A DNA stretch of 64,000 nt from Polyodon spathula (lineage: Eukaryota > Chordata > Actinopteri > Acipenseriformes > Polyodontidae): positions 60,856,184 through 60,920,183 of the forward strand of contig NC_054538.1 in the NCBI RefSeq assembly GCF_017654505.1, written 5' to 3'. Below the pieces are notes generated by a model. That model searched no databases and was not told where the DNA came from. It worked only from the letters and a program-made list of their open reading frames with translations. Every line of letters starts with the position of its first letter. Positions within the stretch are counted from its first letter, which is position 1. Position numbers and translations under genes: made by a program. Below, one piece after another: positions 1 through 64,000 of the stretch.

Positions 1-277
1 TGTGTATGTCACATACATTAAAAGTGCTGGGAGAATTGAAATAATAAAAGATACTATTTTAACCACACCTCCATTACTTTATTGCCAAATACAAAACCAA
101 GCTGGAACCAAATAAATGGGCAAACGTCAATGAAGCTTGTGGCTGGGGTGAAAACCCACTTATAAATAGTGTTTCTTTATTTTGTGTTAATAACTTATTT
201 TGTACCGGTACTTCAATTCACTTTCATACTCTACAGTATAAATGCTCATAATTCCACCAGCTGCATCAATAACAGTA
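1..277. other. AT-rich sequence without recognisable features
   Basis: No convincing reading frame, RNA or repeat structure is visible. The stretch ends at the edge of the family-B LTR. Confidence 0.5.
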
Positions 278-993
278 TGTGGCAAAGTGGTTTGCAGTGT
301 AGAGGTGATGCAGTGCTCAAGAGAATTACAACAATGTTACTGGTGAAATGATGGTTTATTTTGTAATCCAAAGCCACTTGACAACAATAAATAATAAAGT
401 TAACTGACAATACACAACGATGCGTATTGCTCAGTGAAAATATGAGGTTCAGTCCTGAAATAATAAACACAGTCCTTAATATACACACAATATACAAACA
501 TGGTCACAAGTCCAAAGTGAATGTTGTAGTGCTCGTGGTACAAATACAATTTATCATGAAATAAGTGCAATGATGTTCGGGTTTGTGCTGGCCTGTAGCA
601 ACAACTCTGGATTGTGTTAGCCGTTTAATAACAACTACAAGTATATAATTAGACACGACAAAACAAACAAAACACAATACATTTTCACACGGTTATCCTT
701 CTGGGTTAGCATTAACCATAACAAAGGAACAGATCACCTTGCTACATCCCCTTATATACCGCCAATCACGCACCCTTGGTTAACGATTACAGTCGCTCCT
801 CCAATGCGCAGCTGCCACTTCCAGGTCGCTGATGTAGTGTACCGTAGCTCTGTCCCCTTTCTATACAGCTTTTGCCTAACCCTGGGAATGAATTGTTTGG
901 TCATCCAGTCCAGGGCACTCTGTTCCCTTTACACAGCGTCCTCACAGGTCAGGAGGGAGCTTTATCACCAAGAATCATTCTGTCTCTGTCACA
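278..993 (-). mobile_element. Solo LTR, family B, copy 1
   Basis: Read on the minus strand this 716-bp block begins TGTGACAGAGACAG and ends CACTTTGCCACA, so it has the TG...CA ends of an LTR. It carries a TATA box (plus positions 751-758) and an AATAAA signal (plus 355-360) near its 3' end, in the order expected of an LTR promoter and polyadenylation site. The same sequence recurs at 20898-21560 and 44278-44699, and its 3' end follows a Gypsy integrase fragment at 9866-9998. No internal element sequence adjoins it, so it is a solo LTR. The flanks (CAGTA and CACGG) do not form a target duplication, unlike copy 2. Confidence 0.8.
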
Positions 994-1188
994 CACGGTG
1001 TGGCAGAGCAAAGCTCTGCCCTTTTAAATTGGCAGGGATGGGGTTAACTTCCCCTGCCTGCCTGGGTTTATTATGTTCAGGTGGCTGGGTCCCTACACAT
1101 ACAAAATTCAAAAAATCAATCAACCCTCACTTCTCCATTGATTAGTTGATTAGGTTGATTAACGATCAATCAGCGCCCAGCCACCTGA

Positions 1189-1195
1189 TATAAAA
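1189..1195 (+). promoter_or_regulatory. TATA box of the 5' LTR
   Basis: TATAAAA followed by a GC-richer GGAGGCCTC, positioned about 200 bp upstream of the AATAAA signal. This is the standard U3/R promoter layout of an LTR. Confidence 0.75.
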
Positions 1196-1392
1196 GGAGG
1201 CCTCAGCTTCTCATTTGGAAGGAGGGAGCTGAGGAAGCAGGTTGGTGTTTGTTTTGTGGTTTTTGAATTTTCTAAATCCAGTGAAGGCATTGCCCAGCCT
1301 GGAAACTTTATTTTTGTGAGTTTTGTTTTTGCTTTATTTGTGTTTGAGTATCTGTTATTTTGCCCTTGTGCACTTTATTTTTGTTTATTTAT

Positions 1393-1398
1393 AATAAA
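1393..1398 (+). terminator. AATAAA polyadenylation signal in the 5' LTR
   Basis: AATAAA within an AT-rich stretch about 60 bp before the LTR end. The equivalent site in the 3' LTR is at 4848-4853 and would end the element's transcript. Confidence 0.7.
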
Positions 1399-1462
1399 AC
1401 AGTTATTTTTTTGAACTGCAGTCTGTCTCTGGGCCTCTATCCACTCGCCAGCCTGCCACATT

Positions 1463-1480
1463 TGGTGTCAGAAGTGGGAT
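1463..1480 (+). other. Primer binding site
   Basis: TGGTGTCAGAAGTGGGAT begins two bases after the 5' LTR. It starts with TGG, complementary to a tRNA CCA end, and its complement matches the 3' end expected of a leucine tRNA. Gypsy-type elements commonly use such a primer. Confidence 0.8.
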
Positions 1481-1554
1481 AGCGCCACCTAGAGGCTCAG
1501 AGCAGTATTTTTTTTTTATTTATTTATTTTTTTTTTTTTTGGAAAAAAAAAAAA

Positions 1555-4413
1555 ATGGGAAAGAAGAGCAGACAGCGGCAAAGGCAGGAAAAACAGCAGC
1601 AGCTGAAGAAATGTAAGCTGCTGCAGCCACCGCTGGAGGACCCGGCCAGCCTCTTCCCCTGGTGTTCCTGGTGCGGGAAGGAGGACCATCGTTGGCGGTC
1701 CTGCCCAGATGTGCCACCGGCAAACTGGTGTGGCCGGTGTGAGGAGGACGGCCACAACTGGGCAGGATGCCCCTACAACCAGGCCCAGGAAGAGGTGCCT
1801 TGTTCACCCCGGGCATCAGGGGCCACCCCACTACCTCTAGCACCACCACCTTCACCACCGTCCCAGGAGATCTGGGACTGGTTGATGCACCCTGAGGCAG
1901 ACCTCGTCCACGATCTCCCCATAGTTATCAACACGCTGTGGCGTCGAGATGGGGAGAGGTGGGAACAGTGGGAGGAACAACACCACCCGGCGTCCTTCCC
2001 AGAGGTTGCCCTCATGGTGGTTAATTACCTGGCGGTAGACATGGGAGATCCACCGGTCACTCCAATAAAGAGAGGTGAGCCGCCTTCCCGAGAGCCAGAG
2101 AGGGGTGAGCCGCCTTCCCGAGAGCCAGAGAGGGAGGAGGAGCTGCCGTCGCCCCAGAGCCAGAGAGGGGTGAGGAGCTGCCGTCGCTCCCAGAGCCAGA
2201 GAGGGGTGAGGAGCTGCCGTCGTCCCCAGAGCCAGAGAGGGGTGAGGAGCTGCCGTCCGTCCTCCCAGAGCCAGAGAGGGGTGAGGAGCTGCCGTCGCTC
2301 CCAGAGCCAGAGAGGGGTGAGGAGCTGCCGTCGCTCCCAGAGCCAGAGAGGGGTGAGGAGCTGCCGTCGCTCCCAGAGCCAGAGAGGGGTGAGGAGCTGC
2401 CGTCGCTCCCAGAGCCAGAGAGGGGTGAGGAGCTGCCGTCGCTCCCAGAGCCAGAGAGGGGTGAGGAGCTGCCGTCGCTCCCAGAGCCAGAGAGGGGTGA
2501 GGAGCTGCCGTCGCTCCCAGAGCCAGAGAGGGGTGAGGAGCTGCCGTCGCTCCCAGAGCCAGAGAGGGGTGAGGAGCTGCCGTCGTCCCCAGAGCCAGAG
2601 AGGGGTGAGGAGCTGCCGTCGCCCCCAGAGCCAGAGAGGGGTGAGGAGCTGCCGTCGCTCCCAGAGCCAGAGAGGGGTGAGGAGCTGCCGTCGCTCCCAG
2701 AGCCAGAGAGGGAGGAGGAGCTGCCGTCGCTCCCAGAGCCAGAGAGGGGTGAGGAGCTGCCGTCGCTCCCAGAGCCAGAGAGGGGTGAGGAGCTGCCGTC
2801 GCTCCCAGAGCCAGAGAGGGGTGAGGAGCTGCCGTCGCTCCCAGAGCCAGAGAGGGAGGAGGAGCTGCCGTCGTCCCCAGAGCCAGAGAGGGGTGAGGAG
2901 CTGCCGTCGTCCCCAGAGCCAGAGAGGGGTGAGGAGCTGCCGTCGCTCCCAGAGCCAGAGAGGGGTGAGGAGCTGCCGTCGCTCCCAGAGCCAGAGAGGG
3001 GTGAGGATCTGCCGTCGCTCCCAGAGCCAGAGAGGGAGGAGGATCTGCCGTCGCTCCCAGAGCCAGAGAGGGAGGAGGATCTGCCGTCGCTCCCAGAGCC
3101 AGAGAGGGAGGAGGATCTGCCGTCGCTCCCAGAGCCAGAGAGGGAGGAGGATCTGCCGTCGCTCCCAGAGAGAGAGAGGGAGGAGGATCTGCTGTCGCTC
3201 CCAGAGCCAGAGAGGGAGGAGGAGCCTCCGTCGCTCCCAGAGCCAGAGAGGGAGGAGGATCTGCTGTTGCTCCCAGAGCCAGAGAGGGAGGAGGATCTGC
3301 TGTCGCTCCCAGAGCCAGAGAGGGAGGAGGATCTGCTGTCGCTCCCAGAGCCAGAGAGGGAGGAGGAGCCTCCGTCGCTCCCAGAGCCAGAGAGGGAGGA
3401 GGAGCCTCCGTCGCTCCCAGAGCCAGAGAGGGAGGAGGATCTGCTGTCGCTCCCAGAGCCAGAGAGGAGGAGGATCTGCTGTCGCTCCCAGAGCCAGAGA
3501 GGGAGGAGGATCTGCTGTCGCTCCCAGAGCCAGAGAGGGAGGAGGATCTGCCGTCGCTCCCAGAGCCAGAGAGGGAGGGAGGATCTGCTGTCGCTCCCAG
3601 AGCCAGAGAGGGAGGAGGATCTGCCGTCGCTCCCAGAGCCAGAGAGGGAGGAGGATCTGCTGTCGCTCCCAGAGAGAGAGAGGGAGGAGGATCTGCCGTC
3701 GCTCCCAGAGCCAGAGAGGGAGGAGGAGCTGCCGTCGCTCCCAGAGCCAGAGAGGGAGGAGGATCTGCCGTCGTCCTCAGAGCCCGAGAGGGAGGAGCCG
3801 CCGCCGCTCTCAGAGCCAGAGGGAGCCGGGCCGCCGCCGCCGCCTCCGCCACCAGAGGGAGCCGGGCCGCCGCCGCCGCCGCCGCCTCCGCCACCAGAGG
3901 GAGCCGGGCCGCCGCCGCCGCCTCCGCCACCAGAGGGAGCCGGGCCGCCGCCGCCGCCGCCACCTCCGCCACCAGAGGGAGCCGGGCCGCCGCCGCCGCC
4001 TCCGCCACCAGAGGGAGCCGGGCCGCCGTCGCCGCCTCCGCCACCAGAGGGAGCCGGGCCGCCGTCGCCGCCTCCGCCACCAGAGGGAGCCGGGCCGCCG
4101 TCGCCGCCTCCGCCACCAGAGGGAGCCGGCGCCGCCGCCGTCGCCGCCTCCGCCACCAGAGGGAGCCGGGCCGCCGTCGCCGCCTCCGCCACCAGAGGGA
4201 GCCGGGCCGCCGTCGCCGCCTCCGCCACCAGAGGGAGCCGGGCCGCCGTCGCCGCCTCCGCCACCAGAGGGAGCCGGGCCGCCGTCGCCGTACTACCTTG
4301 GAGATTCGGGGCCCCCTCAACCAAAGAAGGCTTGGGGGCTCCGACATCAACCCCGCCCACCACCACCCACCATAACAGCCCACCCAAGGGACATAATTGG
4401 ACTCTTGGGGGGA

Positions 4414-4447
<34 letters not shown>

Positions 4448-4548
4448 AGGGGGGAGTTGGCCGATTGCGGCCGGTGTACGTTGTACATGGGGGGAGGTGT
4501 GTGGCAGAGCAAAGCTCTGCCCTTTTAAATTGGCAGGGATGGGGTTAA
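1555..4548 (+). CDS. Gag-like protein with two CCHC zinc knuckles and a 12-residue repeat domain
   Basis: A 997-residue frame from the first ATG after the primer site. The N-terminus is basic (MGKKSRQRQRQ). Two perfect CX2CX4HX4C knuckles follow: C37-C40-H45-C50 and C59-C62-H67-C72, the RNA-binding motif of retroviral and Gypsy nucleocapsid. Residues about 105-165 are Trp- and acid-rich. The rest is a 12-residue repeat. As annotated it reads SQSQRGVRSCRR, but the flanking non-repeat frame and residues 185-200 indicate the ancestral reading was acidic, LPSLPEPERGEE. A 1-base loss near 2151-2155 shifts the frame; further indels lie near 3466, 3577 and 4130, the last returning the C-terminus to the first frame. 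No capsid, protease or polymerase domain is seen. The final part runs through a 30-G tract into the 3' LTR. Function: RNA binding or packaging is inferred from the knuckles. Confidence 0.75.
2130..3800 (+). repeat. 36-bp coding minisatellite, about 46 copies
   Basis: Consensus unit contains CAGAGCCAGAGAGG, then GGTGAGGAG or GAGGAGGAT, then CTGCCGTCGCTCC. Two main variants are segregated in blocks: GGTGAGGAG dominates to about 3000, GAGGAGGAT/GAG afterwards. That pattern suggests local duplication of groups of units. The unit has no stop codon in either strand's long frames, so frameshifts leave reading frames open. Confidence 0.92.
3810..4290 (+). repeat. Proline-rich 36-bp repeat, about 13 copies
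   Basis: GC-rich units ending CCACCAGAGGGAGCCGGG that encode a 12-residue unit of the type PPSPPPPPEGAG in the frame aligned with the acidic repeat. Unit length varies with CCG-triplet number. A 4-base gain at about 4128-4138 changes the reading frame. Confidence 0.88.
4417..4446 (+). repeat. Run of 30 G
   Basis: Uninterrupted G tract flanked by further G-rich sequence (4407-4455), just upstream of the 3' LTR. It could form G-quadruplex structures, and its true length is hard to sequence. Confidence 0.85.
4488..4499 (+). other. Polypurine tract before the 3' LTR
   Basis: GGGGGGAGG-type purine run directly before TGTGGCAG, in the expected place for plus-strand priming. The longer G-rich tract further upstream may also contribute. 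Confidence 0.6.
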
Positions 4549-4915
4549 CTTCCCCTGCCTGCCTGGGTTTATTATGTTCAGGTGGCTGGGGTTGATTAGT
4601 TGATTAGGTTGATTAACGATCAATCAGCGCCCAGCCACCTGACATAAAAGGAGGCCTCTGCTTCTCATTTGGAAGGAGGGAGCTGAGGAAGCAGGTTGGT
4701 GTTTGTTTTGTGGTTTTTTGAATTTTCTAAATCCAGTGAAGGCATTGCCCAGCCTGGAAACTTTATTTTTGTGAGTTTTATTTTTGCTTTATTTGTGTTT
4801 GAGTATCTGTTATTTTGCCCTTGTGCACTTTATTTTTGTTTATTTATAATAAAACAGTTATTTTTTTGAACTGCAGTCTGTCTCTGGGCCTCTATCCACT
4901 CGCCAGCCTGCCACA
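4500..4915 (+). repeat. 3' LTR of the Gag-only element
   Basis: 416 bp, same ends as the 5' LTR, followed by the target duplicate CACGG at 4916-4920. It lacks the 46-bp block found in the 5' copy and has CATAAAA (4643-4649) instead of TATAAAA. AATAAA lies at 4848-4853. Confidence 0.92.
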
Positions 4916-4920
4916 CACGG

Positions 4921-5274
4921 TATTATCTTTATTTTCATATTTGGTATGCTTAATAGTGTTGTTAAATGTGTATGTTAATTGAACCCAGGAAAGGGTTAAT
5001 TTTTAGCCTTTTTTAAATACTTAATTTCCATGTGAGAATGTGGATGGAATGGGCCAAATTGTTGGATTTGATTGGTGGGCCAGTCAATTATTCAATTTGG
5101 TGTAAATGAGGCAGGTGTATAAAAAAGCCTCCATGACTCAAGGGCAAACATTGTGCTCTTTTAAAAGTCACAAGCACTTCTCTCTAATTTCAATTCTCAA
5201 GGTTTTTCCTCCACACAGCATTTGCTGCTGTCCCATGAAACCAAAGTACTCCATAAGTATACTCTAGATACATA
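4921..5274 (+). other. Promoter-like non-coding stretch
   Basis: No reading frame. GATTGGTGGGCC (reverse CCAAT, about 5079-5090) lies about 30 bp before TATAAAAAAGCC (about 5118-5129), which is a promoter-like arrangement. It may be part of an old LTR, but no LTR ends could be fixed. Confidence 0.3.
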
Positions 5275-6720
5275 TAGTCGCAGACACAAGTGTTGACACC
5301 CTACACTTAATACAAGATTATTAAAAAAAAACATGTTAAATACAAACATTTACATTAACAGCCTGTACAAATGTTACACAACTAACTAAAACATATATTA
5401 ATTGATTGAAAACAGTTACACAGTAACTAAGCTACATTAAAAAATCAATAGCCAGAAAAAGAGAACATTATTTCCAACATCTGGTGGAGAAGAACATTTT
5501 GGCAACACAGCACATGATGATCAAGACAAAAGAGTTGGAATCATGTTTGAGAATAGCATTCATCGCAAACTACAACAAATGAAATAGCTACAGAAGAGTA
5601 TGAATGAAATATGCAATACCAAAATCCATAACCACGGCAATAATCAAGAAGCACCACAGAAAAAATTCAACTGAAATACTTGAAAGAATTAGATGTCCAA
5701 AATTACAGGTACAGCAGGTAAGACAATCGTTCAAGCAGCTAAACAAAATCCAAGATGAACAGGACTTTAAGAATGATTGTAAGCATCAGGCATAGTAGTG
5801 TATGAAAAAACTGTACAAAGGCACCTGAACACAGAAGAATTGTATGTAAGTAGACCTCGCTGTAAATCACTTTTAAAGAAAATTAATTAACAAGCCATCC
5901 AAAATCTGCCAAGAGATATAAACAAGAATCTGCAGCATTCTTCAACAAAATTCTCTGGTCCAATATTTTTTTTCCCAAAAATGGAGCACAATATGTTTGG
6001 AGAAAAAGAAAAGAAAGCCTTCAATGAAGAAAACCTTGTACATACAGTACAGTTAAACTTGAAGATGGTTCATACCTGATATGGGGGTGTTTTAGCAGTT
6101 CAGGGAGTGAAGACATTAATGTGCTTGAAGATTGAATGAATGCAGCCATGTTTCAAAACATTCTACAAAGTACAATGATACCATCTGCTTGTAGGCTGAA
6201 TGGCAGACAGTTTATCTTCTAACACTATAACGACCCAAAGCATACAACTAAGTCAACTCTGGATTTATTGAAGAAAGGAAGGATAAAGGTTCTGGAATTG
6301 CCTTCACAATCAAAAGATCTCAATCCAATAAAAATGCTTTGGGCTGATCTGAAAAAAGCTTCAGCCAGCATTGTGTATTCAATCTATCTGCGCTGTAGGA
6401 AATATGCAAGACAAAATGGGCCCAGATTTCACCAACAACATGTATATTATGAACATCTGAGAGCTGTAATAAAAGCAAAAGGAAGAACCACTAAATACTA
6501 AAGTGGGGGGTGCTAATACTGTTGTCATGAACAAATACTTTAAATGAAATAAGCTTGTTTATTTTATGATAAATATTATTAGTTAAATTATTTGTAATTG
6601 TGTATTTTGATTTTTGTTTTATTAAAGAATTGTTAAAGTTTACTAAATGCTTGTCCTTAATCTGTTACCTTGAATTATACAATAATAAGCATAGGGTGCC
6701 AATAGTTTTGTCGGCTAAAA

Positions 6721-6722
<2 letters not shown>
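5275..6722 (+). mobile_element. Degenerate Tc1-like DNA transposon
   Basis: The left end (from TAGTCGCAGACACAAGTG) and the right end (reverse complement beginning TAGCCGACAAAACTATTG) are imperfect inverted repeats that continue into CACCCTA-type sequence. Both sides abut TA dinucleotides, the Tc1 target. Between them are remnants of a Tc1 transposase. It touches the TA tract that also borders the next transposon. Confidence 0.75.
5604..6501 (+). pseudogene. Tc1-like transposase remnant
   Basis: Reading across frames recovers a Tc1 transposase in order: a helix-turn-helix-like N-terminal part (5604-5795), a segment around 5790-5960 resembling the linker and first catalytic region, the glycine-rich turn before the second aspartate (about 6080-6110), the [12 protein letters not shown] second catalytic block near 6225-6250, and [20 protein letters not shown] (6295-6360). 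In the last the catalytic glutamate of the usual NPIE is replaced by K. Several frameshifts and stops interrupt the frame. It cannot make a working enzyme. Confidence 0.8.

Positions 6723-6723
<1 letters not shown>

Positions 6724-6759
<36 letters not shown>
6724..6759. repeat. TA microsatellite
   Basis: About 18 TA units between the ends of two Tc1-like transposons, which insert at TA. Confidence 0.95.
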
Positions 6760-6762
<3 letters not shown>

Positions 6763-8382
6763 TGCCTTGCAAAAGTATTCAGACCCCTGACAAATTTTCT
6801 CATATTACTGAATTACAAATGGTACATTGAAATTTCGTTCTGTTTCATATTTTATATTTAAACACTGAAACTCAGAATCAATTATTATAAGGTAACATTG
6901 GTTTTATGTTGGGAAATATTTTTAAGAAAAAATAAAAAAACTGAAATATCTTGCTTGCATAAGTATTCAACCCCCACACATTAATATTTGGTAGAGCCAC
7001 CTTTCGCTGCAATAACAGCTTTAAATCTTTTGGGGTAAGTATGTACCAGCTTTGCACACAGTGTCGGAGTGATTTTGGCCCATTCTTCTTCGCAGATTTG
7101 CTCCAGGTTGTTCAGGTTGGTTGGACGACGCTTGTGGACCGCAATTTTCAAATAGTGTCACAGATTCTCAATGGGATTGAGATCAGGACTTTGACTGGGC
7201 CACTGTAGGACATTCACCTTTTTGTTCTTGAGCCACTCCAAAGTTGCTTTGGCCTTGTGCTTGGGATCACTGTCCTGCTGAAATGTGAATTTCCTCCCAA
7301 ACTTCAGTTTTTTAGCGGACTGAAGCAGATTCTCTTGCAGTATTTTCCTGTATTTTGCTCCATCCATTCTTCCTTCAATTGTAACAAGATGCCCAGTCCC
7401 TGCTGATGAGAAGCATCCCCACATCATGATGCTGCCACCACCATACTTCACTGCAGGGATGGTGTGACTTGAGGCATGGTCAATGTCAGGTTTGCACCAC
7501 ACATAGCGCTTTGAGTTTTGGCCAAAAAGCTCTATCTTGGTCTCATCTGACCAGAAAACCTTTTCCCACATCGCAGCTGGGTGACTCTCATGCTTTCTGG
7601 CAAACTCCAGACGTGCTTTCAGATGGTACTTTTTGAGTAACGGCTTCTTTCTTGCCACCCTCCCATACAGGCCAGTGTTATGCAGAGCTCTTGATACGGT
7701 TGACTGGTGCACCATTACTCCACTCCCAGCCACTGAACTCTGTAGCTCCTTCAAAGTGACTGTTGGCCTCTCTGTGGCTTCTCTCACAAGTCTCCTTCTT
7801 GTTTGAGTGTTGAGTTTTGAGGGACGGCCTTTTCTTGGCAGTGTCTGGGTGATGTGATGCAGCTTACATTTCCTGATTATTGGTCCAACTGTGCTCACTG
7901 GGATATCCAAACACTTGGATATTATTTTGTACCCTTTCCCTAATCTATGCATACTATCTAATCTATATCTAACTTCTGTAGAATGCTCTTTGGTCTTCAT
8001 TTTCCTTCAGATTCACAGCCTTACCAATGATCCTTCAACAGTGGGGTTTTTATCCAGAAAATGTGACAGCAATTTTAAAGGTTCACAGGTGGAGGCCAAT
8101 GGTAAGGTAATTGTGTCCTCGTTAGGGCAATTTCTTTCATCGGTGCAAACTGGGAGCTTCCACAGCACAGGGGTTGAATACTTATGCAAGCAAGATATTT
8201 CAGTTTTTTATTTTTCTTAAAAATATTTCCCAACATAAAACCAGTGTCACCTTACAATAATTCATTCTGAGTTTCAGTGTTTAAAAATAAAATATCAAAC
8301 AGAACGAAATTTCAATGTACCATTTGTAATTCGGTAATATGAGAGAATTGGTCAGGGGTCTGAATACTTTTGCAAGCCACTG
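6760..8382 (-). mobile_element. Tc1-like transposon with long inverted repeats
   Basis: Inverted repeats of about 215 bp (6760-6975 and 8170-8382) begin CAGTGCCTTGCAAAAGTATT and pair almost throughout. TA-rich sequence lies on both sides; on the right the two bases after the repeat are TG rather than TA. The transposase is on the minus strand and nearly intact. The repeats' high mutual identity and the nearly complete frame suggest a relatively young copy. Confidence 0.92.
6981..8000 (-). pseudogene. Tc1-like transposase, one premature stop
   Basis: From ATG at 8000 the frame runs 280 residues to a TGA at 7158-7160, then stays open in the same frame to TAA at 6981-6983, giving about 339 residues, the usual Tc1 length. 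The N-terminus is a paired-like helix-turn-helix region (residues 1-110) with a GRPSK-type hook. Catalytic residues are present: VFWSDETKIELF supplies the first Asp, FQQDSDPKHKAKATLEWL the second, and [12 protein letters not shown] the Glu (DD34E). The stop falls where relatives have Trp in an NLWRDLK motif, so TGG to TGA is the likely lesion; the next two residues also differ from that motif. All catalytic residues precede the stop, so the truncated protein lacks only the C-terminal ~59 residues. Confidence 0.9.
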
Positions 8383-9551
8383 TGTATATATATAAATGGA
8401 TCTGTATTTGTTTAATGACACTTTTAAAGACATTGCTGCAGTAACATTGTGCAAGTGAACTACTTGTTATAAACAAAAACATGCTTCTAAATTAAAAATA
8501 AATGTTATGGGTTGCAAATTCCCACATTTGGTTCCAGTATTAAATCATTTCATAAGCTTTCAACTCAGACTTCTACTGTTTTTTTTTTGTGCCTTCAAGA
8601 CAAAAGCTAAGGATTTTTTTTTTACAGCTTAATGTTTAGTCTGTTCATCATGATGGTAGGAGAAAGTCAATTTCAAAGCAGTCAAGAAAGGGTTTTGTAA
8701 GACAAATGACACATGTTGAACAGATTGTATCAATAAAGACTTTTTACCAGAAAAAAATGGAACCATAATAGTTGTCCTTATATATAAAGCAAAAGACCCT
8801 TTTAAAATACCACACCAACTAATGACTTCAACCCATATAGAATTACAGTATACAGTATACTGTATGTATATATTTTTTAATTCAAGGTTACTGCAGTACT
8901 TAATTTGGTCATATAGGTCATATCTCCATTTCCTGAAAAAAGAATATAGCCTCCTATGTGAAAAATTACTGGCCAAGCATAACACAGAAAGGCATCTTGA
9001 GAAAAGATCAGTATCTGTTCACAACCTGGGAAAACCCAGGAGAATGTGATATATGTAGTACCACATAGCCCATTCTTGTTGAGTGATTTATATGACATAT
9101 TCCATTCACTAAGTGGAGTGTCTGGAAGAATGATGGTCTGACCAAAGGATACCGACACAAGATTTAAAATCTTGACCTCCATAACCTACTATTCATTGGC
9201 ATGATAGACCTTGAGAGAACGCGTCCAATGACCCTTAGGCTAAAAAGTATTTTCTTATCCTGAAAAAATGTATGATAGAAACTGTATGCATAATAATTAT
9301 TAGACACCCAGTGGATAAAAACTGAAAGAAATCATCCACGGAAAGAAAGCCATGGTGTAGCTGGGTTTTTGTTTTGACTGGTTGCATTCAAATGAACACT
9401 TCCTTTGTATGGTATAATGCATCACATTAAATGTGTTAAAGAAGAAGAAAAGAACCAGGATGGAGTGCTGCAATCCAACAATAAATGAGTGTAACAGAGA
9501 GTGAATGTGTTAGTGTTGAGCTGAAGAAAATTGGCAGACATCTAGGCATCG
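8383..9551. other. Non-coding, AT-rich
   Basis: No recognisable gene or element. Short frames (8629-8985, 8822-9049 and 8877-9182) overlap one another on both strands and show no family resemblance. Confidence 0.5.
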
Positions 9552-9998
9552 ATGCCTTGGATGCAAGTTGTAACACATTTGATGGTTCCCCAGTTTTATC
9601 GAGTAGAGATCATGAGGCTGGTGCATGACATCCCTTCTGCAAGACACTTGGGAGCCAACAAAATTATGGAGCACATATTGGCCCTATTTTACTGGGTAGG
9701 ACTTCATAAGGAAGTGTCAAAATATGTAGCCACATGCCAAGACTGCCAGTCAGTAGCGGGTTCAGTTCGTCCCTCCTCTTTGATCCCACTGCCAGTAATT
9801 TCCACTCCCTTTGAACGCATTGTAATGGACATTGTAGGCCCTTTGCTACCTTCTGCATTTACACATTGCTGTGTATTGCCAGTATTATTATTTAAGCAAT
9901 TAATAAAGCTTCATTTTCACCATTGAACTGTTGTTGGACTGTTGTTTCTAAGCACTGCATCACCTCCACACCTGTGCATTACAAACCACTTTGCCACA
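9552..9998 (+). mobile_element. Gypsy remnant: integrase fragment joined to family-B LTR
   Basis: The frame 9552-9880 is the N-terminal half of a Gypsy integrase. It contains the HHCC zinc-binding domain (LVHDIPSARHLG then CQDCQ about 38 residues later) and the start of the catalytic core (PFERIVMDIVGP, first Asp). It stops abruptly and continues at about 9866-9998 as the last ~130 bp of the family-B LTR, with AATAAA and the terminal CACTTTGCCACA. The rest of the integrase and most of the LTR are deleted. This join identifies family B as the LTR of a Gypsy element. Confidence 0.85.
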
Positions 9999-11344
9999 GT
10001 GACACATCTGCGGGCCTGGGGAATGGAATCAGCTGCTTAGCACTGATGTCCTCTAGAAAAAATAGAAAGATGTAAGAAGATGGGCCATGTATTGAGCAAG
10101 GCATTACTGTATATTTTAAGATGGACTTGGTTAACTGAATACTTGGGTTGCTACAGTACGTTGTTCTCTTACCAACGGAAGGCCAGTTACAAACCAGACC
10201 AAGGGACCATACATTGTTTATTTTTTTCTGAGCACAGGAGGTATTTATTGTCATATTATTAAACATTGTTTGTGTTTGTCATCAATGTTTATGTAATTGT
10301 ATGAGAAAAGACCAATCTATCCAAGTTCAGAAGCACTATGCAAACGAGCCTCAGACCTGCCTGAAACTATAAGCAGTCTGAGGAGTGTCAAATTTGTAGA
10401 AGCAGACTGGAATAATACCTGGCACACTGAGAAACAGATTTTTTTTTCATACGGTTCATCATTTGAAAACTGTTTAATTCTCGCCTGTCAGACTAAAGGG
10501 TACCGATCTGCCCATTATATATAGTACGGATATATATATATATATATATATATTATATTATATATATAATATATGTAGTATAACCTCCTTTTTGGTATCA
10601 AAAAAACAGTGCGAAAAATACATTTTAAAATTGCCAGAGGGTACTTCAAAAGACCTTGGAAATATTTCACAATATCTCAAAATGAAGAAAAAAAGACAAC
10701 AACATTGTCCATTGGTGCTTTCATTTCACTGCAGTACTACAAGTTTAACATATCATCTTAGTCACAAGTAAGTTGATTTTTCTTTTTATTCACAGTATTT
10801 TTTTTTTCAATAAGTATTGGAAAATGAACAGCTGTACTACAGTAAAATAGCACTCAATAAATTACATTTCTCTTCAGCTAACCTAAACAAATAGCACTCA
10901 GTGAGCCTCATTTATTAAGCAGTGGTATTTTGGCCAGAATTGCAGGAGGAAAATTGAGATGACTGCACCGGGTATTTCTGTTTAAGTGTCACGCCCTGTT
11001 TACTAACTAATTAGAAGCAAAAATTCTAATTAGCATACAAATTGTGCGTGGCAACAGGTCTGAAGTTGAGCACCGTATTTATTCTATTGACAACAGGTGA
11101 AGGAGCTTACTTACTGGTGGTGGCAGGGATAAAAATACAGAGAGAGATAAAAGAAAATATGCTGAAATAATTTAGTTTAAATTTACAACAATGTGAAGCC
11201 TACAGCGTATCAGCATAGACTAAAATAAAAGCCTGCTAGGTATTCATTTGATTGTACTAATGAACTGTACATATTGTAGATATCTCTATATTGCCTATTG
11301 TATATATCTCAAAATTTTTACATAATGTAATGTGTACAAACACA
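9999..11344. other. Non-coding with a TA tract
   Basis: Contains a TA-rich microsatellite at 10529-10576 and small palindromes around 11008-11030. The short frame 10297-10524 is unrecognised. No gene is supported. Confidence 0.5.
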
Positions 11345-12542
11345 TTAATGCTTTTTTAATATGCCGGTGGCAGACCTCTTGGAACACTTTGGATTAGAAA
11401 TTCCAGCCCTGGTTGGAGTGTAATTTGTCCGGAATTACAAATCTGCTGAAGAACCCTTCAAGAAGCGCTTCTCTCACTGTCTCCGCTTCTTGGTCTGGTA
11501 TGGCGTAAGCCTATGCCCACTTCGTGAAGCAATCAACTGTCTTCCCTCTGGTCGAATGAAAAATGGGCCCAGGACATCCACCGGCACACCCCCATCGGGG
11601 CGCAAACCTGGTACTGATGCAACGGAGCTAGGGACTGACCCTGGAGGCCTTTCAGAGCGGTGCAGGAATCGTATCGGCCCCAGTAGAAGGCCTGATGAAG
11701 ACAAATCAGCGTTTTGGTGACCCCACAATGACCAGTGCCCGACGTCCCAGGATATTTTGCCAACATCTCTTCTGTCAACTCCCTGGGAACCACCACCTTC
11801 CACCATTCCTCTCTGGTTGCCAGCTCCATCCAGCGCCGCTGTAGTAGCCCGCCTCTGAGGGCAAACCTGGGCCACTGGGCCCACAGTCCTTTGTACTGCC
11901 TGCGACATCGGGGCAACCTCTTTCCAGTTGGGTTTTCTTCCCTCTTCCAGCCATTGCAGCACTGGCTTCAGGTCTGAGTTCCCATCCTGGCGGACCCTCC
12001 AGGCTCCAACTCCACTGGCAACAGCATCCAGCTCAGGTGACGTAGCCTCCATCTTGTCCGAACGGTGGTAATACTGGCAGTCTTCCTGGGCACAGGGGCA
12101 ATGGGACAAGGCATCTGCATTTTGGTGTTTCTCTCTGGCACGATGTTGTACGGTGTAATAGAAGTCCTGCAGCTGCTCAATTCAATGGGCCACTTGACCC
12201 TCAGGTTATTGGAGGACATCAGCCACTGTAGCGCTGCATGGTCAGTGCAGACGGTGAATGGCGTACAGACTCCACGGCGGCCAGCAGTTCACAATAATTG
12301 CATTCAGCTCTACTGACGGTCTGGTTGTAGTACACAACCACCTTCTCTACCTCCGGGGACTGCTGGGCCAGAACCATGCCGATCCCCTCATCACTGGCGT
12401 CAGTGTCCAAAACGAATGGCAGGTGCGGGTTAGGTTGGGCTAACACAGGGGCCTGACACAATACGATCTTTATGGTGTCCAGTTCCTCTTGTCTTTCAAC
12501 GGTCCAAATGAATGGCTCATCCTTCCGCAAGAGACTGTACAT
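11345..12542 (-). pseudogene. Gypsy pol remnant: RNase H and integrase
   Basis: On the minus strand, 12542 to 12219 encodes the end of reverse transcriptase and the RNase H domain (FVLDTDASDEGIGMVLAQQ, with the two catalytic aspartates, then SRAECNYCELLAAVESVRH). 12219 to 12060 continues as the RNase H end and connection (HQNADALS-type segment). 11916 to 11533 encodes the integrase zinc-binding region (TGHCGVTKTL, YWGRY) and the start of the core (VDVLGPF). 11520 to 11345 reaches the second catalytic region, where the usual Asp before QG is Asn. Frames change several times. No LTR was found at either end, so both ends are truncated. The same general Gypsy group is represented at 39845-41967. 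Confidence 0.88.
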
Positions 12543-12729
12543 GGTATTCTACTTTATTATTTTTATTTACTAGTCCGCAATGTGTTTAGCTGTAATTAGA
12601 TTAGTCTCTACTCTCTGCCTGGCTCAATGACTGAGAGTCTACTGTTTTTCAGTCAGCCTATTCAAAGGCTGGAGCCTGCTTGCCAGGTGCGCTTTTTTGG
12701 TCAGTCAATTAGCATCAGGACTAATGAAA
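12543..12729. other. Short gap without features
   Basis: Separates the Gypsy and piggyBac remnants. Nothing recognisable. Confidence 0.4.
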
Positions 12730-13180
12730 AAAAATACCAGAGACCGTGGAGTTTTACTACGCAACAAAATATGGAGTTGATGTTTTGGATCAGATGGCAC
12801 GGAAGTATTCTGTGAAAGCTGGCTCTCGACAGTGGCTTTTTCAGGTGTTTTATAATGTACTGGACCTAGCAGTCATCAACTCCCGGGTACCTTACAAAGA
12901 ATGCATGGAGAAGAATTTACCAAGGAGAGAATATTTTTTATACTTAGCACAGGAACTTTGCAAGGAGCATTTGGAACAGAGGGAGACTAACAAGCTTGTA
13001 CCCACAGCTGAAGCTGGCAACCCCTCTGAGAGCCGCAAGAGATGCCAATGCCAGGTTGGCAAGTGCAATAAAAATAAAACTTTGGGCAACTGTGCCTTGT
13101 GCAGAAAGGCAGTGTGGAGAAGCACATTATTTGTGTTGACTGTGAAACGCCTTAGACTCATAAAAAAAAAAATGAAAAAA
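12730..13180 (+). pseudogene. piggyBac-type transposase, C-terminal fragment
   Basis: Frame 12746-13240 contains TKYGVDVLDQMARKYSVKAG, a hallmark of piggyBac transposases and their PGBD relatives, where the third catalytic Asp lies in DVLDQM. The segment FQVFYNVLDLAVINS and a Cys-rich end (CQCQVGKCNKNKT, CALCRKAV) follow; that is the family's C-terminal cross-brace zinc domain. A frame break at about 12735-12745 separates it from a short upstream segment, and the N-terminal two thirds are absent. Later Lys-rich residues are probably read-through. A piggyBac-type MITE occurs at 40592-40674. Confidence 0.88.
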
Positions 13181-13240
13181 ATGAAAAATAAATGCTTTTT
13201 TTTAACTTCTTGTACTGTGTCCTTCTGTAAAATGTTTTAA

Positions 13241-13430
13241 GTTTAGTTTAAAGTTTATTTATCTACATTGTTCAGTTACTTTTGCTCATTTGATAATAAA
13301 CCGATTGCTGTTGAAAAGTAAAAAATGTATTGCTATCGTTTTAGTTTTAGAAGTATGTACCGTATGTTGTAAACCGATGTCTGTTCAGATGTTTATTTAC
13401 ATATTCTTGTTTTGATTTGTAAAATAAATG

Positions 13431-13493
<63 letters not shown>

Positions 13494-13767
13494 GTTTTGG
13501 TTTTTCAAATGTGTATGTAACATACTCAATAAAAAAAAAACTAATTATATCTGACTGTTTCTCCTTTCGTTACTATTTACAGTGTTTTTAATACAGCCGT
13601 CAGAAAGACTGCTGCTGGGTTTCTAGGTATGAGTATATCTCTGGTCTTCTAGTGTTAACGGGTCTGCAGTTGGTAGCTATCCACTTCGCAACAGCATTGG
13701 TTATATTATCATACCTACCTTAATTGAAGGGTTTGCAGTGACCTTGAATTTCTAAAAGAGTACTCTG
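13241..13767. other. Non-coding with TA microsatellite
   Basis: Contains a ~55-bp TA tract at 13434-13488. No gene or element ends recognised. Confidence 0.5.
13434..13488. repeat. TA microsatellite
   Basis: About 27 TA units. Confidence 0.95.
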
Positions 13768-14227
13768 TCAGAACTGATGGGTTACATTTGTTGTTGTATT
13801 GTTGTTGTCTGCAGCAGAAGAACTACTAGAAAGTGCAGCTTGAGAAGTGAAAGCATGTTCAGCATGCAGGTGGTACAGCAGACTAGATGCACGTGTGTGA
13901 TACTGGAACTCACTTTGACAGTATATCCAAGTAGCCATCTTTTTGTTTCCAATAAACCATTTAAAAATAAACTTACCATTCACAAGTCCTTCACTTTGAG
14001 TGCTTTGCTACATAATGCGGTTCTGTGACTAATTCTATATTCAAACGATGACGACACTCATTCAATCCTGGCATGCACTCGAGTGTATTAAAATGGTACC
14101 ACAAAAAATTAATTATGGTATGCTAAGAGGGACAAGACAGAGGAGCGTGATTAACATACAGTAAAAAAAAAAATCTCCCAAAAATTTGTGCATTAATCGC
14201 AGAAGTTAACTGCGATTAATTAACAAC

Positions 14228-14230
<3 letters not shown>
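13768..14230 (-). mobile_element. 5' end of a hAT (BED-finger) transposon
   Basis: Read from 14230 on the minus strand, the end GGGTTGTTAATTAATCGC is followed by an 11-bp hairpin (ATTAATCGCAG/CTGCGATTAAT, plus 14192-14220), typical of hAT ends. Downstream, 13983-13768 encodes a BED-type zinc-finger fragment (YCQSEFQYHTRASSLLYHLH followed by AEHAF) and a Ser/Asn-rich tail. The first finger Cys appears to be Trp here. The body of the transposase is missing. Confidence 0.65.

Positions 14231-14303
<73 letters not shown>
14231..14303. repeat. TA microsatellite
   Basis: About 36 TA units, between the hAT end and a Tc1 fragment. Confidence 0.95.
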
Positions 14304-14309
<6 letters not shown>

Positions 14310-14910
14310 TCACCCCCTACCAATAATGCCACATTTTGTTGAATTACAAATAACGTGTGCACAGTTTTTCAAACAAACTTTTTTTTTATTCAAAGCTGCA
14401 GTGGTTAAACTGAACGCTGTTACAGTATATGAGGAGGAGTTTGAATGTCAGCAAAACTTGCAAAAAAATGTACAAAATGAAATTTGCTGGTTGCATAAGT
14501 ATTCAGCCCCTTAAGTCAGTACTTGGTAGAAGCACCTTTTGCAGCAATTACTGCTATGAGTCTTTTTGGATAGGTCTCTACTAACTGCAGAGTAAATTTT
14601 TGCCCATTCTTCATGGGAAAATTGCTCGTTCTGATAAGTTTGTTGGGGATCATCGATGGACTGCAATCTTCAAGTCTCGCCATAAATTTCCGATTGGATT
14701 TAAGTCAGGACTTTGACTGGGCCACTCAAGAACATGAATTCTCTTCTTGTTCAACCACTCCAGTGTGGCTTTGGGTTTGTGCTTTGGGTTATTGTCCTGC
14801 TGAAATGTGAATTTCCTTCCCAGTTTCAGAGTCTTGGCTGACTCAAACAGGTTTTCCTCAAGGTTTCGCCAGTACTTTGCACCATCCACTCTCCCCTCTA
14901 TCCTAAGAAA
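14304..14910 (-). mobile_element. Tc1-like transposon, 3' half only
   Basis: Minus-strand frame 14889-14650 encodes [38 protein letters not shown] (second catalytic Asp) and [20 protein letters not shown], the same regions as in the 7-8 kb copy. Here the catalytic Glu of NPIE is Gly. The inverted-repeat side lies at about 14310-14520 (TTCAGCCCCTTAAG-type sequence near 14503). The sequence stops at about 14910, before the N-terminal half. The remaining C-terminal codons are frameshifted. Confidence 0.85.
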
Positions 14911-17900
14911 GTAAAGCTCTGAAATTAATTTTGCTAGACACCAAAATCAAAGTCGAACAACTGGAATAAACTCACAAAAATAGTCAAATATATTCAGTCT
15001 CCTCAAATTGCCTAAGTAGGAGAACAATGCAGTGTTTTTGTGTAACTGAATACTGCACTATTCTCCTACTGCACGTCATATTAACACATGTATTAATTAA
15101 ATTAGCAAAATGCTCCCGCCGTTCCCATGCTTTCTTCCACAGCAATATGTAAGAATGTAAAACATGCTATTAAAAAATGCAGCACTACTTCAATAGGTGC
15201 CATCTTTCAAGATACCTTGCAGGATATGTTGAGCAAGCTGTTCACAGGCCATATAAACGAATCGAGTGCACTTGTAAACTGCATTGTGAACACAAACGAA
15301 CACAGTCCTCAAAAAAATTGAAAAGCACCAAAAAAACTTTATAGCTTGTATCCAAACTAACTTGGTCCCTTTTCTCAGAGATACCAGTGAACAGCAAGTA
15401 CATTGATACATTGTTTCCAACAAATGAGTCTGAATGCAGCCATTTCAGTGATACTATATTGGAATGGAATCAAACTTTAAATAGTTTTTCAAATCAACTT
15501 TAAAATGAAAGAAATTAAAGTTACTTTCATCTCTATATATAAGAAATGTAGGCATGGTTACAGAAAAACAAAATGGTATCTTGATATGCACAGGAAGGAA
15601 CTTCAAGTTTGCGCCAAATAGCGCAGTTGCCAAGAGCTTGTACATTTTACAAAATACAATAACTCTGCAGACAGTAAAGATGTCTACATTTCCTGAAAAA
15701 CTTTTTAAAATGTATTTTTAGTACTTTAGCAGATTCAGTTATAGGTCAGGCAGTTCGTACACTTTTTGAAAGGTACTTGGCTGGAAAAGGTAGACTTTCT
15801 AAAGGGAGATTTATATAACAGCATTGTGTGTTTGAGACCAGACATTCAACATTCAGAAACAGCTATTATAATGAGAGTCTTCACCATGGTGATCCATGGT
15901 AGCAGTGTTGGACTGTCTTGGCAACAGTGTTTCTGGATCTGGTTCCCTGTTGGTAGCACTCATTGATTCCATTTGGAATGCACTAGAGTTCTTGGAATCA
16001 GTAAAACATTATTTCCATGGATGATGGTGGTCTATAAAATAGTATTCAGTGCATTTCTATTTTCAGTGTACAAAATAATGTGTAGCATTTAAGAAATCTG
16101 ATTCTGTCTGATACTGTTATCAAATGCACTATAAGATGACAGATTTACAAGTTTTTATTTTTCATTGGTGAGGTTCCGATTCTTCAGTTAAAACAAGTAT
16201 TGAAAGAAAAAAAAAATCAAAATCTGATACAGTACATATAAAACACTTCAAGACTGGAGGGCAAGCCAAGATGAGCAGCAATAGTTAGAATAGTTAACAT
16301 TGTAATTCTGCATTTTTATTAGCCAAATGAAGGGGATATATGAATAAAATATTGCATAAGGTTATCCTCATAAAATAAATAAACACAGCATTCCGTTAAT
16401 GGAATCCGTGATTCAGTTTGTATCTGTAAATCTGCTTCTTTAAAGTATTTAATTCACTTGGTTGACTTTAACATTTTTTTACTGTGGAAGCCTGACACTT
16501 TCTGGCTGTATTTACTACATATTGTACATGGTTCATGTTTTGGATCACTGCATTGAATCGAACATTTTGTTGGCACCTCACCTATATTTCAATCTCTTTT
16601 TGATAAATCTTACAGTACACCTTTATTAAATGTAGGGATAATACTCCATCAGGATGCCAGACAAATTGGTTCATAATACCCAAGAGTGGTATTATTGTTT
16701 TAATATTAATACACTCTCTCCCAGTGGTGAAGAGACATACATGTGTCTATACACATCCAAGATATACATTGGAGTGCTTCCACAAAGAAACCAACACGCT
16801 CCTTGTACAAGCGTAGGATTGCAGTTGTATTTACAAAGCTAGAAGAAAGCTGTAGGTACTAATGTTGGCACACGTGATGAGAAGGTAAATGTTTCAGGTG
16901 AGAAACCTGGTGAAGGCAGATAGCAAGGTCCTACAGCTATAGTGGAGGGCCTGTCAGGTGGAGCGTCTGCCAGCTGGGACCAATTTGCAGCCAAAAAACA
17001 CACATATTTTTGAAAGCGGTAACTTACTATTGAAGTAAATATTGTGCTTGCATTTTTTGTTCGAACAACAAATCCAAAAGAATTGGGCGGCAGTATAAAA
17101 ATAAGTAAATAAAATGGCTGAACATGTTCTTACAAATCTGCTGAAACCTTAATAGGAATGTGTTTGCATACCTCTTATAATCTCTCAACTATCAGCTAAG
17201 CCAAGGTTTTGGTGAAACAGTGTATTCCTTTACAAACTGCAGCCCTCAAAATGAATGCTTTGCATGCCCCAGTGCAACCTGTACTAAAGGTGATTTGTCT
17301 GTAAGTATTCCAATAATGCACAGCTTAATTATCTGCTGACTAATTGCACTTGCCTTCTTGAATGTCCTCAGGTAATAAGAGCATAGGTTTCCCTTTGCTT
17401 AACGGACCATGAAGACAAGAGGCTCAATAGCTCATCCTTTATGGTACCCAGCAGACAATGGAGCCTTTCAGAAGCAAAGTTCACAAAAGTCTATGTTAAA
17501 AATAAATCTTATGTGCAAAAAGCATAGGACAGGCAATGTCACTGCCTCTAATGCAACAGCAGTACATATTTATTGCTTTTCCAATTAAATAAGCTCTCAG
17601 ACAATACTGACAGAGACCTTTTCAATTTACACCTTGTTTTACCACACAGCGTTCATTTCACAACCGTTTTCAGAAGGTGTGAAAAAAAGAAACTCTTCAC
17701 AGTTTAGGTCTTGTCTGGTTTTAGACAGAGCCTCCACCTGTGTTTCCAGTTACATCTATTCTACGACAAAAAAATAAATTAATAAAGCTTTCTACCTGAT
17801 GTCGAATAGAAGTTATTCTTCTTCACATTATCCTCACCTCTTCAATTTTAAGACATACAGATCATTGAGATCACTACCATGGGACACATTTATTAAGCTT

Positions 17901-18166
17901 TTGCTCCAGCAAAAATTTGCTTAGTTTATTTTTTTACTAAAAGGATGAAGGCATATTATTTTATCATACATTAAAAATTGCAAAAAAGTAGAGAATGTGA
18001 TTCAAATGTTAAATAGCAATGACTTGCATTGAGAAATGATTGGGTTGTCTGTAACTCCCAACCTCCCAAATAATTTATTTCTAAGGTCCCAATCAAAAGC
18101 AATTAGTTTTGTTTCTAGAGCATTCTAATTAATCAAAAATTAATGTTGTTTATCTATCTCGTAAAA

Positions 18167-18233
<67 letters not shown>

Positions 18234-19014
18234 CAGCCAAAAACAGGAAACAGGAAGGAATGACATTTCTGTGTGTGTTTAAGTTCATGGATGGCTTGCA
18301 GCTTGCCATAGTTTACTGGCAAGTATGTTATGTTATTAAATTTGATTTTGGCAGAAAGCAAAATTCAAAGATATATTGATTGTAGTATGGACCCAAAAAA
18401 TGCATCACTTAACATTTATAAAGATATTTTTTACTGCACTTCAAACACACCCAGACACAAGCTGGGGAACTTAATAACTTGTCACAAAACAAGAGAGTTC
18501 AAAATGTGTGAACATGTGGAATGATACATTCAAGACAATGAGAAAACACAAGGTTAGAAAGTGTCAGCATGTTCTAACATGTGTAGACATGTTTAAGGAT
18601 AGATAATTGGACCTAACTAATGTTATGACTGGACATAGACAACAGGGCACCAGAATGAAGCAACGTGACATTCTGTTTGAAGTTTTGCTTTTAATTTAAA
18701 GCTGTAATAAGTAAATGTTTTGTTTCGTTTTGTTTTTTTTATTTGGTTGTCTTCAATTGTGACTACCAATCTTTATTTAATGTATATTAAAAAAAGTTTT
18801 ATTAATAGGATTTACTTTCAAATTTGCACTTGGAATGTTTAGTAGTTTTTCTAAATAATAAAAAAATGATTTGTGTAAAAAAATATTTAATTGGATGTTA
18901 TTCATACCAAATTCCAGCATTGTTTTTTAAAATATATATTTATTAAGTATAGGTGGGAATTATTCAAAAGTTCAACACCAAATCTAATGCTAGGATGTTA
19001 TTGTTAGCACACAT
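14911..19014. other. Gene-free stretch with TA tract and a possible conserved block
   Basis: No coding sequence could be supported; the frames present are short and unrelated to known families. 17240-17480 is less AT-simple, with TTAATTATCTGCTGACTAAT and other homeodomain-like cores, and could be regulatory. A TA microsatellite occupies 18172-18233. Confidence 0.45.
18172..18233. repeat. TA microsatellite
   Basis: About 30 TA units with one TT interruption near 18209. Confidence 0.95.
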
Positions 19015-20103
19015 ATTTATTTTTATTTATTTATTTATTGCATTTATATAGTGTTTTTTATACAAAAGTATTGAAAAGAGCTGTACAGTACATAGCAGAA
19101 AAAAAGAACAAACCACAATACATTTCCATATCATGTCACACATACAACTGCCATAATTAGACCATTTAAATAACATATTTAAATAACAGTATACACACAA
19201 TACAAAAGCAGCAATTTTAAAGTTACATTAAAACCCACTAAGATAAGGAAGTCATTTAGTCTTGACTTGAAAACTGTAATGGCCCCAGCTTCCCTGACAA
19301 AGGAAGTAGAGCATTCCATAATTTAGGAGCTCTACAAGAAAAAGCCCTCATTCCCATGTTGTTTTTGTTGACCCTAGGAATAACCAGAGTGTGGTTTGGA
19401 AGATACTGGGTCAGTAACTCCTTCAAACAATTAGGTGCTAATTCATTCAGGGTCTTCTAAGTTAACAGCAAAATCTTATAATCAATTCTATACTGCACAG
19501 GGAGCCAGTGTAAAGAGGCCAAAACAGGAGTAATATGTTCACTTTTTCTGGTTTTAGTCAGAATTCTAGCAGTGGTATTCTGAACAAGCTGCAAAAGTTG
19601 GTCTAAGTTTGGCTATATTTCTCAAATGGTAAAAATATACTTTAGTAACTTCCCTAATATGAGTCTCAAATGAGAGATCAGGATCAAAGATGACCCCCCA
19701 GACTCTTAATCTAGTTTAAGTTTTGTTAAGAGACTTTAAGGGTCAAGCTTGTGTAATCCCACATTTCCTTTTAGTTGGATCTGTGAGTCCACTAGCATAA
19801 CCTCTGTTTTATTTGAATTCAACGTTAGTAAATTGTGACACCCAGGCAGAAGAAATTCCTGGCTTTAGGGACAAGTATAGCCTGGTATCATTAGCATAGC
19901 AATGGAAGTTCACTCCGTGTTTGCGGATAACGTCACCTAACGATAGCATATGTAATGAAAATAACAAGAGACCTAGAATGGAGCCCTGTGGAACACCATA
20001 GACAACTTCCAATAATGCTGATTTTACCTCCCTAATAGAGACAAACTGAAACCTATCAGAAAGATAAGATTTGAACCAGGATAGGACAAGGCTAGACATA
20101 TAC
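19015..20103 (-). mobile_element. L2-like LINE, 5'-truncated
   Basis: On the minus strand, 20099-19809 encodes a reverse-transcriptase fragment: [25 protein letters not shown], then [17 protein letters not shown]. The catalytic YADD is altered to YAND. Further fragments follow in other frames: a VRSLGVIFDPDLSFE-type segment (about 19720-19670), LASLHWLPV (about 19535-19505) and RAFSCRAPKLWNAL (about 19355-19310). These are the usual order in the C-terminal part of L2-clade ORF2. The 3' end has the characteristic ACTATATAAATGCAATAAATA-type tail (19015-19060). Frameshifts and a probable deletion near 19800 disable it; the 5' end is truncated at about 20103. Confidence 0.88.
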
Positions 20104-20897
20104 TGTACATTTAAAGCAAACAGTAGTAAGTAGGAATATTTTGCCTGTCATTCTGTTCTGAATGAATAATTTGGGACACGTAACTGAATTTGTCCAAACG
20201 CCACTGTTTCACAATCATGCTCCTGACTTGACTTGTGCTTTGAGATTTTGGAAGTTGCTTTGCATGGAAACCAAAATACCAAGTGCACAACTGAATGAAC
20301 TATAATCAATCAACTGGGGCCTAGCAGTGCCTGCAATTCGTTACATTCCCAGCTGAATCAAGCTCAGAAATGTATTTAACCTTGAAAAGCTTAAAACAAA
20401 AGCTCTGGGCTCTGCGGTGGTGATCTGTACAGTTAATAATTTGTCCTACGTCATGATGCTGCCACGGTTTAGTTTTCCATGTAACATGAAGGAAAACGGA
20501 CAAATAACTTGTGCTTAAGCCCAGACAATGATATTACATACATACAGTATACTGTAAACAATGAAATGGCTTTGTTTACCCAAATGTAAAAGCTAGAGTG
20601 ATGTGTATGTATATTGCATCACCATTTAAACAGACGCACCGTACTATGCGACAACACAAATGCAAAGCCCATTCAAAATGCATTTTAGTATGAACATACT
20701 GCAGAACCAGTTAACCTAGTTAAGCATTGCTAAATATAGGCTCTACTATAAAAATGTATATAATGTATATATATATTTTATTTAATCTCTTCAGGATTTT
20801 GGTTTACTTTTATATTCAGTTGTTTTGTCTTTATAATTTAGTAGAATGACATGAGGGGTAGGCAGCTGTGGTCTGTTCTCTCAAAACTGTACCTTGG
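20104..20897. other. Non-coding
   Basis: No recognised features; short frames only. Confidence 0.45.
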
Positions 20898-21560
20898 TGT
20901 GGCAAAGTGGTGACAGTGTGCAGGTGCAGGTGTGCAGCAGTGATCAATAAACAGACAGACAATGATAATCCAGGTGCAATGGTGTTTTATTTTAAATCCA
21001 AGTCCCCCGTAATCCAGTAAATATTAACAATGATAAGCAATACAGCGGCGTGTATTGATTTACTGTAATCCTCGGGTTGATCCCGAAATAATAATAGCCC
21101 CGATATTTTACACCCACACATAACACAAACACAAGTCCACAGTGCGTGCTTTATTGTTCAAACAAGGTGAAGTGTTGTCCAGGTTTAGTGCTCGTATTTC
21201 AGCTGTCTAAATAATAACAAACAGTATTTTAAAACAGGACAAGAAACAAACAAAGCACTCATGATAACAACACAGATTTCTCCTTCCGGATCACGTTTAA
21301 CCATTAGAAAGGAACAGATCACCTTGCTCCGTCCCCTTTTGTACCATCTATCATGACCCCTTGGTTAACGAGTGCAACAGCTCCTCCAATCAGCGGATGT
21401 CACATAGTTTCCCTTTTCCTTTTCTGGATGACCAACTTCTGCCTAACCCTGGGAATTAATTGTCTGGCCACCTAGTCCAGGGCACTCTGTTCCCTTTACA
21501 CAGCGCCCTCACAGGTCGGGAGGGAGAAGTACCACCAAAAATCATTTTGTCTCTGTCACA
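20898..21560 (-). mobile_element. Solo LTR, family B, copy 2
   Basis: 663 bp with the same ends as copy 1, flanked by a perfect 5-bp target duplication CTTGG (20893-20897 and 21561-21565). That confirms the LTR boundaries of the family and shows that this is a solo LTR left by recombination. The TATA box of copy 1 is degraded here. Confidence 0.92.
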
Positions 21561-21565
21561 CTTGG

Positions 21566-22790
21566 CCACTCTAGTTATTCAAGTTTTCTGTAGCTCAGTC
21601 ATCGAGGAGCCAGAGGTAGGGTTACATACCCCCAGAGGCAGCAGGAGGAGGATGAAGCTGAAAAAACATTCCTCAAAGAATTTTTGGGCCACTATCTAAT
21701 TGATTCTGTGATTAACAAGCTTCATACCATAACATGTTCTAACTCCACGTATAGTTCATCAGTACCCACTCATGTGTGACTGCAGAAGGCAGTGGTGTAC
21801 TTGAATCTGTAACATAAATACCACCTTGCTAAATAAGGACTCTGGGAGGATTTAAATGAATTAAGCAGATACTTTCAACTGTTCCCACTGTAACTTCTGC
21901 AGTTCTCTTGTGTTGTTTTGCATAGTCCTTTGCTTCTTTTACAAATGTTTAAAATTTGCATTAAATATTAATTTTTTTTAAACTGAACAATGTGGGCCCT
22001 GTTGTGAAGCATATACTGTATAACGCTGACACGAAACTTCAAACAAATATTGAACTGCTCTGCCCTGCAATTTTTTTTTTTGTCTTTTACCACTACATTT
22101 TTTTTTTTTATAATTGTTTACCAGATCTTTAAAATGATTTAATTAGCATTTTATTTTAGCAGTAGCCTAAAATATATGTTTATAATTGTTCGTTGGCTAC
22201 CTCTAATCAAGTTGAGAGGGTATTTCTTGCATTACAATAACCAATTCTAGATGAAACAAAGGCATGCAATCCTATCATATTTTTATGTGGTAATAACCTG
22301 GTCCTGTAATTAAAGTGCTGGTGTACTTGCCCTGCAGCATCACATTGAACCATTTCTATTGTCACTGGTACAAAACACAAGTTATGTCTCTATCATATAA
22401 TATGTACCAATTATTATTGCCACAAATACAAGTTTAACTGCATGCTCTCGCCATTTCCGGACAAATCTTTGTAATCACAATATTATCATTATTTTTAAAA
22501 TTTCTAGCAATTGTATGAAAGTTACAATATTTTACATTTAATTTTGGAGTTGTTTGGGCACACAGGTCAGCATTCAGATAATTGTTTTTATTAATTATAC
22601 CTTCAGCGGGCTATGACCATGTTTTGTAAAACTTTGTTCAATGCCACTGAATGATTCAACATGACCACTAATTATAAAGTAACTCATTCCTATGCCAATT
22701 CTTAGTGTCATTTTTAAATTGGTTTTACATATTGATGTTCCTCAAATGTGTTCTAGTAACATTACACACATATATAGAAGTTATTAGATC
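21566..22790. other. Non-coding
   Basis: Mostly AT-rich sequence with homopolymer runs; nothing recognised. Confidence 0.45.
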
Positions 22791-23300
22791 CAGACCTGCC
22801 AACCTCTTAGAAATTACTTCAGGAGAATTTACTCTGATGTTCAGGAGCACCGAACACTTTTCAGAAGCACACACACGTGCAAGACAATATCTGAGATTAT
22901 TCATCCTACTTACTTTATTCTAAATAATAAACAATACTTAATTTGTCATCTTGTTTATACATCTGATGGTCCTATTTACCATAATTTCAAAGAGAAATTC
23001 ACTTCTGGAAACTCCTGGCATAGCACCTCTTAACCCTCCTGAGCATGCCAACCAAGTAGTCTCTGCTTGCAGCTTGGCTGGCATTTGACTTCACAACAAG
23101 TAGGGCCTGAAGAGTAGAGTCACCCATACTTGCTCTTTGTTCAATTTTAGTTTTGCACACACAGCTAAATACTCTCTCACAATGTGCACTGCTGTGAGGA
23201 ATGGTCAAGAGGTTGAGTATGAATCGAGGAAGATTTTTCAGAAGTGGTATGCCTTCTTCATCTACAGCTGTAGAGGGACTTCCATGTCTCACCCAGTCGA
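22791..23300 (-). mobile_element. hAT element A, C-terminal end
   Basis: Minus-strand frame 23292-22999 encodes a hAT C-terminal dimerisation region (IPHSSAHCERVFSCVCKTK, then QRASMGDSTLQALLVVKSN). The left end of the block begins CAGACCTGCCAACCTC at 22791, a terminal inverted repeat form common in vertebrate hAT elements. The rest of the transposase is missing on this side. A fragment at 26447-26660, same strand, may belong to the same element. Confidence 0.75.
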
Positions 23301-23607
23301 TACTTCACGTGAGATTCAACATCCATATGTTAATATGTAGCGAGTTGTAGAAGAATAGACTCCCAGCTGGCTCCTGGAGAGTATAAAATCATGGAGAGAA
23401 GATGTGTTGCTGTTCAGGTGCTGACTGACATCTGTCACTTCTTTGCTGCAAAACAGGATCATTGTTTGGATTTTGGACCTTCACTGTGTGATTGACCCTG
23501 GACTGGATGAGGAACTGAAGAACAGAATAAAGACCATTTTGCTTGCTTTTTGACCACGAACTTTGCCTGACGATTTAAACATTGTTGTCTTTACTTTGAG
23601 TGCCACA

Positions 23608-25795
23608 ATGTCAAGGAAGACCTCAGTCTCTGATCACTTTGATGAGCCAAGGGAAGGTAGCAAAGTGGGAAATCATTGTGCTATATGTAAACATTGCGGA
23701 ACATCTGTCTCTGGCTCAACAAAAGCTACTTCAAAGCTACTTCTTAGATAGATACATTTATCATTTTAATGTTTAGTGTGTTTATTATTAATTAGTGAAT
23801 TTTATGATGCAGGTAGAAAATATTTAGTGCAAATTTGTGTAAAGATGTGTGGTTATATAATTGATGAACTAATAGAGGTTCACTAAAACTACTCAATCTC
23901 CATAATGCATTAATAGTTTTTGTAATAAATTGGTTAAGTGTATCCACTCCTCAATGGAAAACTGTATTTCAGTGGGTAGCTCTTACCTGATTACATTTTT
24001 TGCATAGGTTGCAAGCATCATGCCTTATGGTGCCTTTGTACTAAGCAGGTCTCGCTGAATGATTTAGTATTATCATTTGTATCTTACTGTATCAAGACAG
24101 ATTAAATACAGATAATTAGATATTTCATTTGAATCTAGGTTTCATTATTGTAAGGTGATAATTAAATGTTAAGCTTCACCTGGTAACTGAGGACTGCTTA
24201 TTTTGCTGGATTTGTCGTTCAATGTGTTATGTACATAAAATGTATGATTATTTTTTTCCTCTGTGCATTTGCAGAGAAAGCATCCTGATATCCTTGGGGA
24301 GTTTGCTGATCAATCTGGCCAGAGTTCAGATGCGAATAAGTGGGAGGCCACAGATCCTTGCCAAGTGAAGATTACCAACAACATTGTTAGCTCGATTGCT
24401 AATGATCTCATGCCCCTGTCTGTTGTAGACAGCACAGCCTTTCATGACATCCTTTGCCCAGCAGGAAACGCCTCAGCCAGAAGCTACTTCCTCAACACAC
24501 CTCCAGTGTCAAATGCAAGCCCAGGACATCTACCTCACCATATATGTGTGGTCAAGTAGAGATATGAGGTCCTTTATTGGCATCAAGGGCCACTTCATTG
24601 TGGACTACGCATTAAAAACTGTCCTGTTGGCTTGTCTGCATTTTAGGGGTGCACATACTGCAGAGGACATCTACAGAACTTATGAAGAGACTATTGAAGT
24701 CTACAACATGGCTGACAGTTTCAGGCATAGTGTCTGATAATGCTGCCAACATGAAGGCATTCATATTATTCCCACCATTGTGTGTCCAAGATGGTGACGA
24801 AGACCAAGAAGAGGCTGTTGATATTGAAGTGATGAGCGTGATCGACAAACATGTTTCGCTCACACTACAGCTGGTTGCTCTTGATGCCCTAGAGCAAGCT
24901 GGCCCTTTAAGACTGGTGATGGCAAAGGTGTCCAGAATAGTATCTAATTGTTATAAATCCACCAAAGCAACAGAGTTACTGGAGGGACACTACAAAGTGC
25001 AAATTTCAAATGCCACAAGGACAAATAGCCAGCTGAAGATGCTGAGGTCAATTTTAAAAGTTCCTGCAGAGGTCCTATCTGAGGTTCATGCCCCATGCAA
25101 GCTCACACTGTACGAATTGAAAATCATTGGGAAACTGTGAAATACTGGAGCCTTTTGAAGAGGTCACTGAGAAGGTCCAGGGAGATCAGATAATCACTGC
25201 CGGCTTAAGTCATACAATATCACACATCAGTGAAACCAATAACAACAAGATGGTGGTAACCATACAGTTATCCTTGGAGACTCGCCTTGCAATGTTTGAG
25301 AAGATGGAGTGTTTCAAAATGGCTGCAAGTCTGGATCCTCGTTTCAAATTGGACTGGTGCAAGGATGAAGATGTGCACAGCGTGAAGGAACTGCTGACTA
25401 ATAAGATCACCTCACTGCTACCAAGAGTTGCTGACATGGCTACACCCCCTCCACAAAAGACACACACCAAACTCTTTTCATATATGACCAAACGCGCCAC
25501 TGAAATCTGCAGCAGTATTTCCACCACAGACGCACCTTCTGAAGTATCAAACTACCTGAGCCAACCCTATCTGCCAGAGGATCCTGATCCTCTGGCTTAT
25601 TGGAAAGGAAAACAGATGGAGTTCCTCCATTTAGCTCAACTAGCCTGCAAGCATCTAGCCATACCTGCTTCATCTGCACCTGCAGAAAGCCTCTTTATTG
25701 TGGCAGGCAAAGTTTTCAGGCCTGAGCGGTGCAACCTAAGTGATGCAAAATTTGAAGAGCTTATGGTGATCCGGTATAACAGAACTGATAAATGA
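23608..25795 (+). pseudogene. hAT transposase with BED finger (element B)
   Basis: A ZBED-type hAT transposase broken by frameshifts. The ATG at 23608 opens a BED finger (CAICKHCGTS) that stops at 23749; its second half (HLQRKHPDIL) resumes at 24266, so about 520 bp interrupt the finger. 24266-24540 encodes a segment ending near the first catalytic region. In the next frame GHFIVDYALKTVLLACLHFR (24588-24650) leads to VSGIVSDNAANM (24720-24755), the RNase H-like core. 24770-25138 and 25127-25795 give the helical insertion and the C-terminal dimerisation domain (LAIPASSAPAESLFIVAGKV, usually ERLFS). Because at least three frame changes are needed, the gene is dead. The acceptor-like TTTGCAG at 24268-24274 could mean an intron, but no GT donor lies at 23745. 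Confidence 0.88.
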
Positions 25796-26049
25796 TGATA
25801 ATCTTTATGGCTGTATGCATAACTTAATACTTTCTTTTTGAGGCAATACATACTACAGTACAACATTGTTTGTCTATGGTTTATTTTATTTTGTATTTCT
25901 TGGATGTGCACATGCACATTGTACTGTAATAAATGTAAATTATCATTATTGCTGTTAAAAGTGGCAATAAAAATTTTAAAAAAAAGTATATGTTGAGTGA
26001 ATGTCCGTTATCTTTTAATACAAAATGATACAATTTCATGGACTAGAGA

Positions 26050-26143
26050 TAGAATTGGATTTGGCATGACAAAATTGTAAGGAAACTGAATGTATACATG
26101 GGTGGAATTGGAATTGGATGGAATTGGAATTGACCCAACTCTG
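26050..26143 (+). repeat. Probable 3' terminus of hAT element B
   Basis: GGAATTGACCCAACTCTG ends at 26143, preceded by repeated GGAATT motifs. The reverse complement CAGAGTTGGGTCAATTCC is a hAT-type terminal repeat. The matching 5' end was not found. Confidence 0.5.
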
Positions 26144-26446
26144 CTGCAGAGACAGAAAAGCAAGTAAAATAAATGAAGGAAAATTAGCATACGTATTCAA
26201 GAAGAAAACAAAAAGTAAAAAAGGCTCTTTTCAAAGTTCTGTAGTATGGAATTGAGCTCTTTCTGAAATAGTGAATAACAGTTTTAATATTAAAAAAAAA
26301 ACTATTAATCTTTTTTTTATTTATTCATATATTATAATTTATATATACATATTATCTTTCAAAATTTGTAATTGTAATACCCATATATGTATAAAATTTG
26401 TTTTTAATTTAAAATATTTTCTTCCTGACAAATCATATGATATTCA

Positions 26447-26660
26447 TCATAACTTAAGAAAGACAAACAATACCTGGAAAGCAAAATTCAAGCGTTTCAG
26501 TAATTTCCTTCTGACAGCACGGATCATTGGGGCCTCACATTGCAACTTCAAGTTTACTTCATTAAACACAGGAAGCATATGGTGAAGAAACAGGAGGTAC
26601 CGTTTACTGGCAGGTGATACCAGAAAACTATGCATTCTTTCAAGTCTTTCAAACTTGCAT
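26447..26660 (-). pseudogene. Possible hAT transposase middle fragment
   Basis: Minus-strand frame from about 26655 contains FLVSPASKRYLLFLHHMLPV, FNEVNLKLQCEAPMIRAV, then RRKLLKRLN. The pattern (LLFL..LPVF...NL.LQ.E.P.I) resembles a helical region upstream of the dimerisation domain in some hAT transposases. It could be part of element A, split by element B. The match is by eye only. Confidence 0.4.
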
Positions 26661-26663
26661 GAA

Positions 26664-26782
26664 GAACTGGCAGACTTGCCAGCTGATGCAGAATTGGCAG
26701 ACTTGATAGTTTACACAGAACTAGCAGACTTGTCAGCTGATGCAGGACTGGCAGACTTGCCAGCTGATGCAGAACTGGCAGA
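26664..26782. repeat. 27-bp tandem repeat, 4.4 copies
   Basis: Units start at 26664, 26691, 26718, 26745 and 26772, of the form GAACTGGCAGACTTGCCAG followed by CTGATGCA. The second unit is diverged. The unit is a multiple of three and lies at the end of the protease-like region on the minus strand. Confidence 0.9.
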
Positions 26783-26784
26783 CA

Positions 26785-28034
26785 GTGAATATTTTACATC
26801 TGCCAACATCAATGAGTGTCCACTTGTGAATGAGTTGTTCCAAACACATGGAATGTGTACCATCAGGTACAGGCAGAGAGTAAACATGCCCCACCTCTTG
26901 ATTTGATGTGCGGTACTCATATCCGGCACACAGTATATCATGCTTTATGGTGATTGACACAATTTGGTGAGAAACTCAACAACATCTTGCTGTTCAACTT
27001 TACTGAAGGGTTCTCCTAAGAAGTGACAAATGTCCACAGTACTCAGAGATGTAGTGCATGGCAGCTGATCGTAGGGCTTGTTGTTCACTCTGTTTTAATG
27101 ATTCCTTCAAAGGTTGGCAGTGAAGAAGACATTGCAAAGTGACGTGTGAATAGCAGGAGGTAAGATTAGTGTTGCTCAAGCCTCTGATTGGATGTGTGAC
27201 TGCAAATGTTCCCTCAGAACGTGATAGCTTTTGCTGTTCCTGAACATCGGCAATGGCTTGACGTAAGAAATGCAAACGATCTTTCACCATGGATCCCTTG
27301 TGCGTGTTGATCTGCTGCAAGCTTCTCAACAGAGGGCAGTAAAGACCTGTGAGCCTGCTGTACTCTGCCAGTGCAGTTGGAAGTGCCTTAATTTGAGTGG
27401 GGTCAAAGTTGATAAGGTGTACGCCACTTAAGGAAGTAACTCTGGAAAGTGCCACAAAACTTTGGCCACAGGAGAAAATGGAGTTACCAAGGTCCATCAT
27501 CACTGTTTTGAGTGTAATGCCCTGACATTTGTGAATGGTGATGGCATGAGCACCGATGACTGGAAACTGCTCTTGAACAATGTAGGCCCTGTCCATGACT
27601 TCAAACTTTGACCTCAAGTGTTCAAAGGTATGCCATTGGTGTGCCAAGGTGTGTCCATTGATAAAATGGATGGTTATAGTTTTCACCATCCTGGGGTTTT
27701 CGAGATAACAGGAAATAGCTTGAAGTTTCCCTATTGCCCCATTGATGAGATCAGTGGCAACATCAATATTCCTCCGAAGCATCTGCTTGCTGCCTGTTTT
27801 CACTCATATGCTAGTTTCCAGTCCAGCTGCACGACTGCAGTCAGCCTTGTAAGCTTTATTTTTTTTCAGCACATTTTCCTTAAAGGAAGGAAGGCAGTCC
27901 ACAGTGTCCATTGCCAATAGATGAATGTCCTCCCCAGGCATACTATCAAGCACACCGGTCTGTATCTGGTTACAGGTGTCTACTGTAGACAGAAGACAGG
28001 TTAAAGTTCCGTCTTTGTCATGTAAGTCTTTCAT
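26785..28034 (-). pseudogene. PIF1/Helitron-type helicase fused to a USP-like domain
   Basis: From 28034 down, the minus-strand frame is open apart from one TGA at 27804-27806. Residues around MLRRNIDVATDLINGAIG, FPVIGAHAITIHKCQGITL (helicase motif V) and GQSFVALSRVTSLSGVHLIN (motif VI) identify the C-terminal half of a PIF1-family helicase like that of Helitrons. About 60 codons later, GLSNTNLTSCYSHVTLQCLL (27186-27122) matches the Cys box of ubiquitin-specific proteases (peptidase C19), with the catalytic Cys at about 27153-27155. In another frame, VGHVYSLPVPDGTH and a C-rich context (26733-26960) resemble the USP finger region. Walker A and the helicase N-terminus are not present. Frameshift and stop make this a pseudogene. 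Helicase assignment is firm; the protease assignment is inference from short motifs. Confidence 0.75.
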
Positions 28035-29640
28035 GTGTTGGATAATTTTTTTTTTTTTTGCAGCTGTAAATATCTCCTCCCTTCACTGGTATCAGTCATT
28101 TAGTCAACAAAATGTGATCAGTTTTATTGGTGGCTCCCAGTCTGGCACGATGAATCAGGATCAAGCAAGGAACAAGATCAGTGTTGGAGTCAATTCGACA
28201 GCTCTTCTCACGACATTGCCGTATGTGTAAGCTTTGTTTTTGCTTTGTTTGCCCTTCTTCATCACTTGTGGTTTCGTCTGGCAGTGCCTCGGGCTGAGCA
28301 CTGTTTTTGGGCTTTTTCGGTGGCACATAAGGGAAAATTTGGACTTGTCCTTTTTCATTAATGGGAATGAATGATAAAAGAGTGGCGCCATACATTGCTT
28401 CCTAAAAGTAAGCTTCATTGTTTGATGTGTATTGACTTGTGCCACATATCATGTTTGCCATTTGGGAAACATTATCCTGTACAGTTATTTTAGTAAAAAG
28501 TGCATGTATTTTGCGTTGTAATGCAACATCTTCAGCTTTTCTGCATTTTCACAGAAACTTGGAGAGAAAGTTCAACAAGATTTGTTGCTGTCATGAGTTT
28601 TGCAGAAGGACTCCTGTCTTTCAAGTTCTTCACAAGTTGTGTGATATAGTGTTGTTTTTGTAGACAGTGCCTTACAACACTTCTTCTTTTGTATGCGTTA
28701 GTTATTTGCTTGACCCTGCAGTAAATGTTGTGGCTTTGTCTTCTTCTAGCTCTCTCAAGCAAAATGTTGTCAACATAATGTGCCCTGCATGAAGTGTTCT
28801 TTCTCTGTGGGTTCTGATCATACTGTTTTTTTTTTTATAGTTGTTTGGAAGCCAAGGTCTGTGATATATGTTTGTTTTGCAAAGTTTTTTTTTTTTTTTT
28901 TTTTTTGGCTCTGGGTCATCACTGTAACATTGTTGTTGTTGTTGTTTCTTTGGGTTTGGATTGTCATGGAAAGTTTTGCACTGCTGTTCTTTCTTTGCGT
29001 CTGGGTTGTCACGGTAACTTTTGTGCTGCTTTAGTCGCTTTGGCTGTGGTTGACAGTAATGCTGTTCTTGCTGTCATTGTCTTTGACAGGGTGGATGTTG
29101 ATGGTAGTATTGTTTTTGTCTTGTCTCTGGATTCTTACTGTAAAGATCCCGGTGTTGTTGTAGCTGTCGCTCTTGATTCTCACTGTAAATTTGCTGCTGC
29201 TGTTTTTTTCGCTTTACCTATTGGTTGTACAAAAATCAGTTTTCTTGCTGCTGTTTTTGAAACAGTGGGGCATGATGGGTGTGCTGTTGTAAAGTCATTT
29301 TCTGTGACTGATTCTTAATACAATTGTGTTTTCTCCTGCTTTGTTTTCTGCTGCGGTTCACAGTAATGCCAATCTGGCTGTTTGTGAAACAGTGGGAAAT
29401 AATTGCAGTGTTGTCGTGATTGTTGTTGTGGCTGTAGGTCCCAATGGCATCGTTGTTCCTGGTGTAGAGGTTTGGCCTGTGGTGCACGGTGATGCTGATG
29501 CTGATGCTGATGCTGTGTTTGATTGACTGAAGCAGGATAGTACTGCTGCCAGGGCTTTGATGGATCCTGCTGTGTTTGGTTGGCTTAAGCATGGGAATTC
29601 AGGTGTTGCGTTTGTTTTCGGTTTTGCTGGGGTTCCCAAT
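28035..29640 (-). pseudogene. Repetitive N-terminal region of the same decayed helicase gene
   Basis: On the minus strand, 29400-28860 reads across frames as short repeats of the type Y-x-x-NPE-x-(R/K)(K/Q): YSENQERQLQQ, YSKNPETRQKQYY, YRDNPDAKKEQQ, FHDNPNPKKQQ, YSDDPEPKKK. 29640-29400 is Gln/His-rich and includes a GCTGAT hexamer-like run (29488-29517). 28760-28530 encodes ERARRRQSHNIYCRVKQITN. 28395-28096 encodes an unrecognised segment. I infer that these precede the helicase in one original gene because they are collinear and on the same strand. Direct proof would need an intact homologue. Confidence 0.5.
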
Positions 29641-29994
29641 GTGTTATTCTACTTTGTGTGAGTGGGCTGGGTTTTTTTTGGTGACTTATTGTTGATGTAC
29701 AGTCATGTTTTTTTGTTTTTTTTTTCTAGGGAGAACGGCATGATAACAGCAGTATTTAAAAGCAGTTGTAAGCACCCTGGGAGAATGAAAAGAAAATGTC
29801 ATAATGAATATTATGGAAATGACCATATTGTCATTCAAAGTACTTTTAATACATCATTTTTTTCTGTAATGTAAATATCAAGATATGAATTGCTTTTTGT
29901 GAAAGGACATTTCTTTTGTTGTATAAAAGGTATTCATTTTTTAATGTGACCATTTGTGGTTTGTTCATGTAGTTATTATTGTCATTTCTGATTG

Positions 29995-29997
<3 letters not shown>
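29641..29997. other. Non-coding
   Basis: No recognised features. Confidence 0.4.
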
Positions 29998-30043
<46 letters not shown>

Positions 30044-30090
30044 GATGATGATGGTGATGTATTTGCTTGGCAGACACCGTTATTCAGGGT
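29998..30090 (-). repeat. TTA tract and fish SINE/LINE-type 3' tail
   Basis: About 15 TTA units followed by GCTTGGCAGACACC and TTCAGGGTGAGTTACAG. This matches in reverse the (GTAAGTTGCC...GGGCGTCTGC) sequence ending at 49107, a motif widespread at the 3' ends of dispersed repeats in ray-finned fishes. Confidence 0.65.
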
Positions 30091-30779
30091 GAGTTACAGA
30101 GGTAACAAGTTATTACAATATGGTTAAGAGCAAATTAAGAGAAAGAGTGTTACATTAAGGTACATTTACAAATAAAGTACAGGTGCTTTTAAGATCATTA
30201 CAATTAAGAGTCAATACAGTAGATGGAGAAAGTGCAAAAAAACACTTAAATGCAGGTAGAAGAATAAAACATAAATGTTTATTGTCAAAATATATATATA
30301 TATATATAATTATCCTGACAAATTGTAAGACCTGGGATTGCACAAATAAGGGATATATAATGCACTCATACCTAGAACTACCAGACCAGTCAAATTGTCC
30401 ACTACATATGAAATAGTTGTATTGTACCTATATAGAACAGTAGAATATGGTATTATTTTTAAAAGTCAGTCAAGAGTGTGTTGGCGATATATTGAACTGT
30501 GATTAAGTCAGATTAGTCATTTAATGTTTGTTGTAATGCAAGCTATTTTTTGTAATTCAGTCAGCCTTTTGTAACTGCCTCGGGCATCTACTGTCTGTCA
30601 TTTGTGAACACATATCTTGTCATGTAATTTTAGATTCACTAAAGTTATATAGGAGTCTGATAAACAGTGGATTTGCATAGGAGAAAAGTCTAACTGCAGT
30701 GAAAGTGGGTAGTGGAATTATATATTACAGCTAGCCATAGAACATTGGTAGAAATATTGTGAACAAAATCTGTTGCGGC
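30091..30779. other. Non-coding
   Basis: AT-rich, contains a short TA run at 30291-30309; no gene recognised. Confidence 0.4.
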
Positions 30780-30936
30780 AGATTCTGAGGAGTTGTAGTT
30801 CCCTTTCAATTCAAAGATGGCCACCAAACATTGCTATGGGATACACTCCTGCCTACTGGTAGGTGTCTCCTATGTCAAAGCTGCTGATAGGCCCCCTTCC
30901 CCAAGTGACGTCCTCGGTCCCGCCTCCCAAGGGTAC
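30780..30936 (+). promoter_or_regulatory. Promoter-like patch with a short reading frame
   Basis: Within 150 bp are GAGTTGTAGTTCCC (resembles a ZNF143-type site in reverse), AAGATGGCC (YY1-like), AAGTGACGTCC (CRE-like) and CCCGCCTCCC (GC box), in otherwise AT-rich surroundings. An ATG at 30817 opens a 51-codon frame to TAA at 30970 that runs into the palindrome. GGTACGTGAGTAG at 30932-30944 looks like a splice donor. It could be a TSS with a first exon, or the 5' part of an unrecognised mobile element. Confidence 0.35.
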
Positions 30937-31010
30937 GTGAGTAGTTTTTCGAGATTTACGATTATACTGTAAATTTACAGTATAATCGTAAATCTCGAAA
31001 AACTACTCAC
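30937..31010. repeat. Perfect 74-bp palindrome
   Basis: Two 37-base arms, starting GTGAGTAGTTTTTCGAG, are exact reverse complements with no spacer; the centre is CTGTAAATTTACAG. Pairing ends sharply at 30936/31011. It could extrude as a cruciform or fold as RNA. Confidence 0.97.
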
Positions 31011-31951
31011 TTCTAAATCTTTTGTAGTCATTTTTGTATTACTTTAGTATAAATACATGTTAATTTGGATTAATATGTTGTTTTTTTCTGACTTTATGTG
31101 AACGAAAAGACACAAAAGCACCCGTTTTCTCATTGGAAATAATGATATTTTGAAATTTACCTGTCCTGGTCAAAAAGCAAAGTTTGTGGGGAATAATAGC
31201 CATTTTCTATACTTTTGAGGCATAAGTAATTAGGAAATAACACTTACTATCCAGGAACAAAAATTGTGTTACATAGTGTTTTTAATGGTATAGACGTCAA
31301 ATGCGTTCCCTAGTATATTTCCATGTTGACAAAATACGCTAATTGCCATTAAACTCGGATGTCCTGTAACATACATATGTGTGGATAAAAGTGCCTGGGG
31401 TCTGCAAAAATTCTGCAAAAAATTAAATAAAAAAATTAGTCGGGAGAAAAAGGAGGTGGACATTTATATCTTCCTTTGGTGACTTAGTTCTCTTACTGTA
31501 TGACAGGTATTTTTTTTTTCAACATTTCACGTAAGTGTGTTGGGAACTACAAATTAAACGTGGAATGGTGGTTTTGGCTGATTTGCTTTTGCCGCGCCAA
31601 CCCCTGAAAACATGTAAACTATCCGTGCTTTATAGAGAGGAACGGCAGTTCTCACGCTTCGCTGTAATTTGGCACGAGGAACTAGCGTTCCTCTCGATAC
31701 AGAAATGCAACGTGTTATAGCACAGTTTAAAGGGCATTTACTGTATTTATCATACAAAATTATATTTATACCTATTATGCAATATTTTTGTAATATTTCT
31801 TAGAGGTCAGAAAGTCACAACAACAATGTTTTATCATATTAATAATTTGTAAAGAATGCATACACCTTTGGATTAATGCATTTGCCACTGAAAAAGCAGG
31901 TAATGTGAATATCTATATAATGAATATGAAGCACTTATGTTGTAAATGTAA
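31011..31951. other. Non-coding with two adjacent similar hairpins
   Basis: 31637-31653 (GAGGAAC, loop, GTTCTC) and 31675-31696 (CGAGGAAC, TAGC loop, GTTCCTCTCG) are similar stem-loops 22 bp apart in a CpG-bearing patch that follows GGGAACTACAA (31539-31549). No known RNA class fits. Frames on both strands are short. Confidence 0.4.
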
Positions 31952-32488
31952 TCAATTTAAACTAGATCTGTGCATTACAGTCACGTCTTCCAAATGTTTT
32001 AACTTCCTTTCTATATTACAAACCAATGTGTTTAAACGGTCTAGCGTATTTGCAGAATCAGATCCACCGTGAAATGTGTCGATGCTACTAGCCCTGTGAG
32101 TGTCTGCACTATCGGAGCTGCCCTGTGACGTTTGACCCGTCATACCGTCTATGTCACTGCTGTCAATCACTCGTCCGCTTGCAAGAGACAAAGTAAAAAT
32201 GTGCCTTTTAAATATATCCCGCGTATTCTTTGCGGAGTTTCAACACAAACTAATGTTATTTATATACGTGCATATAGCGCATTTGAAATACTGTTCATGC
32301 TGCACATTTCTAATATTGAGACTGTAGTTACGATTTAAATTAAAATGTTATAAACTGCAAGACTTGCATATCATTCTGTCATCTGTGAAATGTATATATT
32401 TTATGCATCACAGCATTTGTTAGTAATGACATGTCTAATTCTGCACTGTTTGGCCCTTTTGAACACTCACAGTAGAAGCTGTTGCCAT
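31952..32488 (-). other. Candidate minus-strand gene: short first exon and second exon
   Basis: ATG at 32488-32486 in a strong context (ACCATGG) is followed six codons later by CTACT then GTGAGTG, a strong donor (exon end about 32471). An acceptor-like TTTTACTTTGTCTCTTGCAAG ends at 32178. Beyond it 32177-31955 is an open Ser/Asp-rich segment (IDSSDIDGMTGQTSQGSSDS) ending in a heptad-like LNTLVCNIERKLKHLEDVTV, then stops at 31952. CpGs are retained. The splice phases do not join in frame, so another exon or a different donor would be needed. I do not recognise the protein. Confidence 0.3.
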
Positions 32489-34059
32489 GGTCTCCGTGGG
32501 AGAGAATTTCGACTGGACGCTTGAAAAAACCTGACGCAAAAACGTCACCCAACCCATATAGCTTCAAAGTCCCACCGGGTAGGTTACTAATTCAAAGAGG
32601 TTTGCTTTCCTGCCATATACCACTAAACAATCATCTATTTCATGGCCATTAGCATCATGGGTAAAGTTTCACGGTACTGCCACCAAATACGTTTTTTCGT
32701 TTTTAAATGTTGAGATTGTCAGATTATCATGTTGTCGGGTATACAGAAAGTTTAAAATATATTAAATGTATTAAGAACAAAATTGCACACGTAAAATAAT
32801 TTGAACAGTGAGGCTTGTCCTTACAACAACTTTTATACAATGAAATTACGAGGAAATTATTATTTATTTTTTTGTGGCAAATGTAATGTAGGTGAACCTT
32901 ACAATCAAAATAATTATATTTTATGGTATTGATATTATATTTTAGGAAATGATAATACTGTTAATATGACATGTTTCATTGTCTTATGCGATTTGTAGAG
33001 CGTTTATATAATAGTTTACTATAGGATATCTTAAAATATTCTGATCATATTCATTATCTGTAGTAATTTACCATAGAAGAAATTAGAATTCCTGTTATAT
33101 TCTGTTGGTGTGATAATTTCCCACAAGAAATACTGTAGTAGTCCTGTCATACTGTTAAATGTTGTAAAATAAATGTACAATAAAATATAGTGAAATGAAG
33201 TCCAAAAAAATAAAAAAACAGGCTAATAAGATTCATCACTGTTTGAATCACTAATCTCTATCATTAAAACAAGACCCCACTGAGACAAAAACTAGATTTC
33301 ACTATATAATGTTACGTTGGGTAGGTAGTTAGGGTTATGGATGTTATTTTTATTTTTTTTTTTTAGCCCAATAGAGAGCACTGATGCCTAAGTACATTTA
33401 GAAATACTAAAGAAACTAAAATTCAATGACATATGTTTTGACTAGAAATCTTTCTCTGTCTTCTTTAGAGTACAGTACTATAGCTTGATTACTACTCTAC
33501 TCCAATCAATCATCAAACTTACACTGACTGGCCAGAAAATACAGAAGGTAAGGAAAAGTCACTAAATATATAATCTGTGCAACTTCACCGAGGATCACCG
33601 TGACTTTGCAAAGGGACACGATAGTGGTTACCCAGAATCAATCAAGAGTCTCCTAGGTCTTCCCGGATTGCCAATGTTTGCAGAAAACCACCAACAGAAA
33701 TCACAATTCTAAACAATGTGCTGCAAAGTATGCATTGTGGGAATTGTTAACAAGTCAGTGTACCCATTGAACTAACATGGGCATCTTTTTGGTTCAAGCG
33801 ACCACATCACCAATATTTGTATCTGTACAGGGCTGGGTCACTGTGTCCACTAGTTTTTAGCATCAATTGTCTTTACGACAATGTGATTCTCAAACCACAA
33901 TAAATAATTACACAAGGCCATCAGATCTTCAGAGACATTTCCAGACAAAAAAAGAAAATTGGTTGTAATGGGGTAGGCCTCTGTTTTACAAGTCAGTTAA
34001 ACATTGCTCATGTTTACAAGTATACTTGATGCTCTAGTAGACCAAATTGAACTTCACTC
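32489..34059. other. Non-coding
   Basis: 32500-32560 upstream of the candidate exon holds CpGs and TGACG-type motifs (GGGTGACG and TGCGTCAG on the minus strand) and may be its promoter. The remainder is AT-rich. 33500-33960 shows faint transposase-like phrases, not convincing. Confidence 0.35.
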
Positions 34060-34310
34060 TCTTAAAGAAAAGGGCTTATTACAAGCACGTTCCTGGTTCA
34101 AATCCCAGCTCAACCACTCACTCACTGTGACCCTATGCAAGTTACTTAAACTTCCTGTGTTCTGTCTTTTGGGTAAGATGTTGCTGTAAGTGACTCTGAA
34201 ACTGATGCATAGTTCATACATCCTAGTCTCATATCTTGTAAAGCACTTTGTGATGGTGGTCCACTATGAAAGGTGCTATATAAAGATTATTTACTTCCTT
34301 CACTGCTAAA
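34060..34310 (+). mobile_element. tRNA-derived SINE with CORE-like middle
   Basis: CTGGTTCAAATCCCAGCTC (34098-34116) is a Pol III B box of a tRNA-derived head. CACTGTGACCCTATGCAAG and TTACTTAAACTTCCTG (34125-34158) match the CORE/MIR-type central domain. The end, TTGTAAAGCACTTTGTGATG ... AAAGGTGCTATATAAAG, is an L2-type tail. The A box is degraded. Confidence 0.75.
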
Positions 34311-35862
34311 AACAAATAGTGCAGAAGACATAGTTATCTGGAAACCATTGTTTTTCTTATAAAAAAAAAACAAAAAACATTTACGCATTGAGAATAATGA
34401 AAACAAATTAAAGCGAAAACAACAAAGACAGAACAGAATCATTAGAATTCAAAAAGAGTGTTTTAAATCACATCCAATCATCTCTTATTTGTGTACACCA
34501 GAGAATAAAAAAGGATTAGCAATATGGTGACAATTTACTGAGTTTTCATTCTCCTTTGAAAAATATTGCCTTCTGTTTGGTCTAAATTCAGGTCAGTGCA
34601 TTTCACCAATTTGCCAGTCATTAAAGAGATATTTTTATACCTAGGCTGTAACATTATACTGTTCAGTGGTTATGATAGCTCCCTACAGAATTCCTGACTT
34701 GAAAATGAAGTCTGGGAAGCTGAGGTGCAATTATGATACTTTAAATAATTCTACAAAAGTAGAACTGCTTTTAAATAATTTAAAGACATTGATCTTGTCA
34801 GAAACTCATTTAAATTGTCACATCACTCAGACTAAATATTTTTAAACAGAAGTGTGATAAGTGTTTTTAAGAAATATGGTGTTTCAATGCGCATTGGGGC
34901 TTATATAGGATTCATTATAAATCTACAAAATATGCGTTTATGATCTCAAATAAAACCACACATTGAGCGCAAAATGTCATTGCAAGGTGATAAAAATCCA
35001 GAAGGTTCTCTTTGTGGATGCTCATTTTGACATCTTGTTTCATCTGAGTCATGAAATTACTCAGTGTCAAGCCCTGAATGAGAAGTTTAAAATATTTTGG
35101 CAGCCACTATGTATAGAGCTAATGCTTTCCAAAAGGCCATTTTAGCCTCTGGTCGAGCCTCTATTTTCACACCTCACAACTGCAGGAGCTCTGAAACTGT
35201 CATTGGTCCTAGTTTAGGATACACATTGTATTGTACACATATTTATTTTCTAGTAGGATTGTAAGACTAAGCACAGACCTCTTACACATAGCTAAAAATT
35301 ATCTATTCAGTGTTGCTCAGTATTTTCCTAATGAATGAAATGATATATGCTGCATACATTATTTCATACAATCTTTTCAGATCTCCCCTTTTTTCTTTTC
35401 TCTTTTCCTGCATGCGTCTTGTTCCCTTAGTCCCGCGTCTTCTCACTCACTATTGGCTTCCGTCCTCCCCCGTTCTTCATAAAGCCGAAAGCTATTGTCT
35501 CTTTCTCTGCCACTGACAAGACACCAATCTAAAAGTAATACACAGCTTTTTCGTTACCCACTTCGATTTTACTGCTACGTCTACTCTTTCAAAAAAGTAA
35601 TGTGTGTGTGCAAAAAAATCCTACTTTCCACACAATATCAATTTACACAAGATAAAACCAGCAAAAAAAATAAGTTCAGTTAAAACATGGCTTAGCTCCT
35701 TTAAGGATGTCCAGTGCTCTGTCCTGCAGAAAGCAGAAGGCTAAAAATAATATATCATTACTATTTGATGGTCCTTCTCATAAGACGCCTCTTGCCTACT
35801 GGACATTAGTTAAATGTAGAATTAATCAATCCTAAACCCAAATGTAACTCCAAACTCAGGCC
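34311..35862. other. Non-coding
   Basis: No recognised gene or element. Frames at 35310-35516 and 35495-35683 are short and without family resemblance. Confidence 0.4.
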
Positions 35863-36124
35863 TGTTAGGGTTACAGTAGCTGCTGTGATAAAGATATTTT
35901 GTTTTGTTACGTAAACTATGTAAAGAAGTGTTTGGTTGGGCTTAGCCGTCCAGTCTGCTAGATAGGGACTGTTTAAAGTGTAGTTAGTATCTACGTATGA
36001 GCTAGATTTTGTTATGTTGGATGATTTATTGTGTAAATAAATGAAAGTGTGCAACAAGGTTCAACTGCAACCAGCCTGTTCATGTTTCATGCCGTTTGTG
36101 CCTTGACCGTTGGTCACTCTGTCA
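35863..36124 (+). repeat. Possible LTR 3' portion
   Basis: Begins TGTTAGGG and ends CTCTGTCACA, with AATAAA at 36037-36042 about 85 bp before the end, as in the other LTRs of this window. No target duplication and no TATA box seen, so tentative. Confidence 0.3.
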
Positions 36125-39100
36125 CACTGCCTTGAAATCATATTTGTAACATGATATGTAAGATATCTCACTTTGCAAGGTTACAAAGTAACACTTAGTG
36201 GTACATGTTATTTTTTAAATTGTGTTAAGCTTGCACATGTATATTCTGTACATGTTTCTATTCAAGTTAAGTAGGTTAAAAGCACATATCTAGATGTGTA
36301 TTGTTTAAAGGGACCACATTATTTCTAGTGCATAAAAAATATCCACGCCTGTCATGAGAAGTCATAAGAAGGGGCTGGCTAGTTTATAACAGCACTACTC
36401 AATGACATCAATGGATAACCAGTTGCAGGTAATTTGATTTCAAAATGTCAACACAAAGAGAAGCGAATCCCCACTGACTCAAACTTGATTAGGAAGTAAA
36501 CATGCAAAAGCAGTGTCAGCTGCAGTCACTTTACTGAGCAGCAGCTATTGCATGCCAGTGATAATAACGGTGGTGTATCTAAGTTTAGCATTATCTGCAA
36601 ATCTTTTTTGTGCTTGGCTAAAGCAGAATGGCTTCACTTGTTATTGTCTGTTGCTCATTATAAATCTAGTTTTGTGTTTCCTAAAATGTGTCTTATGTAT
36701 TTTTTTTATTTACTTTTGACCATTTTTGACGTAAAAGTTTTCTGCCCAGAACTTAATAATAATACTGGCATCAGTCTTTAGTAGTGTCTGTCAGATTTAC
36801 ACCAAAATACAATTTGTACCATGTCTTTGAGAAATAAAAATAAAAAATATGTTTTACATAACTAGACACAATGTAGACACACCTTTGAATCCTTGAACTA
36901 ACCTTTTGTGTTGTCTTTATGAGAGTATGAAAATCCTGGGTGATAACTCTATGAAGCCTGCCTTTGGCCTTGTACAAGTCACTGAGCTACTGTGTGTGTG
37001 TGTGAGCTGATGCTTCCTCCAGGATAGTCAATGGAATATTGATCCATACTACTAAAGTGGATTATTTGATACAGGGCTAGCCATGGGACAGCTCATACAT
37101 CTGTTTACTTTACAAATATTTAGCCTTTGGGAAGTCTTAATCCCGGTGAAAAGGCGTCTTTAGAGCCCTTGTGCAGAAGCGTGAGATTAATGCTCAGTTT
37201 GTCACAGAAACAGGGCAGGAAAGATAATCAATATCCTTTGATAGGTACTATTAGGATTTTAACAAGCTTTTCCTCACACTACTCTACCTCACATAAAAGG
37301 ACAGTGCCAAGGTCTCCCCTTGAGGTCTTTAATTTCGTGTTGTACAATTAGTATGTTTATATTGTTCTGTCTGCAAAAAGTGACGTGCAAAAGTCTTTAA
37401 AGTGGTACGCGTAAAGTTGGGGGAAAAAACTCATTTATGAGATTAATTTTGATTGTAGTCAGTAAATTAGGAATTAATAACTAACATATATTAAAATCAC
37501 AAATAAATCATGAAATCAGACATATAATAGGGATGCCACAAGCCACACAGTTTTACATGCATGTTAACTGTATATAATGAATTATAATGAATAATTCCTT
37601 AGCTTAGTTCAAACTTCCTTTTACATCATTCCAAACGTTTCACTGTGTTTCTGTGTACCTTGTGTACCTGTAATTTACCAATTTACATGCCCTTTACCAT
37701 TCTTTCACTATATGTTCTATAGATTTCTATAGTTTTACAATGGCATATTGGTGTAAATATTTAGAAGGTGAGTGGGAATTATAAATGTTATTCATGTTCA
37801 AATATCTCACAGTTTCCAAATCATTTGTTTAAATGTGTAATATATGGAACATGTGGTGGTGGATCCTTTTTATATATAATAATCTATATTAGATGCAATT
37901 CAAGGCCCTCAGAGCAAAGGGACAAAGAAAAAGATCTGTCTACCCTCCTCTTAAACAAACTTTATTCACAACCTAGGTGTCACACAAAAGTAGTGAAAGG
38001 TAAGACCTTTGTATTTTGCTTACAGCTCTTTAAAACAAAAGCTTTGCAAATTATGAGAAATGTCAGCAGGGCAAGTATTTGGATTTAAAAGTAACACATA
38101 AAAAAAAAAACAGACTTTAAAAAGCCACCTAAATGATTCTTTTGCCATACATTCATCAACATGAAGAATAAAGGCTGTAAGATGTGAGCTTGCTAAACGA
38201 TTTTTAAATGGTGTGCGTAACCTAGCAGCTTTAAGTTTTCAAACAGCAACCAGTAGGGGAGCTATGATCTAAATATAATTGGCAGCATATGCATTTGTCA
38301 AATAATCATTAAAATAATTGTTCCCTTTTTGGCTGTTTCCCTGCTGTTTTCAGATGCTTTCCAAAATCAAATGATCTGCTCATTTGAAAGCTCATCTGTG
38401 CTAGTTCAAAATTACACACTCACCTAGAACACATAGTGCTAATGACAACAATTAACCCCAAATGGTTCCTAAATGATTAGGCTGAAAGGGAGTGCTCATA
38501 CTGGGTGGAATAAATCCATCAGTTGGATTTAGCATATCAAGGTGTATTGTGTTTTAATTTCAAGGTAATTTATAAGAAAATTATAGAGTGTACGGTATTG
38601 CTTGGCAGGAAAGATAAGATAAGAACAGCCTTCCCACCTGGAATATTTGTGATCTGTAAGGCTGAGCTGTAGTGTTGATGTTGATCTCTGTTTCAGCAGT
38701 CTATTTCTGTTTTATCTTGATGTAGATAAGGCAGAATTATATCATAGCGCAAGGGAGGACAGATCTCCCTTATAACCCCAGTATGTTCTATATAATTAGC
38801 CTATTTATTTAGTTGTAAAATAAATATTAACATGGCAAATTCTGTTGAGTTGCGGTAACTTGATTTCACTGGCAGTGTTCTGACAAGAAACAGATACAAA
38901 ACATTGTGCACTAGTGACAGTGTAATGTAATTACAAGTCCTTAATTGGGCAAAATTGACAATTTTAGTACAGAAAAAGAGTACAGGCTAAGCAGTGTAAA
39001 AAGATTAGTATGAGAGTTTAACTGTTTCAGTCCTTCATTTGAGGCTTCAAACTTAGGTTTGGGGTTCTCTGTGGCACTATTTCAAACAATTTTGTTATCT

Positions 39101-39126
39101 ACCTTAAGATACTTTGCATTAGAGTG
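36125..39126. other. Gene-free stretch with possible conserved blocks
   Basis: No coding sequence supported. 38320-38620 has balanced, non-repetitive composition with TAATGACAACAATTAACCCC-like and ATGATTAGG motifs, suggestive of regulatory DNA. Elsewhere simple AT-rich sequence. Confidence 0.4.
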
Positions 39127-39736
39127 CAGTAATCCCTCGCCAACCGCGGGGGTTATGTTCTTGACAACCCCCGCAGTTGGCAAAACCACGGTTGGTAAAT
39201 ACTAGATCTTATGGGAAATAAGATCTAGTATATAAGTTCTCCATGGCTGCGGTTACACTTATCAAAGCCTATCTAAGTTGCATTTTCATTCACTAAACAC
39301 AAACGAAAAACACAGTAACATAAAAACAATGCAAATACCATAACATACTGTGTAAGGTAACATGTAAAAAGTAATAAAATTATAACATAATAAAAAGTAA
39401 TGTTTTATTTACTTTGAATCCTTAGAGTTGAAGGCCAGGGTGTTGTTGACTGGTGACAATTATGCTAAGTTAACACAGAGCAACGAGACCGCATGCGCAT
39501 ACTACTATGACTAGTACATGAGACAAAGCTAGAGATGATGCTGGTACTGGTAGCGGGAGATGCTGGCGAGATGGGAGCGCGCAAGAATACATATGATGGC
39601 GCTGAAGCAAATGCGGATGCATCATATGTTTCCGTATAAAACCACGTATACACAAATCTATATGCCGTGTTGACAAATTGGTAAACAAAAGGAAAATCGC
39701 ATATACATGAATTCCGCAGTGGGCGAGGGATTACTA
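39127..39736. mobile_element. pogo/Tigger-type MITE
   Basis: The left end CAGTAATCCCTCGCC is the inverse of the right end GGCGAGGGATTACT. TA follows the right end; the left flank is TG. Near the left end a second inverted pair (CCAACCGCGG / CCGCAGTTGG, and ACTAGATCTTA / TAAGATCTAGT at 39202-39230) can form hairpins. The reading frames inside are unrecognised and there is no transposase. Confidence 0.75.
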
Positions 39737-39844
39737 TAGAACATGTATGCACATGTAACACAAAGGAGAAGATGAAAGCAGCAAGAGGAGAAAGAGAGGG
39801 AAGCATATCAGGTCCACATGGTTGGAGAGACAGGACCACTAGAA

Positions 39845-41220
39845 GAGTCGGCACTAGGGCAACTGGCTAAAATACAAGCTGAGGATGAAAACATTGCTCC
39901 ATTGCTGCGATAGAACAGGATGACCAGCGCCCCACCTGGGGGGGAGGTTGCCTCTTATGGAACACTGGTCAAGGCTCTGCGGGCCCAGTGGAACCGATTG
40001 GAACTAAAAGAAGGTGTGTTGTACCGGACGTGGCAGCAACCCACAGGAGATGATGTGGTGTGGCAGTTGGTGGTGCCCTCTGCAATACAGTCACCCATTC
40101 TGCGAGCTGCACATGACTTACCTATGGCAGGGTACTTTGTTGTGACCATGACCCTGTTAAAAGTTTGCCAACGCTTCTACTGCATCCGTTGCTGAAGGGA
40201 TGTTGAGAGAACAGGCGCTGTGATGCCTGTTTTGCTAGAAAAGGGTCAAAAAAGCATGTCAGGGCACCAATACACCAGTACAATGTTGGTGTTCCCATGG
40301 AGAGGATAGCTGTTGATGTCCTAGGGCCATTGCCAGTATAAGAGAAAGGAAATAGTTTCATACTTATCGCTATGGATTCTTTTTCTAAGTGGCCTGAGGC
40401 TTATGGCCTGCCCAACTAAGAAGCTACCTCAGTTGCAGAGGTACTGGTTTCAGATTTGTTTAAATGTTTTGAGTTCCCGGGGGAGTTTATGGTGACTAGG
40501 GACGCAATTTCGAGTCAGCTGTGTTCCAGGACACCTGCCAACTCCAGAGCACACACCACTGCACTGCATCCACAGAGTGACAGAACATTTACGTCTTTTT
40601 GATGATGTTGGACAGGGTCCGACAATGGACTGAAAAGTGAAAATTGTAATGGTCCAACATAGGACCGCAAAGGGTTAATTGCACACTGGAAGTGCAGCTG
40701 CCCCTCTTTGTCCAACACCACCAGCGGGATTGGGATGTCCACTTGCCTCTGCTATTGATGACATACAGGACAGCAGTTCACGAGACAACTGGTTGCACGC
40801 CGGCAGACAATCTTTGGCAGGGACCTCAGCACTGCAGTAGAACTCCTGTACGGGAGACCACCAGGAGTCTCAAACAAAGGACCGGGGCCTGAGTACATCC
40901 ACCAATTACAGGATAGACTGGATCGTGTCCACAGTTTTTCTCGGGCCCACATCAAAGGAGCACCAAATCTCCAGAAAAGACACTGATGTGTAGATCTGTG
41001 AGATGCACTTTGAGCCAGGAGAAAGAGTTTGTGTGTACTCCATACCAGAAAGAGGGGTAGGAGTCTGAAATTGTGCAGTGCCTGGATGGGCCTCTGCACT
41101 ATCCTTGAACGGCTGACTGATGTGGTTTATTTGGTGGCGCTGCAACCACGTTGAAAAATGGTGGTCTTTCACCTAGCTCACCTTGCACCCTATCGTCCTG
41201 GTGAACCTGGCGACCCGTCT
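39845..41220 (+). pseudogene. Gypsy integrase remnant
   Basis: Fragments in order: an upstream linker (39920-40010), the zinc-binding N-domain (40060-40195, partly eroded), the core start ERIAVDVLGPLPV (about 40300-40340) with the first Asp, SFSKWPEAYGLPN (about 40380-40420), FPGEFMVTRDAIS around the second catalytic position, then TTALHPQSDRTF (about 40548-40585). After the MITE the frame continues with LEVQLPLFVQHHQRDWDVHL (40689-40748), HLPLLLMTYRTAVHETTGCT, a GVSNKGPGPEYIHQLQDRLD segment, and a C-terminal part VYLVALQPR...FHLAHLAPYRPGEPG (about 41127-41212). Stops, frameshifts and the insertion inactivate it. The usual NxxER around the catalytic Glu falls at the insertion point. Confidence 0.88.
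40592..40674. mobile_element. piggyBac-type MITE nested in the integrase
   Basis: The right end reads GGACCGCAAAGGG followed by TTAA (40675-40678); the inverse CCCTTTGCGGTCC is a piggyBac-type terminal repeat and TTAA its target. The left flank is TTTA (40588-40591), one change from TTAA, and the left end is diverged but keeps TGTTGGAC. Integrase similarity is continuous on the two sides. Confidence 0.7.
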
Positions 41221-41544
41221 TCTTAACAGGCAGATCACACACAGGTAGAAGCAGATACAGTGTTTGGCTTGGGCAGTGCTCTTGAGCAACAGGACTGCCT
41301 CCTGTTCCCCAGTGACCGGTAATGAGCCTAGGGAGGAAAGCAACCTCCCCATAGAGTGAATGTGGAACAGTGACTCGGAATAGAGGGAAGACCAGGCCAA
41401 GGAAGGAGAGTGGCCAGAACAGTGCAAGGTGTGGAGGTCCTGGAGGCCACCCAGATGCTGTCCTCTCTGCAACCAGCAGTCCATCGGAACCCCCACAGGA
41501 GCAGCATCACCTCCACCGAGGAGGGGGAGATGGGGGGGGGGGGT

Positions 41545-41967
41545 TGTAGAAGAAGACTCAACTGGGTGGGTAACTTTTCTTAGGAGGAGAAGCTAAAATA
41601 TTTAGCTATCACTAAAGTGTACATAGTTAGAGTGGACTGTGGGAGACTGCCAGTTTGGGGTATAATGTTAACACACTTGGGACAAGTGTATTTTATGGGG
41701 GGTGGTGAGCTGCATCATACTAGACCCCTCAATGAGGCAGTTTAAGAGTTTAGGATAGGGGAGGAGATTAGTGGGAGGAGCAGATGTGAAGGAGTGGGGG
41801 AGAGAATAATAAAAGAAATGGTGTGCACAGCGAGCTGTTTCTCGGCCCCCCTGACTAGTAGACAGAGAGCCCTGTTTTGTACTTCTCCAAGTTATAAATA
41901 AGGAAAGCGTTTGTTTCATACAATATTGTCCCTGAGTCTCATTAAGAGTAACCCGACCAGTGCTACA
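41545..41967 (+). repeat. 3' LTR of the Gypsy element
   Basis: 423 bp beginning TGTAGAAG directly after the polypurine tract and ending GTGCTACA, so the ends are inverse (TGTAG/CTACA). An AATAAG/ATAAATAAGG signal lies near 41896-41905. Confidence 0.75.
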
Positions 41968-42027
41968 GTATGATACCTCATTGGTATTCATTATATCTGT
42001 TATTATTATTGAAAGGCACTTGTTAGC

Positions 42028-42334
42028 TTTTTTTTTTTTTTTAATTTAGCCGTTGCCAATTATTTTTGTTATTTTCTCCCAATTTGAAATGCCCAATTAT
42101 TATTTAGGCTCACCGCACCACTACCACCCCAGCGCTGACTCGGGAGCGCCGAAGATGAACACAATCTGTCCTCCGAATCGTGTGCCATCAGCCGCCCACT
42201 ACTTTGCACACTGCGGATTCACCATGCAGCCACCCAGGAGCTACAGCGTAGGACGACAACGCAGCTCCCGGGCAGCTAACAGGCAAGCCCGCAGGCGCCC
42301 GGCTAGGCTACAGGGGTCGCTGGTGCATGGTGTT
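42028..42334 (-). mobile_element. SINE, 5'-truncated
   Basis: The minus-strand copy ends in a poly-A (poly-T at 42028-42042). The body includes GCGCTGACTCGGGAGCGCCG, TGCAGCCACCCAGGAGC and CCCGCAGGCGCCCGGCTAG (plus strand). I recall this sequence as a common repeat in sturgeon and paddlefish DNA. The expected tRNA-like head is missing at the 42334 end. The frame 42053-42337 across it is not a gene. Confidence 0.65.
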
Positions 42335-42382
42335 TAAATGTACTGTTTTGTCTTTGTTTTATTGGTATAATTTAACGTAGTT

Positions 42383-42871
42383 TGGCAGAGGCAATGTTTG
42401 CTTCTTGTCTCTGCCAGACTACCTCTCGTGAGAATGCGCGGTCGGCAGCAAATGATTTATTGACAAATTGGCTGTTGGCCACGCATATGAGAAACCCCAT
42501 GCAGAATGTGGTTGAGGGATAAACTAGCTAATTGATGGCTAGTTAATCTCTCGACCACGTTATAAAAACCAGCAGCTTTGGCTGACTGGGGTTGGGTGTA
42601 CATAGAGGAGGTACATGAGAGAGAGAAGGAGATGAAATGTATAGAATATAAACAATTGCTACTTGTGCTGGAAGGACCAGAACGATGCTTGTTTGTGTTG
42701 GATTATTGTCTTTTTTTTCAGCCAACGTGCTTTTTGTTTTGTGTTCAGTGTTTGTTTTGTGTAAAAATGTATTTTGTTTATTTAATAAAAACGAGCATCA
42801 CCACTTCAACCCACAGTAATAGTGTGTGTCTCTTCCTAGTCTGACGTCACCACCAAGCCAGCCTGGTCACA
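42383..42871 (+). mobile_element. Solo LTR, family C
   Basis: 489 bp from TGGCAGAGGCAATG to GCCTGGTCACA. It has a TATA box (42561-42567, TATAAAA) and AATAAA (42784-42789) in LTR order. No target duplication is visible, so the ends are provisional. The 42578-42844 reading frame lies within it and is not a gene. Confidence 0.6.
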
Positions 42872-44277
42872 AAGATACATTGAACATTTATAAGGACTTT
42901 TTGCAGTTACCGCAGGACTGTTTACTATCAGCAGTAGACCACTAAAAGAAATGTGAAGCGCCAGAAAATAAGGGATCACACTGTTAAAAACCTGCTACCA
43001 AAAAAGAATAAGGTGAGCCCTTTCACAGATCTTTACCTCATAAATTATTTTTCATGGTCTATTTTGTAAGATTACTGTAAGTGCTGGTCATTTTTGAGGG
43101 GCTTTATTAAAATGATTTATTTAATGTGTAAATACCTCACAGCTGAACAACCCACTGGAACCCTGCTATTTGTGGTGTGAAGTGACAGATCACATGTTGA
43201 GAGGAGAGCAGAGGGACTAAAGACTTGGCAGGTCTTTGTCTTGGTGGAGACGTTAGTGTGTTAGAAGCTTATTGTCATGCATCCAAAAGGCATTAAACAA
43301 TGCTCCAAGGTGGAGCTGTTTACCAATACTGCAATCTATCCCATGCTGCACCCAGTGCTGCAGCTAATTAAGAGAACAACTAAGACTAAGGCGATCAGTC
43401 AAGTACACCGATATTAGCCGTTCTCCACACTTTGCAAAGTAGTGCCAGCTCCCAGAGGGCTAAGCCTTGTTCACTCATTCAGAAAATGACAGGAGGAAGC
43501 TATTAAATATCTGAAGCCCATAAAAATGCAATCATACGTTTCTGAGCTTAGCAGCCCACAAGAGACCTCACGTCAGAAAACTTCAGAAAGTTGATTAAGT
43601 TAGTAGTGTTGTAATAGTTGATTCTGCTAAGTAATCTCGTGGTGACTACTTTTTACATTGAATTTCGATAGGCCTCCTAATTCACAGACTTACAACTAAG
43701 ACGATTAATTAGAGGCACCACTGATGAAAATGTAATTAAAGCATTTTACTTTTTTTTTTTTTTTTAAGTTACGTTTATTAACTATCAATATTATTGGCAC
43801 TTTTAAATAAAATTAGAAAATGGATTGCAGATTTCTTTTAACCTGATTGGTTAATATGAGATCTCTAATCTCTGGACCTTGAATGTTATTGTTAAAACTA
43901 TGTTTAATCTCTGCTCCAAATCAATCCACCAAAAAATATGTAAATACAGTATTAATTTATGTATTTTAGCTTTTTTCTGCTTGATGACAGAAAATCTCCA
44001 TTCTAGTGCATGCCCCTCTGTCAATGTTGACTAAGCCTGCTTCCTCGCTGTGCTATATGTTCAATCTATCTATTTAAATTTAGTCCAGTAAAAAAGTGTT
44101 TGCTGTCAGTGGCACTACAGTAACAGCAACAGAAATAGCAACTAGTCTCTGGTTTGAATGGAAAGTTGTAGAAATCAAAGAACTGGTTACTTTCACAATA
44201 ACAACACAGGGCACTGTGCTCTCTTCTCTAACAAAGCTAGGAGGCTTTGAATAAACTTTATGAAAACAATGAACAAG
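42872..44277. other. Gene-free stretch with a TAAT-rich block
   Basis: 43480-43745 contains AAATGCAATCATACG, GACGATTAATTAGAGGC and TGTAATTAAAGC and has no repeat resemblance; it could be conserved regulatory DNA. The rest shows no features. Confidence 0.4.
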
Positions 44278-44699
44278 TGTGGCCAAGTGGTTTGTAGTGC
44301 ACAGGTGCAGTGGTGATGCGGTGCTCAGGAATGATAGACACTTGACAGTTCATGGTGAAAAAGCAGATGTTTATTTGCTGACAAATAATAATACCTGGCT
44401 CTATACAACGATGTGTATCATTCAGGCAAACCACGGGGTTCAGTACCGAAATAATAATACACTAAACAAGATACACACAAACACAACAAGGCCACAAGTC
44501 CAGAGTGAGTGCTTTTAGTGAAAGTGGTGATTTACAGGTATCCGGGCAACAGGTATCCCCTTCCTGGATGGCTGGCTTCCGACTTACCCTGGGATGAACT
44601 GCCAGACCATCCAGTATGAGGCACACTGTTCCTGTTATACAGTGCCTTCACAGGTCGGGAGGGAGATTGTTGACTAGGATTCATTCGTTCTCTGTCACA
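44278..44699 (-). mobile_element. Solo LTR, family B, copy 3 (internally deleted)
   Basis: 422 bp, same ends as copies 1 and 2 (minus strand TGTGACAGAG ... CACTTGGCCACA), with about 250 bp missing from the middle including the TATA region. Flanks ACAAG and TATCC do not match. Confidence 0.8.
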
Positions 44700-46830
44700 T
44701 ATCCCACCGCTCAGAGTGGAGCCGAAGGAACACAACAAGCTACTGAACAAATAGCACGATCAGCATTAACACGTGTCAATTAAATATTTTTAATTACTTA
44801 AACTGAAACAGCTCACAAACTATGTTTGTTTTTGTGTATGAGGTACCTGAACTGAAGAATAGCTCCATGTAAGTAGAAGCTTTTTTTTAGTACTGATTTG
44901 TTATTTAGGCTATTGGAAATACCCTCAACGTGACATCATCCACTGCTGGTAATTTAATTACATCACACACAACGCTGAGATACCCGGAAAAAAGTTGAAA
45001 AAATACCAAGGAACTCAGAAGTGACCATTTCAACTGGGATAATGAAGCTTGAAGGCTACAAGACCACACATGGAATTCTGAGTAAACTACACTTCTCATG
45101 GACTATTGAAGAAAATGGTTGCATTCATTAACAACTAAAACTAGAACTGCCACTGTCAGACGTGACAGTGCACTCTCAGGCTGGTTGATGTAGTTTGACA
45201 ACCAAGTCCTACACTGAGAAGTTAATCTGCACAGTGCACTACAGTAATAATATACTTAAAGAGTACAACCAACAAGAAACAAGAACAGTGCTAACGAGGA
45301 TGAACATTCAAAATAAAAGAGTTCCAAAAATACAATGCTTGTTATGCAAAGGCATGTTGGCCATATTTGTTCAAAATGTAGGGATTTGGGGTATTTCATT
45401 AGACCTAATAGCACAAGATTAATTACTGGTCCCTATGTTAGATTTGTTATATCTCATATTTGTATCTATATATAAATTTAAAAAAGAGCATGCTTCAGTG
45501 AGCATAACCAAGCAAAGTTGTTTTGCACTTCTTTCCACTTCTGCAAAACAAATGTCCACTTTGCACAATTACATGAATGTAATATACATGATGTACGGTA
45601 ATTTACTAGTTTTGACTTGAATGGGTTGGAATAATTATGTTGTCAGCTTATTATTTTATTCATATATAGCTTGTTATTATTAATTTATTCCATAAAATAT
45701 TGACTTACAGATCTGGTTATTCAGTTTTTTAGACCCCAGTGTAATGGAAGTCAATTACACATTTTCTGAATGCTAAGCCTAGTCCTGAGAAACATTAATG
45801 TCTTTTTTTTTACTTACAATTACCTCCCAGATATCCTATTTAAGCCATGTGTTATATGTGGTTTAAACCATGAACTATTAACATATATAATTGGATTGGA
45901 TCTTTTACCATGGTTAACCATTGTCAGACCGTGCTCAATTGATAAATGTATGTCACCATAGCCAATTAATTTTCAACTTAAAACAAATGTTAATTTTCAG
46001 ATCTTGAGGTTTCTGAACATACTGTAAACATGGCATTGCAGAATATAGATGGATTTTTATGAGGCTTTTTTGTGGTTTCACAGAGACAGAACTACCTTGG
46101 TCCAGGTGAAAAGAACCTTGTTCCACTATATTGTACCTGTCATTTCTTAAATTAAGAATCGTTTAATCCATTTGCCCATATGTCTAACGGTGGCAGACAT
46201 TCATTAGATATTATTTGCAATACAGCTGATGAAAACGTCTTTCTGTGTTATCTGGGTCATTCTAGGTCTTTGGGAAACCATAGTAAAGGGAATTAGATTA
46301 TTTCTTCAGCACACATTATCTCATAGTAGACTTGCAAAATGAGCATTTCATGGGAACAGTACAATGGTAAAATAAAACAAAAAAGCTTTCCTTTTTCAAC
46401 ATTAGACATAAAACAGGTCACAATACCAGTAAGACTCTTTGAAGTATGCACAACCATCTGGCAGTATCCATTTTAGTATGCTAAGTGCCTGAAGGGGACT
46501 AATGCCAGACGGTAATGTCTGCTTCATTGGATCTTATATCTTTGATAATTACATGTTATTAAAATTAGTTAGCAAAATACTATGTTAACACTAACAGTGT
46601 TGAAAAGAGTTAGTCTAATCATTTTAAAATCCTAAATCTTATCTTGTGATGTTTAATACAAAGATGTTTCAATGCACTTGAAATTAAGATGCAAGCTTAA
46701 GCCAATAGGAATTTAGGACTACAGAGGTGGCCTCGTCAACATACTTTTATTCACACATCATAAATCAGCGGTGGAATAAAACCAAAAACATTACTCAAGT
46801 TTTACTTGGGAGAATTTCAACATTGGCAAG
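44700..46830. other. Gene-free stretch
   Basis: No recognised gene or element. 46190-46330 has TTCATTAGATATTATTTGC and GGAATTAGATTATTTC, a possible regulatory block. Confidence 0.4.
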
Positions 46831-46929
46831 CTGGTTTCACAGATCCCAATTAGCACTAATCTCGCAATACCTCACATAAAGTAACTTTGGATATTCCAAG
46901 ATGAGTGCTAATTGGGGTCTGTGAACCAG
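46831..46929. mobile_element. Small hairpin MITE
   Basis: CTGGTTTCACAGATCCCAAT at the left and ATTGGGGTCTGTGAACCAG at the right are inverse with few mismatches; the arms (about 34 bp) also share TAGCACT / AGTGCTA. The 99-bp unit therefore folds back on itself. No clear target duplication. Confidence 0.75.
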
Positions 46930-48780
46930 TTGTTATTGTATCCAGATCATGCTCCCTCCAACAGCAAAACTACTTGTTTTCTGCCCTCATAGTCACTTTA
47001 ATCAATGCACCAGCCTCATTGACAGAAGGAGCATTATCTGGATACACATCTTCTATCTGAGGTTCAATGCTACAACATAAGATACAGCAAAGGCAAAGTA
47101 ATGGCTTCTGGTAACCGCTTATTATTTCCTTAATTTGATGACCAGATTCCCAAAGGTCAAAGTTGCTTCCTTCTTATCCTTTTAACCTTTCATCTCTGTG
47201 TTTAGAAACCATCAAGTTACAAAGCATATTGTTTTTTATTCAAAAACGGGGTTTTTCATAAGTAATTTCACATACTGTATATCGGTCGCTTTTCAAAACC
47301 TGTTCTCTGATCGAAGGTTTATTTTATTGTTTTGATTCCTGTCAACACTTCTTAGAATTTGACACTGACTTGAAGTCATGCATAATGCCAGTTCTAAAAA
47401 AAATGGGGGGGGGGGGGGCACAACCCATTCAAACTACTGTGCATAATAGAGATGTGTGACAAAAGCATCCACCATAATGATTCATTCATTTTTAAATATG
47501 TATATGTAAAGCTGCCCATTTCAAAACAACAAATTCAAACAGTCTTATTGTTACTGTATAATCCCATTAAGAGTCACACAGCAGGTGAACAAAGAAGTAA
47601 TTCTGTCAGTGCATAACAAAAGACACTTCTGCTGCAAAAAATTGACACAAAAACAGCATTCTAAGAAGTTTAATAATTTAATTTCATCCTACTTTTCCAA
47701 ACATAGTACTGTATACCCAAAAGGCTGTATTTTTTTTATATTAGACAAATTAATTTTTGTATTGTAGCCACATCTGTCCATATTATCTAATCATGAATGT
47801 GTTAATTGAAGAGAGGATCTTAAATGTGTCAGGAATTAAAACAGTTGCTCTATCATATGTGATGTTTAATTAGATCCATTTAGAAATAAAAGCTATTAAA
47901 GTCCAAATGGCCAAACCCTTTGGCTATTTTGTTCTGTCTGTGTATCACTTACTCCAAGTAAATCATGGGCAGTAATGTTCTGGACTCGATGAATGGACTG
48001 GTCAGCAATTTTTCAGGTAGCACAGGGCAAAAACAATGTCACAGATGAGCTGTCCTTCTACAGACAGGTCATTAGTTTTGTACTTTACTGTAGATGGTTC
48101 ATCTGAGAGCTGCAACATCTTTATCATGCACTATTATTAAATGTGATTATCTCATTTGACAGATCACTTTTTATGTTGTGGTTCATCAGTTTAGTCGAAG
48201 ATATGGGCTGTCAAGAAATTGAATGATCCAGCTTTGACTGATTAGGACCTTTTCATTAACATTTTTGAAAGATGTTGAACATGGTTACTTTATGAGATAT
48301 TTGTGTCCATGTATTTTACACTATGCTTCATACTAAGGTTGAATATTCATTGTAAAGTCAAGATTACTAATTCAGGTACACCAAAAGGTGAATTGTATAA
48401 TACTTCTCTGAGACACAGGCAGACTACCACTCTATAAATTACAAATTATTTTCTGGACAACATTTCAGAATAAGTTCCTTGATATTATTTATTATGTTAT
48501 ATCACCTTTCATTAAAATTATATAGCCTTTTGTCAGAGTAAACAAACTAAATATTTCTCACCAGCTAAGATGCAAAAGCTTTATGAAGTTACGCTCTGAA
48601 TCTGTTTTAGCTCCACACAGAAAATTGCTCTCAGGCTCCTGTGACGAAACCTCGCAGTCGCTCCCTCCCCCCCCAAGTGAGAAGGGTGAAGCGCTCAAAG
48701 TAGATGGGGGACATCGTTTAGTTGAAGGAGTAGATGGCTCAGGTCTTTGAGCTGCTGTCTAGGCACCGGTAGAGGCCCCA
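46930..48780. other. Gene-free stretch with possible conserved blocks
   Basis: 47800-48230 is rich in TTAATTAG-type cores (for example GATGTTTAATTAGATCC at about 47861-47877) in non-repetitive sequence. A 14-G run lies at 47405-47418. No gene seen. Confidence 0.4.
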
Positions 48781-49030
48781 CTACCACCCGCACCAGATTT
48801 GGCCCCTGTGTCTCTCATGGAAGCCCAGGTCAAGACGGAGCCACATCCCTTGATGGCAGAGGAGGACGCTTTCTTTAGCAGCCTCCTGGGATGAAGTCTC
48901 CTTCCCCACTGAGGTGGAGGAAGAGGAGGAGCCGGCATCGTTGACTGTGGCGGAACTTAGCTCCGAGATTGCCTCAGAGACTAGTTCACCACCATTGCCC
49001 AGCTCCATGCCGGCATTAATGGGGCGCACT
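48781..49030 (+). pseudogene. Unrecognised acidic coding fragment
   Basis: In the plus strand a frame reads VSLMEAQVKTEPHPLMAEED and ends at a TGA in 48895-48900; one base over, it continues DEVSFPTEVEEEEEPASLTV ... SSPPLPSSMPALMGRT. Base composition (GC-rich, CpG) contrasts with the surroundings. It looks like part of a retroelement Gag-like or low-complexity protein with a frameshift, but I cannot assign a family. Confidence 0.35.
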
Positions 49031-49045
49031 GCAAATTTTTGTCAA

Positions 49046-49107
49046 ATTAACTGTAAGTTGCCATGGGTAAGGGCGTCTGCTAAGAAATAAATAATAATAA
49101 TAATATT
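49046..49107 (+). repeat. Fish SINE/LINE-type 3' tail
   Basis: CTGTAAGTTGCCATGGG, then TAAGGGCGTCTGCTAAG and (AATA)n/(AAT)n. The same terminal motif occurs in reverse at 29998-30090. Confidence 0.7.
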
Positions 49108-50060
49108 TGTACAGGCACCTGTTTTAGTGGTTGGCTCTGATGATGGTTCCAGTTGAATTTGTAGCTGTTCTGGGGTGTTTACGCTTCAACTTGTGTAGCT
49201 TCGAATTTCTTATTTTTACTGTGATTGGCTGCAAAGACAACAGGGCTAACCAGGATTGGGTAGTGTTTTGTTGGGTGTGATTTTATTGTGCACAGTTTCC
49301 TAGTAACTGAAAACTGGGAGATTAGCAGTTAGTGGAAGTTTTAGGAGAGGCAGACAAGCTATGCAGCAAAATTGTTATGGGCATTACGCATTTATTAAAA
49401 TTAATTGCGTATCTGGGATTTTTTAATGCATAAAAACAGCTGGTATGTAGCTTCTCTGAACTGCTGCATGCATGGAATTTTGCAAATCAAAGGTACGCAC
49501 AGTGCGTAGCGTTCATACGGCTGCAGGCGCTAATGCTTTAGACTCTCGCTAACTAGCACCAGTTGAGGCCAGACTGTTCAGATCAGTGGTTTGTTTTGAG
49601 TAAATGTTACATTGGATGTTTATATTTCATCAGAATTCAGTAATAACCTTTTCAATAATAAATATAGGGAAACCCATAAAAGTTTTGATCACTCATCATT
49701 GAATTATGTTCTTAAACTAAGGGGCAAATATTCAAAGGTCTTGCAAATTTTCTCATCTTTCTCGCAACTCTGCTTGCGTTGCAAATGTTTTGCGTGTGAG
49801 TGAAATCTAAGAGTTGCAGAGAAACTGCAATTATCACAGCGCTGATTAATAAATTAACATGAATTAACACAGGAAATCAACCGCAACTCTCACAAGGTAT
49901 ATAACCATTACAACTTTTTGCAAAATAAAGGCGCATTATTTGGGTTTGACAAGGCATAGCCCCAGCACCTCTTCAGTTTTATCCATTTTGCAAGTTTTTG
50001 CTTGCGCTAAACAAAAAGTTCAGTGCCAGAGACATTTCATTACTTTACCATTTACATGCC
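49108..50060. other. Non-coding
   Basis: No gene recognised. 49490-49510 has the odd palindrome TACGCACAGTGCGTA. Confidence 0.4.
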
Positions 50061-50749
50061 TGTAACAGGGAGAGAACTCTACTGGCGTGTTCACGGGCTG
50101 CAGGAAGAGGGCGGCAGTCGTCCAACAACCGCCTGTGAGTCATGGCTGTGACACGGGGAGGTGGGAAAGTGGGTGTGTGGACTTTCCCCCTCTCTGAATG
50201 GCTGAGAGACGCGTCTTGGGAGATTGTTAGCCCTATAAATTAACGCTCTGTTGTTTCCTCAGATCTGCCCTTTTAAACGCGTAGAGTGCGCGGAAACGCT
50301 GGTCCACGACCGAACAGGACGGAACGGAGGTTCAGAGGGAGGGGAACCCTTGGGCAGATCCCTGAATAAGGATGGCTGAGCAGGCTAGGTAGCCAGCAGC
50401 GTAGGACGGTGATCCGGGTCGCACGGACAGCGGCGACCGGGATATTGCTGCAGAGTGCAGCACCTTTTCTTTGTAGTTTTGTTACTGTTTTATTTTTCCT
50501 GTTTCTTTGTGCCTTCGATTTTTGTAGTATTGTTTTGAAGCACCTGCGAGTGCACCTGAACTGTTTACCCTTGCTTGGTATTCCCGTGGTTCTGTTTACC
50601 AGAGTTGGTAAGCAGACCACGGACCAACAACGCCCTCTGCGGGCTAAAGAAACCCAACACGCCCCTGAAATAAAACTGGGCACCTGTGTGGTGTTTTAAA
50701 TTACACCTGTCTGTCTCCTGGTCAGTGAATTACCCACACCCCTTCCACA
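50061..50749 (+). mobile_element. Solo LTR, family D
   Basis: 689 bp from TGTAACAGGGAGAGAAC to CCCCTTCCACA. Flanks ATGCC and GTGCC match at four of five bases, a slightly diverged target duplication. CTATAAATTAACGC (50231-50244) is a TATA-like box and AATAAA is at 50669-50674. The reading frames 50273-50683 and 50409-50699 lie inside and are not genes. Confidence 0.78.
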
Positions 50750-51920
50750 GTGCCATAAAGATGACAATGGCTGCGAAAGAAGGACTGCAACTCTATTGTC
50801 ATTTTTTACACACACATGAAATAAGCTTACTGAATTTGTAAAAACTTCTTGAACGATACAGGCAAATTCCTACACTAATTGGTTTGATCGAATGAGTGGT
50901 ACACAACAAGCTTTAATATGAAAGATGAACATCAATTTCAATAAACAAGTTTTTAATGAAAACAAATATTTTAGCCTACTTCACTAAAGTTGGAAAGCAA
51001 CTTACGTTCTGAAAGCAAGGCCAAAAAATGACGTCTAAAAGTGATTCTGGAAATCTGGTTCTAAAAGTGTCTGAAATCTCCTCTGAAGTGTGAATAGAAT
51101 CAGATACAAAAATGGCTGCCTGAGAAGGCTGAAATCAGCTCTGAAGAGGGCCCTGCTCTGTGCCCTGCAAGAGACTGAACCAGGAAACAAGATACAACAA
51201 AGATCCGAAAACAGGTCGTCTTTTTTATTTCGCTGCTTGAAATCAACTACAAAACTAACTAAAGCAACTAGCTAGCAGCTGTGCCTCTGGAAGGTCCCTT
51301 AGCCGTACCAAAGAATTGCAACAAGAACATTTTTACAAACTATGTAACTTTTGTAAAAATACATAGTCACTGTCTCCAGGTACAAGACAAAGTTTATATT
51401 TTCAATAACCAAGTGAATTTAAACACAAAACACAGTACTGATCACCACTATTAGCACTATATTTATATCCTTGCAGGAAGAAAACATCTTCCTTCTGCTG
51501 CAGTTTCTTCGTGTTAAGCCAACAGCTTCAAGTAGTGACGATGTTGTTCGGTCCGCTAACCTGGTTCCCGGCGTTCCCCTTCTTCTTCTACTGCTGCAGG
51601 CAAAGACACATCAGCTAAGAAACCGAAACCAAGACAAAACACTGCATACCTTCTACCCATCGAATTTTCCCCGAGGCACCATCAACCAACTGATCAACAC
51701 AGTTCCCTTTTATAATTCAAGCCACTCCCCCACTTCCACCCCCGTCAATCATCCAGGACCATTCGCTAATCGGTTATTTATATGGAAAAACACTAGATTT
51801 GATGGGGGCGCAACTTGAAACATCTGTGTGATTGCCCTCCCCAAGATGGCCGCCGCAAGCCGACTATACTTAATGTATGCTTCATCTTGGTGTAGACCTG
51901 CAGGAGGATAGCATCAGCAC
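50750..51920. other. Non-coding with a YY1-like site
   Basis: The frame 51471-51818 is unrecognised. CCAAGATGGCCGCCGC (51842-51857) is a strong YY1-type motif often found near transcription starts or retroelement promoters. Confidence 0.4.
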
Positions 51921-52311
51921 ATGTCGGGAGGCCAAATTCTACCCAACCTTTTTACCTTCAGGACAAAAACTTGGAGGCAGTCTGAGCAGTTTTTTGTCTT
52001 TTATGGGGCGAAGTCCCATGGTCAAGCCCTGTCTAAACAGAAGCTGTCTAAATGGATAATGGACACAGTCAGGACTGCCTATGAGCCAGCCAACTTGCTC
52101 CCTCCAGAAAAGCTTACTGCCCATTCCACCAGGGTGATGGCAACTTTATGAGCTTTATTCCAGGATGCATCTGTGAAGGACATTTGCAATGCAGCAGTGT
52201 GGGTTGCTCCCCATACATTTACCAGGTTCTATAAAATGAATGTCGTGAATCTACAAAACCCTGGCTTTGGAATATTAAGGGCGCCTTCAGGGTCGACCCT
52301 TACAACATAGA
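51921..52311 (+). pseudogene. DIRS-type tyrosine recombinase, C-terminal fragment
   Basis: The frame reads FVFYGAKSHGQALSKQKLSK, WIMDTVRTAYEPAN, LTAHSTRVMATL, a TGA at 52149-52151, then ALFQDASVKDICNAAVWVAP and HTFTRFYKMNV. AHSTR carries the H-x-x-R of tyrosine recombinases and RFY supplies the nucleophilic Tyr; the spacing and GQALSKQ...W context match recombinases of DIRS-like elements. The TGA sits where relatives have Trp. The N-terminal part and RT/RNase H were not found. Confidence 0.82.
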
Positions 52312-54507
52312 CATAGAGGTGAATTTCTCGTTCAATTTTTTAGCCCTAGCTACTTGTTACTGGGGTTCCTAATGGTAATGCACAAGGTAACCTTTGACTT
52401 AACCTTGGAGCATTCCATTTGTTCTGCAATATTGCCTTGCGACGACTTTGGTATACTCACCCATTAGGTAATGGTTACATTTCTGTTTCAGGGAACCAAG
52501 TTTATGATAATAACCAAACATTTTCCTGTTTCTTCTTCCTTTAAATCAGCACAACTAGGCTGCTGTTAGTATTCTTCTACAGCCGTGATGTGAATTTCCC
52601 CGACAGCACATAAAGAAACAAGTCAAAGAGACACTATCATTACACTTAGAGAAACCACTATAATTAGGCATTTTTGTTGGCAATAATCTCATTGAAAAGT
52701 TCATTTTAAATGCATTATTCCTCTTATACTGTATGTGTGCTAAACTCTAATGGGTTGGTGTCAGTTTTATCAACCATTATCCACAGGTTCATTTGTGTTT
52801 ATTTTAACAGCATTAAAGCTCAAAAGGTTCTGTCTGTTTAATATAATTTAACAGTGATTTATTTCTAATATTAAATCTGTCTCTCTTTTTCATATTCCTC
52901 TTTGCATTACTCACAGGACACTTGTACTCCCAATTCAGATTGCCTGATTGATTTTTAATGCTCTGTTGGTGCTTTCTATGCTAACCTGGACTGGCAAACT
53001 AAGCCAATATTAAGGTCTCAATCCAAATAAAGTCAATAAAAAAAAAAAAATTACCAGCTTTGTTTTATTTAGTTATTTGCACTAAACATTTTGTTTGATT
53101 GAGAGTAGCTTCAGTGTATCTAAATGTTAATAAAAACAAAGGCCCAAGACAAGATTTGCAAGCATGGGATTTGATTCAAGCTCCAGTATAAAAAAAAATA
53201 ATTGGACTACAAAACCATGTTTTAGTGCTTTTCTTTTAAAGCAATACACATGAGATAAACTGACTGCTCACAACCATTTAAAACCCACCCTGCCAGGGAA
53301 CAGAGCTATATAATCTTAGAAATACACTGGAGAAAAAATGTAATTATCATTTTTACCTCTATGGTATCTTTTGGGGGATGACACTGCAACCTTTCATATG
53401 GAGAGCAAATCTTATTCAAAACTAATAATGCGTAGCAATTGCTTTCCAAAAAATAAAATAAAAAAAAGATCAGGCAACCATGGTTTATGTCTGAAGAAAA
53501 CATGATGAACTGAAAACCTTTCAGTTTTAATATGCATAATAATATTTAACTTTTTCATGCAAGAGACAAAGAAGGCTGTGAAGTCTTGGGAGTGTATTTT
53601 CCACAGTGTATTACATTTTGTTTCAGACAAAGCAACATGACTTCCGCCTTCTCTTTGTTAGAGACTTTAATGCCTCATTCAAACTAGCATTACAATGCAT
53701 TATCTTTAAAACAAGGGTTCAATAGCAGATTTTTTTTTTTTTTAAATGATGGTTCTCAGGCATCCTTGGCTTATTTCAAATGCAACAACAAAAGGAAAAA
53801 AAAAACTTGACATACATTCAGAAGATACTCAAATATGCTTTATAAAAAAATGTTTATAAAAGATAACGCATGGATAGTGCAAAATGTCCCGAAGGGCATT
53901 TCATTTTCCACTATGGCTGAGTCTGCAGTACATATTTAATATATGAGTCAGTCAAGAAAATAAGTGAGGCCAGGTTGGATAGTAAATGCTTTAGTACATC
54001 TTTTGTTTAAATATAGCTAATACAGCATAAGTAAATACATAATTAAGATAAATAAATAACAGAAAATATTTTCATACATACAAGTTCATACCGTATAGTT
54101 AGTAAAGTTTTTCGCTATCTCTATCGGCATAATCCAGCTTATATCAAGCCCATCGTATTTGTTTACATCGTTAAGTTGAATTTGCTTGAATTTCTGAAAG
54201 TCAGAAAACAGCGACAATGACGTTGTAATCACCATTTTGGAGCATCTTTTTTTGTACTATGTTTTGTAATTCATTTTCTGTCAACTCACAGAATCAGGGT
54301 TCAGCCATTTTCTCTTGTGAAGATTGCAGGGGAGAAAGGCGTTCCTTTGAAAAGGGGCAGGACTGACAGTGATGTGAACCAATCACATGACAGACTGAGA
54401 CTATTAACCGGTGGTGTAAGGATGTTAGGACAATAGTTTAATCTATTTTTCCTCCTAGGCTGAGGTTTTAACAAATCACATGCCATAATTTAAAATTTAG
54501 TGACTGA

Positions 54508-54510
<3 letters not shown>

Positions 54511-54547
<37 letters not shown>

Positions 54548-54598
54548 TAGAATAGATATATCATATATATCTATATCTATATCTATATCTATATCTAT
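54511..54598. repeat. TA and TATCTA microsatellites
   Basis: About 17 TA units, a short spacer, then about five TATCTA units. Confidence 0.92.
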
Positions 54599-54798
54599 GT
54601 GATTTAACTATGTGTAAAATTGATGACTTCATTGATTGTTCAACTGGTTTGTAACTGTTGACTGTCATGCTTATAAGTGCTTATAATTCACTGCACATTA
54701 AAAATGCTTTACAATAAATCACTCCTCAGAGCTATGCCTTTTTACAGGCAGTTTTTACATAAATGAGTGTACATTTCTTATTTAACACATACTACAAA

Positions 54799-54801
<3 letters not shown>

Positions 54802-54841
<40 letters not shown>
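54802..54841. repeat. TTA microsatellite
   Basis: About 13 TTA units. Confidence 0.92.
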
Positions 54842-54842
<1 letters not shown>

Positions 54843-56400
54843 CACAGATTTTGTTCTTATAAACTCCTGAGTTTAACAGTAAGTTATTGCTCAGTAGGTA
54901 TGTTGCTACACACTAATAATAAGATTGCACGTGCCCCCTTAGATAATAAGTCTGCATGTCCCTTTTTATACACTAATCACCTACTATACAACAACCCCTC
55001 TATACTATGCAGGGGTTTGTTTATTTGAAAAGTGACACAGACAGCAGTGTTAGTTTCTCTCACGAGCCAGATTTTCAGTCTAGTGTTATCTAGGTTACAG
55101 TAAAACACCAATGCTGTAGATTCAAATGAATAAAATACACATGCAGTATAATGTACGTAGAAATGTATGCTGACTGGAGCCCTGCCGATATCCCTGTTAA
55201 AATCATTGCAGGCTAGAGGTTCACTTGAGTATTGATCACTTAGATTCCTGTGCACTGACCTCATCCTTTACTTTTACATGAATAAAAGCTAAGGGTAAAT
55301 ATCACTAGTCTTACATTATCAAAATCCCAGTAATTAATAATTGAGTATATCACTTTCCTTTCTAACTAGGGCTAGAGTGCTCTCTTCAGCTTGTTAAGCT
55401 CAGTCTCACTGATAATTCACTGGAGAACATAATTTATGGACAATTGAAGCTGAAAAAACATCTCTTGGAAGAGAAAGAGGAGATCCATAGCAACAATTCT
55501 TCTGGGGAATATTAATCCCTTGCTTTATGTAGTGCTAAGTGTACAATAGTAATCAGGGCTTGAGCAGAAGCTGCTAATCATTAAGGGAAAAGGCTATATA
55601 AAGAATTTATAATGGAATTAGCCTGCGGCAAAAAGAAAAGGACAAAATTAAATCACCCATCAAATTGCACCAAGGAATTTTAATTTACAGGTTAATGTTG
55701 AATTGTGTAACTAATCACAGCTAACATTTTCAATGAACCAATTTTTTAAAATCAGCTAATTTTGTCAGCATTGTTTCAAAAGCTGCATATTTTCATTAGG
55801 AAATCCACTCATTTTGAAGAATTTACTTTTAAAGGTCCCCTAATATTTTAACCGATCACAGCATATGCAAATTCTCTGGTTCAAATGGCAAGCATATCAC
55901 TTTTAATTAAAGGATCTAATAATGCGCTTTCATATAATCAAGCGGAAAGGGATACAAATGGACTGACAAGCTGGGGTAAGTTTGCAGGACCGTCTTCACT
56001 GTCTTTTTGTATAAAATAGAACCACAGGACCACAGAAATGAAATAAAACAAGACGGAGCATGTATATTTATTTGTAGAAAACAAATCAAACTAAACAAAA
56101 GCCATAGAAATAAAAGAGAGAAATAAAAGCAGTGAATGAAAAAGCAGTGTTTAATAAGGTATAATGTTAATTAACAGAAAATAATTACAAAATAAATATG
56201 TTTTGTGTTTGCAATACTGTACAGCAGTTTATCACAGTATAATTTTGTCATTACAAAACAGGACATTTTCTGTCATTTTCTGAGCATGAAAATGAATGCA
56301 AACAATTTTTATAACAAAAAACTCATTTTAATACAGAACAGTATCATTTTTGACATTAGAAAAAAAAAAAGTGTAATTTACTTAAAGTAGGCTTCATTCA

Positions 56401-56637
56401 TCATGTACCATGAACTGAGCTACGACACCTGAGCTGAAGAAACCAGTAATACACAGCGTCATCCACACTACGAAACTTACACCCCCTAATTATCTTGATT
56501 TTGGATGGTCCACTGCTGTCTGCATCCCTGGAAAATGTATACAGCCTGTTGTTCGATTTCTTGACGTCATAAATCATGCGGATGTTTGGCGTGCTGTTGT
56601 TTAGAGTTCTAATGTATATATTATTTTGTATCCCCAT
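56401..56637 (-). pseudogene. pogo/Jerky-type DNA-binding domain fragment
   Basis: The frame contains MIYDVKKSNNRLYTFSRDAD, SSGPSKIKIIRGCKF and SVDDAVYYWFLQLRC. This matches the second half of a CENP-B-type helix-turn-helix region (xIYDIKK...KL..F......(K)...K....VD.AVY.WF.Q.RS) found in Tigger, Jerky and CENP-B proteins. It ends at a stop at 56401. The catalytic domain is absent. A palindromic CCGTGCAGTAATAATTG...CCGCACGG at 56714-56745 may be the element's 5' end. Confidence 0.65.
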
Positions 56638-57800
56638 TGGTATCGAATATTTATATTTATAAAATGGCTTGTATAAAGTAAGTGCTGTGATTGGCTGAAC
56701 AAGATCACATGACCGTGCAGTAATAATTGTCTTACCGCACGGCTATGACATCATAGACCAACTTACTTACCTGATCTATTAATATTACTACGCCTTAATA
56801 ATAACAATTATCTAAACAGTGTTTCTGTAGGTAAACATGTCAACATACAACTGAAACAGCATTTAAATCAATCAACAATATGTTTATTTTCATCTCTGTT
56901 ACTAAAAATTACAGAAAAATTGGCAAATATACTGTGGTATTTATTTCGTAAGAGAACAGAACAAAGAAAACTCCGAGGCAAGCAGTAGCAATAACACTAT
57001 TCAAAAGCCATCTGAGAAATCACCACGCAAGTCTCACTCAGCATGTAATATACTATATATGCAGCAGCTGCATCTACTTATTAAACTAAATAGCGCCTTA
57101 TAAAACTGACTACAGAGTATGCAATATTTAAACTTGACAAAATCTCATTACTCTCCGATTTCAGAAACATATTTAAAACAAAATTAAAATCTCTCCTGCT
57201 CTCTGCTGACACAACCGTTGGGCTTTTAAACAGGGTCGGGTTCGGCATAGAATTCTATCGTGCTCGCCGCGCACAGGAAGGACTGCGGCACTGTGCAAAC
57301 TGACATGGAAGTCATTTAGTCCACATATCATCTAATACTGGTTTACAATCTAGGTAAATTATGCCGGTTACCGGCATCGGTGTGAAAACAGCCTCAGAAA
57401 TTATTCGTCAGCTTCTCTTGAAGACCACAAAGCCTGAATAGGATAATTTCTTACAAAAAAAAAAAAAGAAAACCTCTCGGAAGCCCCTCCCTTGAGTGCC
57501 AATGCAGTGCAGTGTTTGGCTGTTCCTTGAATCCTCCCTCAGAAGTGGGAAATCAGTCTGCTTTCAATTCACAAATGTCACTCTCGAAAAATGTTACTAT
57601 AAATGGCAATATTCAATGTAATGTTTATGGCAAATAAAAAAAAGATATAAAATATATGTTACAATCAAACAGTCTTCAGGAACTATTTTTTATAAGTGGA
57701 AGGAAACATTAAGGATACATAAAGATAATTTGTTTCCCTTAAAAAAGCCAGTTTGTGTAATTATTTTCACTTTTTTTGCCCTTTTATAAGCGAAATAACG
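56638..57800. other. Non-coding
   Basis: No recognised gene. A CpG-bearing patch at 57225-57300 is isolated and lacks a reading frame of note. Confidence 0.4.
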
Positions 57801-57809
57801 TACTCCAGG

Positions 57810-57920
57810 GCGTGCGGTAAGAATTGTCTTCCCTCACACCCTGTCGTGGGTTAATTCTTACGTGACAAGTTTCAGTCACAAAAGGCATGACAGCAGGTAG
57901 GGAAGACAGTAGGCCCTCGT
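57810..57920. repeat. Inverted repeat, MITE-like
   Basis: GTAAGAATTGTC (57818-57829) is inverse to AATTCTTAC (57853-57861), flanked by CCCTCACACCC and similar motifs. The GTAA(G/T)AATTGTCTT sequence resembles that at 56720-56738, suggesting related repeats. Confidence 0.45.
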
Positions 57921-60900
57921 TGGCTGAGTTTTTTTTAAGTAATTTTTGATGGACTAAATAACATTTTGTGTTCATTAGGGGTGTGCTGATACTCATATTT
58001 TCAGAGTAATTCCCCTTAAGCAATGTTAAGTTATTAGGTATTAATTAAATAGAATAAAATGTGTTAATTACTCAACACAAAATAATTCGCTTCATTGGTT
58101 GTTCCTGTTTACGCTATTGAGTACCAATCAGTAAAAATCACACGGTGTGATTTAATATAGAACCTGACTTTATCAAGCTAACTATTATTATTTTATTTGT
58201 GATGATTTGTCTTTTATAGTTTGACAGTTTGATTGCACATTTGGTGTGTCTGCAGTGTATTATAGCATTGTAGCTCTGGTCAAGATGGCATCTCTGAATA
58301 AACTCCAAGAAATGCACAGTTTGCACAGAGGTAGCTCTTAAGTTAGGTCTAAGGAAAGCTCAGGTACGTGACAAATCAGTTGAATTTTCTGGTTTTGTGG
58401 CACATTTTCATTTTCGGTTTATGGTCTCAGTACAGCAATAAAAGCAATAAATAAAATCAATAAATACAAATTTAATTAGCTTTTTAATGATCCAGTGTGG
58501 AAGTTAATTGTCATTGGTTGGTACTGAAACGTAAAGGGGAGGGAACGCAAGGTTTTCTTGTTGTGAAATTAGCACATTCAATTACTTGGAAAATGTGATT
58601 ATAGACTCATCCCTAGTTTTCATTAAAATGTGGCTGTTTTTGAAGATACCAATGAACAGTTTAAAGTGAATATCAAATTAAACATACTTTACAAGATAAG
58701 TCTAAATAACTCCAACATTTGCTCTTAATAATTTGTAGCCAAATATAAAATATCAGTATCTAGTACAGTATGGAACTGCATGAAAATTGATTTATTTCAC
58801 ATGAGAAATAGCTAGCAACCGACAAGCAGGGGCTTTTGGCATTTTCCTTAATGAATATGTGCAGACGTGGGAAAGCCTGTGTTTTATTCTATTCTGAACC
58901 CTAATTTCTTTAACAATTACATCAGGGCTTGCAATCTGGCTAATTATTATCAACACACTTTGTCATTTGTGATATGCTAATTTTGGGATTTGCCACTGCA
59001 AAAGTATCATACTGAACGTAGCACCCTTCAGCAACCCTGTAATAACTTTACTCAACCATTTCCAATTATAATTATATTTTCAATCCCTTTTTAGCTAGAG
59101 GAACTCTTTATCATTGCACTAGACAGAAAATTACTTTATTACAGCTACACCTCGTTAGTCTGAGTGCTCTTAATGAAGCAGCCTCATAATCAGACAAAAT
59201 CATGCTGAAGGAAACTTGCATCATTAGTTTGGGCTTTAATTACCAAGACATATAGCTTTTCTATGCCTTGACACTTCTGGTCTTTCGAAACTCATCAAAA
59301 ATAATAATACCAGTGTGTTATATAAAGTCTGTTGTACTATATACATCTTCTTGAAGAATGCTGGCTGAGCTCCTTGTTGATTAAAATGTCAGAAAATGAT
59401 AACAATTCTTCCGCAGAACTATTCATCATTTGTATTGCTTTAGTTATGACCACAGATTAAACTTTGCTCACTGTGTAAGTCTATATTTACTTGCAGTGTG
59501 TGGCTTTCTTTTACACACTATTAAGGATTTTCATTAGTTTCTTACAAAATGTGGCATTCTAATAAAATCACAATCACAGTACTACAAATGTGAATGCAGC
59601 CATAAACAACGTTGCGTTTTTAATAACTTTCTCATATTCGCTTGAAGGGGATTTATTTAGGACATTATTGCTGTATAATTATTAGAAGATTTGGTTGTGA
59701 CGGAGGAGCTGCTATGATCTGGTACATTTTACTGCATGTCAAAATACTAGTAGAAAATTAGAATGGTAGGGGCAAACACATTTAGCTACACTTGGATTTT
59801 TTGTTTGAAACGAATCAGAACTAAAGGAAAAAGTTTTTTTAGTATAAAAGTTTGATATTCTAGCAGGATTTCTGACAAGAATGTTTTGGGACTGAACCAA
59901 GCAATATTCACAACCTCTTTTATTTAATGAATTGCTTTATTTAACTAAGTTAGTTTAGTGTTTGTATTTGCCCCGTCGATCTTACACCACAGACCATCTA
60001 AGTGCCTATATTGTCTTGCTGTGCCTGGTATGGTATGTTATTGCTATATTTTAAATATGACCCAGAAAATTTCACTTCAGACAGTTACATTATAAATGAA
60101 TTACTGAATACTTTAAATTATATTAAAAGAAGCAAACATCTAATTGCTCGTTCAATTGGCATCCAGTCTAGAGATTTCAGCACAGGGGACATGTGGTCAT
60201 ACTCTTCTGAGATCACTCTCAGACTTGAAACTCATTTGGAAACTACTGGACCAGAAACACTGTTCTGTAAACTAAATGAAAACAGAACTACAAGGGTAGC
60301 TAATCAAAATCTGACTAATTATTTTAAATGTATAATATATACATTTATAATATCAGTGCCTGATTGTGCAAGATTAATAATTAAATACAGTATAGTTTAC
60401 AGTAAGTGCAAATTATAATAAAGATACCGCCAAACACTAGAGGTATTAACTATTGTAGTTCTTAATGTAGGGTTTTCACAGTGAGCTTTGTACACATGTA
60501 GCCTGTAATAGTGGCATAAAATAGCGCATCCATGGATTTTTCTTATTCAATGAGGATATTTTCTACTGTTTACTGGTTTGTCAAAACGGAGCACTGTCCC
60601 TTTAAGAAAAAAAATGGTTTTCCTGTTACCATGGGCATGCAGAGGTGTGACGCATGAAAAGGTGTCTTCCACTGGCAAGTTTGAAAGGAAACAGGAGATT
60701 TTTTTTTTTTTTTTCAGAAATGAAAGTACAGTCCAGGTTTGTTTTTGTCTCTCTTCAACTAAGGTATGTCCTTGGTGGAATTTCCATGTGTGTTTTTTTT
60801 TTAGCTCGAGACATTTACTCGAGAAAAATGTCTTGTGTAAAATGCTTTTTTGGGTTTCCATTTGCTTAGTTTATTTTACTCGAGTAAAGCAGGCTTTTCA

Positions 60901-62913
60901 CCTGATGTCATGCAAATGAATGGGAAAGGTGGGGGTTGATATGTAAATTAGTTATGCGTAAAGTACTCTTGCTGTTTTTGCCTGGTTGGTTAATAATGTG
61001 TTTTACTGCTCTTGCCAAAGTTGTTTTTTAAATGTCATTGGTGGGGTGGCATGTCGTTAGTATTGAATCCGTTTCAACTAATTTATCTTACGACTCATTT
61101 ATTACAAATTAACTGAGAGGTATAAAATGAAACTGACCAACTGTATTGCAGATCACCATGGCTGAAAACTGGCGGAGACTTAGGATTCTAAAGCTCTGTG
61201 CAAGATACTGGGAAGAGTGGATATTTTCCCTTTGTTTCAGGAGCTTGAATCTCCAAACATCCTCTACGCAAGTCCTTATGCTTTGTTATCTAATGCCAAT
61301 GGCTAGCATCATTTTGTGTCACCAGCGTAACATTCAGCTTTATAGTGGAACTGGTAAAGGAAGATATGCAGCCAAAAAGGAAATATGTACTACTTCCTGT
61401 GCCAGTGGAATATAGGCGATTGCTTTACATGGGCTGGCATCCTCAGCTGAGTACAGGGTTATGGTTATTCAGCTGAGTAGAGGGTAGATGGCAATGTGTT
61501 TGGGGTGCATAACACCACAGTTCATCGTTGTATTTACAAGTTTGTAAACTCCCTTGTTCAGAGGCACTGCAACACGTACATAGCTATGTCAGATGTAACT
61601 GAAGTAAAAAGCATTGCTCTGCGGTACTGTCCCTCTTCTCCTGAACAGCACCTTCTTGCTTGTTTCTGCAGTTAGGACTGCTACATTTTTTTTGTTAATT
61701 TGTCCCTAGCTTGTGCGACTGTGTGCATAATGCAGTTCACGGTAAATGATTTTATACAGAATTGTAAACCCACAAGAGATATACAACATGACAGGCCAGA
61801 CACAGCAAAAAACAATAATAAAAAAAAAAAGCCGCCCTCATTATTATTAAGGTGAACTACACCAGTGCTAACCATAAAATCGCCCATCAGCCACTACTTT
61901 CTGCCATCTTGGAATCCACAGTAACAACTGACCTGCTCCTTTGCAATATTTATATTGAAGAATAAACACCCTCATTAACATTTACACGTGAAATGCTGGT
62001 TTCCGTGCGAAACTGGGCGTTTCCCGTGTGTTTTTTCATTTACACGAGTAAATGAGATTTACACTATCCCTCTCTTTGGCCGTTTGTTTCAGCCACAAAC
62101 CTGATTTACAAAGGTAATTCTCTCAAACATGCACTCACATCGCCATTTCACATGTAAATTGCCCCGCATTGAAACCCCATGCTTGATGACTTTGAGTTGA
62201 TCAATTGCAAAGGTATACAACGCTTAGTATTTTACATAAGACTGCTTGAAAATGTTTGGAACTTCTCTCAGTTCAAATAGGTAGGCTAACACATTTTGTC
62301 AGTTCTGTAAGAAAAAAATATATATTTTCTATATTTCTTCATACAATAAACAATTGTAAGTGTAGTTTACTTATGTAATTGTAACATGGTGCCAGTATAT
62401 CGTCCACCTTTGTTAGTGAATTGTACCTGTTGCAAAACAGGGCCCAGTGTGTCTCAGGCTTTCTGTTAGACAGATGCTCAAAGCTGAAACACAAATACTG
62501 AACCATACAGTGAGGGAATGTTCTGCATTTATCATGAGTGTAAGACTACTGCCTCTGCCAACTGCAACAAGAAAAAGGGAAATCATATGTTAACATACTA
62601 GTTTTAGGTAAGAGCTTGTCTTTATGACATTTTGCTTTTTATCTGCATTTCCAGAATTTACCTACATGTACCATTTTATTAAATTATACATATTACTTAC
62701 AAACAAAACACAGATCATTGTGTACAATTAATAACTGCTAACATTGCGTTAAATACCAACAAATACAATATTGGTTATCTTTATCTTGTTACAAGTGCTA
62801 TAGCTGTAAAATGAAGCTATAAGGATAGAAGCGCCATAACTAAACTTCAATACAAGGATCTGTTTTCAATTAATGTGTGTGAACAGGATGTGCAAAGGGT
62901 GTAATAAATGTAA
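57921..62913. other. Gene-free stretch with possible conserved blocks
   Basis: 58850-59480 is non-repetitive, with CTAATTATTATCAACACAC, GGGCTTTAATTACC and GAAGCAGCCTCATAATCAG; possible regulatory DNA. 60600-61420 and 61800-62160 share ACTCGAGTAAA / ACACGAGTAAATG motifs that could be ends of an unrecognised DNA transposon. The frame 61146-61415 (MAENWRRLRILKLCARYW) starts in a fair context but matches nothing I know. Confidence 0.4.
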
Positions 62914-63440
62914 TGTCCAGGCCAGGGTTATGCTCCCAAAAACTGTCTGTGTTTATTTAATTCAAATAACAAACAGAATAAAACTTCTCAAAAATAAAGC
63001 AGGTTGCCCCTATACCAGCAATGGTATAGGGGAAACACAGGACAGTGGGTTGCAGTCCCAAACAAAATAAACAAAGACAAATCAAAACACTCCAGTAACC
63101 ACAAGCCCTCCGTGCACGAAACTGTGCTCTTGGTGCGAGTGTCTGTGAAGTGCTGGTGGTGAGACGATGAATCAGGTACACGCTGGCTCCCCGGCTGCAG
63201 CTCCGGTCTCCGTTTTACTCCTCTGCAAAGATAAAAACAAACAACAAATGCTTGGCCGCAGCTGATCGCATTTGAGTTGTTTCGTGTAATGACAGCTACG
63301 TGCCCCCACCAAGACGGCCGACTTCCTGTTTCCACCCACCGTCGAGTTGACCACTCTATGGGGAAGCATACTACCAACCTTACACAGCACCCTTTTTGAT
63401 CTGGAGGGAGATTTACAGCATCGATTCTTTCTTTATGACA
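62914..63440 (-). mobile_element. Solo LTR, family F
   Basis: On the minus strand it runs from TGTCATAAAGAAAGAATC to CCTGGCCTGGACA, with AATAAA about 40 bp before the end (plus 62953-62960). Its start shows weak similarity in layout to the family-B LTR. A 9-bp hairpin CCTATACCA/TGGTATAGG lies at 63008-63029. No target duplication found. The minus frame 63449-62988 is inside it and is not a gene. Confidence 0.55.
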
Positions 63441-64000
63441 AGGTGCCATATTCTATAAGGTACCAGTACACTGTATGCACTGTATGCACTCGCTGCTTTA
63501 GGCATGTAAACCAGTGGTACAGCCACAAAGATTTCTTCTGGCAAAAAATCTGCAAAATTAATGCCTTGGAGTGTTTATAAAGGTAACTAAATAAATAACT
63601 TTAACAAAGAAAAGCTTTTTCTGGTTGCTCTCTTTTCTAAGCTAAGTACAGACTACAGGATCTATTTAAAACTTGTGCAAAATACTATGGTGAAATCTAG
63701 TGAAAGCATTAATAGAGAAAGTCAGTCAAGCATATTAAGTAGGTTTGCCATACTTATATTGAGAAAAGGTGTAGTGCTTGGGCAAACTACATATTTAATT
63801 AGGATCTCAACTCTGCTGAACCATGAATATAAAATAATGTAGAGTACAGTTTAAATTACATTTCTTTGTTCAACACTTAGGGAAGCCATAGCTGAAATGT
63901 GTCATAAAGAATAAGTATTGCTAATTATCAGTTTCTTCTTCTAATTCATCTTAAAGGTTTTATTGGGTGTTAATCTCATTGATCATCTGCTCTTGTGTAA
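63441..64000. other. Non-coding
   Basis: No recognised features up to the window end. Confidence 0.4.

What the first reader, a model, noticed from the sequence alone, without database searches (positions are those of the whole stretch)
999..4915. Gag-only LTR element carrying a large coding minisatellite
A complete, target-duplicated element encodes nothing but a two-zinc-knuckle protein whose body is about 60 tandem 12-residue units. TR-GAG elements are known from plants; a vertebrate one with an expanding repeat domain would be a distinct class. Its protein may package the RNA while a Gypsy partner supplies the enzymes.
Basis: partly seen in the sequence, partly recalled or inferred. Interest (0 to 1): 0.75.

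Follow-up and report, generated by a model that had tools for sequence, protein, structure and literature searches.

The report
Paddlefish jumping element lacking enzymes
This is one copy of a sturgeon-and-paddlefish family of virus-like jumping elements that seem to carry no copying enzymes and encode only one RNA-binding-type protein with a long, expanding repeat region, so they probably borrow another element's machinery to move.

Summary
The element is real: LTRs 999-1460 and 4500-4915 (411 of 415 aligned bases identical), 5-bp target duplication CACGG, primer-site and polypurine-tract candidates, and one coding region filling the interior. Its N-terminus has two CCHC knuckles and a confidently modelled four-helix domain. 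Two different 36-nt arrays follow (47.4 and 13.3 copies), then a conserved tail. The printed 997-residue frame is not the natural one throughout: it slips inside the arrays and is back in the N-terminal frame for the tail.

It does not look like a deleted one-off. The 92 relatives found are named as sturgeon or paddlefish proteins, and none has a pol domain. Four reach the tail; in three it is followed by sequence matching the LTR start, weakly when scored alone. Relatives mostly repeat 10-residue units; the window's 12-residue unit is a local form. So this is a gag-like-only, non-autonomous LTR family of Acipenseriformes, comparable to plant TR-GAG, but 'Gag' is unproven: no gag domain was recognised. 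Movement by a Ty3/Gypsy partner is inferred. The host genome could not be searched, so copy number and partner remain open.

The parts
994..998 (.). target-site duplication CACGG, left copy
999..1460 (+). 5' LTR (TGTGGC...GCCACA); TATAAAAG at 1189-1196, AATAAA at 1393-1398; contains a 47-nt block absent from the 3' LTR
1463..1480 (+). primer-binding-site candidate TGGTGTCAGAAGTGGGAT, tRNA-Leu-like (tRNA match recalled, not computed)
   Evidence: one match in the window, chance mean 0.01
1555..4548 (+). ORF as printed (997 aa); in the family's frame at the N-terminus, the last units of the second array and the tail; slips inside the arrays
1663..1704 (+). zinc knuckle 1, CSWCGKEDHRWRSC (residues 37-50)
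1729..1770 (+). zinc knuckle 2, CGRCEEDGHNWAGC (residues 59-72)
1861..2040 (+). conserved four-helix domain (residues 103-162); model of 1846-2058 has pLDDT 94.2; no clear fold match
2068..2133 (+). about two 30-nt units (GEPPSREPER) of the 10-residue type seen in relatives
2116..3821 (+). first 36-nt array, about 47 copies, acidic reading EELPSLPEPERG
3797..4290 (+). second 36-nt array, about 13 copies, proline-rich reading PPPPPEGAGPPS
4291..4488 (+). conserved C-terminal tail (..WGLRHQPRPPPP..AHPRDIIGLLGGG..GRLRP..), including a G-rich run at 4407-4454
   Evidence: score 223 to P0083, best of 200 shuffles against five proteins 89
4489..4499 (+). polypurine-tract candidate GGGGGGAGGTG
   Evidence: read
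4500..4915 (+). 3' LTR
4916..4920 (.). target-site duplication CACGG, right copy

Best explanation
A member of a non-autonomous LTR-retrotransposon family of sturgeons and paddlefish whose only gene encodes a nucleocapsid-like protein: basic N-terminus, two CCHC knuckles, a small four-helix domain, then an acidic/proline-rich repeat region (presumably disordered) and a conserved tail. Shown: LTRs, target duplication, primer-site and polypurine-tract candidates, one ORF filling the interior, and no pol in any relative found. Inferred: the LTR drives an mRNA; the protein binds that RNA by its knuckles and the four-helix domain brings the complex into particles of an autonomous Ty3/Gypsy element; the partner's reverse transcriptase (primed by tRNA-Leu) and integrase copy and insert it, giving the 5-bp duplication. 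A Gmr1/Abr1-type element, reported from a Siberian sturgeon with a tRNA-Leu primer site, is one candidate partner. The repeat region would be a length-tolerant spacer that grows and shrinks by tandem duplication, mostly in multiples of three.
For: LTR pair 411 of 415 aligned bases identical, plus a 5-bp duplication. The ORF begins 94 nt after the 5' LTR, and the tail lies just before the polypurine tract. 92 of 92 relatives are named as Acipenser or Polyodon proteins. A Pfam scan of all 93 proteins at E up to 1e-5 gave 26 families, 25 shown, none an RT, integrase or retroviral protease; the unshown one is most likely PF02932, seen at 5.6e-6. Of four relatives with the tail (P0067, P0079, P0083, P0092), three go on into LTR-start-like sequence in the right place. 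Paddlefish P0061 has an LTR-start stretch before its knuckles (score 94, highest shuffle 55). Knuckle ligands average 96% identity to the window in 25 non-redundant rows, against 75% for other knuckle residues, 65% for the helical domain and 46% for the linker. 38 of 93 proteins showed internal repeats in my scan, 33 with a 10-residue unit.
Against: No gag domain at E up to 1e-5 in 93 proteins; at E up to 1 only single zinc-knuckle (CCHC) hits, 0.1 or worse, among 55. No fold match. In PDB sequence searches the knuckles match retroviral nucleocapsid only weakly (best E 0.0095), and with the profile ClpX zinc domains rank first (0.018). The LTR-start matches of P0083 and P0092 alone score 42 and 48, inside the shuffle range (mean 35, maximum 55), and the tail of P0067 scores 81, below the shuffle maximum of 89. 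Relatives are gene models, many fused to host genes, so lack of pol could partly reflect masking. No partner seen. Array variation is not enriched at third codon positions (0.012, 0.077, 0.077), so no sign of selection on the exact repeat sequence. The window copy's frame is disrupted. No expression or RNA-binding data.
Confidence: 0.7

Rival explanations
1. Deletion derivative: this copy, or the whole family, lost pol from an autonomous element that still exists with the same LTR and ORF.
For: Non-autonomous centromeric elements of Coffea, TR-GAGs among them, resemble autonomous kin (passages of PMC5818461). The A. sinensis set consists of gene models, which may be masked for pol.
Against: P0067, 59% identical to the window over its aligned part, and P0083 and P0092 go from tail to LTR-start-like sequence without pol. 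By the tool's length rule allowed candidates up to about 1745 aa; its 12 hits had no pol domain.
Confidence: 0.15
2. ORF as passenger: the element is moved by a partner through LTR, primer site and packaging signal alone, and the protein does nothing for mobility.
For: The printed window frame is disrupted in the arrays. TRIMs are thought to be moved in trans while coding for no such protein (passages of PMC10886601).
Against: Knuckle ligands and tail are kept between divergent relatives, and the tail stays in the N-terminal frame in the window despite the slips.
Confidence: 0.2
3. Captured or domesticated host gene: the ORF is a cellular zinc-knuckle gene picked up by an LTR element, or the locus now serves the host.
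For: Several gene models join the ORF to host exons (P0061, P0063, P0079).
Against: No relative outside Acipenseriformes in three protein searches of limited sensitivity. The relatives are many and lie on many contigs. The host domains in the fusions are all different, one member each, as insertions into introns would give.
Confidence: 0.06

Closest known systems
[quoted passage not shown] Chaparro et al. 2015 as cited in PMC6022998, PMC5818461 and PMC10552921; passages seen)
   Same: two LTRs, a gag-type gene only, no pol
   Different: in a fish; no recognised gag domain; knuckles near the N-terminus; long expanding coding minisatellite; autonomous kin not identified
Ty3/Gypsy Gmr1/Abr1 group (cod and Siberian sturgeon; passages of PMC11640988 and PMC11117352)
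   Same: tRNA-Leu primer site reported for the sturgeon element (the window's tRNA-Leu match is recalled)
   Different: carries gag and pol, fused in one frame in pufferfish relatives; no sequence of it could be compared here
TRIM / Helenus elements, including those of sterlet and paddlefish (passages of PMC10886601)
   Same: non-autonomous LTR elements in the same fishes; animal Helenus is thought to be moved by Gypsy
Retroviral nucleocapsid and LIN28 double knuckles (PDB)
   Same: tandem CX2CX4HX4C knuckles
   Different: best E 0.0095; no capsid domain beside them; a four-helix domain and repeats follow

Membership tests
LTR retrotransposon | two direct LTRs with TG..CA ends and target-site duplication | tested here: met
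LTR retrotransposon | primer-binding site after the 5' LTR and polypurine tract before the 3' LTR | tested here: inconclusive
   candidates in the right places; the tRNA-Leu identity is recalled, not computed
TR-GAG | no pol between the LTRs | tested here: met
TR-GAG | recognisable GAG domain | tested here: not met
   0 Pfam families for the window protein and no gag family in 93 proteins at E up to 1e-5; knuckle spacing met by pattern only
TR-GAG | autonomous kin sharing LTR or primer site | not tested
   The genome search did not complete (14 requests, listed under Tried and rejected)
Gag protein | capsid (CA) fold upstream of the knuckles | tested here: inconclusive
   only a short basic stretch lies upstream; the helical domain lies downstream and gave no clear fold match
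Gmr1/Abr1 group | gag-pol with integrase upstream of RT (order recalled) | tested here: not met
   no pol in the element
TRIM | shorter than 1000 bp and coding for no mobility protein (PMC10886601 passage) | tested here: not met
   3917 bp with an ORF

The most novel reading that the evidence does not exclude
A long-lived vertebrate lineage of 'satellite' LTR elements that has given up capsid and enzymes but keeps a purpose-built packaging adaptor: knuckles to hold its own RNA, a new four-helix domain to dock on a partner's Gag, and a disordered repeat spacer under selection for composition rather than sequence, so that a coding minisatellite evolves freely in each copy.
Probability: 0.3. Interest if true: 0.72.

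Novelty: new variant of a known kind. Interest (0 to 1): 0.52.

Why it matters
Non-autonomous LTR elements that keep only a gag gene are described from plants: the 12 papers in the library that hold both 'TR-GAG' and 'retrotransposon' are, by title and start of abstract, all on plants or plant data (listing). A vertebrate family with a dedicated knuckle protein that lacks a recognised capsid would show how a parasite of a retrotransposon can keep a protein of its own, and would make the question 'what does a minimal packaging protein need' testable. The arrays also record how coding minisatellites grow inside a mobile element.

Full report
What is there. The element runs from 999 to 4915. Its LTRs (462 and 416 bp) agree at 411 of 415 aligned bases; the 5' LTR has a 47-nt block and the 3' LTR one extra base. 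Both have TG...CA ends, and CACGG stands on either side. The 5' LTR has TATAAAAG and AATAAA. An 18-nt primer-site candidate starts two bases after it; I recall its complement as the 3' end of vertebrate tRNA-Leu, which no call tested. GGGGGGAGGTG precedes the 3' LTR.

The arrays. TRF finds 47.4 copies of one 36-nt unit and 13.3 of another. Of 44 spacings between 45 anchors in the first array, 41 are exactly 36. Among those 41 units there are 12 variants, and identical neighbours occur 18 of 40 times against 7.4 expected; 0 of 10,000 shuffles reached that. The array grew by local tandem duplication (inference). Before it stand about two 30-nt units coding GEPPSREPER. In my scan of 93 proteins, 38 showed internal repeats, 33 of them with a best period of 10 residues, often SREPEG-like, and none with 12. 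So the window's 12-residue unit is a local form, most simply grown from that 10-residue type (inference).

The frame. Read from the first ATG, the frame is acidic and proline-rich for the first two units, then slips inside the first array into an arginine/serine-rich frame; further slips follow, and by the last four anchored units of the second array the original frame is back. The tail is in the N-terminal frame and aligns with P0083, P0079 and P0092 (scores 223, 197, 188; best of 200 shuffles against five proteins 89). P0067 scores 81, below that maximum, but holds the AHPRDI.GLLG motif. The 997-aa length is possible only because that frame of the arrays holds no stop. Arrays of P0073 and P0092 also look out of frame. 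I cannot tell real slips from assembly errors.

Relatives. Three protein searches returned 57, 12 and 67 hits, 92 distinct proteins. By the sources' names all are Acipenser sinensis, A. ruthenus or Polyodon spathula. In one search only the 7988 candidates sharing most words were scored, and the search needs shared 5-residue words, so distant relatives elsewhere are not excluded. The closest are three Polyodon proteins (99% over 36% of P0001, 94% over 68%, 92% over 60%), so the window is probably paddlefish. Many are gene models fused to host exons, as insertions into introns would give. A Pfam scan of all 93 (P0001 included) at E up to 1e-5 gave 26 families; the 25 shown, each in one member, are host domains and one piggyBac-type transposase (PF13843, P0080), and none is RT, integrase or retroviral protease. 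The one not shown is most likely PF02932 (5.6e-6 in P0081).

Conservation. The knuckle ligands are kept best: 96% mean identity to the window over 25 rows kept of 55, against 75% for the rest of the knuckles, 65% for the helical domain and 46% for the linker (rows dropped as over 90% alike or too gappy). By pattern, 43 of 93 proteins have two knuckles, 16 one, 6 three or four and 28 none, fragments included.

Is it a deleted copy? Four relatives contain the tail. P0083, P0092 and P0067 continue into codons that match the start of the LTR (VAEQ.., WQSRALP..), where the window's 3' LTR begins; P0079 has the tail but is unclear there. Taken alone these LTR matches are weak (42 and 48 for P0083 and P0092, shuffle maximum 55; P0067 did not reach the listing cut-off of 38). 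P0061 from paddlefish has a stronger LTR-start stretch before its knuckles (score 94). Together they suggest an ORF that fills the space between LTRs in divergent copies, without room for pol. The caveat is that the A. sinensis models may have been made on masked sequence.

How it works. I favour trans-mobilisation: own RNA bound by own knuckle protein, enzymes and probably capsid from a Gypsy element. The anatomy shows what it lacks; the rest is inference. An element with a tRNA-Leu primer site has been reported upstream of the IGLV gene of the Siberian sturgeon (Abr1, called the closest relative of cod Gmr1; passages of PMC11640988); the paper estimates at least 800 copies of a 218-bp piece of that region in sterlet. 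That is a lead only: its primer sequence and LTR were not compared.

What is known. In the passages I saw, TR-GAG means LTRs and a gag domain without pol (PMC6022998, PMC5818461, PMC10552921). The element looks as if it works like one but fails the domain test, so I do not file it there. Helenus TRIMs from the same fishes (PMC10886601, passages) are non-coding. My paper searches listed no description of this family; only listings were seen for most, and subscription papers and Repbase were not available.

Verdict. A real LTR element, ordinary in outline, with an unusual single protein. New variant of a known kind; interest moderate, because a conserved knuckle protein without recognised capsid and with an evolving coding minisatellite in a vertebrate can be tested at once in public assemblies.

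Noticed in passing
window 627-994: The left flank is a dispersed repeat: 627-994 matches 21210-21561 (73%) and 868-993 matches 44575-44699 (75%). It ends in CTCTGTCACA, TGTGACAG on the other strand, 5 bp from the element, so it may be another LTR.
   Followed up: partly
window 6728-8414: Tc1/Sleeping-Beauty-type transposon: inverted arms of 211 nt (90%) around a transposase frame at 7158-8006 minus (PF01498, PF25787).
   Followed up: partly
window 9546-9926 and 11474-12181: Gypsy-like fragments: an integrase zinc-binding domain (PF17921) on the plus strand; the second looks like RNase H to integrase by eye but has no Pfam hit.
   Followed up: partly
window 12728-13240 and 24616-25795: piggyBac-type (PF13843) and hAT-type (PF05699) transposase remnants.
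   Followed up: partly
window 27000-27803 minus: Helicase-like frame, Helitron-like by eye, with only weak Pfam hits (E 0.002).
   Followed up: no
P0039, P0043, P0041, P0053, P0088, P0089 (relatives): Some relatives carry extra or different knuckles (for example CTQCMQYGHEEHHC in P0039), several share a block LLRGAQGRRTRLR between repeats, and P0041 and P0053 have the helical domain without knuckles: parts seem to be shuffled between subfamilies.
   Followed up: no
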